DNA of 64,000 nt, taken from positions 21,169 through 85,168 of the IMG/VR virus record IMGVR_UViG_3300046810_000466; one strand, 5' to 3'. This document shows positions 1-64,000 of this stretch, piece by piece. The notes beneath the pieces were generated by a model. It was not told where the DNA came from, did no database searches, and saw only the letters and a list, made by a program, of their open reading frames with translations. The DNA comes from a virus. Made by a program: the position numbers and the translations under genes. The first letter of the stretch is position 1, and every line of letters starts with the position of its first letter.

Positions 1-679
1 CTGGTAGATCGAAATCAAACCAGCCCTGTACCCGCACTTGTGTTTCGGGCACTACCCACAGGGAAGCCGACCCACTCATGTTCGTCAGCTTGCGCATCTT
101 AGGCAAACGATTAGCATCGAAGTACTCGTCGAATGTATCGCCATAACCGGCCACATTCTCCCGCAAGCCATGCAGGTACTTCAGAATGTACAGGTACTCT
201 TCCGGCACTCCGAAACTGTAGGTGATATCATGCAGGTTCAGATCACGGTGTTGACTGATCTTGGCCTTCATAGCCGCACGCCACTGGATGGCCTGGTTCT
301 TATTGCTGGCCCGGTACTTGACAGTGATAGTCGAATCCATCGTCGCGTAAGCCGGTTTCATGATAATGTCCAGAGCAGGATCGTAGAAGATCAACAGGTT
401 CTCTGGATCAAACATCGGTTCGTTCGGCACGCGATCGGGAGCATAGATCTCGCTCACCTCCAACTCGATTTTATCGTTGTGCACGAACATGTTCAGGTCA
501 TCGCCGTGCTCGGCAATGGCCGATTGCAATTGCTTCTGCTTCTCCATATCGCCGAAGTAAACTAAGTTCGTCTTCGGGCTAATGCCGGTCAATTGCATTA
601 ATTGGCGAACGACTTCCAGCATCACGGGACGCGTGATGCTTTCCGTGGTCTCCGGGATTGGTAACAAAGTCATTGGCAT
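1..679 (-). CDS. Hypothetical phage protein, C-terminus beyond window edge
   Basis: An open minus-strand frame of 226 codons runs off the left edge. It starts MPMTLLPIPETTES at 679, with AGAGGAAAG about ten bases upstream. The visible part is a soluble mixed alpha/beta protein with no signal peptide or membrane segment. I recognise no domain. It begins the minus-strand run shared with the internal-head genes to its right, so a virion role is plausible but only by neighbourhood. A plus-strand frame over 38-565 is its antisense shadow. Confidence 0.8.
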   Translation of the reverse strand, partial: MPMTLLPIPETTESITRPVMLEVVRQLMQLTGISPKTNLVYFGDMEKQKQLQSAIAEHGDDLNMFVHNDKIELEVSEIYAPDRVPNEPMFDPENLLIFYDPALDIIMKPAYATMDSTITVKYRASNKNQAIQWRAAMKAKISQHRDLNLHDITYSFGVPEEYLYILKYLHGLRENVAGYGDTFDEYFDANRLPKMRKLTNMSGSASLWVVPETQVRVQGWFDFDLP

Positions 680-740
680 AATCTTGCTTTCCTCTAAGTA
701 GTCTTTTTAAAGCTCATAACATCCTTTCGACGGTCATACC

Positions 741-766
741 CCTCCGCCCCGTGTAGGGAGCGGAGG
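741..766. terminator. Hairpin terminator after first internal-head gene
   Basis: CCTCCGC and GCGGAGG form a perfect stem, with CCC/GGG continuing inside. It lies 14 bases downstream of the minus-strand stop at 780. Confidence 0.6.
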
Positions 767-779
767 AGTCATGGCGTGA

Positions 780-2126
780 TTACATACCGGCGGGTTTGAA
801 ATCCTGCGAACCTTCTTTGGCAGCTTTTGGCACATACATCTTGATCGACTGCTCGACCATGTTCAGAACTGCCTCAAACGTACCCATGGTGCGCTTGGTC
901 AAATCCGTCATGGGTTGCGTCGCCAGCTGACAGTACACGTTCGGCAGGTTCAACATGACATTCAACGTCGTACGGGCTTCTGGGTTCACTTCCGCTGCGC
1001 CATCCAGACGTTTGCTGACGTCTTCGATGACTTTGCCGAACTTACCACTGACATCTTCCATCCGGCTGGTTTGCGCCTTCTCCAGCTCGCTCATCAGTAC
1101 CAGTCCTTTCTGGACCGACTCCAGCGCGAGCTTCATACCAGACACTTTGAATGCCGGCATGGTCAGATGGTTCGACGGCGCCGCTTCACGTTCTTGCGTT
1201 ACGTGGCAACGAGCGATGGTCAGATCACGCAGCACTTGCGCAATCGGCTGATCACTCTTACGGTCCAGGAAGAAGGTGTTCATCAGGTTACCCCAAGTGA
1301 ACGAGACCCGGCAGCTGCCAGCCAACGGAGGCGACGTCGCTGTGAAGGTATTGGTGATGTGGCTGTCGATCGTATCGCGCTTGAAGTCCTTCACGCCGAA
1401 GGCATCGAAGTAACGCCAGAATGCCGGGATGATCTTTTCTGCCACTGTCTTCTGCAACGTTTCGTTGGTCGAGTCAGGTTGAACAGATTCGATCGTGGTC
1501 ATCATGGCCTGTGCCATGTTGGTGATCACCACAGGGCCGTCACGGAAGTTCTTGCGAACGTTCTTGAAGATGTCTTGCATCACCACCGAAAACGATTTGG
1601 TATCGAGCAGCTTCTGACCAGGCAAGGTGAAGATCTTGCCATCACGCATCGGCACATTGATGACGGGATTGGGTTGCAGCGGTTCTTCGGTCAGGTCGTT
1701 GATCTTGGTGCTCAGTTCTTCTGCGCGGTGGTTCAAGTAGTTGCGGTAGCTGAAGATGCGCTGGAAGAAGTTGGTAATGAAACCCCACGCTTTCTTCAGC
1801 AGCTCCACAATCTTCTTCCACACATCGCTGACATGATCCGCGATGGATTCGCAGGTAGGTGTATAGTCCACCACCGTTACCGAACCGGTCAGGGTATTAC
1901 CCATGCCTGTCACGATATCGTTCAATGCCAACAGTTCAGCGTTGTCGAAATCGCGAGCCATGGCTTTGGCATCCTGATAAATCACAGCCACTTCAGAAGT
2001 GGTGGTCATGGTCGTCAGGGTAGCGGAAAGGTTTGCAGCTTCTTGATCCGTTTCGTCGGACAGAATGGCAGCTTCTTCGACGGAGAGGTTCAAGCTTTCA
2101 GGCGGTGGGAGTGATCCGGAACGCAT
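780..2126 (-). CDS. Internal head protein paralog A
   Basis: A 448-aa protein of the paralogous family also seen at 2245, 3756 and 45702. The N-terminus contains LSVE (residues 14-17), resembling the S-x-E sites cut by the phiKZ prohead protease during head maturation. An acidic region follows, then a tryptophan-bearing amphipathic block (VWKKIVELLKKAWGFITNFF, about residues 107-126) ending in RIF, shared in pattern with the paralogs. In phiKZ, comparable paralogs (gp93, 95, 97, 162, 163) are processed and packaged in the inner body. I infer an ejected or internal head protein; the molecular role is unknown. Confidence 0.7.
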   Translation of the reverse strand: MRSGSLPPPESLNLSVEEAAILSDETDQEAANLSATLTTMTTTSEVAVIYQDAKAMARDFDNAELLALNDIVTGMGNTLTGSVTVVDYTPTCESIADHVSDVWKKIVELLKKAWGFITNFFQRIFSYRNYLNHRAEELSTKINDLTEEPLQPNPVINVPMRDGKIFTLPGQKLLDTKSFSVVMQDIFKNVRKNFRDGPVVITNMAQAMMTTIESVQPDSTNETLQKTVAEKIIPAFWRYFDAFGVKDFKRDTIDSHITNTFTATSPPLAGSCRVSFTWGNLMNTFFLDRKSDQPIAQVLRDLTIARCHVTQEREAAPSNHLTMPAFKVSGMKLALESVQKGLVLMSELEKAQTSRMEDVSGKFGKVIEDVSKRLDGAAEVNPEARTTLNVMLNLPNVYCQLATQPMTDLTKRTMGTFEAVLNMVEQSIKMYVPKAAKEGSQDFKPAGM

Positions 2127-2195
2127 GGTAAACTTTCATGTAAAGGGTTGGGTCGTTCTTCATAAAAATAGCAATACATTATCAAACGGCATAAA

Positions 2196-2227
2196 GAACA
2201 CCACCACTCCGAAGAGCAGTAGTGTTC
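2196..2227. terminator. Hairpin terminator with TATGCCG arm
   Basis: GAACAC and GTGTTC arms enclose an imperfect inner stem with a UUCG-type loop on the minus strand. CGGCATA at 2187-2193 flanks it. It follows the stop of the gene at 2245. Confidence 0.5.
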
Positions 2228-2244
2228 TCTACGTCTAACCGAAG

Positions 2245-3654
2245 TTAGTACTGTGCCAGCGATTTCTCGACCAGCACCAGCGACACGCGGACGGTCTGGT
2301 AGACCTTCTTCGACACCGGCATGGTCAGGTCGGAGACCCAACGCGTCAGCGAGGTGTTGAAGTTGGCCATGGCCTTCATGGCGTCGACAGCGTAGGCACG
2401 CTCAGCGCGGCCGGCTTCATCGTTACCAGCCAGCTTACCCACGGCTGCAGCAGCAGTGCCGCCGCCTTCCAGCAGGTCAGCGCGGGTCTTCTCGATCGCC
2501 TTGGAGTCGGCACTGCCTTCGTGGGCAACAACCTTCTTGATCAGGGCTTCCGCCGCATTCAGCGTCGCGTCCATTTCCTGGTACGACATGGTGACGAATG
2601 CATTGGTGCTGCTGATCAGGGCGGCACGACCTTGGCGGGCTTCGATCTTCACGCCGCTGTTGCGCAGCGCTGCCACGATCTGGGCGTCGGACAGGTCCTT
2701 GGTCTTGTTCTTGTCGAGGCGGTGAGCGACGACGTTGAAGCAGCCCAGGTAACCGGTCGGCGGGTTCGATGGCAGGTTGGTGAAGTTGTTCTTCTGCAGG
2801 CCGACAGCGATGGTTTTGATCGCTTCAGCAGCCTTGTGCGGATCGTACTTCTTCAGTTCCGAAGCCACCTGGTCGCCCATGGACTTGCAGTCCTTCAGGT
2901 ACGGACCGAACGCGTAGGTTGCCAGTGTGCTCAGTTCGCCCATGCCCTTGCCCAGTTCCTTGGCGTCTTTGATGACGTAGTCCGGATAGGAGATGGCATT
3001 GGTGCCGACGTTGACCGTGATCTGGCCCAGCTTCGGCTTGTCGCCGCCGGCCTTCTTCTTGGTGCCGACCAGTTCCTTCAGCACCTTGATGCGGTGCAGC
3101 AGGCGCGGCGCAACCATGAAGATGCGCTTGAAGAACTCGGTGATGGTGCCCCAGATGTTCAGGCAGAACTGGCGGATGTTATTCCAGACTTCCTGGGCGT
3201 GCTGGCGGATGTTCTCCACGAAGCTTTCCAGAGCCAGTTGCTTTTCTTCCGGGGTACCGACCAGCAGCGGTTCAGCCGATGGGATGACGTCGTCCGGATT
3301 GCCATCGGAACCGGCCACTGCCATTTCGGAGGCGGTGTCGATCAGCATGGCTTGTTCCGGAGTCAGCTCTTTCACTTCGCTGACGGTGTCAGCAACGTTG
3401 AGCATGACGTCGGTGACGTCTTCAACACGGGTCGTTTCAGCAACGTCCTGGTTGACTTGGGTTTGCAGGGCATCTGCTTCTTGCAGCGCCATGACTTCTT
3501 CTTCCACGGACAACATGGAACGACCTTCCAGGATCTGGTCGATCGACATGCTCTCGATGGAGAGAGTGCCGTTGCCCGCATTGGTGTCGATGCCGCCTGG
3601 ATTGGCAGCATGGGCAGCAGGAGCAGCAGTTTTGTTCAGATATTGACGACGCAT
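2245..3654 (-). CDS. Internal head protein paralog B
   Basis: 469 aa starting MRRQYLNK at 3654, preceded by AAAGGTAA; the longer open frame to 3705 lacks a ribosome site. Two protease-like sites are visible, LSIE (31-34) and LSVE (48-51). A long acidic propeptide-like region follows, then the tryptophan amphipathic block (VWNNIRQFCLNIWGTITEFF). The motif EMAVAGSDGNPDDV is nearly repeated in the paralog at 45702 (EMAVAGTDANPEEV), which proves relatedness. Packaging in the head and proteolytic trimming are inferred from the phiKZ family. Confidence 0.75.
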   Translation of the reverse strand: MRRQYLNKTAAPAAHAANPGGIDTNAGNGTLSIESMSIDQILEGRSMLSVEEEVMALQEADALQTQVNQDVAETTRVEDVTDVMLNVADTVSEVKELTPEQAMLIDTASEMAVAGSDGNPDDVIPSAEPLLVGTPEEKQLALESFVENIRQHAQEVWNNIRQFCLNIWGTITEFFKRIFMVAPRLLHRIKVLKELVGTKKKAGGDKPKLGQITVNVGTNAISYPDYVIKDAKELGKGMGELSTLATYAFGPYLKDCKSMGDQVASELKKYDPHKAAEAIKTIAVGLQKNNFTNLPSNPPTGYLGCFNVVAHRLDKNKTKDLSDAQIVAALRNSGVKIEARQGRAALISSTNAFVTMSYQEMDATLNAAEALIKKVVAHEGSADSKAIEKTRADLLEGGGTAAAAVGKLAGNDEAGRAERAYAVDAMKAMANFNTSLTRWVSDLTMPVSKKVYQTVRVSLVLVEKSLAQY

Positions 3655-3704
3655 CACTGTTACCTTTAAGTGAGGATTCGGGTAATTGAAAAAAAGAAGT
3701 AACA

Positions 3705-3737
3705 CCCTTCACCCTCGTTGTTGCTGAGAGTGAAGGG
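3705..3737. terminator. Hairpin terminator
   Basis: CCCTTCAC and GTGAAGGG pair perfectly with an inner CTC/GAG. It lies just past the stop at 3756 on the minus strand. Confidence 0.6.
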
Positions 3738-3755
3738 CATTAACTTACCGCTTGA

Positions 3756-5150
3756 TTAGGCGGCCGCTTCAGCAGGCTTGGCGCCTTCAGCGGGTTTGGC
3801 TTCTTCTTTCTTTGGGGCGGCGCCGTACTGCTTCAGCGATTGCTCGCCGTATTGCAGGACGTAGCTGCCGGCGTTCAGCACGAAAGCGGCGATCGGAGGC
3901 GCAGCGTTGACCACCATGGACATGGCGCCCTTGGCGATAGCGCGAGCGTCGGCGTCAGCGATGGCGCCTTCAACTGGTTTGCCGTCGGCACCCTTGCCGC
4001 CTTCTTTGGCTTTCTTCTCGGCAGCAGCGATCACTGCGCTAGCAGCGGTCTCGGCTTCCTTCTGGGCTTTCTTGTAGCCCAGCACCAGGTCGGCGGCTTC
4101 GGAGATCTTCTTGGCAGCGGTGCCGACGTCGACAGCCGACAGGGTTGGCAGTTGGGTCTTGTCCGCTACTTTCTTCGACGCATCGAACACGCCCAGCTTG
4201 TAGCCGGCCTTGCCGATTGCTGCAGCACTGGTGCCGTCGGATGGGATGGTTGCGATCACAGCCTTGTTACCTGGCAGCGCTTCGCCTTTCCACAGTTCCA
4301 GACCTTCGCCAGGTGCCGAGGCGCCGACCGATGCTGGGTCGCCGACTTTGGTGAAGCCTTGGCCGGTCATCTTACGCGCTTCAGCGGTCAGGAAGGACAG
4401 GGCGTCAGCGCCGCCTTGTTCGATCGACTTGGCAGCGCCGGTGGCGAAGCTGGCAGCGTGGTTAGCCATGGCCGACAGGACAGATGCTTCTTGCACGATG
4501 GCTTGTGCGGCGGCGCCGACGTTGACGGTACCGTTGATGTGCAGGTTTTCAGCCAGCTTCTGGCTTTCGAAGGTCTTCGAGGTGGCTTCACCTTTGGTCG
4601 CGCCGGCGGCGGAGACGACCTTGTCAGCACGGGCCTTCATCTTGGTAGCGGTGTCGAAAATGCGGTTCCAGATGGCAACGATGGCTTTGGCCGCATTGCG
4701 GAACATTTCCAGGATCGCGCCCCACAGCTCGCCGGCTTTCTCGGCCAGGCCTTCAGCGGACAGCTGGGTGGTGCCAGCACGGCCGGCGGTGCCGCCGAAC
4801 GATTCGACCGACAGGGTCTTGTGGTTTTCGGGCAGACCCAGGCGACGGTTCCAGGATGCGTGCATTTGGTTCAGCAGGATGGCGCCGTTGCGGTCCAGGC
4901 CGCCGTTGGAGGCGATGATGCGCAGCGATTCGGTGGCGGCTTCCATTTCACCAGCAACTTCAGCAGCGGCGTCGACGGCGCCTTCGGTGTTGTCGATTTC
5001 GACGATGTCGTTGTTCACTTCGACCAGATCGGCTTCCAGGCTATCGGCACCGGCTTCGATCGGCGCTGCCGGCGCTTCTTCGCCCGGTGGTACTGCTACT
5101 GCTTCGATTTCTTCACGTGCCAGATTGGCGTAGATACGGTGGTTACGCAT
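3756..5150 (-). CDS. Internal head protein paralog C, Ala-rich
   Basis: 464 aa with start at 5150 behind GGGAG. A roughly 110-residue acidic leader ends in LSVE (113-116), followed by LSAE (130-133), both candidate maturation cuts. The amphipathic block ELWGAILEMFRN...IVAIWNRIF follows directly, as in paralogs A, B and D. The rest is alanine- and lysine-rich, with helical stretches and a C-terminal tail AKPAEGAKPAEAAA. I infer a proteolytically matured internal head protein. GC-rich codon choice suggests high expression. Confidence 0.7.
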   Translation of the reverse strand: MRNHRIYANLAREEIEAVAVPPGEEAPAAPIEAGADSLEADLVEVNNDIVEIDNTEGAVDAAAEVAGEMEAATESLRIIASNGGLDRNGAILLNQMHASWNRRLGLPENHKTLSVESFGGTAGRAGTTQLSAEGLAEKAGELWGAILEMFRNAAKAIVAIWNRIFDTATKMKARADKVVSAAGATKGEATSKTFESQKLAENLHINGTVNVGAAAQAIVQEASVLSAMANHAASFATGAAKSIEQGGADALSFLTAEARKMTGQGFTKVGDPASVGASAPGEGLELWKGEALPGNKAVIATIPSDGTSAAAIGKAGYKLGVFDASKKVADKTQLPTLSAVDVGTAAKKISEAADLVLGYKKAQKEAETAASAVIAAAEKKAKEGGKGADGKPVEGAIADADARAIAKGAMSMVVNAAPPIAAFVLNAGSYVLQYGEQSLKQYGAAPKKEEAKPAEGAKPAEAAA

Positions 5151-5230
5151 GTTGGTAATACTCCCATTGCAATGGATTTGAGGAAAAAGAAATAAATAAC
5201 TACTTCATTCCGCGCGGAATATGAAACGAT

Positions 5231-5276
5231 GGCTGGCTTGCCACTATACTATCTACTAGGAAGGGGCAAGCCAGCC
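5231..5276. terminator. Long hairpin
   Basis: GGCTGGCTTGCC and GGCAAGCCAGCC form a perfect 12-bp stem with a 22-base loop, just beyond the minus-strand stop at 5285. Confidence 0.65.
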
Positions 5277-5284
5277 AAGGGGAA

Positions 5285-5896
5285 CTAGCCTTCGACTTCG
5301 CCGAACAAAACGTGCAACGTTTGGATCATGTCAGCGAAACCGTTAGGATGGGAACACCAGCGTTGGATAACGTCGATCAGCGCCACATTGCGGGCTGACT
5401 TGTTGTCATCCACAAAGAACCAGGTAAAGGAACCGTCGTCTTTGGTTTGGTTGTGGGTGATATCCATGGTGGACAACATGGTCGTCCAGGCATGCAAACC
5501 AACTGCACGTTTGCCGGTTTGGATGAACTCGAGCGTGTTGCGCAAGAACTCCATATGCATATCACCCGTGGAAGGACCATTCTGCTGGATCATGACCCAT
5601 TCCAGGAAGTCCGAAGTGCCGAAAGCGTTGAGCGCAATGCGCAACACCTTCTCACGGAACTCCATGTCATCGATCGAATGATGATGGTCGTTCATGTGAC
5701 GCCACATGCTTTCGATGTTGCGGTTCACTTCCTTCGGATTGGTCAAGCCTTTGAACCAGTCCGGGTGGTAGTTATGGGTCTTCAGCGCTGCTGCGCCGGC
5801 GCGTTCGGTAGGCTTGATCTGCTCACCCAGGCTTGCGCCCAAGAAGCCACGCGGATAGATCCGGTAGCCCTTGTAAGAAGGTGCGGTATCAGGCAT
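5285..5896 (-). CDS. Unknown protein, head/structural cluster
   Basis: 203 aa, start at 5896 behind GAGGAG; the start overlaps the upstream gene's end by 8 bp, suggesting translational coupling. Soluble and helical, rich in His, Trp and Met, with MNDHHHSIDDM near residue 68. No recognised domain. Tight coupling to the 304-aa gene and position beside head genes suggest a virion or assembly role, but nothing specific can be claimed. Confidence 0.75.
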   Translation of the reverse strand: MPDTAPSYKGYRIYPRGFLGASLGEQIKPTERAGAAALKTHNYHPDWFKGLTNPKEVNRNIESMWRHMNDHHHSIDDMEFREKVLRIALNAFGTSDFLEWVMIQQNGPSTGDMHMEFLRNTLEFIQTGKRAVGLHAWTTMLSTMDITHNQTKDDGSFTWFFVDDNKSARNVALIDVIQRWCSHPNGFADMIQTLHVLFGEVEG

Positions 5897-6803
5897 ATTG
5901 CTCCTCGGTCTTACGCAGCAGCGCGCTCAGGTCTTCGATGCGTTTCTGGTTGTGTTCCAGTTGCTTCTCGATCGACGGATCTTTCTTACCCTGGAGCAGA
6001 CGTTCCATGCGCAGGCGGCGCAGTTCCAGCGCTTCCTTCTCGGCCTTGGCCTTTTCGTAGCGCAGGTGCTGCCATTCAGCCACTGCCATGCGGACATGGT
6101 AGATCGGGTTCATGAACAGCGGCACCACGCCGTGGCGGAACGGATCGAGCTTGGACAGGCCGATGCTGTTGGAGACCACTTGGTCGCCGCTGGCAGTGAT
6201 GACCACGTCGGGGATGGCTTCGAAGTCAGTACGCAGCTTGTCCGATGGTTTGGACAAGGTGTCCATCACTGCACAGAAGTCCAGGAAGCGGTCGCTCACG
6301 TAGCGCACCTCGGCTGGGGTCAGGATGGTTGCTGCATCGTCTGCTTCTTCTTCGTCATCGTCCAGGCGAATCTCGGCGGACTCCACCACGGTGACGTAGT
6401 TCAGGTAGCGCAGGGCGAAGTCGGATGCGAACGAAACCGACTCCAGCATCTGCAGAACGGCCGCCTTGTAGTAGGTGATGCCGGCGCCTTCGATGTCGTC
6501 GCTGTAGTCTTTCTCGACCAGCTTCTCGATCAGGTCCAGCGTCGCCAGCATTGGCTTCAACGTTTTCTCGATTGCGGCGATGGTGTTGGCGCCGTTGGCA
6601 CCTTTCACATTGCGGCGATAGACTTCCCAGTCTTTCAACAGACCAGGGTTAGCCAGCTTGCGGCTGCCGAACAGACGCATCGAGCTTTCATAGCTCGGCA
6701 CCGTGATGGCAGTCAGCACCAGGCGAGTTGTGCGGATGTCTTCCAGCACCGTTTGCTTGGCAAAGTTCGGCAGGAGGGACCGCAGGAAGTTAAGTGCTTT
6801 CAT
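5889..6803 (-). CDS. Probable virion or assembly protein with C-terminal coiled coil
   Basis: 304 aa. The last 70 residues are a charged heptad-like helix (EKAKAEKEALELRRLRMERL onward), a probable coiled coil. An acidic insert, LDDDEEEADD, lies near residue 148. No signal peptide or enzyme motif is visible. It is encoded between the 203-aa and 420-aa genes with only a 21-bp gap, so all three form one unit. Function unknown; a structural or scaffold-like role is an inference from context. Confidence 0.75.
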   Translation of the reverse strand: MKALNFLRSLLPNFAKQTVLEDIRTTRLVLTAITVPSYESSMRLFGSRKLANPGLLKDWEVYRRNVKGANGANTIAAIEKTLKPMLATLDLIEKLVEKDYSDDIEGAGITYYKAAVLQMLESVSFASDFALRYLNYVTVVESAEIRLDDDEEEADDAATILTPAEVRYVSDRFLDFCAVMDTLSKPSDKLRTDFEAIPDVVITASGDQVVSNSIGLSKLDPFRHGVVPLFMNPIYHVRMAVAEWQHLRYEKAKAEKEALELRRLRMERLLQGKKDPSIEKQLEHNQKRIEDLSALLRKTEEQYA

Positions 6804-6824
6804 GTTGTTATGTGCCGGTTTTAG

Positions 6825-8087
6825 TTAGAGGGATGGTGCATGACCGCCCATCAGGGCTTTCAGGATGTCACCGATGTCAGGACCGCTACCTTTGTTCGAC
6901 GCCTTCAGGTCCTTGATGCGGACGGTGGTTGGCATCGCGATGTTGCGGTGGTAGAAGGTAACGTTGTTGTAGTCGACTTCGTCCACGACCGCCATCATCA
7001 TCAGCGAGGTCTGTTTGAACATGCGCTGACGGATGTCGAACTTCGCCAGCTTGCCTTCCAGTTGCAGCTCGAGCTGTTCGGCGGTGTCCTTGGTGATGAC
7101 CACCATGTTGGTGGACGACGCGATGGTTGGCGAACCGGATACCAGGGTCGACAGTTTGTTGTTCAGGTTGGTGCGGCCGATGTTACCCAGTGTGCCGGAC
7201 GGATCCTTCAGCAGATCGGAGCGGTGTTTGTCCACCAGATCGTTGCACAAGACCAGGTCTTTCCAGAACGACAGGCGACCGGACTTCCAGCCGTGCCAGC
7301 GCTCTTTGAACGAGTTGTCTTCGCTGCCCGTGGCTAAAATATGAATCAGATCCGGACCTGGCAGGACCGAAGCAATCAGGCGGATGTTCACCTGGACTGG
7401 CAACGAACGCTTGCCGTCGGAGATCTGGATCTCGTACGACTTACCAACTGACAGGTTCGCCAGTTCGGTCATGGTGCGGCCGATGTCTGCTTTCGAAATG
7501 GCTTCGATCTTGCCGTCGCGCATGTCAGTGCCGTTTTCGCTGACGGACAGGTTGTTGCCTTCAGCTGCATCGGCAGTGCCCATGCCACCCATGGCGCCAG
7601 CGGTATTGCCACGGCTCTTACCGCCACTGCCGACACCACCTTCGCCGGTGCTCATGCCTGGTGTTTTCTGTGCTGCGCCGCCCAAGCTACCCAGACCGGA
7701 TTCGATCGACAGGCGCAGCTTGTTGTTGGTCGGGAACGGCAGACCGTCTTCGTAGGCTTCGGTGGCAATCATCCAGGTCGACAGACCGGCGTTAACCGGA
7801 TTACGGTTCGGGTTCAGGGTGTCGAGGCGGTCGATCACACGGATGTTGCCCATGACGTTGGACAGCGACGCTGCTTGCAGGTAGTAACCAGCGAAGATCG
7901 ACAGAAGGGATTGCTGTACTTCACCGATGCAGTCGAGGTGCATAGCAGCCTTTTCGATCAGCACCAGCGGCTCGACACGACCTACACTGGTGAAGTCCAC
8001 CAGCGAATCCGACGTACCACCACGACGCATGAGATCGCCTGCTCGGTTGAGGACGCTCAGTCCGGTATTCACGAGATCGCTATACAT
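6825..8087 (-). CDS. Probable virion protein with LSIE maturation-like site
   Basis: 420 aa, start at 8087 behind AAAAGGAAAA. The N-terminal third is helical. LSIESG lies near residue 129 and leads into a glycine/serine-rich low-complexity linker, then a mixed alpha/beta C-terminal domain. The LSIE followed by a disordered linker is what one expects of a prohead-protease-processed protein, but cleavage is not shown. The start codon is only 36 bp from the divergent 363-aa gene. Confidence 0.75.
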   Translation of the reverse strand: MYSDLVNTGLSVLNRAGDLMRRGGTSDSLVDFTSVGRVEPLVLIEKAAMHLDCIGEVQQSLLSIFAGYYLQAASLSNVMGNIRVIDRLDTLNPNRNPVNAGLSTWMIATEAYEDGLPFPTNNKLRLSIESGLGSLGGAAQKTPGMSTGEGGVGSGGKSRGNTAGAMGGMGTADAAEGNNLSVSENGTDMRDGKIEAISKADIGRTMTELANLSVGKSYEIQISDGKRSLPVQVNIRLIASVLPGPDLIHILATGSEDNSFKERWHGWKSGRLSFWKDLVLCNDLVDKHRSDLLKDPSGTLGNIGRTNLNNKLSTLVSGSPTIASSTNMVVITKDTAEQLELQLEGKLAKFDIRQRMFKQTSLMMMAVVDEVDYNNVTFYHRNIAMPTTVRIKDLKASNKGSGPDIGDILKALMGGHAPSL

Positions 8088-8123
8088 ATTACATTTTCCT
8101 TTTCAGTACAGGGGTTTTTCTAA

Positions 8124-9215
8124 ATGGCCGAATATACTTCAACTTCCAATGGCGGTCCGTTTGCCAACATAAAGGTCAAATCAGACGATGTAGACCAGGT
8201 TTTTCGTGTATCGCCCAGTGGGCAAACCACAACGGCCATCGGTGATAACTTTCGTGGATTTAACCACAGACAAGCGCCGAGTCTCATACCAATTAATAAG
8301 GATCAGTACGGGATGACGTTTTTCACCCGTCCGCGGATGAACATGACGGATGAAAATCTGCGTGTTTTGCGCAAGTTTGCGCCGCTGCTTTCGACACGTG
8401 AAGACTCGATCCAGCGGATCATTCGTTGCTGGTTGGACCCAGTGTCCAATAAGAATGGATCGATCAAAAGTCCCTACGTTGATGAATGCATGCCGTTCAT
8501 TCCGTTGCTGTCCAACTTGCTCATTAACTTGCCAGGCTGGCCAGACGAAGCGCTGCCTTACTCCACCTCACAAGAGGGTATCCGTAAGGAGCAGTTCAAT
8601 CTGGTAGACGGTACCGAAGAGATCTTGCGCACGGTTGACTTGACTGCGAACTTCCGCAACGTGTCCGGCAATCCAATCACACCGCTGTTCCGGTACTGGT
8701 TGGCATACGCTCGTGCTGTGTACTTCGGCGAAATGAATCCATACCCAGAAGCCATCCTGGAAAACGAAGTCGACTACGACACACGCATCTACCGTCTGAT
8801 CCTGGACGACAAGAAAAAACATGTACTCAACATTGGCGCCACTGGCGCCGGGTTCCCTGTCTCCAATCCGATCGGAGCACTGTTCAACCATGAAGCGGAT
8901 CAAGGCGAAGGCCTGATTAATACAGGGCTGCAACAGGTGAGTGTGCACTTCGTTAACATGGGCGCCATGTACGACGACGATATGTTGATGTGGGAATTTA
9001 ACCAGTGTTCTGAACAGTGGTTCAATCCCAGTTTGGCAGATGGCACGCGACAAACGATGTATACCAAAATTCCAATGGACGAGCTGCCGATCTTCAATTA
9101 CCGTGGTTACCCTCGCATCAATCTCGAGACTTATGAACTCGAGTGGTGGGTGCGGAACACTGAATACAGGCAGCTGGCTGGTCTTGCTAAAATCTACAAA
9201 GAAACCCGAGGATAA
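8124..9215 (+). CDS. Probable structural (tail/baseplate) protein
   Basis: 363 aa, start behind AGGGG. A globular, aromatic-rich soluble protein without membrane segments; it ends five bases before the 981-aa gene, so both are co-translated. Its position in the virion block corresponds roughly to phiKZ structural genes in the gp86-88 region by recalled order. No catalytic motif is visible. I call it structural by context; tail or baseplate is a guess. Confidence 0.65.
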   Translation: MAEYTSTSNGGPFANIKVKSDDVDQVFRVSPSGQTTTAIGDNFRGFNHRQAPSLIPINKDQYGMTFFTRPRMNMTDENLRVLRKFAPLLSTREDSIQRIIRCWLDPVSNKNGSIKSPYVDECMPFIPLLSNLLINLPGWPDEALPYSTSQEGIRKEQFNLVDGTEEILRTVDLTANFRNVSGNPITPLFRYWLAYARAVYFGEMNPYPEAILENEVDYDTRIYRLILDDKKKHVLNIGATGAGFPVSNPIGALFNHEADQGEGLINTGLQQVSVHFVNMGAMYDDDMLMWEFNQCSEQWFNPSLADGTRQTMYTKIPMDELPIFNYRGYPRINLETYELEWWVRNTEYRQLAGLAKIYKETRG

Positions 9216-9220
9216 CTTCC

Positions 9221-12166
9221 ATGGCTCTCGCAATTCAAGAAATGATCGACAACGTCACACGCTATCGCTTCAACCCGGCTAGTATCCAGCGGGTGGCGTT
9301 GCGTGGGCTGGCGGAGATCAACAATGGTCAACAGCTTTACTTCGATGCAACCAATCCGTTTATTCAAGCGCTGCAATGTGGCGCAGTAGAAACGGCAGCA
9401 TTCATGCAGTCGCACGAAGCCGAGTGCCGTCGTCGTTATCCGTGCCTGGCACAGACACAAGAAGATCTGTACCTGCATATGTCGGACCAAGCTTATATCA
9501 ATCGCTTTGCTGTTCCGGCACAAGCGAACTTCAGCTTCCGCTTCTTCAAGCCCGAGCTGGTGAACGCCATGGTCTACGATAATGCAACCGGCTATACCAA
9601 GCTGGTTATTCCTCGTAACACCTACTTCACTGTGGGTGGCACCGTCTTCAGTTTACAATACCCTATCGACGTGCGTCAGTTGGCCAATGGCGCGTTGTCA
9701 ATCGTGTATAACAACGAGCAGGTATCGCCACTGCAAACGTTGGAAAGCAACTCGATCCCTTACGAGATCCAGGATGGCGCTGAAGGTGAGTACGTCAAGT
9801 TCGATGTGCTGGCCACCCAATTCAACATCACTCAGATGGTGGAGTCCATCAGCAAAGCGAAAGACGTATCGATCGCAATGCCGATCACCGATCAGATTTA
9901 CTTTGCTCGGGTGTACCACAAGAACTCGGCGACCGGTAAATGGGATGAGCTGGCTACCACCCATGCCGCCAGTATTTACGATGCCACGAAACCAACAGCA
10001 GTCCTTCACGTTGCTGACGGGGTCTTGCAGGTGAAGATTCCGCAAGTGTATGTTCGCACTGGGCTGCTGTATTCGAATATCCGGGTGGACATGTACGAGA
10101 CCAAAGGCGCCATCAATCTGCCGCTGGCTGAGTACCCATCGAATGCGTTCTCCATTACGTGGAAAGCGTTCGACAGCTCCGAGCAGAGTAATGTCTTCTC
10201 GGCGCCATTGCCGAACATGAACGTGAATGCTTTCTCCAACGAGATCGTCATCGGCGGTCGCAATGAGATGGGGTTCGAAGAGTTGCGCAAGAACGTCATC
10301 AACAACGCGACGGGTCCTATCCACCAACCTGTTACCGAAGCCCAGTTGGAAGCACAGTTGAGGAACGCTGGTTACGACATCGTTAAAGGTAAAGACAACA
10401 TCACGGACCGTATCTACTTAGCGACCCGTGAGATGCCATCGCCTGAGCTTGTTACAGCCACCACAGCGGCCTCAACAGGCAACAAGCTACTCACGGCAGC
10501 CGCAGCCTCTATTGAGACCCTGACGGTCGCTACAGAGTCTCTCGCTGGCTTGCCTACGGTGATTGATAACGGCGACAGCATTACCATCACACCAGACACG
10601 CTTTACCAGATCGTGGACGGCATTGCACAGCCGGTACCGCAATCCGATGTAGAGAACATCTTGTCGATGCCGGCTGACAAACGCGCGTTGGCAGTGACCA
10701 ACGGTAACTTCCTTTACACGCCATTCCACTACGTGCTCGATTCATCGAATGCGTCGTTTGAGATTCGTCCGTACTACTTGGACAATCCGATGGCCACCTC
10801 CAAGGTGTTCGTCAAACAAAATGACACAACACTGATGTTGGTGGGAACGTCGTTGTACGGTCTGGTGCGCACGACGACAGGTTTCATCATGCAAGTACAA
10901 ACGCGTTCTGACGATGTCTATAAGTCATTGCCGGACAGCCAAGTGTTTGCACAGATGGCTTTCATCCCGCACGGTGAGCGGGATCGTGCCTACGTTAACG
11001 GTGTGATGGTTGGCAAGACGTCGAAAGGTGAACGGATCTTTAACTTCGATCTGTCCACCACGTTCAATGTGGACTCCAGCGACAACATGGAGATGACCAA
11101 GTTCACCATGTACAACACGGAACCTCGGATCACCAAGACCGCGTTGCTCAACTCGTTCGATGTGATCTACTCCACCTCCGTGGTATTGACGTCCCGTTGG
11201 ACGCCAAATGAAGTGGATGAGGTGTTGGGTCGTCATCTGTTGCCGAACCAGATCGCCGGTATCAACCACGAACAGATCCGGATCAAGTTCGGCGAACCAC
11301 TGGACATGCTCTGGACTCGTGCTCGCACTGTCGCTTCTTCCATCACGTACCAGGTGTGGGAGGAGGATCTGCAAGCCTTCTACAAAGAAGACGTGTTTGA
11401 GTACGGCGCTGACGGTTTGCGGTTGAGTGTGGTGGAAGGGCAGCTGGTCTATAACAAGTTGCATCTGAAAGGTGATCCGATTCTCGGTCCTGAGGAAGCC
11501 ATCACGTACGAACACCGTAAAGGTGATCTGAAACGCGATTCGTCAGGTCAGCTGATCCCAGCCAACCCACGGGGTCTGAAACGTCAGATCGACTTGATGT
11601 TGCTCGAGGGTGTGTACTGGTTCGCCACCGATGAAACGACGGCCAACTACCGCACGACATTGACCCGGGCACTGGTGTCATGGTTGGTGAACGATCTGGA
11701 GTCCTTCAAAACGGGACTGCTGGACAAGACGCGGATCTACTTCTATCCGAAGACTACCTCGGGTACGGTCAACGTTTATCTGTGGGATGATGTTCGTAAG
11801 GCTATCTCTGCTGGTCAGTCGTTCAACGTAACGTTGGCGGTGTCCAAGCAAGTGCATGAGAACCTCAACCTGCGTGATCGTCTGGAAGTGGCAACCATCC
11901 AAGTGCTGTCGACGATGCTGCAACAGAAGACCGTGTCGACATCGCAGATGCTCGAAGCGCTGCGCAAGAAATACGGCAGCGATGTTATCGACGTGCAGTT
12001 GTCAGGTCTGGGTGGTGAGTTCAACTATCCCGTGCTGACCATGGCAGATGACACCGACCGTCTGTCCATCCGTAAACGTCTGGTGGCTTTGGCCGACGGT
12101 AAGTTGGCAGCTGAAGAAGATGTTACCGTGGCTTTCGTCATTCACAAAGGCAAAAGCGCTACTTAA
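9221..12166 (+). CDS. Large structural protein, possibly baseplate
   Basis: 981 aa, start behind GAGGATAA. Mostly beta-rich with repeated YFxVGGTVFSL-like strands, typical of large virion proteins. A helical segment followed by DNITDRIYLATREMP near residue 395 looks like the connector seen in myovirus baseplate wedge proteins, but I cannot confirm homology. A Thr/Ala-rich linker (about 405-440) separates two halves. It is the second gene of a two-gene plus-strand unit ending at a strong bidirectional terminator. Confidence 0.65.
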   Translation: MALAIQEMIDNVTRYRFNPASIQRVALRGLAEINNGQQLYFDATNPFIQALQCGAVETAAFMQSHEAECRRRYPCLAQTQEDLYLHMSDQAYINRFAVPAQANFSFRFFKPELVNAMVYDNATGYTKLVIPRNTYFTVGGTVFSLQYPIDVRQLANGALSIVYNNEQVSPLQTLESNSIPYEIQDGAEGEYVKFDVLATQFNITQMVESISKAKDVSIAMPITDQIYFARVYHKNSATGKWDELATTHAASIYDATKPTAVLHVADGVLQVKIPQVYVRTGLLYSNIRVDMYETKGAINLPLAEYPSNAFSITWKAFDSSEQSNVFSAPLPNMNVNAFSNEIVIGGRNEMGFEELRKNVINNATGPIHQPVTEAQLEAQLRNAGYDIVKGKDNITDRIYLATREMPSPELVTATTAASTGNKLLTAAAASIETLTVATESLAGLPTVIDNGDSITITPDTLYQIVDGIAQPVPQSDVENILSMPADKRALAVTNGNFLYTPFHYVLDSSNASFEIRPYYLDNPMATSKVFVKQNDTTLMLVGTSLYGLVRTTTGFIMQVQTRSDDVYKSLPDSQVFAQMAFIPHGERDRAYVNGVMVGKTSKGERIFNFDLSTTFNVDSSDNMEMTKFTMYNTEPRITKTALLNSFDVIYSTSVVLTSRWTPNEVDEVLGRHLLPNQIAGINHEQIRIKFGEPLDMLWTRARTVASSITYQVWEEDLQAFYKEDVFEYGADGLRLSVVEGQLVYNKLHLKGDPILGPEEAITYEHRKGDLKRDSSGQLIPANPRGLKRQIDLMLLEGVYWFATDETTANYRTTLTRALVSWLVNDLESFKTGLLDKTRIYFYPKTTSGTVNVYLWDDVRKAISAGQSFNVTLAVSKQVHENLNLRDRLEVATIQVLSTMLQQKTVSTSQMLEALRKKYGSDVIDVQLSGLGGEFNYPVLTMADDTDRLSIRKRLVALADGKLAAEEDVTVAFVIHKGKSAT

Positions 12167-12177
12167 TACGGCATACA

Positions 12178-12205
12178 CTCCCATCACCCCGTAGGGTGAT
12201 GGGAG
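12178..12205. terminator. Bidirectional terminator
   Basis: CTCCCATCACCC and GGGTGATGGGAG form a perfect 12-bp stem with a CGTA loop. The constant arm CGGCATA lies at 12169-12175. It separates convergent genes ending at 12166 and 12215. Confidence 0.85.
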
Positions 12206-12214
12206 CTATGACCT

Positions 12215-13600
12215 CTAGGCGAAGCTAGCGTCTTTCATCTCGACGATGCCGTCCAGCGTGGCTTTCATCTCGTTGAAGTTTTCTTCTGGCATTTGCAGCG
12301 TGTCCTTACATTGCAGGATCGCTTTCCATGCCACGTCCGTCACTGCTGTTACCAGTGTTGCAGCGAAGCTGGTTGCCAAGCCAGCATTACCGCACCACTT
12401 AGCGATCTCGCCGACACCGCTGCACATGCCGAGGTTGCTCTTAGCGAACTCCGTCGTCAGTTTGTACAGGGTGTCGTTTACGAACGTCAGCTTTTCCGAC
12501 TGGCTGTCGTAAGACGCAATGAAGCTGGCCGCTTCTTGCAACGTGCCGAGCAAAGCCTTGGCCGCTTCGTTGTACGACTTCAGGCGATCGACGATGACTT
12601 CGACTTTGGATTCCTGCGCAGCGTTGCTGATCTGGTGTATCCAGCGCAGCGTTGACATAGCAGTAGCTTCCGGATCGACCATCTTGTCTTCTGCTGAACG
12701 GAAGACGTCCGCCACATTCACCACCGACGTTACCTTGGCGCCGGCGCCGAATGCAACAGTTGGTGTCGTAGGCAGTGTCAGGGAAACACGACCCGAGTCG
12801 GAAACCTTGAGGGCTGCCAAATGTTGATCAAATGCGTCTTTCCATTGCGTCAGATGCGTGGTCATGGTTTCGATAGCCGCTGGTGCTTCCAGGTGCGCAG
12901 TGTAGTAGGCGTCCATGGTAGCGAACGAATACGGCACACGGCGCGAGATCTTCAGGATATCGGCCACGATTGGCGTCTGGGTCTGATCAGCAGGCACAGC
13001 TTGGAACAGAGGATCGTCCCAGCTGAAACCAGCATCGGTTGCCAAACGCTGGAAGTCCCGCAGGCTGTAATACAGCATCGACACCTTGTTGGCACGACGC
13101 TTGAAGTCCAGCGTATTGATCAGGAAGTCCTGACCTGGGTTAGCAGAGACTTGTTCCAGACGAATGATCTGCGCTTGGATTTGCGTTGCCAGATCGCCGG
13201 CCATGGCTTTGTCGATCTCTTCCAGCGAAGCCTGGTAGCCGGTGAATGACGGGTGCTTGCTGTACCAGTTCACCGGCTTGTGCTTACCGAAGTTCGGCAA
13301 CACACTGATCGCTTCCGTGGCCAACTTCTGGTTCATGCCGCGTTGCGTAATCAGATCGTCACGCAAATACGACAATTCCACGTACAGCGATTCAGCGACC
13401 GCCGCTTCTTCCGGATTGAGCTTCGGGATCATTTCCATGATGACCGATGTGTCCGTCGCCACTTCGTTGGTCAGGACGTCCGGAATGGGTTCGCTCGGCA
13501 GCAGAGCGCCAGCGTTAAGGCTTTGGTCGGTCGGCGCGCCATTGATGACCGACTGGTTCATCGCGGCAGCCAAGGTAGCGGTGGCGTCGATGTCAGCCAT
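12215..13600 (-). CDS. Unknown helical protein, probable internal virion protein
   Basis: 461 aa, almost entirely predicted helix. Its ATG abuts the stop of the 167-aa gene (TAAATG). The acidic N-terminus, length and helical content resemble the internal-head paralogs, but the Trp block and LSxE site are not clearly present, so it is at best a distant relative. It lies in one unit with the 167-aa gene and the metalloprotease-like gene, which suggests joint packaging or assembly. Confidence 0.65.
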   Translation of the reverse strand: MADIDATATLAAAMNQSVINGAPTDQSLNAGALLPSEPIPDVLTNEVATDTSVIMEMIPKLNPEEAAVAESLYVELSYLRDDLITQRGMNQKLATEAISVLPNFGKHKPVNWYSKHPSFTGYQASLEEIDKAMAGDLATQIQAQIIRLEQVSANPGQDFLINTLDFKRRANKVSMLYYSLRDFQRLATDAGFSWDDPLFQAVPADQTQTPIVADILKISRRVPYSFATMDAYYTAHLEAPAAIETMTTHLTQWKDAFDQHLAALKVSDSGRVSLTLPTTPTVAFGAGAKVTSVVNVADVFRSAEDKMVDPEATAMSTLRWIHQISNAAQESKVEVIVDRLKSYNEAAKALLGTLQEAASFIASYDSQSEKLTFVNDTLYKLTTEFAKSNLGMCSGVGEIAKWCGNAGLATSFAATLVTAVTDVAWKAILQCKDTLQMPEENFNEMKATLDGIVEMKDASFA

Positions 13601-14104
13601 TTACTGTGCTCCCATTGGAACAGCAGGCGGCGATAGCAGCATGGCCACGTCGGATGCGATCAACATGATCTCGACTTTGTACTTGTTCATGAACTGGCTC
13701 AGTTCGTCCGAGATCTGGGATGCGCCACCGGAGTACAGCATGGTGATGTCCATGTTCTTGGCGGCTGGTTGGCTCAGCAGGTACTTCAGACGGTACTCGC
13801 TGTCTTGGGTATAGGCCGCCGGCCATGCTGCGAAATAACGCATCTTCCAGAACACCTGGGTGTATTCCAGTGCGGACTTGGCACCGAACACCACGCTCTC
13901 GTTGACTTCGGAGATCTTCTCCGATACCACTGGCAGCACTTGCTGGGCGAAAAATGCTGGGATGTTCTCCAGCTGTGCCGAAGGCAGGTGAGCTTGTGCC
14001 GAGGCGGCCAGCGCCACTGCGATCGCAACGATGCGTCCTTGATCAGCCGGCGCCTTGACAGTGCGGCCAATCGTTTCATTCAGTCCAAAGTACTTCGGGT
14101 CCAT
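13601..14104 (-). CDS. Unknown 167-aa protein
   Basis: Start at 14104 behind AAGGAAAA. An Ala-rich helical N-terminal half, then a compact domain with the hydrophobic tail VEIMLIASDVAMLLSPPAVP. No recognised family. It is sandwiched between the metalloprotease-like gene and the 461-aa gene without gaps, indicating a three-gene operon. Confidence 0.7.
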   Translation of the reverse strand: MDPKYFGLNETIGRTVKAPADQGRIVAIAVALAASAQAHLPSAQLENIPAFFAQQVLPVVSEKISEVNESVVFGAKSALEYTQVFWKMRYFAAWPAAYTQDSEYRLKYLLSQPAAKNMDITMLYSGGASQISDELSQFMNKYKVEIMLIASDVAMLLSPPAVPMGAQ

Positions 14105-14127
14105 GGGTTGTTTTCCTTGTCGGGTAA

Positions 14128-15444
14128 TTACAGTAATACGGCCAGCTCAGCCGAGCGAACGAACAGCGGGTTGTTGCCCAGTTGCTCGAGTTGTTGTTGC
14201 AGCATCTTGGTCTTGCGGTTGCGACGGTAGACCGGGATCAGCGTGGTGGCGATGTATTCACGCCATTCACGTTTATCCTTGATTCCTTCCATGGCTTTTT
14301 CCATGGCTTCGACATCGGTGACGATCCGTTTCTTCTCGTCAGCCGAGATGTTGCGGTTCTTCAGGCGATTGATCGTGTCCTGTTTAATGCGGCGGAAACG
14401 AACTTCCGGGGTATCGTAGGTGTTGTCGCCGTCGTCGCCGAAACCGCCCAGCAGGATGCCGATAACGTTAATCGGAATTGCCAGCAAGCTAATCGGTGGA
14501 ATGAACATCAACGCGATCGAAACGATCTGGCAGAAGATGAACCACGGTTGCGACATGTGAGCATAGTCGTCGCCGTAGATTGCCGTCAACTTGTTCAACG
14601 CAGTCATCAGGTGACGGCCGGCGCCGTGACGGGTGGCGAATTGATCAGCCAGGAATTCCGATGCCGTGGAATCGTAGATGCTGATGCCCAGCTCGCTGCG
14701 GGATTTTTCAGCCGTCTCGAACACGATAGCGGTTTCGATGATCGACTTCTTGTCGGTAGCAGCAATTGCCGCGACATCCACGTCCTTCAGCTTCAGGTCG
14801 TCAACGCACTTGGCAATGATCAGGTGACGCTGATCAACCGAGTAAGCGCCATCCAGGGCTTTAGTCATGGCGGCCAGCGCCATGTTGGTCGTTACCGTAC
14901 GGCAGAAGGTTTCGCAGTAGGTAAAGAAGTGGCCAACTTCGTGCAAGAACACTGCTGCCATTTCTTCGGAGCTGAAGCGATGCTTGTCCGCTAAGCCAGA
15001 ACCATCTTCCGTCGAGAACCAACCTTTCTTCAGTTGGTCGATCGGCAGGTAGATCGTAAATGGCAGTTCAGAGAACAAACCAGACGTCTTGGCGGTGTTG
15101 ATGTCGATCATCGACGTGCGACCGCCTGAACCTCCGATGAAGCGCTTGGTGAAGTTCAGCTGGGCGGAATACCACTCGCGGTAGTTGTTACGGACCAGGA
15201 CGCTGTTGTGGTACTCGTCGAAGATCATCATGCATGGCGGCAGTTCGCCAATCTCAACTGAACAGTTGATGTTGAAGGCGTTCTTAACAATAGCTTCCAG
15301 CAGCTCTTCGTTACGACGTTTCTGGCTGTCGAACTCCCGGCCGGCTTGGAACATGATGTCGCGGAAAGCCAGCTCCAGTTCTTTGAAGGTCTGGGTGCTC
15401 TGGTAATTGATTGCCTCGGTAGAGAGCAGGGGCATGCGTTGCAT
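14128..15444 (-). CDS. Putative membrane zinc metalloprotease (HExxH, M48-like)
   Basis: 438 aa. AAVFLHEVGHFFTYCE carries the HExxH zincin signature (H168, E169, H172). SEFLADQFATRHGAG (E263) matches the EFxAD third-ligand motif of M48/Ste24-like gluzincins. A hydrophobic double span follows (about 302-333), then a basic C-terminal coiled region. The N-terminus carries LSTE (7-10), like the maturation sites in internal head proteins, so it may itself be packaged. Peptidase activity is inferred from ligands; substrate unknown. Start at 15444 behind AAGGAT. Confidence 0.7.
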   Translation of the reverse strand: MQRMPLLSTEAINYQSTQTFKELELAFRDIMFQAGREFDSQKRRNEELLEAIVKNAFNINCSVEIGELPPCMMIFDEYHNSVLVRNNYREWYSAQLNFTKRFIGGSGGRTSMIDINTAKTSGLFSELPFTIYLPIDQLKKGWFSTEDGSGLADKHRFSSEEMAAVFLHEVGHFFTYCETFCRTVTTNMALAAMTKALDGAYSVDQRHLIIAKCVDDLKLKDVDVAAIAATDKKSIIETAIVFETAEKSRSELGISIYDSTASEFLADQFATRHGAGRHLMTALNKLTAIYGDDYAHMSQPWFIFCQIVSIALMFIPPISLLAIPINVIGILLGGFGDDGDNTYDTPEVRFRRIKQDTINRLKNRNISADEKKRIVTDVEAMEKAMEGIKDKREWREYIATTLIPVYRRNRKTKMLQQQLEQLGNNPLFVRSAELAVLL

Positions 15445-15591
15445 GGTTGGTATCCTTGTTGACCTGATTCAGAAAGTAAAAATAACGAGTAGGGCTATCA
15501 TTTGGTCCCAAACATGCAACGCAAAAAGAAACACCCGTTATCAGTGAAGTCATACTGATATTTACCGAATACCCTCTGATCGAGCCGCAAT

Positions 15592-17526
15592 ATGTCTACT
15601 AAACCAGCAGTCGTTACAAGAGCAAAAGATATTCACGGTCATGAAGTAGAGTTTACTGCCAACGATATTTTAGGTCATGAATGTCGTCACGTCACGTATT
15701 GCCAGCCACCAGAACCAGGTATGCGTGACTTACACCTCATCAAACGTGTTACTCATGTGAAGATTGGGGAGAAAACGCACTTCATTCCAAACACGGTTCC
15801 GAAGTGGGACTACGAGCGCAAGTTCTGGATTACAAAAGAAGGTCGGCAGCAGCACAAAGAGAAGCGTGAGTTTGCCGACATGGAGGACTTGCTCGAAGTT
15901 GTTTGCACACAATCGAAGCTGCGTGACCGAGTCCGTGACACGCTGGTTTCCATGACCGAGAAAAGTCGTAAGCGTTTCGGTCTGCCTTTCCCAGGTAAAA
16001 ACGACAGCTTACGCAAGTTAGCCCGCAGTCCTTATCTGTACGGTACCGACATCAGCTCAACGACCTTGCTCAAGCGGATGTACATGGACATGTTCCCACA
16101 TCTGCGCTCCAACTCTAGCATGGCGGCGACCGATACGGAAACCAACATGTTCAGCAAAGAGCAAGAGATCATCATGCAGACCATGACCATGAAGGACAAG
16201 GTCTTTACGGTGATCAAGAAAGACTTCTTCAAGGGTCACGAATACGTTGAAGAACGTCTGCGTCAAACCTTTGAGCAGCATCTCGGTGAAGACATCAAAG
16301 CGCGTGGCCTGAAGTGGGAGGTCATGTTCGTTGATACCGCTGGTCAGGTAGTGGTTGAGGTCATGAAGAAAGCCCACGAGTGGGGTCCAGACTTCTTGGC
16401 GATCTGGAACATCAAGTTCGACATGGTAAAGATGTTGGAAGCGCTGCGCGCCGATAACATCGACCCTGCCACGGTGTTCTCTGATCCATCGGTTGTCAGG
16501 GCTGGCTACCACCACTTCGACTTCAAGATCGGTCCTGCTCAGAAGGTCAAAGCCAATGGCGATGTACAGCCGCTCTCGCCATCGCAGCAGTGGCACGTTG
16601 TTACTACCCCAGCTTCGTTCTCCTTCATCGACGCTATGTGCGCCTTCCGTCAGATCCGTACGGGTCAGCAGGAAGAACCGTACTACGGTCTTGATGAGAT
16701 CATGGAAAAGTACATCAAGCGTAACAAGCTGAACTTCAAAGAAGCTGATGGCTTCCGTGAAGGTGAGTGGCACAAATTCATGCAGGAGTTCTACAAGTTT
16801 GAATACGTGATCTATAACGTGTTCGACTGCATCGGTATGGAAATCTTGGACGAAGAAACTTCGGACTTGAATCTGAACTTCCCGCTGTACTCCAATGCTT
16901 CGGATTACTCCATCTTCCCATCGCAACCGAAGAAGCTGTGCAACAAGTTGTTCTTCCATCTCTTGCAACACAACCGTGTCTTAGGGTCGACCTCTGACCA
17001 GATGCGAGATGAGAACGACGATAAGACAGTGAACGGCAAGGGCTGGATCACCATGCTACCGGCACACCAGGTCATGGACAATGGTTTGCAGTGCTTGGAA
17101 GAGATCAACGGCATGCCAACAAACATCCGAGTCGGCGTTGGTGACTTGGACATTGCTGGTACTTACCCGAACGAAGGTATCTGCATGAACATCTCGAAGT
17201 ACACGACGCATCGTGAACTGATCGAGATCGAAGGTATCCCAGATCACATCCGTCGTCGGATTGGATTTAATCTGGCAGGTGGTCATGTTAATGCAGTAGA
17301 GATCTGCTGCGACTTGTACAAGGCTCCGTCCTTGGACGACATGTACATGAGTTACCTGAAGAAGAAAGGCTTGGCTCCTCCGACGGTTGGTAAGGTATTC
17401 GATACACCGCCTTATAAACCAGACGAAACAAAACCATTCATGCCTCCTGAACCCATGTTAGGTGACGAAGTTTCTGAACCCAATCCGCTGGATGACGATT
17501 ACGACGCTCAGCAAGCTGCCGCCTAA
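15592..17526 (+). CDS. Family B DNA polymerase, N-terminal half (exonuclease and motif A)
   Basis: 644 aa. Exo I ATDTETN (D181, E183), Exo II IWNIKFD and Exo III YNVFD are all intact, so 3'-5' proofreading is expected. Polymerase motif A appears as GDLDIAGTYPN near residue 518. The protein then ends in an acidic, Pro-rich tail without motifs B and C; those lie in the separate gene at 47045-49189. The two proteins presumably assemble into one replicative polymerase working in the phage nucleus. It is a lone plus-strand gene bounded by terminators; the ribosome site is weak. Confidence 0.85.
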   Translation: MSTKPAVVTRAKDIHGHEVEFTANDILGHECRHVTYCQPPEPGMRDLHLIKRVTHVKIGEKTHFIPNTVPKWDYERKFWITKEGRQQHKEKREFADMEDLLEVVCTQSKLRDRVRDTLVSMTEKSRKRFGLPFPGKNDSLRKLARSPYLYGTDISSTTLLKRMYMDMFPHLRSNSSMAATDTETNMFSKEQEIIMQTMTMKDKVFTVIKKDFFKGHEYVEERLRQTFEQHLGEDIKARGLKWEVMFVDTAGQVVVEVMKKAHEWGPDFLAIWNIKFDMVKMLEALRADNIDPATVFSDPSVVRAGYHHFDFKIGPAQKVKANGDVQPLSPSQQWHVVTTPASFSFIDAMCAFRQIRTGQQEEPYYGLDEIMEKYIKRNKLNFKEADGFREGEWHKFMQEFYKFEYVIYNVFDCIGMEILDEETSDLNLNFPLYSNASDYSIFPSQPKKLCNKLFFHLLQHNRVLGSTSDQMRDENDDKTVNGKGWITMLPAHQVMDNGLQCLEEINGMPTNIRVGVGDLDIAGTYPNEGICMNISKYTTHRELIEIEGIPDHIRRRIGFNLAGGHVNAVEICCDLYKAPSLDDMYMSYLKKKGLAPPTVGKVFDTPPYKPDETKPFMPPEPMLGDEVSEPNPLDDDYDAQQAAA

Positions 17527-17533
17527 TAGCGGC

Positions 17534-17573
17534 ATACAACCCCTACCGGCCTCGCAGCTGGTAGGGGTTGTAT
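17534..17573. terminator. Bidirectional terminator with both constant arms
   Basis: ATACAACCCCTACC and GGTAGGGGTTGTAT form a perfect 14-bp stem. CGGCATA (17530) and TATGCCG (17578) flank it on both sides. It separates the convergent polymerase and 261-aa genes. Confidence 0.85.
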
Positions 17574-17595
17574 CACTTATGCCGTCGTAACGGGA

Positions 17596-18381
17596 TTAGT
17601 AGTTGAAGTAAGCCAGCACACGCTGACGGGCTTCTTCTTTGATCTGCTTGCCGGACAGGGCTTGCTCGATGTTGATCTGACGTTTGGCCGCGGCGCGTAC
17701 CAGGGCGGTCGGATCGGCCAGGGCCGTCAGCACGTTCACCAGGTAACGCAGGTGCTGTGCCGATGCCGATGGCAGCGTGACGTGCGGGGTGAAGCGGTGG
17801 ATGTTCTCGTCAGCGAACACGCCCTTCGGACCCATGTTGTCACGGATCAGCTTCATCACCATGCCGAAGACCATGTCGAATTCTTCAGCCTTGGTGTTGA
17901 TGGCCTGGATCAGGATGTGGTACAGCATACCTTGGATCTGGCCGCCGGTGTCGTGGTCCATGCGGACTTTGCTCGACATCTTTTCGATGTAGTCCTTCAG
18001 TTCCAGGATGGTCATCTTGGCAGGGCCGGAGGCGCCCAGCGGCAGCTCGTAAGCCGATGCCGGGAAGACCGGCAGCTGTTTCACATCGTTGGACGAGACG
18101 GCTGCCACTGGGGCAGGTTCCGGTTCAGCCGCTGGCTGTTCGGTAGCCTTGTGCTCAACCAGTTCGCTGGCAGGAGCAGCTTCGTTCGCAACGAAGTTTG
18201 CAGTGATAGCGTCGCCTTCGCGAGTAACGCTTTCCAGAACTTCTTGGCTGCCGCTGTCCACAGCAGGGGGAGTCAGCGTCACGCTGATGTCTTGATCGGA
18301 CGAACCCGATTGTTGTTCTTGATCTGCCACGGCAGTATCCTTTCGAGGTTGGGTGGATTGGTTGTTACGGTTCTTACTCAT
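17596..18381 (-). CDS. Unknown protein with long acidic disordered N-terminus
   Basis: 261 aa. Residues 1-110 are Glu/Ala/Pro/Ser-rich and probably disordered; residues 110-261 are a helical domain ending in YFNY. No known domain. It lies 71 bp downstream of the RNAP beta' fragment gene on the same strand, so it could be co-transcribed with it. A structural or polymerase-associated role would be speculation. Confidence 0.7.
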   Translation of the reverse strand: MSKNRNNQSTQPRKDTAVADQEQQSGSSDQDISVTLTPPAVDSGSQEVLESVTREGDAITANFVANEAAPASELVEHKATEQPAAEPEPAPVAAVSSNDVKQLPVFPASAYELPLGASGPAKMTILELKDYIEKMSSKVRMDHDTGGQIQGMLYHILIQAINTKAEEFDMVFGMVMKLIRDNMGPKGVFADENIHRFTPHVTLPSASAQHLRYLVNVLTALADPTALVRAAAKRQINIEQALSGKQIKEEARQRVLAYFNY

Positions 18382-18452
18382 GGGATTTCCAGTAGAAGTT
18401 AATCAGAAGATCGCGTGAGCGACGCTCAGAAGATTAGCCGCAAAATGTTATT

Positions 18453-19802
18453 TTACAAGATGCGGGCCTTGTAATCGTACTTGGCCAACAGCAGCGCTTT
18501 ACCGTGAACGGCTTTCATGCACATCAGCAGCATGGTGGAGCCGTAGTTAGCGATTGCCGATGAAGCACCCGTTGGATTGGCTTCCAGACGCGGACCAACG
18601 CAGACACTGCAGTAATCCGTGAACGGCAGCTTGCAGTACATTGGCGAACGAACACGAATCCGTTTACCGATGTAGTTGTCAATGACTTCTTCGGTCAGTC
18701 GAACTTTCTCCAAGCCTGGTTCATCTGAGACGATAGTGAAGTTCAGGTAACGCTTACGGTTCTCTTTGGTCAGCAACACTTTCACGCCGAGACGAGAACC
18801 GCAGTCCACAGGCTTGATGTTTACGTTCGAGGAGGCGCGCAGCAACCACTTCACCGCTTCACCACCGCGCATGGTTTCAGCGCCACGGTTAAACGAACCA
18901 GCACGCAAGTTGTTGACCATGGCCGGCAAGCTGTCGATGTCCCAACCTTCGTGCAACGAACGCGGGATGAGTTCCACTTCTTGGCCGTCACCCAGACCAG
19001 CTTCAGCGCCGACCATCAGGAACTTCTTAGCACGGACCACTTCGAAGCTCTTTGACTTGATCAGGAAGTTCAGCGTATCATCGCCAGCCAGCCACTGTTG
19101 ATCCAGGTCGCGCAGTTCTTTGGCGATCACAGCCAGCGTTGCTGGATCTTTCAGGCTATCCTTGTACTGTGCAAACAGTTTCTCTTTCAGCTCTTTCAAG
19201 CCGGGAGGAGGCAGCAGGGATTTCTCCGTACCAGCACTAACCCACAGACTAGCAAAGCCAGAGATGTAGGTCATGGCATTGGTAAACTTCAAATACTCCG
19301 GCACGAAGATCGCGTTGGGTTTTTTCGGAGCAACTGTCGCGTTGGCGTCTACATACACCGGCTCATCCACGAACAATGGCAGAATCATCTCTTCCAAGCG
19401 ATCGGGCATCATCCGACCTTGGACGAAAGGAATCTTCGCACCGAATGGCCAGATCAGCAGAATGTAGTTTGCCAAGATATTGCCATAGCTAACAACTGCA
19501 TCCACACTCAGGTTGGGTACTTGGCCGGCCTTGAGTGCCACCTTCTCAGCCTTCATGAAGGGTGGTTGAATCTCGCCTGCTGGCAAAACACGGTCGCTCA
19601 TGTCGAGCGGCAGCAGTTCGCTGATATCATCCGGGTTGACGTAGAACACGCCAGTAGGCGACTGCACCAAGCGATACGGGTAAGGATCTTGTTTGTACTG
19701 TTCAGGCGCTTCCTGGATGGTGGCGAAGGCCGAGATCACCCAGGACTTATTACGGTACAACTCCGCCTTCATGGCGGCGATAAAGTAGTCTAAGCGGTTC
19801 AT
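18453..19802 (-). CDS. RNA polymerase beta' C-terminal fragment, virion type (phiKZ gp80-like)
   Basis: 449 aa. YCSVCVGPRLEANPTGASSA followed by NYGSTMLLMCMKAVHGKAL aligns in pattern with the bacterial beta' segment CAHCYGRDL...AAQSIGEPGTQLTMRTFH. GSRLGVKVLL precedes it, like the DCGT-G strand. A second, different beta' C-terminal gene lies at 26221-28287, so the phage has two polymerases. Gene order relative to the helicase and shell genes matches phiKZ gp80, a virion RNAP subunit; that assignment is synteny inference. Start overlaps the upstream stop (ATGA). Confidence 0.75.
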   Translation of the reverse strand: MNRLDYFIAAMKAELYRNKSWVISAFATIQEAPEQYKQDPYPYRLVQSPTGVFYVNPDDISELLPLDMSDRVLPAGEIQPPFMKAEKVALKAGQVPNLSVDAVVSYGNILANYILLIWPFGAKIPFVQGRMMPDRLEEMILPLFVDEPVYVDANATVAPKKPNAIFVPEYLKFTNAMTYISGFASLWVSAGTEKSLLPPPGLKELKEKLFAQYKDSLKDPATLAVIAKELRDLDQQWLAGDDTLNFLIKSKSFEVVRAKKFLMVGAEAGLGDGQEVELIPRSLHEGWDIDSLPAMVNNLRAGSFNRGAETMRGGEAVKWLLRASSNVNIKPVDCGSRLGVKVLLTKENRKRYLNFTIVSDEPGLEKVRLTEEVIDNYIGKRIRVRSPMYCKLPFTDYCSVCVGPRLEANPTGASSAIANYGSTMLLMCMKAVHGKALLLAKYDYKARIL

Positions 19803-20638
19803 GCTTGATATCCCATCATCAACTGGCGCACTTCCACCATAATTGCCGAGATTGCTTTTGGCTCAGCAATGAATTGTTCGAGGTTGGCTTTCACCGTTTC
19901 GTTTGGATTACCGTAGCCATCGCTTGACACCAACGCTGCTGCAAACAACTCAGCTGCTGCTTGCTTTGGTTTCATGCCTTGCAATGCTTCGTTGGTGTCG
20001 ATCAGCATGGCATACATCAAGAACGGTAACGATGGATTAACTCCCGAACGCAGGATCGCTGGCATCTGGGTAATTGTCAGCGAGATAGACAACATGAAAG
20101 TTTCGAACTTGCGATACGCATGCATGCGTTCACGGCGATCGGTCAACATGTTCTCGTCTTCATGCTGTTCGGTCTGATTGATTTCTTTCAGACGCAGCAA
20201 GAAACCGTCTGCCACATCTTCAATCATCACCAGCAACTCGTCAGCAGTGTAACGTGTCACCTGGGACATCATCACACAGAACTTCTCCAAGGTAGGAGCT
20301 TCTTCGTCAGCCAGTTCAAACAGCGACTGTGGGTTTTCGTAGTTGTCGATGTCCAACAAACCGGTAACAATGTTAGCCAGTTCATTCAATCCCAACTCTG
20401 GCACAACGGTGATGCTGTGCAAGGTCAACAGCTGGAACAATTGCTGACGGTAAACTGCCAAGATATTAGCCAGCGGCAGGCCGCTATCTTGCTCTTCTGC
20501 AGTCATGATGATTTCTTCAATCACCTGTTCGTAGTTGTCCATCTCAGCCCGTACCAATACACGATCAGCAAGGGCGATGTGGTTCTTCTCTTCTGCCGTG
20601 GTATTGGCATCGAGGAATTCACGCAGAATGTCTAACAT
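19799..20638 (-). CDS. Unknown protein coupled to RNAP beta' fragment
   Basis: 279 aa starting MLDILREF at 20638, chosen because AGGTGA sits about nine bases upstream; a GTG at 20650 has no usable site. Acidic helical protein with no known domain. Its stop overlaps the start of the RNAP fragment gene by four bases, indicating translational coupling and perhaps a partner role. Confidence 0.75.
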   Translation of the reverse strand: MLDILREFLDANTTAEEKNHIALADRVLVRAEMDNYEQVIEEIIMTAEEQDSGLPLANILAVYRQQLFQLLTLHSITVVPELGLNELANIVTGLLDIDNYENPQSLFELADEEAPTLEKFCVMMSQVTRYTADELLVMIEDVADGFLLRLKEINQTEQHEDENMLTDRRERMHAYRKFETFMLSISLTITQMPAILRSGVNPSLPFLMYAMLIDTNEALQGMKPKQAAAELFAAALVSSDGYGNPNETVKANLEQFIAEPKAISAIMVEVRQLMMGYQA

Positions 20639-20881
20639 GGTGAGGGTCACCTAAAAAGTGTCAAATAGGAAATGCATGCCTGTTATTTATGCCTTAGGCG
20701 TGGTCAAATGATTGGGTTCGGTTCATCTCATTCTTTGTAACTACGCTGTGCTCGTTAGAATTTCTAATAGATAAAAAAATATCTATACAGAGGCATCGTC
20801 TGACCGTTGCCGTAGTACAAGGCTTTTAGAGATGTTTGACATCTTTCAATTGAACAAATAAAGATTAACTGGAGTTAAGAA
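20639..20881. other. Divergent intergenic region with promoters
   Basis: 240 bp between divergent genes. On the minus strand GGCATAAATAACA (about 20681-20696) loosely resembles the AT-rich box found upstream of other minus-strand units. On the plus strand, AT-rich runs (AATAGATAAAAAAATATC, 20766-20783) precede the 166-aa gene. No ORF with a ribosome site was found. Confidence 0.4.
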
Positions 20882-21382
20882 ATGACCCGTAAAAGCGATG
20901 GCCGGATTAAACGCGATCTGGCAGCGGCAGCGCTCGCTGACCAAAATGTCCGCAGTCCTTATCTGGACTTGGAAGACATGTACGCTACCCAGCGCCGGCT
21001 GTTCGGTCCGTACTACCAGATGGCCAAACTGATCAGCGATCCCGAAGTTTCCAAGTACCTGGTCGACATCGTCAAGACCCTGAACCTGGTACGCGGCCTG
21101 TCCGCCGACGTCAAGGATCTGCATGAACGCACCGAGGCGTTGCACACCCGTCACGCCGGCAAGACCACGATGCCTGACCTCATCAACGAAGATGAGAACA
21201 TGGACATCCTGATGATGTTCGAGAACTACAGCATGCTGTTCAACGTGCACCAGCAAACCATCGTGCCGATCCTGACCGAGCTGGACGAACACCTGCGCGC
21301 CGCACTGCGCAACAAAGAAACAGCTGAAAGCCAAACGGCGGCGCCGGTGGCAGAAGTTGAACAAGTGGCCAACCACGGCTAA
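20882..21382 (+). CDS. Unknown 166-aa helical protein
   Basis: Start behind TGGAG. Basic N-terminus, then all-helical with coiled-coil character (about 60-135). No known family. It is the first gene of a plus-strand unit that continues 12 bp later with the 549-aa gene, and so may act in the same virion assembly step. Confidence 0.75.
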   Translation: MTRKSDGRIKRDLAAAALADQNVRSPYLDLEDMYATQRRLFGPYYQMAKLISDPEVSKYLVDIVKTLNLVRGLSADVKDLHERTEALHTRHAGKTTMPDLINEDENMDILMMFENYSMLFNVHQQTIVPILTELDEHLRAALRNKETAESQTAAPVAEVEQVANHG

Positions 21383-21393
21383 CCGAGGACGAC

Positions 21394-23043
21394 ATGAGCG
21401 ATCAAGAACAAGCGCAACCTGGCGGCATTCCACAAGTGGATGATGTCGCTGGCGGTCTGCCGCAAGAATTCCATCCAGCACAACCTTACGTTCCGCCTGA
21501 AGAATTGCTCCAAAGCACCCAGGTAGCAGAACTGTCGGCGCCTGTCGACGAAGAAGCGGACATGCTGGAAGTGGACCTGCCGCCAGTCGGCGAACCGCAA
21601 GCATTCACATCCGACACTGCTGACGAGTTCAACTGGCCTGCTCCGGCACCCAACAACAACGCCACGCTCGAGATCCCGTACTCGACGCCGGTCGCGGAAG
21701 ACAAGTGGGATGACCTGGCGACAACGCTGGCAATGCCACCTGACACCGCAGCGCGCTGGATCAACTACGCTGAACAGCAACCCAATCCTGACCTGGGCAA
21801 CAACGAAAAGGGTGAAGAATGGGTCGGCGTGATCACCGATGGTCTGGGCAATGGTTCGTTCCAAGACAACATGGCGCCAGCTGCTCGCCGCGAAGGTGCT
21901 GACTACCGTCAACGCATCATGGCTGGCGATAAGATTCTGGCGATTGCCTCGCCACGCATCCATGACGACGAAGGTCCGCTGCTGACCGGAGAACGCGGCA
22001 TGCTGCGTGTGAACGCATTGCTGGGTCGCGGTGCGTTGATCCAAGTACCGCTGTGGCATTCCGGCTTCTGGATCACGTTGAAGTCGCCGGGCGAAACCCA
22101 ACTGCTGGACACCTTCCAGCGCATCATCGACAACAAGATCACCTTCGGCCGCGCCAGCAATGGACTGGCCTTTGCTAATCACGCTGTGTATACCAATGCC
22201 GCGGTGGTTGATCTGGCGATGCAATGTCTGTACGAAACCTCGGTGCAAGGTCTGAGCAGCTGGAGCGAAGTACGCACCATGATCAAGGCGCCTGACCTGC
22301 ACATGCTGGCATGGGGCCTGGCGTGCGCTGTTAACCCTCGCGGCTTCCAGTTCGAGCGTTCGTTGATCGATCCGAAAGGTCTGGCTACCACGGTGGTGCG
22401 TGAAAACCTGAATGTCGGCGCGCTGCTGTGGACTGACCGCAACAGTCTGGACGACTGGCAGATCGCCCACATGGCTCGCCGCGTCACCGGCAGCATGACC
22501 AAGGATCAGGTCAAGTTGTATGGCGATCACTTCGTGCGTGGTACACCGAAGAGTGTGCTGTTCAACGACGACCTGGGCATGACCATGCGCGTACCGTCGA
22601 TCGACGAATACCTGATCACTGGCCAGCTCTGGGTTGATGAACTGGTGGCTGCCGTGAACGAAGCCTTCACCCAGGAAACGGATCACAAGCAACGCAACAG
22701 CTTGATCCTGGATCGCGCTAAGGCAACGTCTATGCGCCAGTACTCGCACTGGATCGAATCCTTCGACTTGCCGAAATTGAACAAGAAGATGGTCGATCGC
22801 GAAACGCTGACCAAGACCTGCGCCAGCCTGTCGTCGGACAACAGCATTCGTCTGAAGTTCTACGAGACCATGAAGGCGTACATCAACGACTCGATGGTTG
22901 CGCTGATCGGTGTACCCCAAGTGCACCCTGAAGAAAGCGGCCAGGTCAAGCCTCGTTTCGAGAACATCATCCCGCTCGATCCGATCTCGGTTTTTTTCAG
23001 CCTCCTCTCCCAAAAAATCCAACAAATCCGGATGCGTCAATAG
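21394..23043 (+). CDS. Probable virion/tail assembly protein, candidate -1 frameshift to a 707-aa fusion
   Basis: 549 aa in the zero frame, start behind GAGGA. An acidic, Pro-rich disordered leader (1-100) is followed by a globular domain. The zero-frame end is a hydrophobic-to-basic helix from LDPISVFF. A U UUU UUC heptamer at 22992-22998 occurs just where the -1 frame becomes protein-like and stays open to 23516. Slippage would give about 535 + 172 residues. Short and fused products from one gene recall tail-assembly chaperones, but no homology is claimed. A one-base homopolymer sequencing error is the alternative. Confidence 0.7.
   Translation: MSDQEQAQPGGIPQVDDVAGGLPQEFHPAQPYVPPEELLQSTQVAELSAPVDEEADMLEVDLPPVGEPQAFTSDTADEFNWPAPAPNNNATLEIPYSTPVAEDKWDDLATTLAMPPDTAARWINYAEQQPNPDLGNNEKGEEWVGVITDGLGNGSFQDNMAPAARREGADYRQRIMAGDKILAIASPRIHDDEGPLLTGERGMLRVNALLGRGALIQVPLWHSGFWITLKSPGETQLLDTFQRIIDNKITFGRASNGLAFANHAVYTNAAVVDLAMQCLYETSVQGLSSWSEVRTMIKAPDLHMLAWGLACAVNPRGFQFERSLIDPKGLATTVVRENLNVGALLWTDRNSLDDWQIAHMARRVTGSMTKDQVKLYGDHFVRGTPKSVLFNDDLGMTMRVPSIDEYLITGQLWVDELVAAVNEAFTQETDHKQRNSLILDRAKATSMRQYSHWIESFDLPKLNKKMVDRETLTKTCASLSSDNSIRLKFYETMKAYINDSMVALIGVPQVHPEESGQVKPRFENIIPLDPISVFFSLLSQKIQQIRMRQ
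22992..22998 (+). promoter_or_regulatory. Candidate -1 ribosomal slippery site T TTT TTC
   Basis: In the zero frame the codons read gtt ttt ttc. Re-pairing one base back gives ttt ttt, the classic X XXY YYZ arrangement. The zero-frame stop is 45 bases on, while the -1 frame is open through 23516. No strong downstream stem was seen, so efficiency is uncertain. Confidence 0.5.
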
Positions 23044-23105
23044 AGAACATCGATCACGTCGCTCACCCGCTGTTCGCAGCAGAGTTACAGAAAGACCCCG
23101 AGCAC

Positions 23106-23516
23106 GTGATCGAGGCGCTCCTCGAGCAGTTGGCACCGTACTTAGAAAGCGAACCCAAGCTTACTTCGGTACAGGCGGAACAAGTCTTGCGCAAAGCTTA
23201 CTTGTTCCACTATCACTTTTCTGACGCCAACTCGTTAGCTGCACAACCCGCATCCTTGGTGCGCTTCCATTCTGCTGAAGACTCCTTCCGCGGCTCCATG
23301 ATGGAAGACCATGCAGAACATTTTGCCGATCTTGACATTGGTGACGTGTTCCGCATCTCGTGGTTGGAATACGTTTCTCTCCCTCGCCATGAAATGCAAA
23401 TCCTGCGTAACATTGCGGAGAAGATCAAGAAACGAAAAATTAGCAGCGATAACAATAGTCTAGACGAGGCCGAGAAGTTATTGCGTGCTGCTGGGAGAAA
23501 AGTGGGAGGAGGGTAA
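23106..23516 (+). CDS. Downstream reading frame, likely the C-terminal part of the frameshift product
   Basis: From GTG at 23106 this frame gives 136 aa, helical, ending RKVGGG. The GTG has no convincing ribosome site. The same frame is already protein-like from 22998 (Pro-rich linker then ENIDHVAHPLFAAELQKDPE), with no ATG/GTG/TTG until 23106. The simplest reading is expression as the tail of the upstream 549-aa gene by -1 frameshift. Independent translation from GTG remains possible. Function unknown. Confidence 0.6.
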   Translation: MIEALLEQLAPYLESEPKLTSVQAEQVLRKAYLFHYHFSDANSLAAQPASLVRFHSAEDSFRGSMMEDHAEHFADLDIGDVFRISWLEYVSLPRHEMQILRNIAEKIKKRKISSDNNSLDEAEKLLRAAGRKVGGG

Positions 23517-23518
23517 TC

Positions 23519-23983
23519 ATGGCAATCCGTTATATCAGAAACTACCGCCTGGTATTCGACGATGCTCAGGTGTTGGTGTGTACGACCAACAGTGTTGGCG
23601 TCATGGGTGCGGGAGTGGCGAAGATATTTCGGGAGCAGATCCCCAAACTGTTCTATCGTTACAAAGCGCACTGCAAGAAGCATGAGCCTAAGGAAATGGT
23701 GCCGTATGTCTTCGACCGAGAATCCGGGAAGTTTGTGTACTGCCTCCACACCAAGTGGCAATGGTGGAATCCTTCGAAGCTGGAATACGTTGAGAAGGGA
23801 CTCGAGTCCTTCGTGGCTTGGTGTAAGGAGCATGATATCAAATCCGTTGCTATGCCTCCTCTGGGATGTGGTAACGGGGGCTTGACGTTTGAAGGCGGGG
23901 AGAATCCCGACGAAGACATCAAGAACGTGATGGAACGCTACCTACAAGAGCTGGATGCGGATGTGCGTATTTACTGTCCGTAG
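23519..23983 (+). CDS. Macrodomain protein, DarG/TARG1-like ADP-ribosyl hydrolase
   Basis: 154 aa, a single macrodomain, start behind GGGAGGAGG. TTNSVGVMGAGVAKIFREQI matches the N-x-VGVMGxGIAxxF substrate-loop signature, and VAMPPLGCGNGGL matches the PPLGCGxGGL phosphate loop of DarG/TARG1-type macrodomains. Members of that family remove ADP-ribose from DNA bases or acidic residues. In a phage this could reverse DarT-type host toxin modification or other ADP-ribosylation defences; that role is inference. It is the last gene of its plus-strand unit. Confidence 0.85.
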   Translation: MAIRYIRNYRLVFDDAQVLVCTTNSVGVMGAGVAKIFREQIPKLFYRYKAHCKKHEPKEMVPYVFDRESGKFVYCLHTKWQWWNPSKLEYVEKGLESFVAWCKEHDIKSVAMPPLGCGNGGLTFEGGENPDEDIKNVMERYLQELDADVRIYCP

Positions 23984-24004
23984 AAACAAAAAAAGAAACA
24001 TAGC

Positions 24005-24047
24005 GCATACCTCTCCCCTACCGTTAAGGTAGGGGAGAGGAGTATGC
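24005..24047. terminator. Bidirectional terminator
   Basis: GCATACCTCTCCCCTACC pairs with GGTAGGGGAGAGG-A-GTATGC, a stem of about 18 bp with one bulge, between the convergent macrodomain and 167-aa genes. Confidence 0.85.
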
Positions 24048-24054
24048 TGTCTCG

Positions 24055-24558
24055 TTAGAAATCGTAATCGGTTAAGGATGCCAAGACGTTAAACTCGACA
24101 AAGCCTTTTTCAGGTACTGTGGTGTTGATCAGTTTCAGCAATTGTTCGCTGACTTCTGTACCAGGTAGTTTACCAAACAACAGGTAATCGCGTACGTCGT
24201 ACGCGGCAGCATTCAGATTGTCGATCTGGTAGATAGCACGGTGGTCATCTGGGAAAGCCAGTGCCCAGTCTTTCGTTTGGCGTAGCACTTCAAGTGCCAT
24301 TTGTGTTTCTTCTTTATCGCCATACCGCACTACTACTGTTTCGCCAATGTCTTCGATAAATACATTGCGTACTCCAATGTACTCGTATACATCTTGCGTT
24401 ACAAACAGACTGAGCTTGAGCGCATCACGCGACCCATGTGAAAAACTTCCCATGAGAATCTTCCCGTGTATCAGCACAATCTCATCCGTCAAGGAGTCAA
24501 GCAGCTTCAGTAGCCCCTCGGTGCCTGCCTGCTTGGGGGTTGTGTGTATGATCGCCAT
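24055..24558 (-). CDS. Unknown 167-aa protein
   Basis: Start MAIIHTTPKQAG at 24558 behind AAAGGGAA. Mixed alpha/beta soluble protein with an acidic C-terminal end (SLTDYDF). No recognised domain. It lies downstream of the helicase gene but is separated from it by a hairpin terminator, so it is probably an independent transcript. Confidence 0.75.
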   Translation of the reverse strand: MAIIHTTPKQAGTEGLLKLLDSLTDEIVLIHGKILMGSFSHGSRDALKLSLFVTQDVYEYIGVRNVFIEDIGETVVVRYGDKEETQMALEVLRQTKDWALAFPDDHRAIYQIDNLNAAAYDVRDYLLFGKLPGTEVSEQLLKLINTTVPEKGFVEFNVLASLTDYDF

Positions 24559-24647
24559 CGGGTCGTTCCCTTTCTTTTGGTCCCTTCTTATGATAACGTG
24601 GCCAAATGATATCGTTAGAACGCAGGAGCGGCTCCGTATGACGTCAT

Positions 24648-24675
24648 AAAGCGCCGACCCGTAGGTCGGCGCTTT
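24648..24675. terminator. Hairpin terminator after helicase gene
   Basis: AAAGCGCCGACC and GGTCGGCGCTTT form a perfect 12-bp stem directly after the minus-strand stop at 24677. Confidence 0.8.
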
Positions 24676-24676
24676 A

Positions 24677-26224
24677 CTAGATCATTGTGCCGTAGAAACG
24701 CTTCTCGTACGTCAGTGCGCGGAACTTGAGTAGCTCCACTTTGCGTTGGTGATACTCGATATGTTTCTCGAAGTCGTCGCAGACAAAGTACACGAAATAC
24801 ATTTTACGATCCAGGCTTGGATCTCTCAGGTTCAGGTCACGCAAGCGACCAAAGCCCTGTAGGTTCGATGGGGAGCTGTTAATTGCCACAGTCAGAATCA
24901 CTGTAGTCAATCCCGGGATGTCTTTCCCCGTACCAGCCGAACCGATGGTGGAGACGCTAATATCAGCCGTCATTAAGTCCTGGAAGTCATCACCGCCCAC
25001 AAAACGACAAACCTTCAAGTGCGGGTACAAATCCTGGACGTAATCTGCAAACATCGTACACATCTCGACGGAAGCAAAGTACACCAAACACTTGTCACCG
25101 GGCTTGTAGTTCAAATCGTAAGTGAACTTCATGCTCTCATGAACCATCCGGAAGTAGGCGTCTACTTTCCGTCTGTACTGCAGGATACTACTTTCAAACT
25201 CATGGTGCGAATACGACCCCATGCCTTTCTGCAACGTCTTAATTTCAGACGGCACCCGCACACTGTAATGCAGCGAGTAGGCAGTGACATAGCGATCGAA
25301 GTCCCCTGTGTCGTAACGGTCTGACTTAGGGTACGCCACCTGCATCATGTTGTTAACGAACATGTTATCGTTGAACATCGTAGCCGACAACGTCAGTGAA
25401 TCATGGACGTTGGTATACAGATCGAGCTTGAAGTTGAAATGGAAGTTCTCGTGCCCTTCGTCAATCAACCGTAAGCCGGCTTTAATATGCTCAAAAAATT
25501 TATGCGGTGGCACGCAGTAGCCCTCCTCTTCGAGAAGGGCTTCATGTTCTTCGTACTTGTCGATGTAACCGCGGAACGTATCCGAGCTGACAATCACAAC
25601 GTCGTAAGGGAGATCCCCTGCTTCCGCCATCAGGAGCAGCGACTTTAACGTATCACCTCCTTTGATGACAACGATGCGCTTAGGTTCGATCACACAGTTC
25701 TGCTTAAAGTCGCGCAGCCACTGGTCGATGTATTTGGGGCGAAGCATGACACACACACGCTCAGCTAAGATCGAAGCGATCCGCATTGCAGTATATGTCT
25801 TGCCTTTCCCCATTTGCATCACAATCATCTTCGAAGTCGGAGATTCAGGATTGACGCCATATGCCACAGCTGGAATCTGGTGTTCACGATCCGACAGGTG
25901 CGACTGAATCAACAGCTCCATCTTGGCTGCCTTATACGGCTCCACCGTCTTCCACTCAATCAAGTGGTCATCAATGTAATGCCGATGCAGGACTTTCTTG
26001 AACTCCTTCAGATGGTTGATGTGGTAACGAAACTCGTTTCTCGACCCCGTTGAGGCCGAGAACACCTTGAACGGCATTTCTTTAAAGGACCTGCCACGTC
26101 CTACCTTCTGCAAGGAATACTGCACCAGCGTCCTTGAGAATTCGTTAATGGCAGACCTCATGCGCGCGCTTACACGGTTGATCACGAAGTGGTGTGATGC
26201 AACCGTGATACAGGCTAATGTCAT
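24677..26224 (-). CDS. SF2 DEAD/DEAH-like helicase
   Basis: 515 aa. Walker A MGKGKT (138-143), Walker B DEGH (256-259), motif III-like TLSATM and motif VI-like QGFGRLRDL are all in the expected order of a superfamily 2 helicase/translocase. The N-terminal 130 residues are specific to this phage group. Its start overlaps the stop of the RNAP beta' gene (ATGA), so it is made with the non-virion RNA polymerase. A role in transcription, replication or repair is likely; the target is unknown. Confidence 0.85.
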   Translation of the reverse strand: MTLACITVASHHFVINRVSARMRSAINEFSRTLVQYSLQKVGRGRSFKEMPFKVFSASTGSRNEFRYHINHLKEFKKVLHRHYIDDHLIEWKTVEPYKAAKMELLIQSHLSDREHQIPAVAYGVNPESPTSKMIVMQMGKGKTYTAMRIASILAERVCVMLRPKYIDQWLRDFKQNCVIEPKRIVVIKGGDTLKSLLLMAEAGDLPYDVVIVSSDTFRGYIDKYEEHEALLEEEGYCVPPHKFFEHIKAGLRLIDEGHENFHFNFKLDLYTNVHDSLTLSATMFNDNMFVNNMMQVAYPKSDRYDTGDFDRYVTAYSLHYSVRVPSEIKTLQKGMGSYSHHEFESSILQYRRKVDAYFRMVHESMKFTYDLNYKPGDKCLVYFASVEMCTMFADYVQDLYPHLKVCRFVGGDDFQDLMTADISVSTIGSAGTGKDIPGLTTVILTVAINSSPSNLQGFGRLRDLNLRDPSLDRKMYFVYFVCDDFEKHIEYHQRKVELLKFRALTYEKRFYGTMI

Positions 26225-28287
26225 ATCAACGCTTTTCCAAATGCTTGAATTGGATGTTTTCCAAATACTTGAGTCGGAGTATAGATACCGTCGAACGGGT
26301 GATCGAAGCGATTGGTGTTGATGAAGCTGGCAGGCGCCTGCAGCGCTTCGTATTGTTTCTCGAAGGCCATCAGTACCGACAAGCTACGGCCGTTCATGGT
26401 CATGGACAACACCGACGGTTGCGATGTAGTCCACGGCTTAGGCAGGCTGTAGTCGTTGTGTTCCGCCGAAACGATCGTGGTCGCGTAGAGAATGACCTCC
26501 AAGCACGACAAGTTCACGTTCAGCTTCCAGTTCACGTAATCGAACAGCTCAAGTATCATCTTGTCTGCCGATTCAATGCGTGCACGCTTGCGCATTTCTG
26601 CCACACGCGATTCCAACATCCGTGCCACTTGATCCACGTGGTCCGAATTGTTGAAGTGTTTTGCAGGCATCACCAGGACCGGGTCGTCCCAGTTCCATTC
26701 CGACATGTCGATGCGGTACTTTTCTTCGGTCGAAGTCTTGGTGCTCTTCTCACGAATCGTTGTCCAGCCTTTCTCACGGATGTAGTTCAACATCTCATGC
26801 GACAAGCTGGCATCCCGGCTACCGGCCACGCCAACAGGAACAGGGATTTTGTGCCGGATAATCCCTTCGAGTACTTCGATATTCAATACCGTCAGTTCCG
26901 AGTAGTGTTCTGGTGGATGTTCTTCCACATCGTCCACGCTTCGGATGTCATTCAAACTCTCCACTTGCGAGCGGAGCAGAATGATTGCCACTTCTTTATC
27001 TTCAATCTCCTTACTCAAGCAGTACGACGAGTTATCGGGACCACCAATGACGAACTTCCGCAATTCTGGCGAGAGTTCAATCTTGTCGAGCGCACTGGAG
27101 CGATCCAAGTGCTTGGCCGACAGCAGGGCCTGGGTAGCCTGTTCTGCCATGTTGGTAGCGCACCACTGGCCAATGTTGGCGCCAGATGGTACATTCAATG
27201 CCAGTTCGCCGAAGCAGGTCGAGCACACACCTGCTGGATCGGGATGGGCACAGTGCAGCGTTGTACGCAACCGCACCGTTTGGCCAATCAGGTTCACCAT
27301 GTTCGGCCGGATGGTTTCCAGCTGACCGGTGAGTTCGTTCAGGTAGTACTTGCCGTCCAGCAGAATCAAATCACTGGTCCGGACAATGTCACCTTGGTCA
27401 TCACGTTTGTCCGGACGAATCGTCCAGTCCAGATACTCCTTCGAACCGCAATCACAATCCTGGTGGAGGTTCTGTACGTTCTGAGAAACGAACTGCAGCT
27501 TACGGGAGAAGTACTCGGACATCCGCAGCGATTCCGCCGCGTAATACGACGAACGCGCAGCGGAACGTGTTTCCACCGCCGAGCTGTAGATGTCACGGAT
27601 ACCTTCCACGTAACTACGGGTGATCGCTGTGCTGAAGATCCGCGAGTTCATGTCCGTTGGATTACCACGTGGGCCGATGTTCTGGTGCACCTGGGTTTGC
27701 TTCAGCAACTTGGAGCGGTACTCTGCTGCAATGGGGTTGCCAATCAAACGGGTTTTGTCGTTGAAGATCTTGTCAATCACGGCGTAGACTTCATGGACAT
27801 GGATCTCGCCGTTCTGGACAGCACGGTTGGCTTCGTAGATCTCCGGCTCATCCATTGCTTCATGGAAGTGCAGGATATCAATCGTGCCAACGAAAGCGTC
27901 CGCATGCTTGATGATGCCGCAATACGCTTTGTTGTGGATGTCGTATGCCAAACGCCACAGGTCTGGATCGAGTTTCACGCGCTCTGGCGCGCTGAACGCA
28001 CGATAGGTGTCATACACACACATCATGGTTGTACCGAGCAGCTCGCTGTCGATCCCGATCGACAAGCGACGTCCCTTGGACACGCCGCGCAGATGGTGCT
28101 CCTTCAACAACGGAGTGGCCGGGTAAGCGCGATGGAAGTCCCACACGTAACTACTGTAGCAGGTCTCCGCTGCATTGGTTTTGAATTCCTCACCATTGTC
28201 CATGACGAGGATGAATTCGCCGGTAAGCCAGTCCCACAGCTCATCGGCAGGTATGCCTAGCAAATAACGGGCGTCGATACGTTTCAT
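26221..28287 (-). CDS. Non-virion RNA polymerase beta' C-terminal subunit (phiKZ gp74-like)
   Basis: 688 aa. VCSTCFGELALNVPSGANIG followed by QWCATNMAEQATQALLSAKH matches the beta' CxxCyG...GvIAaQSiGEpgTQLTmRtFH block (trigger-loop approach). It lies between the helicase gene and the RNAP beta C-terminal gene, the same order as phiKZ 75-74-71/73. With the fragment at 40619 it would complete beta'. The enzyme transcribes middle and late genes inside the phage nucleus in phiKZ. Start at 28287 behind AGAAAGAA. Confidence 0.85.
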   Translation of the reverse strand: MKRIDARYLLGIPADELWDWLTGEFILVMDNGEEFKTNAAETCYSSYVWDFHRAYPATPLLKEHHLRGVSKGRRLSIGIDSELLGTTMMCVYDTYRAFSAPERVKLDPDLWRLAYDIHNKAYCGIIKHADAFVGTIDILHFHEAMDEPEIYEANRAVQNGEIHVHEVYAVIDKIFNDKTRLIGNPIAAEYRSKLLKQTQVHQNIGPRGNPTDMNSRIFSTAITRSYVEGIRDIYSSAVETRSAARSSYYAAESLRMSEYFSRKLQFVSQNVQNLHQDCDCGSKEYLDWTIRPDKRDDQGDIVRTSDLILLDGKYYLNELTGQLETIRPNMVNLIGQTVRLRTTLHCAHPDPAGVCSTCFGELALNVPSGANIGQWCATNMAEQATQALLSAKHLDRSSALDKIELSPELRKFVIGGPDNSSYCLSKEIEDKEVAIILLRSQVESLNDIRSVDDVEEHPPEHYSELTVLNIEVLEGIIRHKIPVPVGVAGSRDASLSHEMLNYIREKGWTTIREKSTKTSTEEKYRIDMSEWNWDDPVLVMPAKHFNNSDHVDQVARMLESRVAEMRKRARIESADKMILELFDYVNWKLNVNLSCLEVILYATTIVSAEHNDYSLPKPWTTSQPSVLSMTMNGRSLSVLMAFEKQYEALQAPASFINTNRFDHPFDGIYTPTQVFGKHPIQAFGKALI

Positions 28288-28308
28288 TGTTGATTCTTTC
28301 TAAAAACA

Positions 28309-28331
28309 CCACTCCGGGGTGAACGGAGTGG
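28309..28331 (-). terminator. Intrinsic terminator between RNAP genes
   Basis: CCACTCCG and CGGAGTGG form the stem; the minus-strand side is followed by GTGTTTTTAGA, a U-rich tract. It would attenuate read-through from the beta to the beta' gene. Confidence 0.7.
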
Positions 28332-28351
28332 TTCGTGCTGTTATTATGCTT

Positions 28352-30511
28352 TTAGTGCGATGCGTACTGATAAGGCTGGTGGGTTGGCGTGTAAGGCGCC
28401 CAGGCGAACTCCCAACCGCCGCAAGCCGCGACGTGGTTAACAGTTTGCAGGGAACGCGAGCCGTCAAGTGGGATGACGTCGCGATCAACCGCTCGGATGA
28501 TGCGGGTAGGCTTGTCCGAGTTCATGATACTCCAGCACATGGCCTTATGCGTCTCCACGCTATTGTTACGGTCCAGGATCTCAGCTGCGGTTAGCGTGCC
28601 GGAGTACGAGACCACGATGCGAATTTCCGATTCGCCATACGCTTTGGTTGGTTGGTTACGAATACGTTCCGAGTACTTGTCGCTGTTAGACAAGGTAGCG
28701 GCGACGCCGTGGTGTTGACGACGGGTGGACGATACAGCAGACCAGCCATCGGCGATCTTTTCCAGCATGATGATAGTCAACGGCGCAATGCGGATATCCG
28801 CACGCGTAGTGGTCATCTTGCCGGAGGCGCCACGATACTGGATTGGGCCGAATACTGGCGGGTACAGACGTTGGATGTCCGACACCATGTTCTTCAGTTC
28901 CAGATCGTGATCCGAACGCATGTACATGACCAGGTAACCCTTGGACAGGATATACGCCAGATGGTTCAGCGGTGTAGCGCCATACAGACCTTGACGGAAG
29001 ATAGCTGCTTGTTTAGGCACCACGATCTCGTAGAAGCCCAGCAGATATTCCCACGCATCATTGATCACGTCCGGCGAGATCTTCTTCAGTTCCTGCAACA
29101 TGATCGTGCGGCGCAGCTTCGGTGTGATACCGATGCGACGTTCAATTTCATGGAACACATCGCGGGCGGCGCCGTTGATATAGTGTTCATACAGGCGACC
29201 AGGAATCATGCGGTTATTCACCGCCGCTTGGTCGAAGATCATTTCTGCACGATTGCCGTGTGCATCCACCGGCATGTCTTCATCTTCCCAGATGTGGCAC
29301 ACCACGCCTTTACCGCCGAACAGATCGGTGAACTTATTGCCTTTGTTCGGAATGATCTTGTGCTTGATCGTGAACTCCAAACGGTAATCGTCGATGCGGG
29401 TCTTCTTGTGCACCTTGATCACGTTGTTGTTACTATCTTGCACTGGTGCCACTACCGAGATGGCTTCAACCACCAGGCGCTGCAGATCACCAGCCAGTTC
29501 TGGGTCGCGACCCAATTCACGTGCCAGGTTGTTGTACCAGCGATAAATCTCACCGAAGAACTCACGGCGCGCAGCATCGTATTTCAACGGCTGCGCTTCC
29601 ATGGCCGCTGGCGTACCAGGCAACCCGGTGTTCAGATCGTGGTGCATCTTGATGTCGATCACTTCACCGTCCGCCACAACTTTGCGGTCGAAGGTGTAGT
29701 CAATGCGCTGACAAGCTTTGACACTCATCTCAGCGATCGCCAGATCAGGACGATAAGATCGCATACCCATCAGCACGCCGTCTGGATTGACGTACTCGCC
29801 GATGTTCGGATGGATCTTGTAGTTGTCGTCGTCACCGTAAAGGTTCAACGGGAATTCATTCTGGCCGAACTCCACTACACGCTTCTCGAACGTTGGGAAA
29901 CCGAAGCGGCGCAATGCCGAACGAGATACCACAATACCGTCCTCAGCAACGCCAGGCAAGCCCATCATGGCAATTTCGCACGTAACGCTGAATGCGTAGT
30001 CACCTTCATCCGTTACCCCTGGCGAGTCACGGAACACTACATCCTTTTCGATCGTGTGGTTGATTTTGATTTCGCTGATACCTGGCTTATCAACGTAGCT
30101 GAACCCGAGGTATGGGTGCAGCGTGCTGTAGTCCGTCAGGTTGATCATGCCGTATTCGTACTGGGCCTCGCCATCAAGCGAGCGGAAGATGGCAACCGTT
30201 TGCGGAGGGTTGCCTTTGAAGACCTCATCACCTTCTTTCCGCTTGTAGCGATTTATGATCGCAATAATCTGACCTTTCGCAGGCATGCGCTGCGAGAAAG
30301 TAGTTTCTGCCAACAGGGTATCCATGCCTGTTTGAATACGGCGTTCTTCTACGCCATCCACAACGACGATCTGACCGAGGTTATTCCCGTACATCTGCTT
30401 ACGGGCGGCCGAGATTGCGCTGTTGAACGGGTTAATAGCCATGATACTTTCAGCCTGCGGGAAGTGCTGATTTGGCTGTGGTACCGAACGCTTGACGTTC
30501 ACGTATGTCAT
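28352..30511 (-). CDS. Non-virion RNA polymerase beta C-terminal subunit (phiKZ gp71-73-like)
   Basis: 719 aa. GNKFTDLFGGKGVVCHI corresponds to the bacterial beta GDKxxxxxGNKGVIS active-site strand. It is followed by PVDAHGNRAEMIFD and NNRMIPGRLYEHYINGAA, matching the PxxxxGxxxDIxLNPxxVPSRMNxGQxxExHxG region. Bacterial beta N-terminal parts are absent and must be another gene outside this window. Start behind AAAGGAT. A GACTATATCACTA box lies about 75 bp upstream. Confidence 0.9.
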   Translation of the reverse strand: MTYVNVKRSVPQPNQHFPQAESIMAINPFNSAISAARKQMYGNNLGQIVVVDGVEERRIQTGMDTLLAETTFSQRMPAKGQIIAIINRYKRKEGDEVFKGNPPQTVAIFRSLDGEAQYEYGMINLTDYSTLHPYLGFSYVDKPGISEIKINHTIEKDVVFRDSPGVTDEGDYAFSVTCEIAMMGLPGVAEDGIVVSRSALRRFGFPTFEKRVVEFGQNEFPLNLYGDDDNYKIHPNIGEYVNPDGVLMGMRSYRPDLAIAEMSVKACQRIDYTFDRKVVADGEVIDIKMHHDLNTGLPGTPAAMEAQPLKYDAARREFFGEIYRWYNNLARELGRDPELAGDLQRLVVEAISVVAPVQDSNNNVIKVHKKTRIDDYRLEFTIKHKIIPNKGNKFTDLFGGKGVVCHIWEDEDMPVDAHGNRAEMIFDQAAVNNRMIPGRLYEHYINGAARDVFHEIERRIGITPKLRRTIMLQELKKISPDVINDAWEYLLGFYEIVVPKQAAIFRQGLYGATPLNHLAYILSKGYLVMYMRSDHDLELKNMVSDIQRLYPPVFGPIQYRGASGKMTTTRADIRIAPLTIIMLEKIADGWSAVSSTRRQHHGVAATLSNSDKYSERIRNQPTKAYGESEIRIVVSYSGTLTAAEILDRNNSVETHKAMCWSIMNSDKPTRIIRAVDRDVIPLDGSRSLQTVNHVAACGGWEFAWAPYTPTHQPYQYASH

Positions 30512-30580
30512 GCTGCATCCTTTTTGTTCAGAAAATCAAAACAGTTCTTCTTGTTGCTTTTTGGAGTACTTGACTCTAAT

Positions 30581-30597
30581 TTAGTGATATAGTCCTA
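30581..30597 (-). promoter_or_regulatory. AT-rich early-type promoter box for RNAP beta gene
   Basis: Minus strand reads AGGACTATATCACTAAA, nearly identical to boxes upstream of the shell-protein, gp68-like and 484-aa genes. The core resembles the phiKZ early element TATATTAC as I recall it. Confidence 0.65.
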
Positions 30598-30627
30598 CAA
30601 ATATTTAACACACTTCGAGGTGAAACG

Positions 30628-30966
30628 ATGTCCATCAATGACCTGCTGATTGACATGGGTCCAGATATCTACTACGATCCAAACTTCCGCAACGTCTTGG
30701 AAGACCACATGACGTTCTTACGCACCCATCCAAAGACAGCGTTGTTCACACTCACACCGGACGAGGCATACCAGTGGCGTGGCGATTTGTTTGGTCTGTT
30801 GCTTGCAAAGAATCGTCCAGCACAATTCCACTGGCTGATCATGCGTTTGAACAATTACACGTCTCCTACCCAGTTCAAACAAGATACAATCGGCCTGATC
30901 GAACCTGACTACACAGTCGTAGACAAGATTCGCCAAAGCAACAATAGTTCAGGGCGCATCAGCTAA
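30628..30966 (+). CDS. Unknown 112-aa protein
   Basis: Start behind CGAGGTG. Small acidic helical protein starting MSINDLLIDMGP; no domain recognised. It is an isolated plus-strand gene inside a long minus-strand block, divergent from the RNAP beta gene and ended by a bidirectional terminator, so it forms its own transcript. Confidence 0.8.
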   Translation: MSINDLLIDMGPDIYYDPNFRNVLEDHMTFLRTHPKTALFTLTPDEAYQWRGDLFGLLLAKNRPAQFHWLIMRLNNYTSPTQFKQDTIGLIEPDYTVVDKIRQSNNSSGRIS

Positions 30967-31020
30967 TAAGTCTGCTGGATCTTTTTTAACTATATAGAGA
31001 AAAAATTAAGGCAGAGAAGA

Positions 31021-31053
31021 ACCAACACCACCCTAACACTGGGTGGTGTTGGT
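31021..31053. terminator. Bidirectional terminator
   Basis: ACCAACACCACCC and GGGTGGTGTTGGT form a perfect 13-bp stem, followed by TCTTATTTATGCCG (constant arm 31060-31066), between convergent genes. Confidence 0.85.
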
Positions 31054-31075
31054 CTTATTTATGCCGTTTCAGCAA

Positions 31076-32386
31076 TTAGTAACGACGACCGCCGCCGTAG
31101 CCACCGCTAGCTGGTGGTGGATAGCCACCCTGCGTTGGACCGGACGACGGATAGCCGTAACCACCTTGAACCTGACGGCTACCGCCGCCACGAGCCATCG
31201 AGTTGTGCATCATGCCGCTGACGCTCACCGTGTTACCGTGGCCACCAGATACCGGTGCGCCACGCTGTGGCGCTGGGTAACCCGTGCTTTGTGGGCTTGG
31301 GTAACCGCCGCCGGTTTGACGTGGCGCTGGATCTTCCCACGGTGCCGGAGCACGCGCTGCTTGATGCTGCTGGGGGCGATTGGCTTGCGGTGCTGCAACG
31401 GCTGCCACCGGCACAGGTTCTTCGATGACACCCTGGCTTTGTGCGGGGATCGCGCGGATTTGCGGCCACAGCACGTCCAGGTTTTCGAAGGCTTCGGCCC
31501 AGTCCAGATCGAACGTCATTTCTTCCAGAGAACGATCCATGCGGGGATCGAGACCCTTGAACACTTCCATCACGTCGTTCAGATGACGTGCCATCGGCAG
31601 GAAGGCGCGCATCATCGCGTCCATTGCCGGAGCGATACGGGAATTGCTGCCCAGATCGTAGGCGTGCTTGGTGTCCAGATTCGGGATCAGGTATTGCATC
31701 AGGCCGAGGAATGCCGAACGGTCTTTACCACGCAGCTTCACGCCGAAGACTTCCGATTCAGGCTTGGTGCCTTTCTTCGCTTTCGGCGCTGCTTTGTGTT
31801 CAGCCAGTTCTTCTTCCAGCTTGTGCAGTTCTTCGAAGAACGGGAAGTTCACCGAAGCCACACGGTTGTACGACTTGCCGTCCAGGACTGCCGCCGGACG
31901 AACGTACAGTGTCGTAAACACACGTTGCAGTTGATTTGGCTTGGCTGCCAGCTCCGAGATCTTGTCGAAGGCATCGGCCGCGTCGGTGTCTGCTTCAACC
32001 ACCAGCTGCATGAACTCGGCTTGGTCTGGCTTCAGACGTTTGCACAGTTCTTTGTCCGCAGCGATACGCAGCAGCGAAGTACCCAGGCCGCCGATTACGA
32101 TGTTGATGCGGTTGATCGCCCAGTGACGGTAACGCGTCATCAGGTCGGTCGAGTTGGCTTTGGCTGCGGAGGTTTCGCTCAGCAGGTGGAATACTTCGTG
32201 TTCGTTAACGCGAGCATCGCGCAGACGTTCCACCAACGGCAACACCACCGGTTTACCATCTTTGGCAATCACAGGCAGGTATTCACCTTCGCCGATGTCC
32301 ATACGGAAGTAACCATCATCCGTCACCTCCATAGCCGTGAATGCAGCCATCGAACGATAAACGTCCAGGAGTTGAATACTTTCCAT
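31076..32386 (-). CDS. Protein with Gly/Pro/Gln/Tyr-rich tail ending RRY (phiKZ gp70 position)
   Basis: 436 aa. Residues 1-300 are a helical globular domain. The last 130 are low complexity (repeated GGYP, PSPQ, GGYGGG), very likely disordered, ending GGGRRY. The neighbour at 32438 ends SGKRY and the shell protein ends HTRKY, so three gene products share a basic-basic-Tyr C-terminus. By order relative to the RNAP genes it sits where phiKZ gp70 lies; function unknown. Association with the phage nucleus is inference. Confidence 0.7.
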   Translation of the reverse strand: MESIQLLDVYRSMAAFTAMEVTDDGYFRMDIGEGEYLPVIAKDGKPVVLPLVERLRDARVNEHEVFHLLSETSAAKANSTDLMTRYRHWAINRINIVIGGLGTSLLRIAADKELCKRLKPDQAEFMQLVVEADTDAADAFDKISELAAKPNQLQRVFTTLYVRPAAVLDGKSYNRVASVNFPFFEELHKLEEELAEHKAAPKAKKGTKPESEVFGVKLRGKDRSAFLGLMQYLIPNLDTKHAYDLGSNSRIAPAMDAMMRAFLPMARHLNDVMEVFKGLDPRMDRSLEEMTFDLDWAEAFENLDVLWPQIRAIPAQSQGVIEEPVPVAAVAAPQANRPQQHQAARAPAPWEDPAPRQTGGGYPSPQSTGYPAPQRGAPVSGGHGNTVSVSGMMHNSMARGGGSRQVQGGYGYPSSGPTQGGYPPPASGGYGGGRRY

Positions 32387-32411
32387 TGTTTCCTCTTGTA
32401 GTTGTACACAA

Positions 32412-32429
32412 CCCCGTCCGGAGACGGGG
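32412..32429 (-). terminator. Short GC hairpin between nucleus-region genes
   Basis: CCCCGTC and GACGGGG pair around a CGGA loop. It sits between the 548-aa stop and the 436-aa start and may lower downstream expression. Confidence 0.5.
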
Positions 32430-32437
32430 CGTGCGTT

Positions 32438-34084
32438 TTAGTAACGTTTGCCGGATGGCATTGCCTGATAACCCTGGAGATCATGGATCAACGGGCGAAC
32501 CGGAGTGGCTGGCAGGACTTCTTGTTGCAGGTTGTGGAATGCAACCGCCAAGTTGTCCAGCGTATCGCGACGCGACGTCAGAACAGGCGACATCACGGAC
32601 GAGCAGTAAGCCGGCTGCACGTAAGTGTAAGCCGGCTGACCTTGCAGACGTAACGTGATGCTGATCTCGCCGAACAAGTCAGCACGAACATCCATCTCAT
32701 AAGCGATACCACCATTGAAGGTCATCGGCATGACAACCTGCTGCTCGAACTGCACACCCAGCGCTTGCATCTGAGGCGCCAGATTGATACCGGCCACCAC
32801 AGGCACACCGCCAGTTGCTACACAGATCGGCAACCCTTTCAGGTTGCTGGCGAAGATGTCGATCTTGCGCACGGTCAGGTCGGTCATCAACGGTGGCAAC
32901 ATGTTGGAGATTTGCACCGCTACTTGTGTTGCCAAGTCTTGACCGTTCCAGTCCGACGTCGTGCCTGCCGTGTGCATGTTTTCACCGACGGAGCCGATGA
33001 ATTGCAGGCGATCACGCCATTGCACAAAGCAGACCTGATCGCGCTCGGCGTTCGGGTCGATGTTGAGCATGTCGCGCCACTTGAACGAAGCGGTGAAATG
33101 CCCTGGACCGTTGCGACTGATGGCCATGATGAACGGATCTGTCGAGAACGATGCATCACGCAGCTGGCGAGCTGCCGCGTGATACGGTTCCGTAACGCCG
33201 TTGCGATTGGTCTGGCGGGACAGATCGCGGCCGTTCACCAGACCGGAGATCACATTGGCCATGTAATCGTTCGGATTGGTGTGATGCTGATTCGAGAACT
33301 GTGGCGTGCTGTTCTGCGTACTGCGGGTGTCAACCACATGCACAGTCGAGCCTTGCAGTTCTGGATCATTCAGGCGTGCCAGCGATACAGCGACTTCGTA
33401 CGGACGCAGACGAATCGTGTCGGCTTCATCCGGACCTTGGTAACCATGGTCAACCAGCACTTGGTTCACACTGACCAGCTGTTGTTCAACCATGGTGCCG
33501 TAGCCGCGGTCGATCTCGATGTCACGGATCTCGTACATGGTGTTGATATTCAACTCCATCTGCGGGTCGATAGCACCACTTTGGGAGAAGCCAGCGTGGT
33601 CAGTGTAACCGATGATCACATAACGGTTTGGCACAACCGCTTGCGTACGCTGAACGCTGATCACCATCATGAAGCGACCGGTCGGTTCATTCCAACCCAT
33701 CTTCATGTTGGCGTAAGCCTGGACTTCAGCACTAGCTGCTGGTTTGATGAACGAAGCCGATACCGGCGCCAGATCGGCCGGATTGACCATGTACTGGGTT
33801 TCGTTGTGGATCTTACCAGCTTCTTTCGCTACCTGATGCTGGTGGTACGCTTGCGCCACCACGTCGTGGATAGCTGCCGCGTTTTGGACATTGTAGTCCG
33901 TCGTCCATGGCCGGCGCCACTGCTGATTGTAGCTACCGGTCGGGGTGAAGACGATGGTCTCTACCGTGATCTTCGAGGCGCCTTGATGAGGAAACTTCGG
34001 TTCATTGTAGGTTTTGTATTGCTCGTCGTAGGCACCGTACGGATTGTGCTGCTGTGGTTGTTGATTATAAGCGTCGTACGTCAT
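32438..34084 (-). CDS. Candidate nuclear-import-factor-position protein (phiKZ gp69/PicA-like by synteny)
   Basis: 548 aa, start behind CAGGAG. The N-terminus is Tyr/Gln-rich (QQPQQHNPYGAYDEQY), followed by two mixed alpha/beta domains, and the C-terminus ends SGKRY. No enzyme motif is visible. It lies between genes in the positions of phiKZ gp70 and gp68, where gp69, the nuclear protein-import factor (PicA/Imp1), is found. That identity depends on gene order I recall, not on a diagnostic motif. An alternative is a general shell-associated or virion protein. Confidence 0.5.
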   Translation of the reverse strand: MTYDAYNQQPQQHNPYGAYDEQYKTYNEPKFPHQGASKITVETIVFTPTGSYNQQWRRPWTTDYNVQNAAAIHDVVAQAYHQHQVAKEAGKIHNETQYMVNPADLAPVSASFIKPAASAEVQAYANMKMGWNEPTGRFMMVISVQRTQAVVPNRYVIIGYTDHAGFSQSGAIDPQMELNINTMYEIRDIEIDRGYGTMVEQQLVSVNQVLVDHGYQGPDEADTIRLRPYEVAVSLARLNDPELQGSTVHVVDTRSTQNSTPQFSNQHHTNPNDYMANVISGLVNGRDLSRQTNRNGVTEPYHAAARQLRDASFSTDPFIMAISRNGPGHFTASFKWRDMLNIDPNAERDQVCFVQWRDRLQFIGSVGENMHTAGTTSDWNGQDLATQVAVQISNMLPPLMTDLTVRKIDIFASNLKGLPICVATGGVPVVAGINLAPQMQALGVQFEQQVVMPMTFNGGIAYEMDVRADLFGEISITLRLQGQPAYTYVQPAYCSSVMSPVLTSRRDTLDNLAVAFHNLQQEVLPATPVRPLIHDLQGYQAMPSGKRY

Positions 34085-34087
34085 GGT

Positions 34088-35767
34088 TTACAGGCTCCTG
34101 GTTGCAATGCTGATTGCGAGTTCAGCAAATTTATTACGGATGTCAGACTTTACAGAGTAACGTCGTCCACCGGGGTGGTTAGGCAATTTATCCAGCCATT
34201 GTTTCGGCAGGTTCAGCAGCCAGCTGTTACGGCTCAGTTCGTCCCTGATCAACTCGATGTTTTCCACCGCGACGTTGGGAAGATTGGTGTGACGGATGTC
34301 GTCGCTACGCCGTTTGCCTGGCGGACGTTGCGCATACGGATACAGCCGTTGCAATGCTTCTTTATTTTCTTTCGTCAATGCAGCAGGAGGGGCGCTGCTA
34401 GCATTGTTGAAACCGTCGCGTTCTTTAGCGACAGAAGCAGTCATCAAGGCGGCGATATCGTGATGGCCACGGTGCCACAGCAAGGCGGTAGCGACAGCCA
34501 TCATGCAGAGATCTTCGAGCAGATTCATCTCGTCGATTCCACGTGGCGGGAACAGCGCATCCCAACGCTCACGGAACTTAGGATCGGCTTCCCAAGCGCC
34601 ATCGCGTTGCAGACATTCTGCCCCCAACACATTTTGCAAGATCGTGAATTGGATTGGCTGCGGTGGATTCTTCTTCAGATTTTCCACGACAAGCAATGCG
34701 CTTGCCAAGATCTCACGCGGCATGTCTGGCGCAATGCGGGCGATGAACAGCTCGCAGTCTTGTGCGCTGCTTTCCAGGATGGTCAGGTCGCCGGCCGTGT
34801 AAGGCTCTTTGATCTTGATCGTCTCGGAAACAGATTGCCGGTTTTCGTTGTCATTACCAGTGCCGCCTTCAGGGATCTTCGGCTTGATGGACTCGTTCAG
34901 CTGGCGATCTGCGCTGTCCATTTGTTGGTCGATGAAAGAATACACACGACCAACCAACGAGAAGTTAGGATCACGGCCGGAGAAGTCCACCCACGCCATA
35001 CGGCGAATCACTAGGATTGCCATGATTTGGAACGGCACGTCTTCCTTCGATACCCCGCCGCCGATGACGGAGTTCTTGTACTTTTCCGAAGACAAGTACA
35101 GGTTGACGTATTCTTCCAGGCGCTTGAAGCCGTCAGTTTCCACCAAGGCTGTGCGGGTGGCTAACCGCAGCGCGTAGATTTCTTTCAGGTCGTTACCGAT
35201 GGCTTCGTAGGTGTTCGCCAAGAAACGACCCCACACTGGCACCAGCATACGCAGCAATACGACCAGCACCACCAAGCCCCAGTAATCTTTGCGGAGATAC
35301 GTGGCACTTACTGGGCGGGAACGCAGACCGAATTGGTCGCCGCGTTCTGCGGATTCTTCCAGCGTTTCGTACACCCGGATGCCTTCAGGGAAGCGGATCG
35401 TCGGGGTCGTGCGAACCCAAGACGACACATTTTCTGGCGTACAGATCTCGAAGATCTTCTTGATCAGCGGAGGCAATTGCTTGCGCAGATCCGGAATGTT
35501 GTTGTCGATGTTGTCCAACACGTTGAAGATCGAGTTGTAAACATCAAACAATTGGTCTTGCGTCTGCCGTGGCAGCTGTGCGAAGTATTGGTTCAGATGC
35601 TCGAATGGTTCGACCGAGGGGAGGTCTTCCACATCCGGATCACGGGCAGCCATAGCGCCTGCTTTCGCACCACGCTTGTTACCACGTTCCAAGATCTTCA
35701 CATTCCAGGCTAACTCCTGGCCGTTGTGTTTCAGTATAACGTTCGAATCTATTTTGTCGAATCTCAC
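34088..35767 (-). CDS. Candidate fifth subunit of non-virion RNA polymerase (phiKZ gp68-like by synteny)
   Basis: 559 aa, GTG start at 35767 behind AAAGGAGAAGAC. Mostly helical, with a hydrophobic segment (about 168-182, WGLVVLVVLLRMLVPVWG) and a disordered stretch near residues 295-315. It has no match to beta or beta' motifs, as expected for phiKZ gp68, the RNAP subunit without bacterial counterpart of similar length. Position three genes from the beta gene supports this. An early-type box lies about 55 bp upstream of the start. Confidence 0.5.
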   Translation of the reverse strand: MRFDKIDSNVILKHNGQELAWNVKILERGNKRGAKAGAMAARDPDVEDLPSVEPFEHLNQYFAQLPRQTQDQLFDVYNSIFNVLDNIDNNIPDLRKQLPPLIKKIFEICTPENVSSWVRTTPTIRFPEGIRVYETLEESAERGDQFGLRSRPVSATYLRKDYWGLVVLVVLLRMLVPVWGRFLANTYEAIGNDLKEIYALRLATRTALVETDGFKRLEEYVNLYLSSEKYKNSVIGGGVSKEDVPFQIMAILVIRRMAWVDFSGRDPNFSLVGRVYSFIDQQMDSADRQLNESIKPKIPEGGTGNDNENRQSVSETIKIKEPYTAGDLTILESSAQDCELFIARIAPDMPREILASALLVVENLKKNPPQPIQFTILQNVLGAECLQRDGAWEADPKFRERWDALFPPRGIDEMNLLEDLCMMAVATALLWHRGHHDIAALMTASVAKERDGFNNASSAPPAALTKENKEALQRLYPYAQRPPGKRRSDDIRHTNLPNVAVENIELIRDELSRNSWLLNLPKQWLDKLPNHPGGRRYSVKSDIRNKFAELAISIATRSL

Positions 35768-35814
35768 GTCTTCTCCTTTTTGTTGATAAAACTAGACTAC
35801 TATTTACTGCTCAT

Positions 35815-35830
35815 CGTAGTGATATATGCC
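35815..35830 (-). promoter_or_regulatory. AT-rich early-type promoter box for gp68-like gene
   Basis: Minus strand GGCATATATCACTACG shares TATATCACTA with the boxes at 30584 and 44305; it lacks the GAC prefix. Confidence 0.55.
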
Positions 35831-35871
35831 TAAGATTTTTTCCATCCTTGTTGTCTCTAGGGCATAGCGGC

Positions 35872-35895
35872 CACGCGACCCGAAGGCCGCGTGGT
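35872..35895. terminator. Terminator after SSB-like gene
   Basis: GGCCACGCG and CGCGTGG arms enclose a short loop; GGGCATAG precedes it. It lies 36 bases past the minus-strand stop at 35931. Confidence 0.65.
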
Positions 35896-35930
35896 CCTAT
35901 CTAAAACAACTCACCCGATGGTGTTACGGG

Positions 35931-36731
35931 TTAGTACGGGATGTCGTCATCCATGTCGCTGAACTCCGGCGATGCTTTGGCCGTACCACCGCCGCCATTG
36001 CTTTGACCACCGCCGTTACCGCCGCCCGAATTGCCACCACTGCGGTTACCACCGTTGTTGCTCTGGCCGCCACCTTGACCGCCGCCCTGGCCTTGTGCTG
36101 GCACGTATGGCGGTTTGTAGTCGTCTGGTTTGGCGTTTTGCAGCAGACGCGACTGGGTGATACGTTGGTGCAGTTCGAGCAGCAGCTTGTGGTAAGCGCG
36201 GGCGCCGATCAGCGAGTTCTCGGCGTCGGTGAAGGCATTGCCGTCGCCGTGCTTGAAGATGAACTCGGGACGTTCGTTGATGAAGCCGAATTCGATTTCG
36301 GTTTTCTTGAACTGGATCAGCGACATGTAGAACACGCCGTTGCTGTCCTTGCCGAAGAACAGCTTGATGCCGTCGCGTGGCGCTTCCAGCGGAACACGTT
36401 TCTTCAGGTTGTTGTCCCAGCTGAAGCGAACTTGCTCGACCAGAACGAACTTGCATTCACCTTTGTGACGGATAGCTTCGCCGAACTGGATGACCCACTT
36501 CTCGTAGTCTTCCAGGTTCAGCTTGATGCGGATGTTGTCGCCATCGCGCATACGCTCTTTGTCGGCAGGATCGCCGGTACGCACCATCAACGATACGCGG
36601 CCAGCGAGGTCTACGTCCAGATTGAACGAAGCACTCTTACCTTGAGCGGTCGATTTTGCCCAGCGCGTGAGCGAAAACAGATCGAAGGGAGCGCGAGGAC
36701 GGTTGTCTTTTTCCTGTTGGTTATATGCCAT
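35931..36731 (-). CDS. Single-stranded DNA-binding protein-like
   Basis: 266 aa. An N-terminal beta-rich domain (about 1-200) is followed by a Gly/Gln/Asn-rich flexible linker and an acidic tip FSDMDDDIPY. This is the architecture of bacterial SSB, whose DDDIPF tip binds partner proteins. The domain itself is not recognisably a bacterial OB fold by eye. I infer a replication SSB acting in the phage nucleus, with the tip as an interaction hub. Confidence 0.7.
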   Translation of the reverse strand: MAYNQQEKDNRPRAPFDLFSLTRWAKSTAQGKSASFNLDVDLAGRVSLMVRTGDPADKERMRDGDNIRIKLNLEDYEKWVIQFGEAIRHKGECKFVLVEQVRFSWDNNLKKRVPLEAPRDGIKLFFGKDSNGVFYMSLIQFKKTEIEFGFINERPEFIFKHGDGNAFTDAENSLIGARAYHKLLLELHQRITQSRLLQNAKPDDYKPPYVPAQGQGGGQGGGQSNNGGNRSGGNSGGGNGGGQSNGGGGTAKASPEFSDMDDDIPY

Positions 36732-36807
36732 TTTCTTAAAATCCGTGTAGGTGGAATGAAGGTGTTTCGGTCTACATCTAATAGCGTGGTTGGATATTTT
36801 TACACTA

Positions 36808-37671
36808 CTAGACTAGCACTTTGTACAACTGTTTAAGCTTTAAGACGTGTGCAGGGTTCGGTAATTCACTGATCCCCTCCACAATCCTTGCTCGGGTGGT
36901 AACACTACTCCAGTTCCTGCGAGTAGCGAGTTCCACAATGGCTTTTCGAAGTCTTACATCCAACGGATGGAATGTTTCGATGTCGCCAAATACTTGCAAC
37001 AATTCCTCAGTAAAGGGAATCATTGAGAGATCACGCCCGTTGTAGTACTTAGAGTACCAGAGCGCTTTCGGTTTGATCTTGCCGGTGTGTGACTCAAGCA
37101 GCGTCAGGCTGCCGAAGTTACTTTCCGACAGCAGGTCGTACACCACGTGGGTGATGATCAAGGTCTTACCTGGACTTCCTGGTAGCTTATCGTCGACAAC
37201 GGTAAACGTCTCAGGGATTTCCCTGATTAAGATCTTCATCACATCACCCAGCGTCTGGGTGAACTGCTGGGCCTTCGACGTGACATCCTTTCGAATCTCA
37301 GCTTCAGGGTATTTCGATTCAATGCGCTTCAGGTTGTTAAAGTAGTACTTCACTGGGACAACCTTGCCAGCGTATTCACGCAGCATGTCAGGGATGATAC
37401 CCATCTCCTCGGCCATGATTTGTGCGATGTTAGCGACGTTAATGGTCGCCGCAATGTCTTTCGACATGGCACCCATGATGTTGCGGTATAACGTCCGCAG
37501 ATTGATCCAAACTTCATCAAACTTTCGTATGGGCATCATAGGGGGCTTGGGCAGGTCGGGATGAATCCCGACCGCGGCTTCTATGGCTAACGAGGTAGCA
37601 ATTGATAAATGAAAGAATCCTAATGCACGTTCATCTGCGGTATTAGCGTAGTTGACTTTGTTGTCGTCCAT
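36808..37671 (-). CDS. Unknown protein upstream of SSB-like gene
   Basis: 287 aa, start behind TTAGGAG. Soluble, mainly helical, with a central beta portion. No known motif. Its first 52 bases overlap the end of the Mre11-like gene in another frame, so expression is probably coupled. Placement between a nuclease and an SSB hints at recombination or replication, without further support. Confidence 0.7.
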   Translation of the reverse strand: MDDNKVNYANTADERALGFFHLSIATSLAIEAAVGIHPDLPKPPMMPIRKFDEVWINLRTLYRNIMGAMSKDIAATINVANIAQIMAEEMGIIPDMLREYAGKVVPVKYYFNNLKRIESKYPEAEIRKDVTSKAQQFTQTLGDVMKILIREIPETFTVVDDKLPGSPGKTLIITHVVYDLLSESNFGSLTLLESHTGKIKPKALWYSKYYNGRDLSMIPFTEELLQVFGDIETFHPLDVRLRKAIVELATRRNWSSVTTRARIVEGISELPNPAHVLKLKQLYKVLV

Positions 37672-38873
37672 GGGAATAATTCTCCTAAGATGTCTGTGGC
37701 CGCATCCATGATCTGCCCCGACGCACCCTCACTCGCGATGCGTTCCAGGATAAGACCTGAGATGTTTTCGCGGGTAATGGTAATCGGTACGAACTTGATG
37801 TCAGCTTCAGCCAGAGGAGCTAAGGCTTTTTCTTTATCCCGAACAGGATCTTTCGCAAAGAACAACAGCGGCGCAATGCGAATCAAACTATCCATATTCG
37901 TGAAGATCGGGTGGTTGCTTTCTGCCCGTATCCTGACGTGTGAGAAATCTGGCAGTTGGTCAACGTACTCCCGAATAAACGAGAGTGTATCTTCCAGTGA
38001 CTTACCACTCACATTCAGAGTATTGAACCTCATGGCGTTGGTATTCTCGATGAAACGAATTTCCCAAGCGCCGTCTGGCTGATACTTTGCCCGCATGTGC
38101 CCCTTAGGGGTTTCATAGCCATGCCCCAAGCGATCAAACGAACCTTGCACGTAGATACGCTCAAAGCTCTTGTGCCCGTGGTCGTGGCCGATGAATGTGT
38201 TGTGTTTCACTATAGCGAGGTATTCAGCCTCATCATGCGCTACAGTATTATCAACATACGGGATTTGGAACTTAAACAAGCCATGCATGATCGCATGGTC
38301 CACTTGGTCTATGCCACGAGCACGCATCAGATCTTTCACTGATCGCAGCGTTGCTGCTGCGCCGCCAGGCAGTTCGTCAGGCACGTACAGGACGTGGATG
38401 TCAAACTCTGGCATGTACTCGATGTCAAGCTGTTCGATGTACTTCAGATCCGCATCAATGTTGTTGATGCGGTTTTCCATCTCGAAGTAGCCCGACTGTT
38501 TCCGATCGTGCCCTGGGGTACCTTCCAAGACACGCAATTTGATGTTGTACTTCTTGCACAGGTTCAGAAGGTAGTTCACCCAATGCTTGATGCCGTCGAT
38601 GTCTTCGTCGTTGAACATCAACACGTCATCGAAGACGTCGCCAGCGACGAAGATAATGTCCAGGCTAGCTGTTTCAGCTGTATCGGGGAATGCATTAAAG
38701 AGGTTCTGTACAATCCTTGCTGCGGGGTTTTTATTGTGCCCCAGATGGATGTCACTAATAACGGCGTAATACAAACCACCGTTCTTACCGTATCCGATTT
38801 CCTGAAGGCTCTCCGCTAAGGCGGTCTTAGCAGAGGGAATCGAATTCGGAGCTATCGCGGGCAATGTCGACAT
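37620..38873 (-). CDS. Mre11/SbcD-like metallophosphoesterase nuclease
   Basis: 417 aa from MSTLPAIAP at 38873; no later in-frame ATG exists before the catalytic domain. The calcineurin-like signature is complete: SDIHLGHN (D-x-H), VAGDVFDD (GDxxD), GTPGHD (in place of GNHD), IMHG, and IGHDHGH (GHxH). Such enzymes bind two Mn ions and trim DNA ends, usually with an SbcC/Rad50 ATPase, which is not in this window. Its start overlaps the 200-aa gene by 47 bp and its end overlaps the 287-aa gene. Confidence 0.85.
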   Translation of the reverse strand: MSTLPAIAPNSIPSAKTALAESLQEIGYGKNGGLYYAVISDIHLGHNKNPAARIVQNLFNAFPDTAETASLDIIFVAGDVFDDVLMFNDEDIDGIKHWVNYLLNLCKKYNIKLRVLEGTPGHDRKQSGYFEMENRINNIDADLKYIEQLDIEYMPEFDIHVLYVPDELPGGAAATLRSVKDLMRARGIDQVDHAIMHGLFKFQIPYVDNTVAHDEAEYLAIVKHNTFIGHDHGHKSFERIYVQGSFDRLGHGYETPKGHMRAKYQPDGAWEIRFIENTNAMRFNTLNVSGKSLEDTLSFIREYVDQLPDFSHVRIRAESNHPIFTNMDSLIRIAPLLFFAKDPVRDKEKALAPLAEADIKFVPITITRENISGLILERIASEGASGQIMDAATDILGELFPWTTTKSTTLIPQMNVH

Positions 38874-39429
38874 TGGCAGGCTGGGTACTTTGTGTGGCGT
38901 TGGTTGGGATCGGTTCGCGACCGTAGCGTTTGTAGATCTCGTTCCAGCGGCCGATGTTTTCCGAGTTGTCGATGTCCTTGTTGAACATGAACGAACGGCG
39001 GTCCATCTCGTTGGCCATGTAGTTCTCGGCCGCAGCGGCACCACGTGGCGCATGCATACGGGCGGTCATCAACATGTCGGTGACGCTTGGCATCGTGGCG
39101 GCTTTGCCGGTGCCGTCCAATGGATTGATAGCGGCTTGGGTGAAGAAAGGCGGAACGACGAACAGTTCGGCACCTTTCATATCGACCACAGTGACTTCGT
39201 TGAACGGACCGCGCGCCAGGTTAAACCACATCTCTGGCGTGATTGGCGTGCTGGTGTTGGGGTTGACCTCGCCGCAGAACATCGGCAAGAAGATGTTCAC
39301 GAAGTAGTCTTCGCGCAGGTGAACACGGTTAGCGGTCGACGTGGTCAGATCGTGGGATACTTCCTTGATCATGTCGAACAGGGATTGTTCAGCCATGGAC
39401 ATGGGGGCTTGAGTGGCTTGAGTGTTCAT
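38827..39429 (-). CDS. Unknown 200-aa protein
   Basis: Start behind GAGGAAA. Met-rich N-terminus, mixed fold, low-complexity Ser/Thr/Gln C-terminus ending DSSEFDSLC. No domain recognised. GC-rich codon use suggests good expression. It overlaps the Mre11-like gene's start. Confidence 0.7.
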   Translation of the reverse strand: MNTQATQAPMSMAEQSLFDMIKEVSHDLTTSTANRVHLREDYFVNIFLPMFCGEVNPNTSTPITPEMWFNLARGPFNEVTVVDMKGAELFVVPPFFTQAAINPLDGTGKAATMPSVTDMLMTARMHAPRGAAAAENYMANEMDRRSFMFNKDIDNSENIGRWNEIYKRYGREPIPTNATQSTQPANVDIARDSSEFDSLC

Positions 39430-39444
39430 CTTGGTTTCCTCGAA

Positions 39445-39861
39445 TTAATTGGCACTGCCTGTATTATTAAGCTTCGTAATTTTTTCAAATTTGCCATCGA
39501 TCAATGACAGCAAATGTGAGACATCGTAACGCTCGCCGCCTTGGGTTACCAAGGCCGACAACATGATCTTGACACGGTTCGATGGATTGGTTTCGGTATC
39601 ATCTTCAACGTTCACCACGACAACGTCGTAGTAACGGCCCAGATACCGCTCCAGGGTCGTGCGAATGCTTTCCTTCAGCCGCGGGATATCATTGCCTGCT
39701 TGCTGGATCAGGATGGACAGATTGGCGATCGAGCCGTTATACAGATAGCTCTGGTTCGCATCTGATGCAAAGAAGTGTGCGATCAGGGTGTCTGTCTTTT
39801 CAACGATCGAATAGATCAGTCCTTTGGCGGACAATGTTGGGACTGGTTTCACGTTATTCAT
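39445..39861 (-). CDS. Unknown 138-aa protein, weakly gp25-like
   Basis: Start behind GAGGAGGG. The segment SIRTTLERYLGRYYDVVVVN plus a following strand pair has the helix-then-two-strand pattern of myovirus baseplate wedge gp25-like proteins, but the usual N-terminal motif is not evident. I give this only as a possibility. It is one of three small genes between the nuclease and RNAP beta' gene. Confidence 0.65.
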   Translation of the reverse strand: MNNVKPVPTLSAKGLIYSIVEKTDTLIAHFFASDANQSYLYNGSIANLSILIQQAGNDIPRLKESIRTTLERYLGRYYDVVVVNVEDDTETNPSNRVKIMLSALVTQGGERYDVSHLLSLIDGKFEKITKLNNTGSAN

Positions 39862-39917
39862 ACTACCCTCCTCGGTGTCAGGCTACGATATGCAAAAAAA
39901 GATACATAACATCACGA

Positions 39918-39948
39918 CCTGCCTACCGCCTTGTGAGCGGTAGGCAGG
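39918..39948. terminator. Terminator after 211-aa gene
   Basis: CCTGCCTACCGC and GCGGTAGGCAGG form a perfect 12-bp stem with a 7-base loop, directly after the minus stop at 39957. Confidence 0.8.
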
Positions 39949-39956
39949 CGCGACTA

Positions 39957-40592
39957 TTACAACATATCGTTTTCTGGCGAGGATGGGTCCAGCAAGCTAT
40001 GCTTCAACGAGTAGCGCAGGCGTTCCCAAGTATTGGTAATTGCCTTCTGCTCATGGAAGTCCAGCTCCCGGTCACCTTCGAACAGTTCTTCGACATACAC
40101 TTCAAACTTCCAGCCACCGTCCGGTTGTTCTTCGGTTGGTGCCGTGGTCTGAAGCATGCCGTTCATTACACGCCGGTAATTGTAATCCTGATCCCCAATC
40201 TTGCCTGGGAAAGGATCAACGTAACTACCAGCATAGCCGTTGCATTGGCCATTGTGATACATTTGCCGCAGCGTAGGCTCCGACATCACATACCGCTGCA
40301 TGATCAAGCCGGCCTGCTGGATGTCATACATCGACTCCAGATCACTGATCTTATCGGATTGGAAGTAATTCTTCACCTTGGACAGCGCTGCACGTGCATG
40401 ACGCAACGCACCATCGCTGTGATAAGTCTCGTACGAGGTGAGCACATTCTGGGCGAACTGGCTACCCGTGGTCTGAATGTAACTCCCCAATACGCTGGCC
40501 TGCTCTTTCATGAACTGCAGCATGGACGGATGTGGTTCACCAGCAGTGAACAAGTTCAACTCCCGTTCACCACCGAACATCACCGTTGCCAT
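39957..40592 (-). CDS. Unknown 211-aa protein
   Basis: Start behind AAGGAAGGAG. Helical with aromatic-rich repeats (QMYHNGQCNGYAG). No domain recognised. It follows the RNAP beta' N-terminal gene by 26 bp, so is probably co-transcribed with it. Confidence 0.7.
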   Translation of the reverse strand: MATVMFGGERELNLFTAGEPHPSMLQFMKEQASVLGSYIQTTGSQFAQNVLTSYETYHSDGALRHARAALSKVKNYFQSDKISDLESMYDIQQAGLIMQRYVMSEPTLRQMYHNGQCNGYAGSYVDPFPGKIGDQDYNYRRVMNGMLQTTAPTEEQPDGGWKFEVYVEELFEGDRELDFHEQKAITNTWERLRYSLKHSLLDPSSPENDML

Positions 40593-40618
40593 AATACTCC
40601 TTCCTTTTTTGGTACTAC

Positions 40619-42172
40619 TTAGGCTGCATCAGGGATCAATTCCATCCGTTTAAGAATCGTTGGGTCCGGAGGCAGAGTAGGTGCTGCTTCCAGAAGATTC
40701 GCGACAGTGGAGATCCATGGTTTGGTTTTGGCCAGATTGCCTGAGATGGTACGCGGGACCGACGTGGACATGGTGCTCTTGTAAGGAGCCATTGCTTCGA
40801 ATCGTTCTGCCATGTAATCGTCAACCAACAACGTGCCATTCATTTCGTCGCCGTCGAAGTCCGCGTTGAAGCCGCGCACCGTCAGGATCGACATCGACAC
40901 GGTCTGGTCAGCCGTATCGGTTTTCACTTTCGTGATGTAGAACAACTGCATCGAACCTAAGCCCAAGCTCGGGTTACGTTGGAACACCACCGGCAGACCC
41001 ATGTACTTCGATTCTGCGATGAGTTCCTGGAACAGCTCGTCGATCAACGGGTTGTAGTCCGTCGCATAACGAGACAAGAACCGGAAGATCTCGTTGGGTA
41101 GCCAGCCACGGCGCTTCAGCTTTGCTGCCAAATGCTGCCGCAACAAACCAACCGACACACCCCACGGCGTATGCAACTCGCGGTGATAATGGTCTTCAGT
41201 CAACGATGTGATCACAGCACGGAACGACCAATCGCAGCGCGTCGCCACCAAGTGCTTACGCGAAATACCTTCCTTGGACGAGAAGGTCTTCTTGTTGAAG
41301 TCCTGGTAGTACGTTGCCAACTGTGCCAATGCCCGCACGAAACGGTTTTGACGGACGATTGCTGTGTAGCCATTCAGCGGATCATCCAGACCAATCAGCG
41401 AATCGATCGCATCCACAGCGAGTGGCACGTTCGAATCCACATAAATGGCCATGTCCGTATCTTCGACTACCAGCAACGTTTTGTTGGGCAGTGCGAGATA
41501 GTTCGAGAAAATCTTGTTACGGTTCTCATCCAGCAATCGCAGGATGTGGTGCACTTCGTTCGGGTTGTCCTGCTTCTTCTTGCGGAAGTCACTGATGGTC
41601 AGCAGCTTCTCAATGATGCCAGGGCCGATCTGGAGACCAGTCTTAGGATCAATGGTTGCAAAGAAGTTCTTAACGAAGTAGTTATACCCCCGTGTGATAT
41701 CCAGCGACAGCAATTGCTGGAAGATCTTCGGTGGCTTATCCGGCGTGGGATACTTCGTATCGCACAACCAGTGAATAACGTTGAAGCGACCCTTCTTGAA
41801 GTGGTTCGACAAGATCGTCCAAATAATCGGATAGATCAAGCGCTCCACACCAGTTGGTTGTTTCAACCACACCAACGACTCCAGCTTCTGATCCCGGATG
41901 TTCATCACAGGCTTGTTGCAGGAATCGCAGATTACACCAAGAAAACGCTTGCCTTCCAAGCCACCCGACACACACTCACAACGTGGTTTGTTGGTGAGCA
42001 TATCCGACGGCTGGTACCGAGTGAAGATCTTATCGCGGAAAGCTTTACGTTCTTCCTCGGTATACCCTTGGAAGTGATTGACGATGACCGGATCGGTTCG
42101 CGACTGACGGAAAAACAAATCGTCGTGGCTAATGACGCGAAGGTAAGTACCTATGACATTCTCCTTTGGCAA
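40619..42172 (-). CDS. Non-virion RNA polymerase beta' N-terminal subunit (phiKZ gp55-like)
   Basis: 517 aa. NADFDGDEMNG (about 40835-40866) is the catalytic Mg-binding loop of multisubunit RNA polymerases, with all three Asp residues. An N-terminal CEC...CDSC pair matches the beta' zinc ribbon. It lies immediately downstream of the presumed shell gene, as gp55 follows gp54 in phiKZ. The start is odd: AAAGGAG at 42161-42167 is followed by an out-of-frame ATG TCA TAG. The only in-frame start listed is a TTG at 42172, without a ribosome site. Confidence 0.88.
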   Translation of the reverse strand: MPKENVIGTYLRVISHDDLFFRQSRTDPVIVNHFQGYTEEERKAFRDKIFTRYQPSDMLTNKPRCECVSGGLEGKRFLGVICDSCNKPVMNIRDQKLESLVWLKQPTGVERLIYPIIWTILSNHFKKGRFNVIHWLCDTKYPTPDKPPKIFQQLLSLDITRGYNYFVKNFFATIDPKTGLQIGPGIIEKLLTISDFRKKKQDNPNEVHHILRLLDENRNKIFSNYLALPNKTLLVVEDTDMAIYVDSNVPLAVDAIDSLIGLDDPLNGYTAIVRQNRFVRALAQLATYYQDFNKKTFSSKEGISRKHLVATRCDWSFRAVITSLTEDHYHRELHTPWGVSVGLLRQHLAAKLKRRGWLPNEIFRFLSRYATDYNPLIDELFQELIAESKYMGLPVVFQRNPSLGLGSMQLFYITKVKTDTADQTVSMSILTVRGFNADFDGDEMNGTLLVDDYMAERFEAMAPYKSTMSTSVPRTISGNLAKTKPWISTVANLLEAAPTLPPDPTILKRMELIPDAA

Positions 42173-42218
42173 GAAGGAATAAAAAACAATTACTCTCTTT
42201 GACGCTCTCCGTAAAGAA

Positions 42219-42250
42219 AAAAAAGTGAAGCCCTTGCGGACTCCACTTTT
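42219..42250. terminator. Hairpin between shell and RNAP beta' genes
   Basis: AAAAGTG and CACTTTT arms close a loop containing a partial GAAG/CTCC stem. It follows the shell-protein stop and may cause partial termination before the RNAP gene. Confidence 0.55.
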
Positions 42251-42272
42251 CTCGTTTACGAGTTAACCGCGA

Positions 42273-44213
42273 TTAGTACTTGCGGGTATGCGTCATGCCG
42301 CGGTAGCCGCCGCCGCTGTACGAGCTGCCGCCGGTGGTGTACATACCGGAGGTGAAGTTCGTCATCAGGGCGCCCGATTGCGCCAGGCCAGCAGCGTGAC
42401 GGATCTGCAGGCGTGCGTCTTCACGGGACATGTCGTTACGCAGCTTCAGGCCGGTGTCGGTGATCGCACGGTCCAGGCTGCTCAGGAAATCAGCAGTGAA
42501 GGACTTGTGGATTGCGATGCCGGTGAAGGTGACGTTGGACACGACCGATTCGATCAGCTTCGCACGTGCTGCCAGTTGTGCGTCGCTGCTGCCGCCGAAG
42601 GTAGCCATCCACTTCTTGCCGATGTCCGGGTCTTGATGACCGTCGCGGTTCAGCAGGTACAGCATGTCGATGATGCGGATGTCTTTCATCACACCGTGGT
42701 CATCGATGAAGTAGCCCATCAGCACGCGTTCCATACGCGGCACGGTGATCAGGCGCGAATGGGTGGTGTTGAAGATGGCGCTGAAGCGGCCGTCGGTCAG
42801 GCCGTCGGCTGCCTTAACGATGGCTTGATGTGCTGCCGGCACGTCGTTGGCTTCAGCGAACGGACGCAGGAACCAGGTCGAGTCGCCGCATTCCGGGATG
42901 TCGATCGACAGCGCCGCACCTGGCTGGATGATGCTCGAGGTCAGGTAGTTGAAGTTCTCGATCGTGAACTCGTTTTCGTTGTCCGTGTTGAATGGACCGA
43001 TGCTGGTGGCGCCTTGCTCCTTGTATTTGTAGTCGTAGTTCAGCGAACCCAGGTCGCGAGGACGGAAGTTGCCGCCGCGGCCGGTGTTGTGTTGCAGGTG
43101 TTTCGGCAGATAGTTGCGCAGCCATGGACGGGTGTTCGTGTCCAGCAGCGGGAACGCCGTCGAGATCATCAGCAGCACGTTGGCCAGGTCGACCTTGTTC
43201 AGCAGGTCGATGTTGGAGATGGTGATGTCACCAACGTATTCCTGGGTGTCGTTCGCGCCGGCTTGGCCAGTGGAGTACTGGTTCTGGCGGGCGGCGACCG
43301 GGTCGATTTGCAGCGTGGTGTAAGCCGACACTTTGCCGAATTCGACCACGTTCGCGGTGTTTTCGGTGTGCAGATCTTTCGACGACGAGTACGGCTGTTC
43401 CGAGCGGAAGTCAATCAGGATTTCCGAACGGATCGGCAGGCCGACTTTGTCCACGATGTCGATCGCCGGGTTGGCTTGGTCCTGGTTGAAGTGGATGGAC
43501 ACGACTGCGGTGTTGTCGCCAGCGGCGCCGGCCAGGCTGTCGTAGACGAAGTCCGGGCTTTTGTACGACAGTTCGGTCCAGCAGGCGCGCATGCAGTTGA
43601 TGAACAGGTCTTCGATCGCGAACTCGTCGGTCAGCTTGAAGTTGTCCGGCACCGTCGACCAGTCGGCCGAGAACAGGTTGGCTTGCGGGAACGACATCGC
43701 CACTTTCTTGCGGATCACTTGCGCCAGCGCTTCGTCGGCCAGGGTTGCCGGCGTACGTGGCGCGGTAGCTTGTTCAACCTGGTAGCCGCCGAACTGTTCG
43801 TTGCGGTTCGGTGCCGACACGGCCATTTCGCTGGCGACCAGCAGGGTGTGGTAGGCGTACTGGTTTTCCACGCCGACGACGAACAGGATCAGGCTGATTT
43901 TGTTGCTGAAGTTCTGGTCGATGATCGAGCTACGTGGCACAGGCAGGATCTTGATATCCAGGCCCTTGACGTCGACGTCCTGCTGCTTGTCGCGGTATTC
44001 GGTCAGCTTGTTGGTCAGTTCGGACAGAACGCGACCGTTGCTGTCTTTAGCCATTGGCGAACGGCCGCGCGTCATCAGACCACGCAGACCGCCGCCAACA
44101 GGTGCCGTAGCCTGGGGTTGCGGTTGCTGCTGAGCAGAACCGCCAGCAGTTGCATACGCACTCTCCATGGCGGTAGGCTGTTGTTGACCTGCGTTGATTT
44201 GATTACCTTGCAT
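42273..44213 (-). CDS. chmA: Presumed phage-nucleus shell protein (ChmA, phiKZ gp54-like)
   Basis: 646 aa from MQGNQINAG at 44213, behind AAAAGGAAA. A Gln-rich flexible N-terminus, two large alpha/beta regions and a Gly/Ser/Tyr-rich C-terminal tail ending HTRKY. Length is close to known ChmA proteins (about 600-630 aa), which tile into the proteinaceous shell enclosing phage DNA. It directly precedes the gp55-like RNAP gene, as in phiKZ. Codon use is strongly GC-biased, as for an abundant protein. Identity rests on synteny, size and tail; no catalytic motif exists to test. Confidence 0.75.
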   Translation of the reverse strand: MQGNQINAGQQQPTAMESAYATAGGSAQQQPQPQATAPVGGGLRGLMTRGRSPMAKDSNGRVLSELTNKLTEYRDKQQDVDVKGLDIKILPVPRSSIIDQNFSNKISLILFVVGVENQYAYHTLLVASEMAVSAPNRNEQFGGYQVEQATAPRTPATLADEALAQVIRKKVAMSFPQANLFSADWSTVPDNFKLTDEFAIEDLFINCMRACWTELSYKSPDFVYDSLAGAAGDNTAVVSIHFNQDQANPAIDIVDKVGLPIRSEILIDFRSEQPYSSSKDLHTENTANVVEFGKVSAYTTLQIDPVAARQNQYSTGQAGANDTQEYVGDITISNIDLLNKVDLANVLLMISTAFPLLDTNTRPWLRNYLPKHLQHNTGRGGNFRPRDLGSLNYDYKYKEQGATSIGPFNTDNENEFTIENFNYLTSSIIQPGAALSIDIPECGDSTWFLRPFAEANDVPAAHQAIVKAADGLTDGRFSAIFNTTHSRLITVPRMERVLMGYFIDDHGVMKDIRIIDMLYLLNRDGHQDPDIGKKWMATFGGSSDAQLAARAKLIESVVSNVTFTGIAIHKSFTADFLSSLDRAITDTGLKLRNDMSREDARLQIRHAAGLAQSGALMTNFTSGMYTTGGSSYSGGGYRGMTHTRKY

Positions 44214-44585
44214 GATGTTTCCTTTTTTGTGGTAAAGATTGTTAATTTGTTTGCGCAAACAAACGTAGGTGGTTAACACGACTATCTCTAGCTATGTCAG
44301 TATAGTGATATAGTCCTATTTCAATTTAGAACCAGATCCTAACACAGGCCAAAAGCATTGAGCGAGAGCATAACTCAAACGTTTATGTGAGATGTACACC
44401 ATCTCCACTATAACATGGAGTATTGGCCGTAAATTTTTACACTGACCCATCCCATCTCCCTTGGACTGGTAGCTGTGCACCTCTCCAACTGATAGCAAAC
44501 ATAGGTATTTTTCTAACCCATGTCCGGTAACTCAGCAATCGTATGTTACCTCCCTCCCACATTCCTCTCATGGTGAATCCGTTCC
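44214..44585. other. Divergent control region of shell gene
   Basis: 370 bp between divergent genes. It holds the shell gene's ribosome site and the early-type box at 44305-44312, then AT-rich sequence without ORFs having a ribosome site. The plus-strand gene at 44586 has no obvious matching box. Confidence 0.5.
44300..44318 (-). promoter_or_regulatory. AT-rich early-type promoter box for shell gene
   Basis: Minus strand AGGACTATATCACTATA, 92 bases upstream of the shell-protein start. It is the best match to the shared consensus together with 30584. Confidence 0.65.
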
Positions 44586-45680
44586 ATGTATAGTCTCGTA
44601 GATGTTGACCCAAAAAAAGAATACGGTGTAGCACGCCTTCCTGAATGGAAGACCGTACAAGATGGGCTGAAAAGAAACTTGGTAGCGATGCTGGAGCATT
44701 ACCGCCATGCGAGCTATTCCGTGGCTTCTGACCACCTGCTTGTTCAGCTTATCCAATCCTTCAATGTGCCGTTGTCGCTTAATAGTGAACGGTACCACAG
44801 TAACATTAGCATGAGCGGGATGTTCACCGCCAATGCATTCCAACTCACCACACCGTTTGGCACAGGTAAGTTGTTCAATGGCGTGTTCTTTAATAGTGAC
44901 GTCAAAGAAGTCATCGTGGCTTACGACGAAGACTTCAATGTTGAAAAAGTTGAAGCCCGCTGGAAAGATGCTACACCGGTGCGCATCTTGCGTCATCCCT
45001 TCAACCATCTGAACTTGCAAGTACCTAACGGTAGATTCATCGGCAAACAATCCGGAGTCGCTGTTATCTCCGTGAATGTGTCCTTGCTGGCTGTACAATA
45101 CCGCTCGTTCGTGTTGGCGGAACTTCTGAAGCATCAGGTCAATCCAGAATACGTTCCACGTAACGTCATGCAGTTTGTTCACATGCATGTGTTGCCGAAC
45201 ATGCTGGAAAGTTATCTCGATTATGCGCTGTTTAATCGCATGGACAGTCTGTGGAACGACGAACCCTGCTATACAGTCCAGAGTCGGATAGCAATTCACC
45301 TGCCGACTTACGATCACCAGGTCTCGTCTATCTACAGTCGGTTGATTAAAATCCTGGAAGCTTCGAGTTATTCGGCTCCGGCGATGCTGTCAGCGATTCC
45401 GGTAGCTAGTGTCGCCGATCTTCGCAAAGTCATGTTCGTTCCCGATGTCGCCCCGACAAGACAAATTCTATGGTCTGTGCTTTTAGCGCGCATCCCAATG
45501 CTGTTATTCTTGGTGCGGGCAGCAAAGAAGGATGAACGCGTGCGGAACCAAATGGGATTGCATGATGTTGAAGTAACGCTCACCCGCTTGAAACGCCAAA
45601 AAGTACTTGATACAACCCTGCCAAAAGAGCTGTTCCAACCAACGATGGCCGCTATTGACGAAATCCTTAGCGCATTGTAA
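44586..45680 (+). CDS. Unknown 364-aa protein
   Basis: Soluble, mixed fold, with a hydrophobic helix near residues 298-312 (WSVLLARIPMLLFLV). No known domain. The ribosome site is weak. It is followed after 21 bp by the internal-head paralog D, so the two are probably expressed together late; a virion role is inferred from that. Confidence 0.7.
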   Translation: MYSLVDVDPKKEYGVARLPEWKTVQDGLKRNLVAMLEHYRHASYSVASDHLLVQLIQSFNVPLSLNSERYHSNISMSGMFTANAFQLTTPFGTGKLFNGVFFNSDVKEVIVAYDEDFNVEKVEARWKDATPVRILRHPFNHLNLQVPNGRFIGKQSGVAVISVNVSLLAVQYRSFVLAELLKHQVNPEYVPRNVMQFVHMHVLPNMLESYLDYALFNRMDSLWNDEPCYTVQSRIAIHLPTYDHQVSSIYSRLIKILEASSYSAPAMLSAIPVASVADLRKVMFVPDVAPTRQILWSVLLARIPMLLFLVRAAKKDERVRNQMGLHDVEVTLTRLKRQKVLDTTLPKELFQPTMAAIDEILSAL

Positions 45681-45701
45681 CTACCTGAAAGTTAAAACAA
45701 C

Positions 45702-46988
45702 ATGAAACGTCATTTCCAAATTGTGGCTGAGCAAGGGCCTACACTGTCGGTAGAAGAGGAAGCGATCCTCTCCGACGCTTCTTCCGAAGCGGAAGCAGCT
45801 GTCGACCTCGCAGCAGCCGAAGTTGAGCGCATCGGCGAAGTGTCCGATGTGGCTAACGATGCCATGCTCGTGGTTTCTGGCGTGCCGGAAGTCGGCAAGA
45901 TCGAAGCAGAGCTGGTTTCGGCAGTGGCTGAAATGGCAGTGGCAGGCACCGATGCCAATCCCGAAGAAGTCCTCGCTGTCTCCAGCGGCGACGGGATGAT
46001 GACCACCGAAGGCATCGTCAGCGCACTGCAAGCGATCTGGCGCGCTATCGTAACCGCCATCAAGAACCTGTGGGTTGGCCTCAAGCACTGGCTCACCACG
46101 TACTTCTCCACCCTGGAGCAGAACCGCAAGCATGCCGAAGAGCTGATCAAAAAGCTCGATGGGATGAAAGGTTTCGTACCGAACATCAAGAACGAAAGCA
46201 TTACCATTACCGACATCTTCGGCTATGGCGGCACCTACAAGGCGCTGAGCAAGTTGTTCGGTGGTGTTGACAGTGTCAATACCGCGTTCCAGGACTTCAC
46301 GCTGCAAGTCATCACTACCCAACCAGCGCTGATGGGTCCTATCGGCGAAGGCCTGGTGGCTGGTTACAAGGAGTTCGACGGCACCAACATCGACATCCTG
46401 GGTAACGTTGTTGACACGCTGCACCGCAAGATGACCGATTACTGCAAGAAGTTGGGCCTGACCAGCATCTCGACCAAGGACGACAAGTACGAGCACCGCG
46501 TGGCGTTCATGTCCGTGACCGCCAAAGGCTTCTCGCCTAAGATCGCCGCCGAAGCCAACTCGATGGAAACCAAGATCGCGTACCTGGCACGTATCCGTTT
46601 CGAAGCCAGCCAGCTGACCGACTTCGTCTCCACCAACGGCATCAACTTCCAGAACGATGTCTCCCCGGACATCCTGAAAGGTGTCGTCCAGAAACGCCTG
46701 GACTTCATCCAGAAGCTGATCCAAGCGAAGGGTGGCGACTTCAAGGCGCTGGAAACGCAAGCGGAGCACGTCGAGAAAGCGTGCGAGGAAATGCTGAGTC
46801 GCATCAAGGAAGACAACAAAGACGGTCAGGCCATGGCCAAACGTCTGATGCCGCTGGTTTCCGCCTACGCTAACTGGGCCACCCAGCCGGCTGCCAAAGT
46901 CATGTCCCTGGCATCGCGTCACAACAAGTTCTGGCTCTCGCTCGCCGAGATGACCTCAAACAACTTCGTCGCCGCAAGCGCCGAGTAA
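45702..46988 (+). CDS. Internal head protein paralog D
   Basis: 428 aa. TLSVEEEAILSD at residues 14-25 nearly repeats LSVEEAAILSDE of paralog A, including the probable protease site LSVE. EMAVAGTDANPEEV matches paralog B. The Trp amphipathic block IWRAIVTAIKNLWVGLKHWL (about 110-129) follows. This copy is far from the 0.8-5.2 kb trio and on the opposite strand. I infer a processed inner-body protein as in the phiKZ family. Confidence 0.75.
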   Translation: MKRHFQIVAEQGPTLSVEEEAILSDASSEAEAAVDLAAAEVERIGEVSDVANDAMLVVSGVPEVGKIEAELVSAVAEMAVAGTDANPEEVLAVSSGDGMMTTEGIVSALQAIWRAIVTAIKNLWVGLKHWLTTYFSTLEQNRKHAEELIKKLDGMKGFVPNIKNESITITDIFGYGGTYKALSKLFGGVDSVNTAFQDFTLQVITTQPALMGPIGEGLVAGYKEFDGTNIDILGNVVDTLHRKMTDYCKKLGLTSISTKDDKYEHRVAFMSVTAKGFSPKIAAEANSMETKIAYLARIRFEASQLTDFVSTNGINFQNDVSPDILKGVVQKRLDFIQKLIQAKGGDFKALETQAEHVEKACEEMLSRIKEDNKDGQAMAKRLMPLVSAYANWATQPAAKVMSLASRHNKFWLSLAEMTSNNFVAASAE

Positions 46989-47005
46989 TCGCATAAGCGT
47001 CATAG

Positions 47006-47035
47006 CTCCCTCTACCCCGCAAAGGGTAGAGGGAG
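47006..47035. terminator. Bidirectional terminator
   Basis: CTCCCTCTACCC and GGGTAGAGGGAG form a perfect 12-bp stem, with TATGCCG at 47038-47044, between convergent genes. Confidence 0.85.
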
Positions 47036-47044
47036 TGTATGCCG

Positions 47045-49189
47045 TCAATAATAGTCCATTGCCAGTTGTTCGAGGTCGGTATGGTTAAAGTAGAACCCTA
47101 ACGTTTCCAACACCAAGTAAAACATTGCAGTTGCTTTCTGAACGATCTTGCGGGTATTGATCACCATCATGATCTCATCGGGAATACCCTTCGACGTTAT
47201 AATCGGCAATGGGAGTTGCAGCGATGTGATCTTATCGCGACCGTTTTCTTCTAACCAGCGACGCATGCGGGCTGCGACATCTTGGTCTGGCATATTCTCC
47301 AGCCAAGTATTGGTCTTGGTTTTACTATCCAATTCCAAACTCACAGCGATCGCCTTGTAAGGTGGTGGCGCAATGGCACCGTACTTCGCACCAAACACAT
47401 CGTTCCACATGCCGTATTGCTTGTAAGTTGCGGCACCTTCCTGTTGCTTGTATGCTGCCGGGTCTTTCACCGTGGACAGTTTCAAGTAACGGAATTCACC
47501 TCGCTTAATTGACGCCACAATACTGCGTTCCAGATCGGCCACCTCCGTCAAATACTTCTTGGCACTGAGTTTACCGTCACGCATTAGCGTATCGATAATA
47601 TCAATCATCATGTTTTCCGCTTGCTGTACCACCTCTTTCGGAACGTTCGAGGATTTCAGGTGCACGCCCTTAATCTCCTTTTGCAGTTCCTCTTTGATGT
47701 TACCTTCCTGGCAGCTAATCATGGCGAAGTAGTGCTTACCCAGATTCGTCAGGCTAAACACCTTGAACATGAATTCGTTCTTCATCGCGATCGTAAAGGC
47801 GTGATCACGACCAATGCCGACGTTAGCCGACATCTTTGCCAGGATGTGGATGATTGTTTGCGACGCCAGGGTAATCATGGCTGCAGCAACCGCATCGTGG
47901 GTGTCGTCGAAGGTGAACTCGCCACAATACCACTTGATCCAGTCTTGCGTCGTAAAGATGGTGGAGTCCGTATCGGAGACCATCACTACACGACGCAAGC
48001 TGCTCGGGAACTGCGCTACGGATGCAGGCATGTTGTCTGTTGCCCAGAAAGCATGGATCAAGTCGTCAAAATCCCACAGCACTTGAGCAATGTTTTCTGT
48101 CTGTGCCGCGACCTTGGCAAAGCCTTCAGGATTGTTCTTCTCGATTTTGTCGAGCGACTTACCTTTAGTAATGTCAGGACGCAGCTGTTTAGCCAGACTC
48201 AGGAAGTCTTCTGGCCACTTTCGGATGGTTTCGCTGGGAGTGGGGTCCAGTACATCCACCCGTTGAATAAGCCGTCCCATAAAAGCGCGTACAAAAGCAT
48301 CGTTCATCTCCTTGAGTTGGTACATGTCGCCGGTGTAGACGAATGCAGCGCGTTGAATTGGAGAAAGACGATCGATCAACAATTGCAACTTCGCATACGA
48401 TCGTTTATCTGTCCAATACAACAATGCAGAACGAGTAATGACGCCCATCGTCTCTTCGATGGTTGGGTAGTGCAAGTTGTACTTCGTCATCACCTGTTCA
48501 ATCAAGGTGTAGTCTGAATTGGCAACAATGGAGACGATGTTGTTACGGGTAACCTTGTACGACCAGTAGTGGCGATTGCTGGCCAAGAAACGTTCGTTGT
48601 TGGCGTTACCATACGCCGAGGTTTGGCGGCATGCTGATGTCAGGGAACTGTGGCCGGTCTTATTGTGCAGCGGGTTGTGCTCACTAACCATCGCGCCGGA
48701 TACGGCGTTGTTCGCCAGCTTCTCGGTGGTTTGAGAACCCTTGAAGAAGCTATAGTTGAAACTCTTCTTCCCTTCATCCTGTTCCGCCACGAACATTTTC
48801 TTCTTTGCTTTTCCGCGGCTCTTGACGTTATCGTCCTGGAACTCGGACAGCGCCGAGTAACGAACCTTTGGATTATGGTAAGTCGTAAAGGTCGGAGCGA
48901 AGATGTTACCGTCACGCAGGATGGTACTGATGTACTCCGACATCGGCAACTCACTTTCCTCGCGGTCGCCGGACTCAAAGTCGCGTTCCAGGAAAATGGC
49001 CTTAGGATCATGTATTTGGAAATCCCCGCCAGGTCCCAACTGGCTCTTAACAAACTCAGCAGCTTCTTCTCTTGAGATACCTGCCATGATCTGCAAGTGT
49101 TCAATCTGATCATGGACGTAATGCTTAAGCGGATTAATATCGCGCTTATAATCGTTTGCATCCGAAATAAACGGACTGTTGTTCGACAT
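47045..49189 (-). CDS. Family B DNA polymerase, C-terminal half (motifs B and C)
   Basis: 714 aa from MSNNSPFISD at 49189, behind AAAGGATGC; the longer open frame to 49309 has no ribosome site. EKLANNAVSGAM fits motif B KxxxNxxYG with Tyr replaced by Ser. VMVSDTDSTIF (about residue 405) is motif C with both catalytic aspartates. IKGVHLKSSNVPKEV looks like the KKxY-region thumb motif. Exonuclease and motif A are absent here but present in the gene at 15592-17526, so the holoenzyme must be a heterodimer. Confidence 0.85.
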   Translation of the reverse strand: MSNNSPFISDANDYKRDINPLKHYVHDQIEHLQIMAGISREEAAEFVKSQLGPGGDFQIHDPKAIFLERDFESGDREESELPMSEYISTILRDGNIFAPTFTTYHNPKVRYSALSEFQDDNVKSRGKAKKKMFVAEQDEGKKSFNYSFFKGSQTTEKLANNAVSGAMVSEHNPLHNKTGHSSLTSACRQTSAYGNANNERFLASNRHYWSYKVTRNNIVSIVANSDYTLIEQVMTKYNLHYPTIEETMGVITRSALLYWTDKRSYAKLQLLIDRLSPIQRAAFVYTGDMYQLKEMNDAFVRAFMGRLIQRVDVLDPTPSETIRKWPEDFLSLAKQLRPDITKGKSLDKIEKNNPEGFAKVAAQTENIAQVLWDFDDLIHAFWATDNMPASVAQFPSSLRRVVMVSDTDSTIFTTQDWIKWYCGEFTFDDTHDAVAAAMITLASQTIIHILAKMSANVGIGRDHAFTIAMKNEFMFKVFSLTNLGKHYFAMISCQEGNIKEELQKEIKGVHLKSSNVPKEVVQQAENMMIDIIDTLMRDGKLSAKKYLTEVADLERSIVASIKRGEFRYLKLSTVKDPAAYKQQEGAATYKQYGMWNDVFGAKYGAIAPPPYKAIAVSLELDSKTKTNTWLENMPDQDVAARMRRWLEENGRDKITSLQLPLPIITSKGIPDEIMMVINTRKIVQKATAMFYLVLETLGFYFNHTDLEQLAMDYY

Positions 49190-49632
49190 GCCAGCATCCT
49201 TTAATTCTGCGTTGACTACATCATTAGGTTCGACGATAGAAAAGAAAAAAGGACGGCATAAAAGGAGGACAGGAACCGCCGAAGCGATCCCTGTCCAAAA
49301 GTGTATCATGGATGTCCAAACAAATGCTAGGTAAAACAGAGCGACACTACAAGCTGTTCAGGGATGTGAAATAACAAGATCGTCAACCGCTTTGACCCGA
49401 TCAATCGTGCAAAAAAGGATGGCAAAACACACGAGATCGTAGATCTCACAATTTTCCTTTCCTGCTATTTCGCGCCACCTCTACGCTTTACATCCTTGGC
49501 CTCTTATAGCGCCGCCCTCACACCTCTGTCGCAAGCAGAGCAATACGTCAACCAAGCCAGTATGGCCAACGCATTTAAAGGTTGTGTGACTCCCTTTCCT
49601 ACACTTTATACTCAGCCCTAATAAAAAATCAA
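49190..49632. other. Long intergenic region without convincing genes
   Basis: 440 bp. It contains the polymerase gene's leader, a hairpin at 49267-49296 with a CGGCATA arm at 49254-49260, inverted repeat GAGATC-GTA-GATCTC near 49432-49446, and CTCTG/CAGAG near 49525-49540. No ORF with start and ribosome site was seen. Confidence 0.5.
49267..49296 (-). terminator. Terminator of the 49.6-53.7 kb gene run
   Basis: GGACAGG and CCTGTCC pair. The minus-strand side is followed by TCCTCCTTTTATGCCG, combining a U-rich stretch and the constant arm. Confidence 0.55.
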
Positions 49633-50052
49633 TCAGGGTACCTGAGCAATTGTTGCTTGATCGAACGAGATCTTGCTAACTTTAAAACCGTTGGCAGCCA
49701 AGGCATCCAAGAGCTTGCTTTGCGAACCACTGCTCTCGTTGTCCACTTCAATCGTGAACTTGCCGAGGTTAACTACTTGTACCGTGTTGGCGACGATCCA
49801 GGCCAGTCCGATGAGTTGCGTCTGACCGGACGGGGTCTTGATCTTGATGTAGTTGTACTTGTTTGGATCGTTTGGCGTCGAAGACGGCAGGGACGGATAC
49901 ACCAGCGCATGCATTGCCTTGGTATCCAGCCCGCTAGCTTCAGCCGTTTCTTGATCGATGATTGCCAAAATCTTGACGTTCTTAAATGCTGTGCCCAGTA
50001 CAGAGACCGGATACACTTCGAACGAATACATCCCTGAGATTTTAAAGTCCAT
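49633..50052 (-). CDS. Unknown 139-aa beta-rich protein
   Basis: Start behind ATGGAG. Beta-rich, with NYIKIKTPSGQTQLIGLAWI suggesting a small barrel followed by a helix-strand unit. No family recognised. Last gene of the 49.6-53.7 kb run. Confidence 0.75.
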   Translation of the reverse strand: MDFKISGMYSFEVYPVSVLGTAFKNVKILAIIDQETAEASGLDTKAMHALVYPSLPSSTPNDPNKYNYIKIKTPSGQTQLIGLAWIVANTVQVVNLGKFTIEVDNESSGSQSKLLDALAANGFKVSKISFDQATIAQVP

Positions 50053-50068
50053 TCCTTACTCCATCTGA

Positions 50069-50431
50069 TTAATTTTGGTAACGCCGCACACACAGGTCTG
50101 GCCCATTCATTTTGAATGGGAAGTACATGAGTGCGCCATTAACGTAGAATCGATGCTCCTGTAAGCGCTGGTAAAGCCGCTCCAGAATATCAAAGACAAT
50201 CTCGTCGACAGCGTTACGATTGAAAGTCAGATGATTGGCAAAGATCAGTGAGCTGTAATCGAGAATACTCCGGTCGCTCAGCTCACTGGGATGATGCTTG
50301 TCTAAGACTTGAAAGAGCTGGTCGAACAACTGGAAGTGATCCTCGCTACTTAGCCCAGCGTTAAGGAACGACTCCAAGTTGTCTACCAAGTCTGTTGTGT
50401 CGAAGACCGTGTAATGTTGATCGGTCAGCAT
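50069..50431 (-). CDS. Small helical protein, tandem family member 1
   Basis: 120 aa from MLTDQHYTVFD at 50431, behind TAGGAGC. The N-terminus YTVFDTTDLVDNLESFL fits the Y-hh-D-x-D-hh-xx-E pattern shared by neighbours at 50442, 51034 and 53182. LERLYQRLQEHRFYVNG lines up with FFQRLIEFGMYKEG of the next gene. Function unknown. Confidence 0.75.
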   Translation of the reverse strand: MLTDQHYTVFDTTDLVDNLESFLNAGLSSEDHFQLFDQLFQVLDKHHPSELSDRSILDYSSLIFANHLTFNRNAVDEIVFDILERLYQRLQEHRFYVNGALMYFPFKMNGPDLCVRRYQN

Positions 50432-50441
50432 GATGCTCCTA

Positions 50442-51068
50442 CTAGTTGTCCTCTTCGTTGCGAAACACAGGAGGGGCACCAACGCCAGGATTGTGCGAAT
50501 CATCCAGCGCCACCAACACGCACGAGTCCATCCAACCGGCGAAGTGGTACGGGAAGTAACCTTCCTTGTACATGCCGAATTCGATCAGGCGTTGGAAGAA
50601 ACGACGACCAAAGTTAGCCGCCAGCTTCGCCACTTTCATACGTGTGTCGGTGTAGACCATTTCCATGGCGTCCGCTGGAATATTCGGCAGCAGCTGGTGA
50701 TGCGTCATGCTAGCGATGTCGAATTCCAACAGCTGGATAGCCATGTTGACATCGTTGGAAGTGGCGCTGTGTTGTTTTACAGCTTCGATGACGTTCGTCA
50801 AAATGAAACTCACGTCAGGGTGCCAAGGGCGTTGACGCACCGCATGGTGCTGTGCAGTGTAGACCGTCTTACGCATCTCGCCCGAATACGGGTCGATCGA
50901 ATAGACTTCCGGATAGACCTGACCAACCTCCGACTGTTGGTGTTGCATGACTTCGGATGAAACAACCTCGTGCCATTTCGAGGTCAGTTCTTCCACCAAG
51001 TCGTCGATGGCCAAGATGTAGTACTGTGGATAGTTAGCAGCGGGTGCGTTTGAATATGTAGGTTTCAT
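50442..51068 (-). CDS. Small helical protein, tandem family member 2
   Basis: 208 aa. YYILAIDDLVEELTSKW near the N-terminus and FGRRFFQRLIEFGMYKEGYF near the C-terminus match the gene at 51034 (FGRMMCDKFTQLGMYRTGNE). Its start overlaps that gene by 35 bp. No known family; divergent duplication is likely. Confidence 0.75.
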   Translation of the reverse strand: MKPTYSNAPAANYPQYYILAIDDLVEELTSKWHEVVSSEVMQHQQSEVGQVYPEVYSIDPYSGEMRKTVYTAQHHAVRQRPWHPDVSFILTNVIEAVKQHSATSNDVNMAIQLLEFDIASMTHHQLLPNIPADAMEMVYTDTRMKVAKLAANFGRRFFQRLIEFGMYKEGYFPYHFAGWMDSCVLVALDDSHNPGVGAPPVFRNEEDN

Positions 51069-51450
51069 TGTTCATGGGTCTCGAGGTGATCGTGTAACAT
51101 TCATTGCCGGTTCGATACATTCCCAGCTGTGTAAATTTATCGCACATCATGCGACCAAAAGTAACGATACTTTCCCGAAGGTAGTCTCGCATCTCTCTAT
51201 CAGTATTCACAGCTGATCCAGGTGTGGTCTCGAAAAACTCCTCCTTGGAGAAGAGATAATCGCGCGACACCAACTCATCGGCAACCCTTTCTAACTGGGC
51301 CAACGGGACAGGAAATTCAAAAATCGACATCACCCACCATTTGACCATACCCAGATCAATGGTGGGTAGCTCTGGGTATGTTAATCGCTTCTCGAAGGTC
51401 GTTACCGCATCTTCGAAGTCCACGATATAAATGGTTTCATCAACAGCCAT
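51034..51450 (-). CDS. Small helical protein, tandem family member 3
   Basis: 138 aa from MAVDETIYIVDFEDAV at 51450, behind TAGGAGAAA. Shares IYIVDFEDAVTTFEKRL with the first helix pattern of the family and the FGR...LGMYRTG C-terminal block with member 2. Function unknown. Confidence 0.75.
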   Translation of the reverse strand: MAVDETIYIVDFEDAVTTFEKRLTYPELPTIDLGMVKWWVMSIFEFPVPLAQLERVADELVSRDYLFSKEEFFETTPGSAVNTDREMRDYLRESIVTFGRMMCDKFTQLGMYRTGNECYTITSRPMNNETYIFKRTRC

Positions 51451-51463
51451 TGCGCCGTTTCTC

Positions 51464-51871
51464 CTAATTACTGCGCTCCAACAACATGTAATTGTGTCCC
51501 CACTTAATGGAATGCACATCTACTACACTGGAGCGCAGCTCCTTTTCATAATGCTCAACAATGCGTCGCACAGTGGCACCTACTCCTAAACACAACAGTA
51601 GCAATATTTCTTGTTGACTTGGGTTGCTTACTTGTGGTGCATTGAATCGAAACTCTGGGGAGAGGTACGAGTCGTGGTACATTTGCATGACGCGATCGAA
51701 GAACGCTTCATCACGGCTATCTGAATCATACAGCGTCGGTGGTCCGCTGAGATAATGCACCAGATAGTCCGTGATCAGTCCTTTCAAACCGTGGGGGTAA
51801 AACTCTAAAGCATCCGCCAACCGCTCGAACGTCTCTATTACCCCAAACGTTTCAATTAGCAGTTTGTTCAT
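51464..51871 (-). CDS. Small helical protein, possible family member 4
   Basis: 135 aa from MNKLLIETFGVIE at 51871, behind TAGGACT; an upstream ATG at 51895 would overlap the preceding gene. Similar size and helical design to the neighbours, ending GHNYMLLERSN, but the shared blocks are faint. Confidence 0.7.
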   Translation of the reverse strand: MNKLLIETFGVIETFERLADALEFYPHGLKGLITDYLVHYLSGPPTLYDSDSRDEAFFDRVMQMYHDSYLSPEFRFNAPQVSNPSQQEILLLLCLGVGATVRRIVEHYEKELRSSVVDVHSIKWGHNYMLLERSN

Positions 51872-51878
51872 TCCAGTC

Positions 51879-52268
51879 CTAACGGATATAGACACTCAAG
51901 GTGTTATTGTTGTTATGCATTACATACCGAGCGTTCTCGAGCTGTTGGAACGAGATATCTGGGAAACTGCCCACCACGATGCCAAGGATTGTGTCCATGA
52001 CACAGTGACTCATCTCACGAGAATACTGTTCGCTAATCTTAAACCGGCTCAAGTATGCCATCGCCAAATCAATTGCTGTAGTCGCTTCGCGATCTGCGAT
52101 CTTGACACTCAGCCACTCCAGCATGTACATGACGTACTGCCGCACGTCAAAGTACTCATGGCCAACATGGTTGTACATCGTCCATGAAGGCAGCGCCGCT
52201 AATCCATCTTCGATGATTTGCATGACTGGATCGAACGGCAGCAAGTAGTGTCTCTCTTGTTGGTTCAT
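51879..52268 (-). CDS. Small helical protein, possible family member 5
   Basis: 129 aa; helical body with a final beta strand NNNNTLSVYIR. Same size class and tight spacing as its neighbours. The ribosome site is weak, so coupling to the 314-aa gene is likely. Function unknown. Confidence 0.7.
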   Translation of the reverse strand: MNQQERHYLLPFDPVMQIIEDGLAALPSWTMYNHVGHEYFDVRQYVMYMLEWLSVKIADREATTAIDLAMAYLSRFKISEQYSREMSHCVMDTILGIVVGSFPDISFQQLENARYVMHNNNNTLSVYIR

Positions 52269-52271
52269 GTT

Positions 52272-53216
52272 CTAACGGTAAGGGTTATTAATGATGGCCT
52301 GGGCGTAGTTGTTCGACGCCAGATCTTCTTGCTCGCCGACATAGCGATCCCAGTCGCCATTGGTACGCGCTTGCAACCAGCGTTGGTATTCCGGATCACC
52401 TGTGATGGTTTCCCATTCACGGATACGATAGTCGCCCAATTGGTCAATCCGCAGCTGATAACCATCATGCACTGTGATGGTGCAGATCTGGAAAGGATTG
52501 TGGCGAATCAAATCCCGGATTGGGCTGATCACTGTCAACATGCCATCAAACACCAACGACAAAGTATCCTGGAACCAGCGATCCTGACGCAAGTGATCTA
52601 CCGGACGAACATGCCGAGACAACGTAGGTAGTTGCAAGAACGGCAGCACAACTTCTTCCAACAGCACCGCGGTGCGATTCGCAAATGCCCGGGAAGAATT
52701 AATGTCGTGCTGAACAATTGCCATTGCCACTTTCATTCCCATCACTGGCATGTCTGGGAACAACGAGGCAGTTTTGCCTAAGTGGTGTGGCAGCAAGACG
52801 CGTTTTGGTCGTGGATCAAAATCAGGGTTGATGTCAATCACGTCCCATGGCATGTACGGCACCTGTTCCAGCGAGAACACTGGTTGATACTCGTAACGGT
52901 AGTACTGCCACGGAGCGGCTTGACGGCCGCTCAAGACATCGCCAACAATCGCCTTGCCAGTGTAGGTATAGACTTCCGTTGGCTCCATGTTAATGGCAGT
53001 CTTCGGTGCATCGAAACCTTGCTGAAGTACCGGCTTTTCATACCAGTACGTACCGCCCTCGACCAAGACTGGCTCGAGCTGGTTAGGCAAGTACAGTCCT
53101 GCCTTTGGCGGTTTCAACATCGCACCAAACGCATTCTGCACCATGTGGGCAGTATCGTACATATCCAAGTACGAGGCGCGTCTAGTATCGAGTTGATGGG
53201 ATTGGAGGTAGGACAT
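52272..53216 (-). CDS. Unknown 314-aa protein
   Basis: Start behind CTAGGAAA. Soluble, with a Pro/Tyr-rich N-terminal half and helical C-terminal half. No domain recognised. It begins inside the last 35 bp of the upstream 154-aa gene, so it belongs to the same operon. Confidence 0.75.
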   Translation of the reverse strand: MSYLQSHQLDTRRASYLDMYDTAHMVQNAFGAMLKPPKAGLYLPNQLEPVLVEGGTYWYEKPVLQQGFDAPKTAINMEPTEVYTYTGKAIVGDVLSGRQAAPWQYYRYEYQPVFSLEQVPYMPWDVIDINPDFDPRPKRVLLPHHLGKTASLFPDMPVMGMKVAMAIVQHDINSSRAFANRTAVLLEEVVLPFLQLPTLSRHVRPVDHLRQDRWFQDTLSLVFDGMLTVISPIRDLIRHNPFQICTITVHDGYQLRIDQLGDYRIREWETITGDPEYQRWLQARTNGDWDRYVGEQEDLASNNYAQAIINNPYR

Positions 53217-53646
53217 GGTTTCCTAGTTGAGTTTGACTGACATCGCTTTCGATATACAACCAACACGCTTGACGCGTGATCGAATGGGTTTGGATGTCGC
53301 CGTAGAATTTAGGGATGAACACTTGTTTGCCAGTGCGATCATGGAGATCAAAATGACAAACCAGTTCGTTGTGTACTCTGCTGAACTCAGGATGACGTTG
53401 CACATGCATTGCTGGACAAATATAGAACACTTCATACAGCTCTTGCGTGATAATCCAGTTGATCAATTCCTCGCGTTGCGATGTAGGATCATCAACACGG
53501 TAGGCATCCTTCCAACGCCAGTTACGATCAATTGGACTATTGTCAGTAATCCAGGGATAGCGAAAAGCAATCTGATTTAAACACTGTTCAATGTAGGTCA
53601 GATAGTCGTTAATGTCCAGCACCCATATCGTTCGTGTAAGGCGCAT
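53182..53646 (-). CDS. Small protein, tandem family member 6
   Basis: 154 aa from MRLTRTIWVLDINDYL at 53646, behind AAAGGACC; the open frame to 53745 has no ribosome site and runs into a terminator. IWVLDINDYLTYIEQCL matches the N-terminal pattern of members 1-3. First gene of the run. Confidence 0.75.
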   Translation of the reverse strand: MRLTRTIWVLDINDYLTYIEQCLNQIAFRYPWITDNSPIDRNWRWKDAYRVDDPTSQREELINWIITQELYEVFYICPAMHVQRHPEFSRVHNELVCHFDLHDRTGKQVFIPKFYGDIQTHSITRQACWLYIESDVSQTQLGNHVLPPIPSTRY

Positions 53647-53742
53647 AGGTGGTCCTTTGAGGGTCTTCTGGTATACAATACCCAGCCGAGGTAAAATAAA
53701 GCCTACAGCGCGTTTAAACGCGTGACGGCATAAAAAGAAAAG

Positions 53743-53789
53743 CACACTTAACTATACAGTTCTCTTGCGAGAAGGGATAGTTAAGTGTG
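53743..53789 (-). terminator. Intrinsic terminator at 3' end of phuZ/ncRNA transcript
   Basis: CACACTTAACTAT and ATAGTTAAGTGTG form a perfect 13-bp stem. On the minus strand it is followed by CTTTTCTTTTTATGCCG, a U-rich tract plus constant arm. Confidence 0.8.
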
Positions 53790-54117
53790 ATGAAAGAACC
53801 GATGACTTCTTCTTCACAGGGCTAGCTATAGACTAGCCCACAGCTTCCATACACCGGATCTTTCATGCTCATTCGCTTAACGTCCGATGATCCCATCCTG
53901 TCGTAGACTCAACCGGCACATTGAAGGGCCGTTGGAATACGAAACAAGGTGGCGAGACTCGGACAAGGCGCCACACAGGCTAGCCTAATAAACGCGTAAA
54001 GACGCGAGTGGGAGGGTTGGCGAAATCGCTCAAGGACGCTGGCTTTCAAAGCCCTTAACTCTGAGCCAGCGTCCCTTAGGGACAGTTCGGGACTGTGGGG
54101 TCTGGAGACGCCCACTG
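53790..54117 (-). ncRNA. Candidate structured non-coding RNA downstream of phuZ
   Basis: About 330 bases with at least six stems. ATGAAAGA (53790) pairs with TCTTTCAT (53859), enclosing GGGCTAG/CTAGCCC (53819, 53833). GTGGCG/CGCCAC are at 53949/53969, CGCGT/ACGCG at 53993/54002, GGACGCTGGCT/AGCCAGCGTCC at 54034/54064, ACAGT/ACTGT at 54082/54092, and GTGGG/CCCAC at 54095/54111. A terminator with U tract on the minus strand follows at 53743-53789, so the minus strand is the likelier transcript, either as phuZ 3' UTR or a processed RNA. No coding potential was seen over most of it. The plus strand has some class II tRNA-like features but not a valid tRNA. Confidence 0.5.
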
Positions 54118-54311
54118 AATCGAGGACAGCAGTCCACCTCGAGCAGATAATGATCGTAAAGACCAATCTGCACAGGAAGGATCAAGTCGCTGGCGTCGAA
54201 GACTTCAAGGACTGGTTGAACCAGACCCTGCATTCCCGTCGCGAGCAGTGCTTCTGCTATCCGTCGCCCTAAACCACTACCACCGCACCCAATCAAGAGA
54301 ACGGTGGTCAC
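54030..54311 (-). CDS. Doubtful ORF with Rossmann-like N-terminus
   Basis: 93 codons from a GTG six bases past the phuZ stop, without a ribosome site. The first 45 residues (VLLIGCGGSGLGRRIAEALL) look like a dinucleotide-binding GxGGxG fold. From about residue 62 the frame reads through the hairpin-rich DNA and is not protein-like. It may be a decayed gene fragment or coincidence. Confidence 0.25.
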   Translation of the reverse strand: MTTVLLIGCGGSGLGRRIAEALLATGMQGLVQPVLEVFDASDLILPVQIGLYDHYLLEVDCCPRFSGRLQTPQSRTVPKGRWLRVKGFESQRP

Positions 54312-54314
54312 GTA

Positions 54315-55355
54315 TTACAGCACCAGGCCAGTGTTGTCGACCTTGTCGGTGTTCGACAGGATCGAGGTCTTCGGCGGACGCGACTCGGCAGCTTGAGTCA
54401 GATCGCTCAGGAAACCGTTCAGGCCCTTGGTGAACTGCGGCAGCAGGCCGTCGGAGATGACGTAGCTGATGACCTTGCCAGCCAGCTGTTCGCCGCCGTC
54501 CTTGATCTGCGGCAGGATACCAACGGTCTGGTACTCCGGCGCTTGCGGCAGGTCGGTGTTCACGCCTTCAGGCGCCAGCGTTGCCACCGAAATGATGTTA
54601 CCCAGCTTGGCCAGGTCGCTTTTCATTTCGGTGTTGTCGCCGTCGGCTTGGTCGTGCCAGAGGATGGTCAGCACCGCCAGCTGGGCGCCGAACGAGGTCA
54701 GGCCGTCTTTGCTGAAGTTCAACCAGTTCTGCAGATCCTTGGTGTCCAGTTCGCGGTTGCGACGCGAGTAGAGCATGCCCAGGTAGCTGATGGTCGAGAT
54801 CATCGACTGGTCAACTTTGGCACGGATCAGCGTCGGCGAGTTCTGCAGATAATGCATCACCACCGGCATGTCGCGTTTCTGGGAGATCGCTTCGTAGGTT
54901 TTCAGCGTCTTCAGGGTGTTCTCGGCTTCCAGCTTGGAAGCGGTCGAACCGACCATCAGGATGATAACGGCCACGCCGCGAGCCAGCAGTTCGGACGCCA
55001 GCAGTGGACCGATAACCGAACCGGAGCCGCCGGCGCCGGAGGACAGGATGATGTTCAGGTCGCCTGGCTTGTGCTGTTGCAGGATATCTTTGACGCGTTC
55101 GGCGATGGCGCCGCTGTTTTCGGAACGTACTTTACCGGAGCCGTCCAGGCCTTCGACCAGATAGCACTCGGCTTCACGGGAATGGGCGGACAGGTTCGAG
55201 CGGCTGGTGTCAACCAGAACCACTTCGAAGTCGGAAACCAGGTCACGGTTCACGGTGGTGTTCTTCAGACCGGCTACGATGTTGATGGCTGCACCGCCGC
55301 AGGCGTAGATGCGGGTACGACCTTTAGCAGGGGTTTGAGTAACTACTTGGTTCAT
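54315..55355 (-). CDS. phuZ: Phage tubulin/FtsZ-like cytoskeletal GTPase (PhuZ)
   Basis: 346 aa from MNQVVTQTPAKG at 55355, behind AAAAGGAT. ACGGAAINIVAGL matches the N-terminal GxGGxGxN nucleotide loop, and SSGAGGSGSVIGPLLASELL matches the tubulin/FtsZ signature GGGTGTG. Length fits phage tubulins (about 315-325) with an extended C-terminal tail. In phiKZ-like phages PhuZ forms a bipolar spindle that centres the phage nucleus and carries capsids. An AT-rich box TATAAGAATATAC (55424-55436) lies about 70 bp upstream. Confidence 0.85.
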   Translation of the reverse strand: MNQVVTQTPAKGRTRIYACGGAAINIVAGLKNTTVNRDLVSDFEVVLVDTSRSNLSAHSREAECYLVEGLDGSGKVRSENSGAIAERVKDILQQHKPGDLNIILSSGAGGSGSVIGPLLASELLARGVAVIILMVGSTASKLEAENTLKTLKTYEAISQKRDMPVVMHYLQNSPTLIRAKVDQSMISTISYLGMLYSRRNRELDTKDLQNWLNFSKDGLTSFGAQLAVLTILWHDQADGDNTEMKSDLAKLGNIISVATLAPEGVNTDLPQAPEYQTVGILPQIKDGGEQLAGKVISYVISDGLLPQFTKGLNGFLSDLTQAAESRPPKTSILSNTDKVDNTGLVL

Positions 55356-55423
55356 GACAATCCTTTTATTGATTATGAAGAAAACATCCAACAGCACTTC
55401 TGGACATTGGATAACAGCAACCC

Positions 55424-55436
55424 TATAAGAATATAC
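55424..55436 (-). promoter_or_regulatory. Possible degenerate early-type box for phuZ
   Basis: Minus strand GTATATTCTTATA, differing at two or three positions from the CTATATTACTATT box at 57018, and at the same distance from the start. Confidence 0.35.
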
Positions 55437-55474
55437 CCGGTTAGCTAGGGCGAACTAACCGGCCGAGGTGTAAC

Positions 55475-56929
55475 TTAGGAGTGCATCTGTTTACTGAGCA
55501 TCAGCGGACCGCCCAGTTCGGACAGCATTTCCACGGCGTTTACGTTTGGCACCATACGCAGGGGATGTGGCGTGATACCGCTACGCGACAACGTTTGCAG
55601 GATAGGCATCGGCACAGGACCTTCCTCGAACTCAGTTTGCATCAGGAAGTGTGTCGAATACTCCGAACGAGAATTCCGGATCACCACATCCGCCAATTCT
55701 TGATCGGAGAAGCCGGCCGCAGGATGACGGATTACGACGAGATTAGCTGCCGTCAAGAACTTTTGGATCAGCTCCGTTGCAGTGTTAATGCGATCGTCAT
55801 CTGCTGCTTCTGGCGCATGCAGGAACACGGCGCCGACGTATTGCGCACATAAGTTTTCGTAAGGATGAATCGGCGATGCATTCGGGGTAATCCCAGCCGG
55901 GAAGTCAGGGCGCGCCGAATTCAACTCCACGAAGGTGTTACGCAAGAATTCCACCGAAGTGGGACGGTAGTCAATACCTTTGGCGTCCAGCGCTTTCCGC
56001 ATATCCGATACCGGCATAGACGGTGTCCTGTATTGCGCCTCCGACATGATCACGAAGTGACGGAACTTCGTATTAGGACTGGCTGCCGCTTGCGGCAGCT
56101 GCGCCCCGCAGAGTAAGCCAACTGGTTGAACAACAACATAACGTGTTGGCACGAACTGGTTCTCGAAGCTAGGGCCGCCGCCTAATACATGGATGCCGCC
56201 GCCTTCCAGGAATTTAACCAGCTCCGTCTGCGCTGCGTCGTCCTCGACAAACAGCTGGACCACCTCAACCTTCTTTGGTCCGAATTGTTGGTTGAACCCG
56301 GGACGAACAGGAACAGCGAAACGATTCAGATCTTGGTCATACGGCCATTGCCGGCTGCGACCAGAGAAAGTCTGGAAACCATATCCAGGATGGCCATTCC
56401 GCGACAATGTCGCGTAGGTGTCGTACGGAGGCAGCATTTGGATAGCGGTCTCCACGGTAGCCAGCGCCGTGCGCAGTTGGTTGTGCACCTGAGCGAGGTC
56501 AGTTTCCGTCTTAGGTTTGTAGTTTGGCACACCGCGCAGGAACCACTTAGTCACTGCTGAAATGAATGTATCCACAGCGTGCATGCGGTGGCTTGCACTC
56601 AATGGGATCGGAATGCAAATGACCGTTTCCTTGAGGTTGCTACGCTCAAACTGCTGGATGATTGCATCCCGGCTATATGCCGAATGCGGCATAGTGGAAT
56701 CGTAAACGATCAGGTGGATGGTCTCAGGATGATGCGAGTGATCTTCGATCCAAGCCAGCTCGGCACCGTTCGATGGCGCTTCATACGCCACCACAGTGCC
56801 GCCCCGATCTGCCAGTTCGTTGATCCATGCTTTAGCTTGCGGGGAACTTTCAATAAGAAGATCGGCGAATTGTTTGCCGATAAAGATTATGTTGAGTACT
56901 TTAATTGGGCGGGTTACAGATTTATTCAT
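55475..56929 (-). CDS. Unknown 484-aa protein upstream of phuZ
   Basis: Starts MNKSVTRPIKVL at 56929, chosen over 56950 because AAAAAAGGATATC precedes it. N-terminal alpha/beta domain (KVLNIIFIGKQFADLLIES, strand-helix like a Rossmann or receiver fold, without diagnostic residues), Pro-rich middle, and a second alpha/beta half. No family recognised. The early-type promoter box 89 bp upstream suggests early expression, perhaps with phuZ. Confidence 0.75.
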   Translation of the reverse strand: MNKSVTRPIKVLNIIFIGKQFADLLIESSPQAKAWINELADRGGTVVAYEAPSNGAELAWIEDHSHHPETIHLIVYDSTMPHSAYSRDAIIQQFERSNLKETVICIPIPLSASHRMHAVDTFISAVTKWFLRGVPNYKPKTETDLAQVHNQLRTALATVETAIQMLPPYDTYATLSRNGHPGYGFQTFSGRSRQWPYDQDLNRFAVPVRPGFNQQFGPKKVEVVQLFVEDDAAQTELVKFLEGGGIHVLGGGPSFENQFVPTRYVVVQPVGLLCGAQLPQAAASPNTKFRHFVIMSEAQYRTPSMPVSDMRKALDAKGIDYRPTSVEFLRNTFVELNSARPDFPAGITPNASPIHPYENLCAQYVGAVFLHAPEAADDDRINTATELIQKFLTAANLVVIRHPAAGFSDQELADVVIRNSRSEYSTHFLMQTEFEEGPVPMPILQTLSRSGITPHPLRMVPNVNAVEMLSELGGPLMLSKQMHS

Positions 56930-57012
56930 GGTGATATCCTTTTTGTTCATTGTTAATAGTGGGAATCTCGTAGGTGGTCGAGACAGATGCTATGTGCTAT
57001 CGCTGCATCTCA

Positions 57013-57030
57013 GAATAGTAATATAGTCTC
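57013..57030 (-). promoter_or_regulatory. AT-rich early-type promoter box
   Basis: Minus strand GAGACTATATTACTATTC contains TATATTAC, identical to the phiKZ early core as I recall it, 89 bases upstream of the 484-aa start. Confidence 0.65.
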
Positions 57031-57050
57031 GTAAAAAATTAGGAGCTTTC

Positions 57051-57860
57051 ATGAACCCGATCACCAAGGCGTTGGATGAGGTGCTGTTCCGCATCCCCCG
57101 CGAGATCTTGAATGTGGTATTCATCAACCCCTACCAACAGTACCGGGATATGCCATCCGATCTCAAGGAGCGCATTAACTTCCAGGTCATGACGCCGCGT
57201 GTGTTGGTCGACTGTAATCTGGTCGGCGGGGTTGAAGTACGGATTCCTTTGGACGATGTGCCAAGCGAAACCGTGGACGGTGGTTATACAACTGTCTTCC
57301 GCATTCCCAAGAGTAAGACCAATGGCCGCTCTATCTCGGCTGCATTCGATGTCACCTACGGCAATCTGTACAACACGCAGTCCGGTTATGGTGCACATTC
57401 CTACGGTCGCACTAGCCCTGTGCTGTCGGCCACTGCGAGTGTGATGGAAGCCCAACTGCGTACGCCGTACGTTGGCAGCGCTCGTGTGGAACTGGTTGGC
57501 GAGAACGTGGTCATGATTCAGGATTCAATCATCCTGCCTCAGAACCTGTACCTGCGTTGCTCTCTGGAAAACGACAGCACTTTGTCAAACATCCGAGTAC
57601 GTAGCTATCCCGTGTTCTCCCGTCTGGTAGAGTTGGCCGTCAAATCCTACATCTACAACAACTACATCATCAAACTCGACATGGGCGAGCTGCGTGGTGG
57701 TGTGCAAGTAGGGCGCTTCAAAGAAATCGTCGATAGCTATGCCGATGCTGAAACGATGTACCAGGAACACTTGACCGAGAAATGGGCGAAGGTTGCGTTC
57801 ATGAACGATCAAGAATCCATGCACCGTTTCACTTCGATGTTGATTGGCGGTTCTCGCTAA
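57051..57860 (+). CDS. Probable virion protein, 269 aa
   Basis: Start behind TAGGAG. Beta-rich body (residues 20-190) and a helical C-terminus. No enzyme motif. It is a single plus-strand gene between an early-type promoter region and a strong terminator. The fold impression and lack of other features suggest a connector or neck-type structural protein, but this is weak inference. Confidence 0.7.
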   Translation: MNPITKALDEVLFRIPREILNVVFINPYQQYRDMPSDLKERINFQVMTPRVLVDCNLVGGVEVRIPLDDVPSETVDGGYTTVFRIPKSKTNGRSISAAFDVTYGNLYNTQSGYGAHSYGRTSPVLSATASVMEAQLRTPYVGSARVELVGENVVMIQDSIILPQNLYLRCSLENDSTLSNIRVRSYPVFSRLVELAVKSYIYNNYIIKLDMGELRGGVQVGRFKEIVDSYADAETMYQEHLTEKWAKVAFMNDQESMHRFTSMLIGGSR

Positions 57861-57884
57861 CAAAAAAAAGAAACAGCATACATC

Positions 57885-57916
57885 CCTCACCCCGCCCGTA
57901 AGGGTAGGGTGAGGGG
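57885..57916. terminator. Bidirectional terminator
   Basis: CCCTCACCC and GGGTGAGGG pair with an inner CCGTAAGGG segment; GCATAC before and CTATGTCG after resemble the constant arms. Confidence 0.8.
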
Positions 57917-57924
57917 CTATGTCG

Positions 57925-58140
57925 TTATCGCAGATGATGCAGTGGATCACGCGTGGTGGCGAAATGATCTTGCTCGAGCTTCTTTACAACTTCCACGGCT
58001 TCTGCTGATGAGCAGTGTGCCGCTTTCATGTAGTGGGTATGTGCATCAGCCATACACTTCTCGAGAAGGATCTTCTTCGTCTCCTCCAGAATCTTGGCAT
58101 GTTCGTCGGCTTTCACCTTGCCTTTGTATGGATTCGTCAT
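57925..58140 (-). CDS. Unknown 71-aa protein
   Basis: Charged helical protein MTNPYKGKVKADEHAK..., His-rich at the end (DPLHHLR). It starts five bases after the stop of the 201-aa gene, so translation is probably coupled. No family recognised. Confidence 0.7.
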   Translation of the reverse strand: MTNPYKGKVKADEHAKILEETKKILLEKCMADAHTHYMKAAHCSSAEAVEVVKKLEQDHFATTRDPLHHLR

Positions 58141-58145
58141 GGCGT

Positions 58146-58751
58146 CTACGACGGGACCGCGACTTCTTCAGCTTCTTTCTTCTGAGCTGGCTTAGGTTTG
58201 TTGCGCACCATGATTTCACGTGGCGGCAAACCATCGCCCAGCGCGACGCCGGCCTTCTTGTCGATGGCGACTTGTTCAGTCAGGTCAGCTTTGAAGGTAG
58301 GGCTGAAGACCCAATCCAGCAGACGACCTTCGCAGTCCGACAGATTAATTGGATCGTTCTTGCGGTTGAAGAAGCGCATGGCTGCCATCATGAAGCTGCG
58401 GCCAGCATGCAGGCGCGGCAAGGTGCTGTAGCGTGTGCTGCCGACTTGGAGGTAGTCGTGCTCGCGACCGAACATGACGATCAAACCGTATTGCGTGCCA
58501 CGCATCAGGATGATGTTGTTGGCATGGGCCAGCTTTGGATTCGGGTGGATCGAACGTGAGATGGCGAACTCGTTGGGATTGAGGATCACCCGCACGTTGG
58601 GATGAATGATAGCCGGCATGAAGTTTATCTCGCCATGGACAACACGTCGCTCATGATCCATGAACAAAGGGTTGTACTTGATTTGCTTTTTGGTGGCGAT
58701 AGCGGTTTCCAGGAAACCTGCGACGATTCGTTGACTGTCGATATTCTTCAT
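58146..58751 (-). CDS. Unknown 201-aa protein
   Basis: Start behind AAAGGATG. Mixed alpha/beta with a Lys/Glu-rich disordered C-terminus (PKPAQKKEAEEVAVPS). No domain recognised. It forms a pair with the 71-aa gene. Confidence 0.75.
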   Translation of the reverse strand: MKNIDSQRIVAGFLETAIATKKQIKYNPLFMDHERRVVHGEINFMPAIIHPNVRVILNPNEFAISRSIHPNPKLAHANNIILMRGTQYGLIVMFGREHDYLQVGSTRYSTLPRLHAGRSFMMAAMRFFNRKNDPINLSDCEGRLLDWVFSPTFKADLTEQVAIDKKAGVALGDGLPPREIMVRNKPKPAQKKEAEEVAVPS

Positions 58752-58782
58752 GACGCATCCTTTACAAGAAACATTGATTAAT

Positions 58783-58834
58783 TGGTTACCAAGACATGGT
58801 ATTCACTCCCATGAATATTTTTTCCTGGTAACCA
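58783..58834. terminator. Nested inverted repeat
   Basis: TGGTTACCA and TGGTAACCA (perfect 9 bp) enclose CATGG/CCATG and an AT-rich ATATTTTTT run. It lies between the 224-aa stop and the 201-aa start; a terminator or operator. Confidence 0.5.
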
Positions 58835-58847
58835 GCATTGTCGATAC

Positions 58848-59522
58848 TTAGTAGTGCTTTTCTCCGTTCTTGATGAAGTAGGTGTTGATCGAGTGGGGAT
58901 AATGTTCGTCGCCCAAAAACAAACGAAGAAGGTCTTCGCTGTTTACTGTGGTTTCGTCCTGGAACACAATGCGGCCAAAACGCTGTTCCTGGTCACCGCT
59001 CGTACGTGTGATAAAGTACCCGATCTCATCTACGTCATAAGTGATGAGTATTCCAATTGTAGCAACTGGAATCGTGCCGTCGTCGTTTAGACGTAGGCTC
59101 AGGTAGATGTGTCCGTACTTGGTGCCGATGGCTGTGATCTGCCAAAGACGAGGACCTTCCGGACTGTTGAACATCTTCCGGTACGTCTGGATTTGATTCT
59201 CGTCACGTGGACGTGGGTCGAAGTCTGTCATGTGGTCCACGTGCAACTGCTGCAGATACTTGTTCAGAAGCAGCTCTGCAAGGATGTAATCTGGCGAACG
59301 CACGAACAACGGACGCAGCATGGTGTTGTACTGGTCGATCGAGAGTTCTTCACTCAGGTTGTTCTTGTACATGGTCGTGGCGCTGACATGAAGGTTGGGC
59401 GGAGGTGGCGGAGCTTCTTTATCCGTCACAGGTTTTGGTGCAGAGACAACGGGCTGTTGTACTGGAGAGGAATGATTCTTCGCCAGCAAAAGCAACACTG
59501 TGGCAATCACAGTAGTTAACAT
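58848..59522 (-). CDS. Unknown secreted or membrane-anchored protein
   Basis: 224 aa, start behind TAAGGAG. The N-terminus MLTTVIATVLLLLAKNHSSP is a short hydrophobic signal or anchor, followed by a Pro-rich linker (35-50), then a soluble alpha/beta domain. It lacks a lipobox Cys. Envelope location is likely; role unknown. Confidence 0.75.
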   Translation of the reverse strand: MLTTVIATVLLLLAKNHSSPVQQPVVSAPKPVTDKEAPPPPPNLHVSATTMYKNNLSEELSIDQYNTMLRPLFVRSPDYILAELLLNKYLQQLHVDHMTDFDPRPRDENQIQTYRKMFNSPEGPRLWQITAIGTKYGHIYLSLRLNDDGTIPVATIGILITYDVDEIGYFITRTSGDQEQRFGRIVFQDETTVNSEDLLRLFLGDEHYPHSINTYFIKNGEKHY

Positions 59523-59534
59523 GGTAGCTCCTTA

Positions 59535-59570
59535 GCGTTATAGGTAAATCTCAGCACTTACCTATAACGC
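59535..59570. terminator. Hairpin terminator
   Basis: GCGTTATAGGTAA and TTACCTATAACGC form a perfect 13-bp stem between two minus-strand genes. Confidence 0.75.
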
Positions 59571-59588
59571 CAATAAATGGCATCTAGG

Positions 59589-59816
59589 TTATTCGTCGAG
59601 ATTAAGATCATAGCGAACAGCAAGTTTCTTCAATTCAGCTATCGCTTCGTAGATGATTTCAGGATTAGTGGAGATATTGCTTTGATCAAACCACATAGTT
59701 ACCTCGTGGATAGCATCTTCCGTTTTCACGGTCTCAAATAACTTGAGCGCAATTTTTAGCGCCTGCTTTCGTATTACAAGCAAGTCAATTTGTTGTTTTA
59801 GTTCCTTCGATGTCAC
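59589..59816 (-). CDS. Unknown 75-aa helical protein
   Basis: GTG start at 59816 chosen because GAAAGGAAA lies just upstream; the open frame to 59855 runs into a terminator hairpin. Charged helices (TSKELKQQIDLLVIRKQALK), no membrane segment. Unlike the GC-rich neighbours its codons are A/T-rich. Confidence 0.65.
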   Translation of the reverse strand: MTSKELKQQIDLLVIRKQALKIALKLFETVKTEDAIHEVTMWFDQSNISTNPEIIYEAIAELKKLAVRYDLNLDE

Positions 59817-59850
59817 AACTTTCCTTTCTATAAAAAAGGAAACGGCATAC

Positions 59851-59886
59851 AGCACATGGGACCAGGTCTCCCCAGTCCCATGTGCT
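59851..59886. terminator. Terminator of membrane-protein cassette
   Basis: AGCACATGGGAC and GTCCCATGTGCT form a perfect 12-bp stem, with CGGCATA at 59843-59849. Confidence 0.8.
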
Positions 59887-59895
59887 GCAATGGTT

Positions 59896-60024
59896 TTAGA
59901 AGTTCCCTTTCGCCCAATTAGCGATCAGGATCAGACTAACTGCGCCTAATGCCGACAGAATGACCTCTGTCGTGGATGGGAACAGGCTATGCTGCGATTG
60001 CTGCGGTGACTGGCTGGCTTTCAT
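59896..60024 (-). CDS. Small overlapping membrane protein, 42 aa
   Basis: MKASQSPQQSQHSLF then a hydrophobic span TEVILSALGAVSLILIANWA and a short basic end. ATG at 60024 has GGAGG eight bases upstream, a better site than many genes here. The first 38 bases overlap the end of the 235-aa gene in another frame. It extends the adjacent run of small membrane proteins; holin-like or accessory membrane roles are possible. Confidence 0.6.
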   Translation of the reverse strand: MKASQSPQQSQHSLFPSTTEVILSALGAVSLILIANWAKGNF

Positions 60025-60694
60025 TAACTACCTCCGCGGTTTTAACGAACAGGTTTTTAACCCAGGTGTATGCTGCCACGGCGTAGCCTTTGATTGCGCC
60101 CACTACTTTGACCACCACGTCACCGATCTTGGTGAAGATGGGGGTCGATGGCGCATCGTTGGACGTCGACGGCAGTTGATCGGCCGTGATGTCAGCAGCG
60201 CCCGATACAGACGATACAACAGCTGCGGTATTTTTAGCGCGTGCAAAATACACGCTCATACCAGCAATGACACCGACGACGATGGCGAAGCCGCTCCAGA
60301 ACTTCTTCGGATTGGCGCGACGGAACAGGTTGAAGCGCTGCCACAGCGACAGCTTTGCTGCGTTGATTTCCGCTGCAGCAGCAGCGTAACTGTCAGCCAG
60401 CGAGGCGTTCATGTTGGCGTCGATCTGTTCCAGGTTGTTCAGCATTGCACGGCCGACACCGCCGGTCGCTTCTGCGGCTGCATCGCCTGCTGGTGCTTGA
60501 CCGTCGACGTCGTTCAGCTCGACGTAGGTCATGCCGACGGCGCCCATCAGGTCAGCCAGTTCCTTTTCCAAGACTGGGCGATCTTCTGGTGCCGCGGCAC
60601 GGATCTTCTCACCCAGGGCGTTGACCTCGGCTTTAACGATTTTCATCGCGTTAGCCACTTGCTGGGCGTTGGTGTTTTTGTTGACTTTCGACAT
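59987..60694 (-). CDS. Membrane protein, 235 aa, cassette member
   Basis: From MSKVNKNTNAQQ at 60694, behind AAAGGAAA. N-terminal Ala-rich coiled region (1-115), LSLWQRFNLFRRANPKKFW amphipathic stretch, one clear membrane span (FAIVVGVIAGMSVYFA), then an Ala/Val-rich C-terminal part with a second amphipathic helix (AYTWVKNLFVKTAE). Function unknown. Confidence 0.75.
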   Translation of the reverse strand: MSKVNKNTNAQQVANAMKIVKAEVNALGEKIRAAAPEDRPVLEKELADLMGAVGMTYVELNDVDGQAPAGDAAAEATGGVGRAMLNNLEQIDANMNASLADSYAAAAAEINAAKLSLWQRFNLFRRANPKKFWSGFAIVVGVIAGMSVYFARAKNTAAVVSSVSGAADITADQLPSTSNDAPSTPIFTKIGDVVVKVVGAIKGYAVAAYTWVKNLFVKTAEVVNESQPVTAAIAA

Positions 60695-60759
60695 GATAGA
60701 TTTCCTTTGTTTGATTTGTACGATTAACTGATTGTGCTGGAAGGTGTGGGTTGGCGGGT

Positions 60760-61119
60760 TCACGATGCCACGGAAGCACCCTTAGCCGAAGGCGAGAACT
60801 TGCTGATGACCCAGATCACGACAGCGGTGGCGATCAGGTATGGCAGCATAGCGAAGAAGCCGGACACGATCGAGGTCAGCAGCCAGATGGCGACTACCAT
60901 GCCGATGACGTTCAGCATTGCATCACCCAGGTAAGCCAGCGGCGAACCAGGCGACACGATAGTCTTCTCTTTGCCTTCCATATTGACGGTGCCGCCAACG
61001 AAAGTAGCACGGTTCGAGACCATGTCGTCAGCTTGCGTAGCCGACGATTTCCAGCTGGTTGGCTGCAGGCGCAGCAGGTTAGCGATGAAGACAGCCAGAG
61101 TGTTTGCGAACTTTTTCAT
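60760..61119 (-). CDS. Small membrane protein, cassette member
   Basis: 119 aa, start behind AAAGGTAA. Basic amphipathic N-terminus (MKKFANTLAVFIANLLRLQP) and two membrane spans (about 68-105). Ends AKGASVAS. It shares with its neighbours a short N-terminal amphipathic helix followed by two or more spans. Confidence 0.75.
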   Translation of the reverse strand: MKKFANTLAVFIANLLRLQPTSWKSSATQADDMVSNRATFVGGTVNMEGKEKTIVSPGSPLAYLGDAMLNVIGMVVAIWLLTSIVSGFFAMLPYLIATAVVIWVISKFSPSAKGASVAS

Positions 61120-61137
61120 GATGTATTACCTTTCGAA

Positions 61138-61416
61138 TTATTCAACTGCGTAGAAGACGGTTTGGACACCCACCAAGATGAGGTCCGCCAGGAACATGTA
61201 AGCGATGGTGGCCGGGACGCCGATGCTGCCAGTAGCGCACAGCAAGAACGATACCCAGACCAACAAGCGCCAAGTCGCGAAACCAAGCTGACCAACCGTG
61301 ATAGGTTCGCCTTGCATGGTTTTCTTTACGACGTTAGTCAGCGGAGCAGTAAGTGCCCTGACCATAATCGTTGCAGCCAAAAACAGTTTACGGATTAATG
61401 CTATTGCCTTTTTCAT
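61138..61416 (-). CDS. Small membrane protein, cassette member
   Basis: 92 aa from MKKAIALIRKLF at 61416, behind AGAGGCTG. Basic amphipathic N-terminus, then spans around LLVWVSFLLCATGS and ATIAYMFLADLILVGV. Unknown function. Confidence 0.7.
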   Translation of the reverse strand: MKKAIALIRKLFLAATIMVRALTAPLTNVVKKTMQGEPITVGQLGFATWRLLVWVSFLLCATGSIGVPATIAYMFLADLILVGVQTVFYAVE

Positions 61417-61452
61417 TTCAGCCTCTGAGAGTGAGCTTTCGCCCACGCCCAG

Positions 61453-61725
61453 TTAGGCGTAGGCGTTAGCGGTATGTTGGAAGATGCTTGCGATGGTATC
61501 GATCACGTCGTACGTCACCATGACCCGCAGCAAACCGATGATCATCGCTGCTCCTGGGAAGAAGACGCCGAAGATGATGAGTCCGGTGTAGGTCAGGACA
61601 CGACCGATGAACCCTTTGTCGGTACTGTCGACGCGACTGTTCCGGGTATTGTGGTACAGCCGCACCGCGCCACCGATGGTGGTACGATAAACAGCAGCAC
61701 CCAGTTTTTTCAGGAAGTCGAGCAT
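61453..61725 (-). CDS. Small membrane protein, cassette member
   Basis: 90 aa from MLDFLKKLGAAVYRT at 61725, behind AAGGAGG. Hydrophobic stretch GLIIFGVFFPGAAMIIGLLR plus an amphipathic N-terminus. The next gene follows 27 bp further on. Confidence 0.75.
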   Translation of the reverse strand: MLDFLKKLGAAVYRTTIGGAVRLYHNTRNSRVDSTDKGFIGRVLTYTGLIIFGVFFPGAAMIIGLLRVMVTYDVIDTIASIFQHTANAYA

Positions 61726-61735
61726 GTCGTCCTCC

Positions 61736-62095
61736 TTATACTGCCAACGGCTGTTCAGCCGATGCAACATGATCGCCAGCTGTTTTGTCCATACCAGCAT
61801 CCATCGCGTCAACCGTGGCGCTTGCAAAAGCAAACATGCCGCCGATCGCTACCATGCCAATGATGGCCAGCACAACACCGGCGATAATGCCACCGAAGAT
61901 CCAGACCCAGGCCGTGATGACGACCGCTTTAGGAATGGCGAAGAAGAACGAACCGATGATGATCGCACGGGAAGCGATCTCGCCGAGGTTGAAGATGTTT
62001 TGGAAAGCCGTCATGGTGCGGCAATCCTTCAGGCGGATTACTGGTCCGAGAACCAGGTCAACGATACCAAAGAAAAGGTTTTTCAGAAAAGACAT
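61736..62095 (-). CDS. Small membrane protein, cassette member
   Basis: 119 aa, start behind GAAGGAG. N-terminal amphipathic MSFLKNLFFGIVDLVLG, then two spans (AIIIGSFFFAIP..., WIFGGIIAGVVLAIIGMVA). Soluble acidic tail DAGMDKTAGDHVASAEQ. Confidence 0.75.
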   Translation of the reverse strand: MSFLKNLFFGIVDLVLGPVIRLKDCRTMTAFQNIFNLGEIASRAIIIGSFFFAIPKAVVITAWVWIFGGIIAGVVLAIIGMVAIGGMFAFASATVDAMDAGMDKTAGDHVASAEQPLAV

Positions 62096-62126
62096 GGTAA
62101 TGCTCCTTCGTGGTAAAAAGATTGAA

Positions 62127-62465
62127 TTAATAAGCCGGGATTGGTGCTGACAGGTCGATGATGTAGAACATCCAGAAGCACGAGAAAAATACCGCGAACA
62201 GATTGGCGACGGCGATGCCGAGGAACGGCGCCAGCAGATACGTCAGCGCTGCAGCAACCAAGACTTCAGCAATGCAGGTGCCGAGGCAAACGCCTATCAA
62301 GATCATCAGGCCGGTCATGCCGACGAAGAGACTCTTGAAGGTCATTGGTTTATCGTCGTTGCCGAAGGTTTGAATCATCAGGCCAGTGGAGTATTCAATT
62401 GCTTGGCGCAGTTTTTTAGCCAGATAACGGCTCACTGCTTTGAACATGTTTTTAATCGATTCCAT
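62127..62465 (-). CDS. Small membrane protein, cassette member
   Basis: 112 aa, start behind CAAGGA. Basic N-terminus MESIKNMFKAVSRYLAKKLR, then about three spans to the C-terminus. It resembles the other cassette proteins in architecture rather than sequence. Confidence 0.75.
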   Translation of the reverse strand: MESIKNMFKAVSRYLAKKLRQAIEYSTGLMIQTFGNDDKPMTFKSLFVGMTGLMILIGVCLGTCIAEVLVAAALTYLLAPFLGIAVANLFAVFFSCFWMFYIIDLSAPIPAY

Positions 62466-62512
62466 GATAGTTCCTTGTTGTTAATTGTTAGTGTGGAATA
62501 GCAGGTTTGTAA

Positions 62513-62875
62513 TTAAGCTACAGCAACTTCGACTTCAACTTCGACTTCAAATACGCGACCAATGATGTCCAGCTCGAAGAAGATGATAGCGATTGCAGCG
62601 ACCAGTTCAGCGAACCAGGCAGCCAGGAAGATGCTCAGCGCCGAAGTCAGCACAAGGGCCAAGATAGCCACGGTGTAGACCAGGGTCAGGAAAGTGATTA
62701 CGCACAGACCGATCATGCAGATCAGACGCACCCAGTTGTTCTTGGTGAGCTTTTCGCCGGACTTCAGTTTGGTCGTAACCGGCTTCATTTCCGAATTCAG
62801 CCACGAGAAAACGGCCGACAGTTTAGCAGCGATAGCGTTGACGATGGTGTTGTACAGCGATTTGATATGGTTCAT
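62513..62875 (-). CDS. Small membrane protein with VE-repeat tail
   Basis: 120 aa, start behind CAAGGAG. Amphipathic N-terminal 35 residues, then two or three spans, and a striking alternating tail FEVEVEVEVEVAVA. First gene of the seven-gene membrane cassette. Confidence 0.75.
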   Translation of the reverse strand: MNHIKSLYNTIVNAIAAKLSAVFSWLNSEMKPVTTKLKSGEKLTKNNWVRLICMIGLCVITFLTLVYTVAILALVLTSALSIFLAAWFAELVAAIAIIFFELDIIGRVFEVEVEVEVAVA

Positions 62876-62982
62876 GGTAAGCTCCTTGAGAAATTAGTTA
62901 TGGATTAGAGTGCATCTCTTTTCCTATTCACCACTGGAATATAGACTTGAGATTTTCTATTGCAATACTGAAACAGGCACAT

Positions 62983-63005
62983 TGGAGAGAAGCCGAAGCC
63001 TCTCC
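62983..63005. terminator. Short hairpin
   Basis: GGAGAG and CTCTCC pair, with GAAGCC inside, ten bases past the minus stop at 63018. Confidence 0.5.
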
Positions 63006-63017
63006 CCGATATGTCCG

Positions 63018-63779
63018 TTAGAAGAACTCAGGTGGTTTGGTTTCCCATTCACCGTTGGCTTCTTGGAACGCAGTCAAGCGTTTCGCAATCTCTTCGTAAG
63101 TACCACGAAGAATGAGTGTGTTGTTCGGATACGACATCAGCGAAGCTTCGCCATGTTCCGTAGCCGGAAAACTTTCACGTCCATTAGCCCAGACGCGCGG
63201 GATAATGATCGCGATCTCGGCGGTGTCGTGGGACACAGACACGCTGCCAGACCCTTCGCCAATGACGGGGACGAATTCCACTGCTGGTTTACCAATAGGC
63301 TTGCTCGCCATGTGCTGCATTACCAGGTCAATGATATTCTTGGAGTAAGCTTCGAATGGACAGATATACTCATCTTCATCGAAACTGTCGTTGCCATCGT
63401 CGTCCAACTCACGAGCGATGTCGTCGTTCTGTTTCTGACGGCAGCCACTGCAGCACAGATACACAGGACCTGACGAACCTTCGTCGAAGTCACGCGTCTC
63501 CTTCAAAGGGAAAGGCCCTTTCTTGCACCAATCACACGCGCCATGCATGTAACCACCAGGTTCGCGTTCTTTCTCAACCGCTTCTTGCATTTCCTTGTAG
63601 CAGCATTCGCACAAGTCAATCATTTCACTACCGAAGCTATCCGTCTCCCCTTGCACGCGTCGCGTAGCACTTACGGGGAACAGATGCTTGTCGTAGTAAA
63701 AGTTATCGCAGATCGTTCCGTTAGGAACTTCGCGCACCGAACCTGGCAGGGTAGAGATAGGACCAGTTACGTCAGCCAT
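63018..63779 (-). CDS. Cysteine-rich, probable zinc-binding protein
   Basis: 253 aa, start behind AAGGAG. Cysteine pairs CECC, CDWC and CCSGC (about residues 57-112) would form one or two zinc ribbons. A very acidic segment (ELDDDGNDSFDEDEY) and an alpha/beta C-terminal domain follow. No family recognised; a nucleic-acid or protein-binding role is plausible. Confidence 0.7.
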   Translation of the reverse strand: MADVTGPISTLPGSVREVPNGTICDNFYYDKHLFPVSATRRVQGETDSFGSEMIDLCECCYKEMQEAVEKEREPGGYMHGACDWCKKGPFPLKETRDFDEGSSGPVYLCCSGCRQKQNDDIARELDDDGNDSFDEDEYICPFEAYSKNIIDLVMQHMASKPIGKPAVEFVPVIGEGSGSVSVSHDTAEIAIIIPRVWANGRESFPATEHGEASLMSYPNNTLILRGTYEEIAKRLTAFQEANGEWETKPPEFF

Positions 63780-63830
63780 GATAAAACTCCTTGTTGTTAA
63801 TTGTTGGTGAGAGATAGAACAGATACATCC

Positions 63831-63852
63831 GTAAGGGCTGTTACACCCTTAC
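63831..63852. terminator. Short hairpin at right edge
   Basis: GTAAGGG and CCCTTAC pair around an 8-base loop, following the minus-strand stop at 63864. Confidence 0.55.
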
Positions 63853-63863
63853 AGCTAAACCCG

Positions 63864-64000
63864 TTACTTCTTACCCTGCTCTTTCTCCCGCTTCGTTTTC
63901 TCGTAAGTATCACCAAACGCCTTGTTGAAGGCGCCGCGATCTATAGCAAGCTGATCTGCAAGATTTTTCATCCATCCTGCAGGGAAACCACGGGTTGTTA
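63864..64000 (-). CDS. C-terminal end of an unknown gene (partial)
   Basis: An open minus-strand frame enters from the right edge and ends at 63864; 45 codons are visible, ending in a charged helix (TYEKTKREKEQGKK). GFPAGWMKNLADQLAIDRGA precedes it. Not long enough to identify. Confidence 0.65.
   Translation of the reverse strand, partial: TTRGFPAGWMKNLADQLAIDRGAFNKAFGDTYEKTKREKEQGKK

Follow-up and report, generated by a model that had tools for sequence, protein, structure and literature searches.

Grad-seq of phage phiKZ revealed two short phage noncoding RNAs (ncRNAs), one of them from a 3' UTR (PMC8545117). The ncRNA derived from the PHIKZ298 3' UTR is about 100 nt long, has two stems and a possible intrinsic terminator, and was confirmed by Northern blotting (PMC8545117). 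This phiKZ Grad-seq work is also what the ncRNA passage of a 2026 jumbo-phage review cites (PMC13282480). No description of an RNA behind phuZ, the gene for the phage tubulin, was found in the open-access literature. The RNA considered here, in the 64-kb stretch of viral DNA analyzed (hereafter, the window), is predicted from the sequence. Like the PHIKZ298 ncRNA shown by Northern blotting, it belongs to a nucleus-forming phage, lies behind a stop codon and ends at a terminator. Unlike it, the window RNA follows another gene, is several hundred nt long and has at least six conserved helices. In being long and built of many helices, it resembles the large ornate RNAs GOLLD, ROOL and OLE, some of which occur in phages (PMC12286853). 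In contrast to these, it is shorter, is tied to phuZ and a small open reading frame (ORF) and has no match in Rfam. The search of Rfam 15 (including GOLLD, ROOL, introns, tmRNA and RNase P) gave no match at the gathering score, and at E <= 10 there were only chance-level matches to miRNA, snoRNA and isrK families, far below gathering. ARAGORN detected no tRNA or tmRNA. Some bacterial RNAs, e.g., RNAIII of Staphylococcus aureus and SgrS, have a dual function; they are a few hundred nt long, structured and hold a small ORF. The window RNA, known from sequence alone, shares the size range, the structure and the small ORF, whereas no sequence relation to either RNA was found.

Structure and strand of the island

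The upstream gene, phuZ (54315-55355, minus strand), was assigned to PHROG 4733 (tubulin PhuZ, E = 1.1e-82), and its product is 38% identical to PhuZ of Burkholderia phage FLC9 and of Xanthomonas phage LucasX. Farther upstream, between phuZ and a DUF7484 gene, a 491-aa protein is encoded (55475-56950, minus strand) that had no Pfam or PHROG match. The island lies behind the phuZ stop codon on the same strand, its 3' boundary is an intrinsic terminator, and the spacer of the next gene adjoins this terminator directly.

Over 53735-54311, the minus-strand folding energy is -244.3 kcal/mol, with z = -9.0 against dinucleotide shuffles, and the plus strand reaches z = -6.0. With minus-strand segments of 290 nt taken from the whole 64 kb as background (z = -1.5 +/- 1.5, n = 149), the two island halves had z values of -6.5 and -5.2, and phuZ appeared ordinary (z = -0.5 and -1.4). 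The island hairpins are real and far past what chance would give. An initial annotation of this DNA had proposed a hairpin-rich RNA here, and every stem that it named could be found: the 53790/53859 stem (15 nt, 87% paired) with an inner 7-bp hairpin at 53819-53839, the 54034/54064 stem (19 nt, 84% paired) and the 13-bp terminator stem (53743-53755/53777-53789). The U-rich tract that it had placed after this terminator, on the minus strand, is CTTTTCTTTTT, i.e., the tail lies on the phuZ strand. The core of the island holds 21 G-U wobbles versus 2 A-C pairs, and thus, it is the phuZ-sense strand that folds.

Reading from phuZ along the minus strand, a small ORF of 93 codons (54030-54311) begins with GTG 3 nt past the phuZ stop, and within its 3' end lies the conserved hairpin H1 (54034-54074), which is the 11-bp stem already seen in the initial annotation and has a UUAAGGG loop and a 3' AA bulge. 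Docking of this loop on the anti-Shine-Dalgarno of 16S rRNA was considered and rejected, with duplex energies hardly better than those of permuted loops. Next come P1 (CGCG-UCUUUA-CGCG, 53993-54006), at a position that matches CCGCUGCGUGCGG of the relatives described below; P2 (AGGCUAGCCUGUGUGGCGCCU, 53966-53986); and P3 (53882-53964), a domain formed by GUCCGAGUCU and GGGAUCAUCGGAC with a two-base bulge. A conserved unpaired element, GUUAAGCGAA (53872-53881), separates P3 from the long stem P5 (53790-53866, AUGAAAGAUCCGGUG/CAUCGGUUCUUUCAU), which encloses a GGGCUAG/CUAGCCC hairpin and was predicted for each sequence separately. The terminator (53732-53789), with its 13-bp stem, UUCUC/GAGA upper stem and U-rich tail, closes the island. 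The 290 nt from P1 to the terminator are outside the small ORF and as structured as the ORF half.

The motif TTTATGCCG is found four times in the window (2187, 31058, 49254 and 53726) and follows an intrinsic terminator at all three sites inspected (31058, 49254 and 53726); in the relatives, ATGCCG also follows the terminator. It may act as a promoter or terminator element of the phage. Another very strong terminator, with a ACCAACACCACCC stem, is located at 31020-31060 (structured stretch 30961), between genes at 30628-30966 (plus strand) and 31076-32386 (minus strand), and the adjoining gene is repetitive and GC rich.

Conservation in related phages

A similarity search with the island DNA in phage records gave chance matches only, and relatives were therefore sought through PhuZ. 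This gave 80 + 20 PhuZ loci of viral contigs, plus one reached via a DNA pattern, from which stretches behind phuZ were read. Five contigs (L007, L008, L009, L087 and L103; PhuZ 43-48% identical) carry an island of the window type. They have in common with the window GATNATCGGACGTTAA, P2, P3 and the type of terminator, which in the relatives is a similar hairpin (CACUUACCUAA...UUCUC). The order of helices is identical in the window and four relatives, each folded alone. The unpaired element reads GUUAARYGAA in the window, L007, L008, L009 and L087, with one additional A in L103. In L103 even the next gene is of a like kind (WILDINDFL versus WVLDINDYL in the window).

A covariance model built on the five relatives, with the window left out, found a single match in the 64-kb window, at 53865-54000 on the minus strand, modest in bits (31.8) and with an E value of 9.4e-8; it had no match elsewhere in the 85-kb virus contig from which the window comes. 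An R1 match in the L010 contig (E = 0.0026) falls within a 559-aa ORF and was discarded as chance.

In the core alignment, which comprises the six sequences of the window family only, 93% of cells pair, versus 32 to 47% in controls with slid partner columns, and 6 of 25 pairs show changes on both sides. P2 is 100% paired, with both-sided change in five of its seven pairs, and P3 keeps 95% of its pairs, with conserved G-U wobbles. In H1, 96.7% of cells are paired (19 to 46% in slid controls) and 6/10 pairs changed on both sides, although this hairpin was chosen by eye, and its counts therefore lean toward structure. The position of P5 is kept with a wholly different sequence (GGAGGGG/CCCCUCC in the relatives versus AUGAAAGAUCC/GGUUCUUUCAU in the window), as judged from single folds. 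Across the five other phage contigs, compensatory changes preserve the island structure. Lack of such changes in relatives, together with lack of a stable transcript, was one outcome that the initial annotation had named as refuting its proposal; they are present in both core and H1, and the covariation supports a structured minus-strand RNA with which the phuZ transcript ends.

A small ORF overlapping the structure

The earlier statement that most of the island has no protein-like frame does not hold for 54311-54030, where the unannotated frame of 93 codons is open, as it is behind phuZ in the five relatives. In all of them and in the window, the frame is open from the phuZ stop through H1. 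ORF start and phuZ stop overlap (TAATG) in L007, L008, L009 and L103, and in L087 the start lies a few bases past the stop. In 6/6 members, the codon of the H1 loop is in phase with the ORF, which closes shortly after the loop in five of them and later in L009. H1 is thus an RNA structure that probably codes for protein as well.

The N-termini have in common a glycine-rich pattern reminiscent of beta-alpha-beta, which in the window looks like a Rossmann beta-alpha-beta (GCGGSG). Over codons 1-35, third-position bias appears in part of the pairwise comparisons and second-position change is low between L007 and L009; beyond codons 35-45 there is no coding bias. AlphaFold gave a low-confidence beta-alpha-beta for about residues 1-35 only (pLDDT 56-71), and the C-terminal third has no predicted fold and is poorly conserved as protein. 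The predicted product had no Pfam match. A presumed resemblance to Tryptophan-halogenase/ThiF proteins was dropped, given the missing Pfam match and the weak model.

Other RNAs behind phuZ

In the cultured phage FLC9, 770 nt behind phuZ are without annotated genes (LC667451.1, 7020-7789, minus strand). They hold an unannotated structured RNA of ~650 nt and a 75-codon ORF rich in W and basic residues (L003, 5030-5257 and 5005-5695). FLC9 and five metagenome sequences, a set of six nonidentical sequences, gave a consensus structure of 197 predicted pairs, the terminator included, with compensatory changes in 43 of the 197. The FLC9-type RNA is a second, better conserved RNA at the same place behind phuZ. 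Its ORF runs in frame through a hairpin with the loop UAAGGGA and shows third-position bias in codons 1-45. No homology between the window island and the FLC9 RNA was visible in MAFFT or BLAST sequence alignments.

Four other loci (L105, L106, L107 and L013) have an open frame that begins near the phuZ end and short in-frame hairpins with loops such as AAAAGGA, and their consensus fold is well below that of shuffled columns. The sets L071/L075 and L052/L056/L058/L070 also have folds beyond shuffled columns. The alignments of all three sets are small and partly very divergent, and they probably represent further RNA families at the place behind phuZ. It might be that the RNAs of the window, FLC9 and the L105-L107/L013 group all descend, with great divergence, from a single ancient RNA present in nucleus-forming phages. 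In this RNA, an ORF starting near the phuZ stop would pass through a hairpin whose purine-rich AAGG-type loop has 7-8 nt, and the long structured part behind it would act in trans during spindle or nucleus formation; we regard this reading as rather unlikely.

Many phuZ loci have short gaps behind the gene. In phiKZ the gap is only 54 nt, with no such RNA there, so the RNA is not universal and not needed by all PhuZ phages. The phiKZ "p40" 5' UTR ncRNA was ruled out as an RNA behind phuZ, as PHIKZ040 starts 54 nt after phuZ.

Several of the loci have other features at this place. Directly behind phuZ, TATAGTATGTAGA opens other structured gaps (L071 and L075 from 5988; L074 from 5997) and may be a promoter of the late type that drives a separate RNA. 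In L106 (about 4662-4920), and similarly in L107, the phuZ-linked RNA is followed by a gene whose product, judged by eye, resembles an acyl carrier protein (MSDKQQIEERVKAIV...DSLDEVEM). LucasX (L002, 5020-5220) and some metagenome phages (L037, L040 and L065) encode a small zinc-type protein with CxxC, of about 67 aa, behind phuZ.

Possible roles of the RNA

Our preferred reading, to which we give a probability of roughly 70%, is that the island forms the 3'-terminal part of the transcript of the phuZ operon, in which the small ORF is joined by a long, structured RNA that acts as a stable 3' UTR or as a UTR-derived RNA. A single transcript would comprise phuZ, the small ORF and the RNA and would stop at the terminator. 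Its compact 3' part, about 300 nt long when counted from P1 and about 570 nt when the ORF is included, would shield this transcript from degradation, and the RNA would then either stay as 3' UTR or be cut free as a stable molecule with a role in trans. With the small ORF, such an RNA would have a dual function. The chief competitor of a trans role is one in cis only. There would then be no separate RNA, only a 3' UTR stabilizing or localizing the phuZ mRNA or aiding its export from the phage nucleus, e.g., via a phage RNA-binding protein. We hold this to be quite possible, if somewhat short of even odds: the island is behind phuZ in every member, with a terminator at its end and, in the window family, without an identified separate promoter, but its length and its sequence-specific unpaired motifs (GUUAARCGAA and UUAAGGG) exceed what stabilization needs, and TATAGTATGTAGA, with which some other structured gaps start, may give these a separate promoter.

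The coding half of the island raises the question of whether the product is simply a protein of 60-95 aa, with the structure serving its translation (coupling, pausing or internal ribosome contact). The start that overlaps or abuts the phuZ stop, the conserved frame that continues through H1 in six sequences, and likewise in the FLC9 and L105-type families, the low second-position change between L007 and L009 (codons 1-35) and the third-position bias of the FLC9 type (codons 1-45) all agree with this. However, the loss of coding bias past codons 35-45, a C-terminal part that is neither well conserved nor predicted to fold and an equally structured 3' stretch of 290 nt outside the ORF make it improbable as the whole explanation. 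That protein character is lost after a GxGGxG-like N-terminus could also suggest what is left of a longer gene of the Rossmann type, or else the remnant of a mobile intron or ribozyme. Yet the compensatory changes indicate that pairing is under present selection, no Rfam intron or ribozyme matched even at E = 10, and there is no second exon behind the island, which leaves this origin very improbable. Equally remote is that the inverted repeats act as DNA (an origin, recombination or packaging site); both strands do fold better than shuffled, but G-U pairs are conserved on one strand only, which also bears the U-tailed terminator and is always phuZ-sense.

Structured RNAs of nucleus-forming phages have hardly been described, with two short ones in phiKZ. 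Here, a conserved RNA of several hundred nt lies beside the spindle gene and has an unannotated counterpart in the cultured Burkholderia phage FLC9, which allows the question of RNA elements in the biology of the phage nucleus to be tested directly. It is also a warning that small ORFs and RNAs are being overlooked together.
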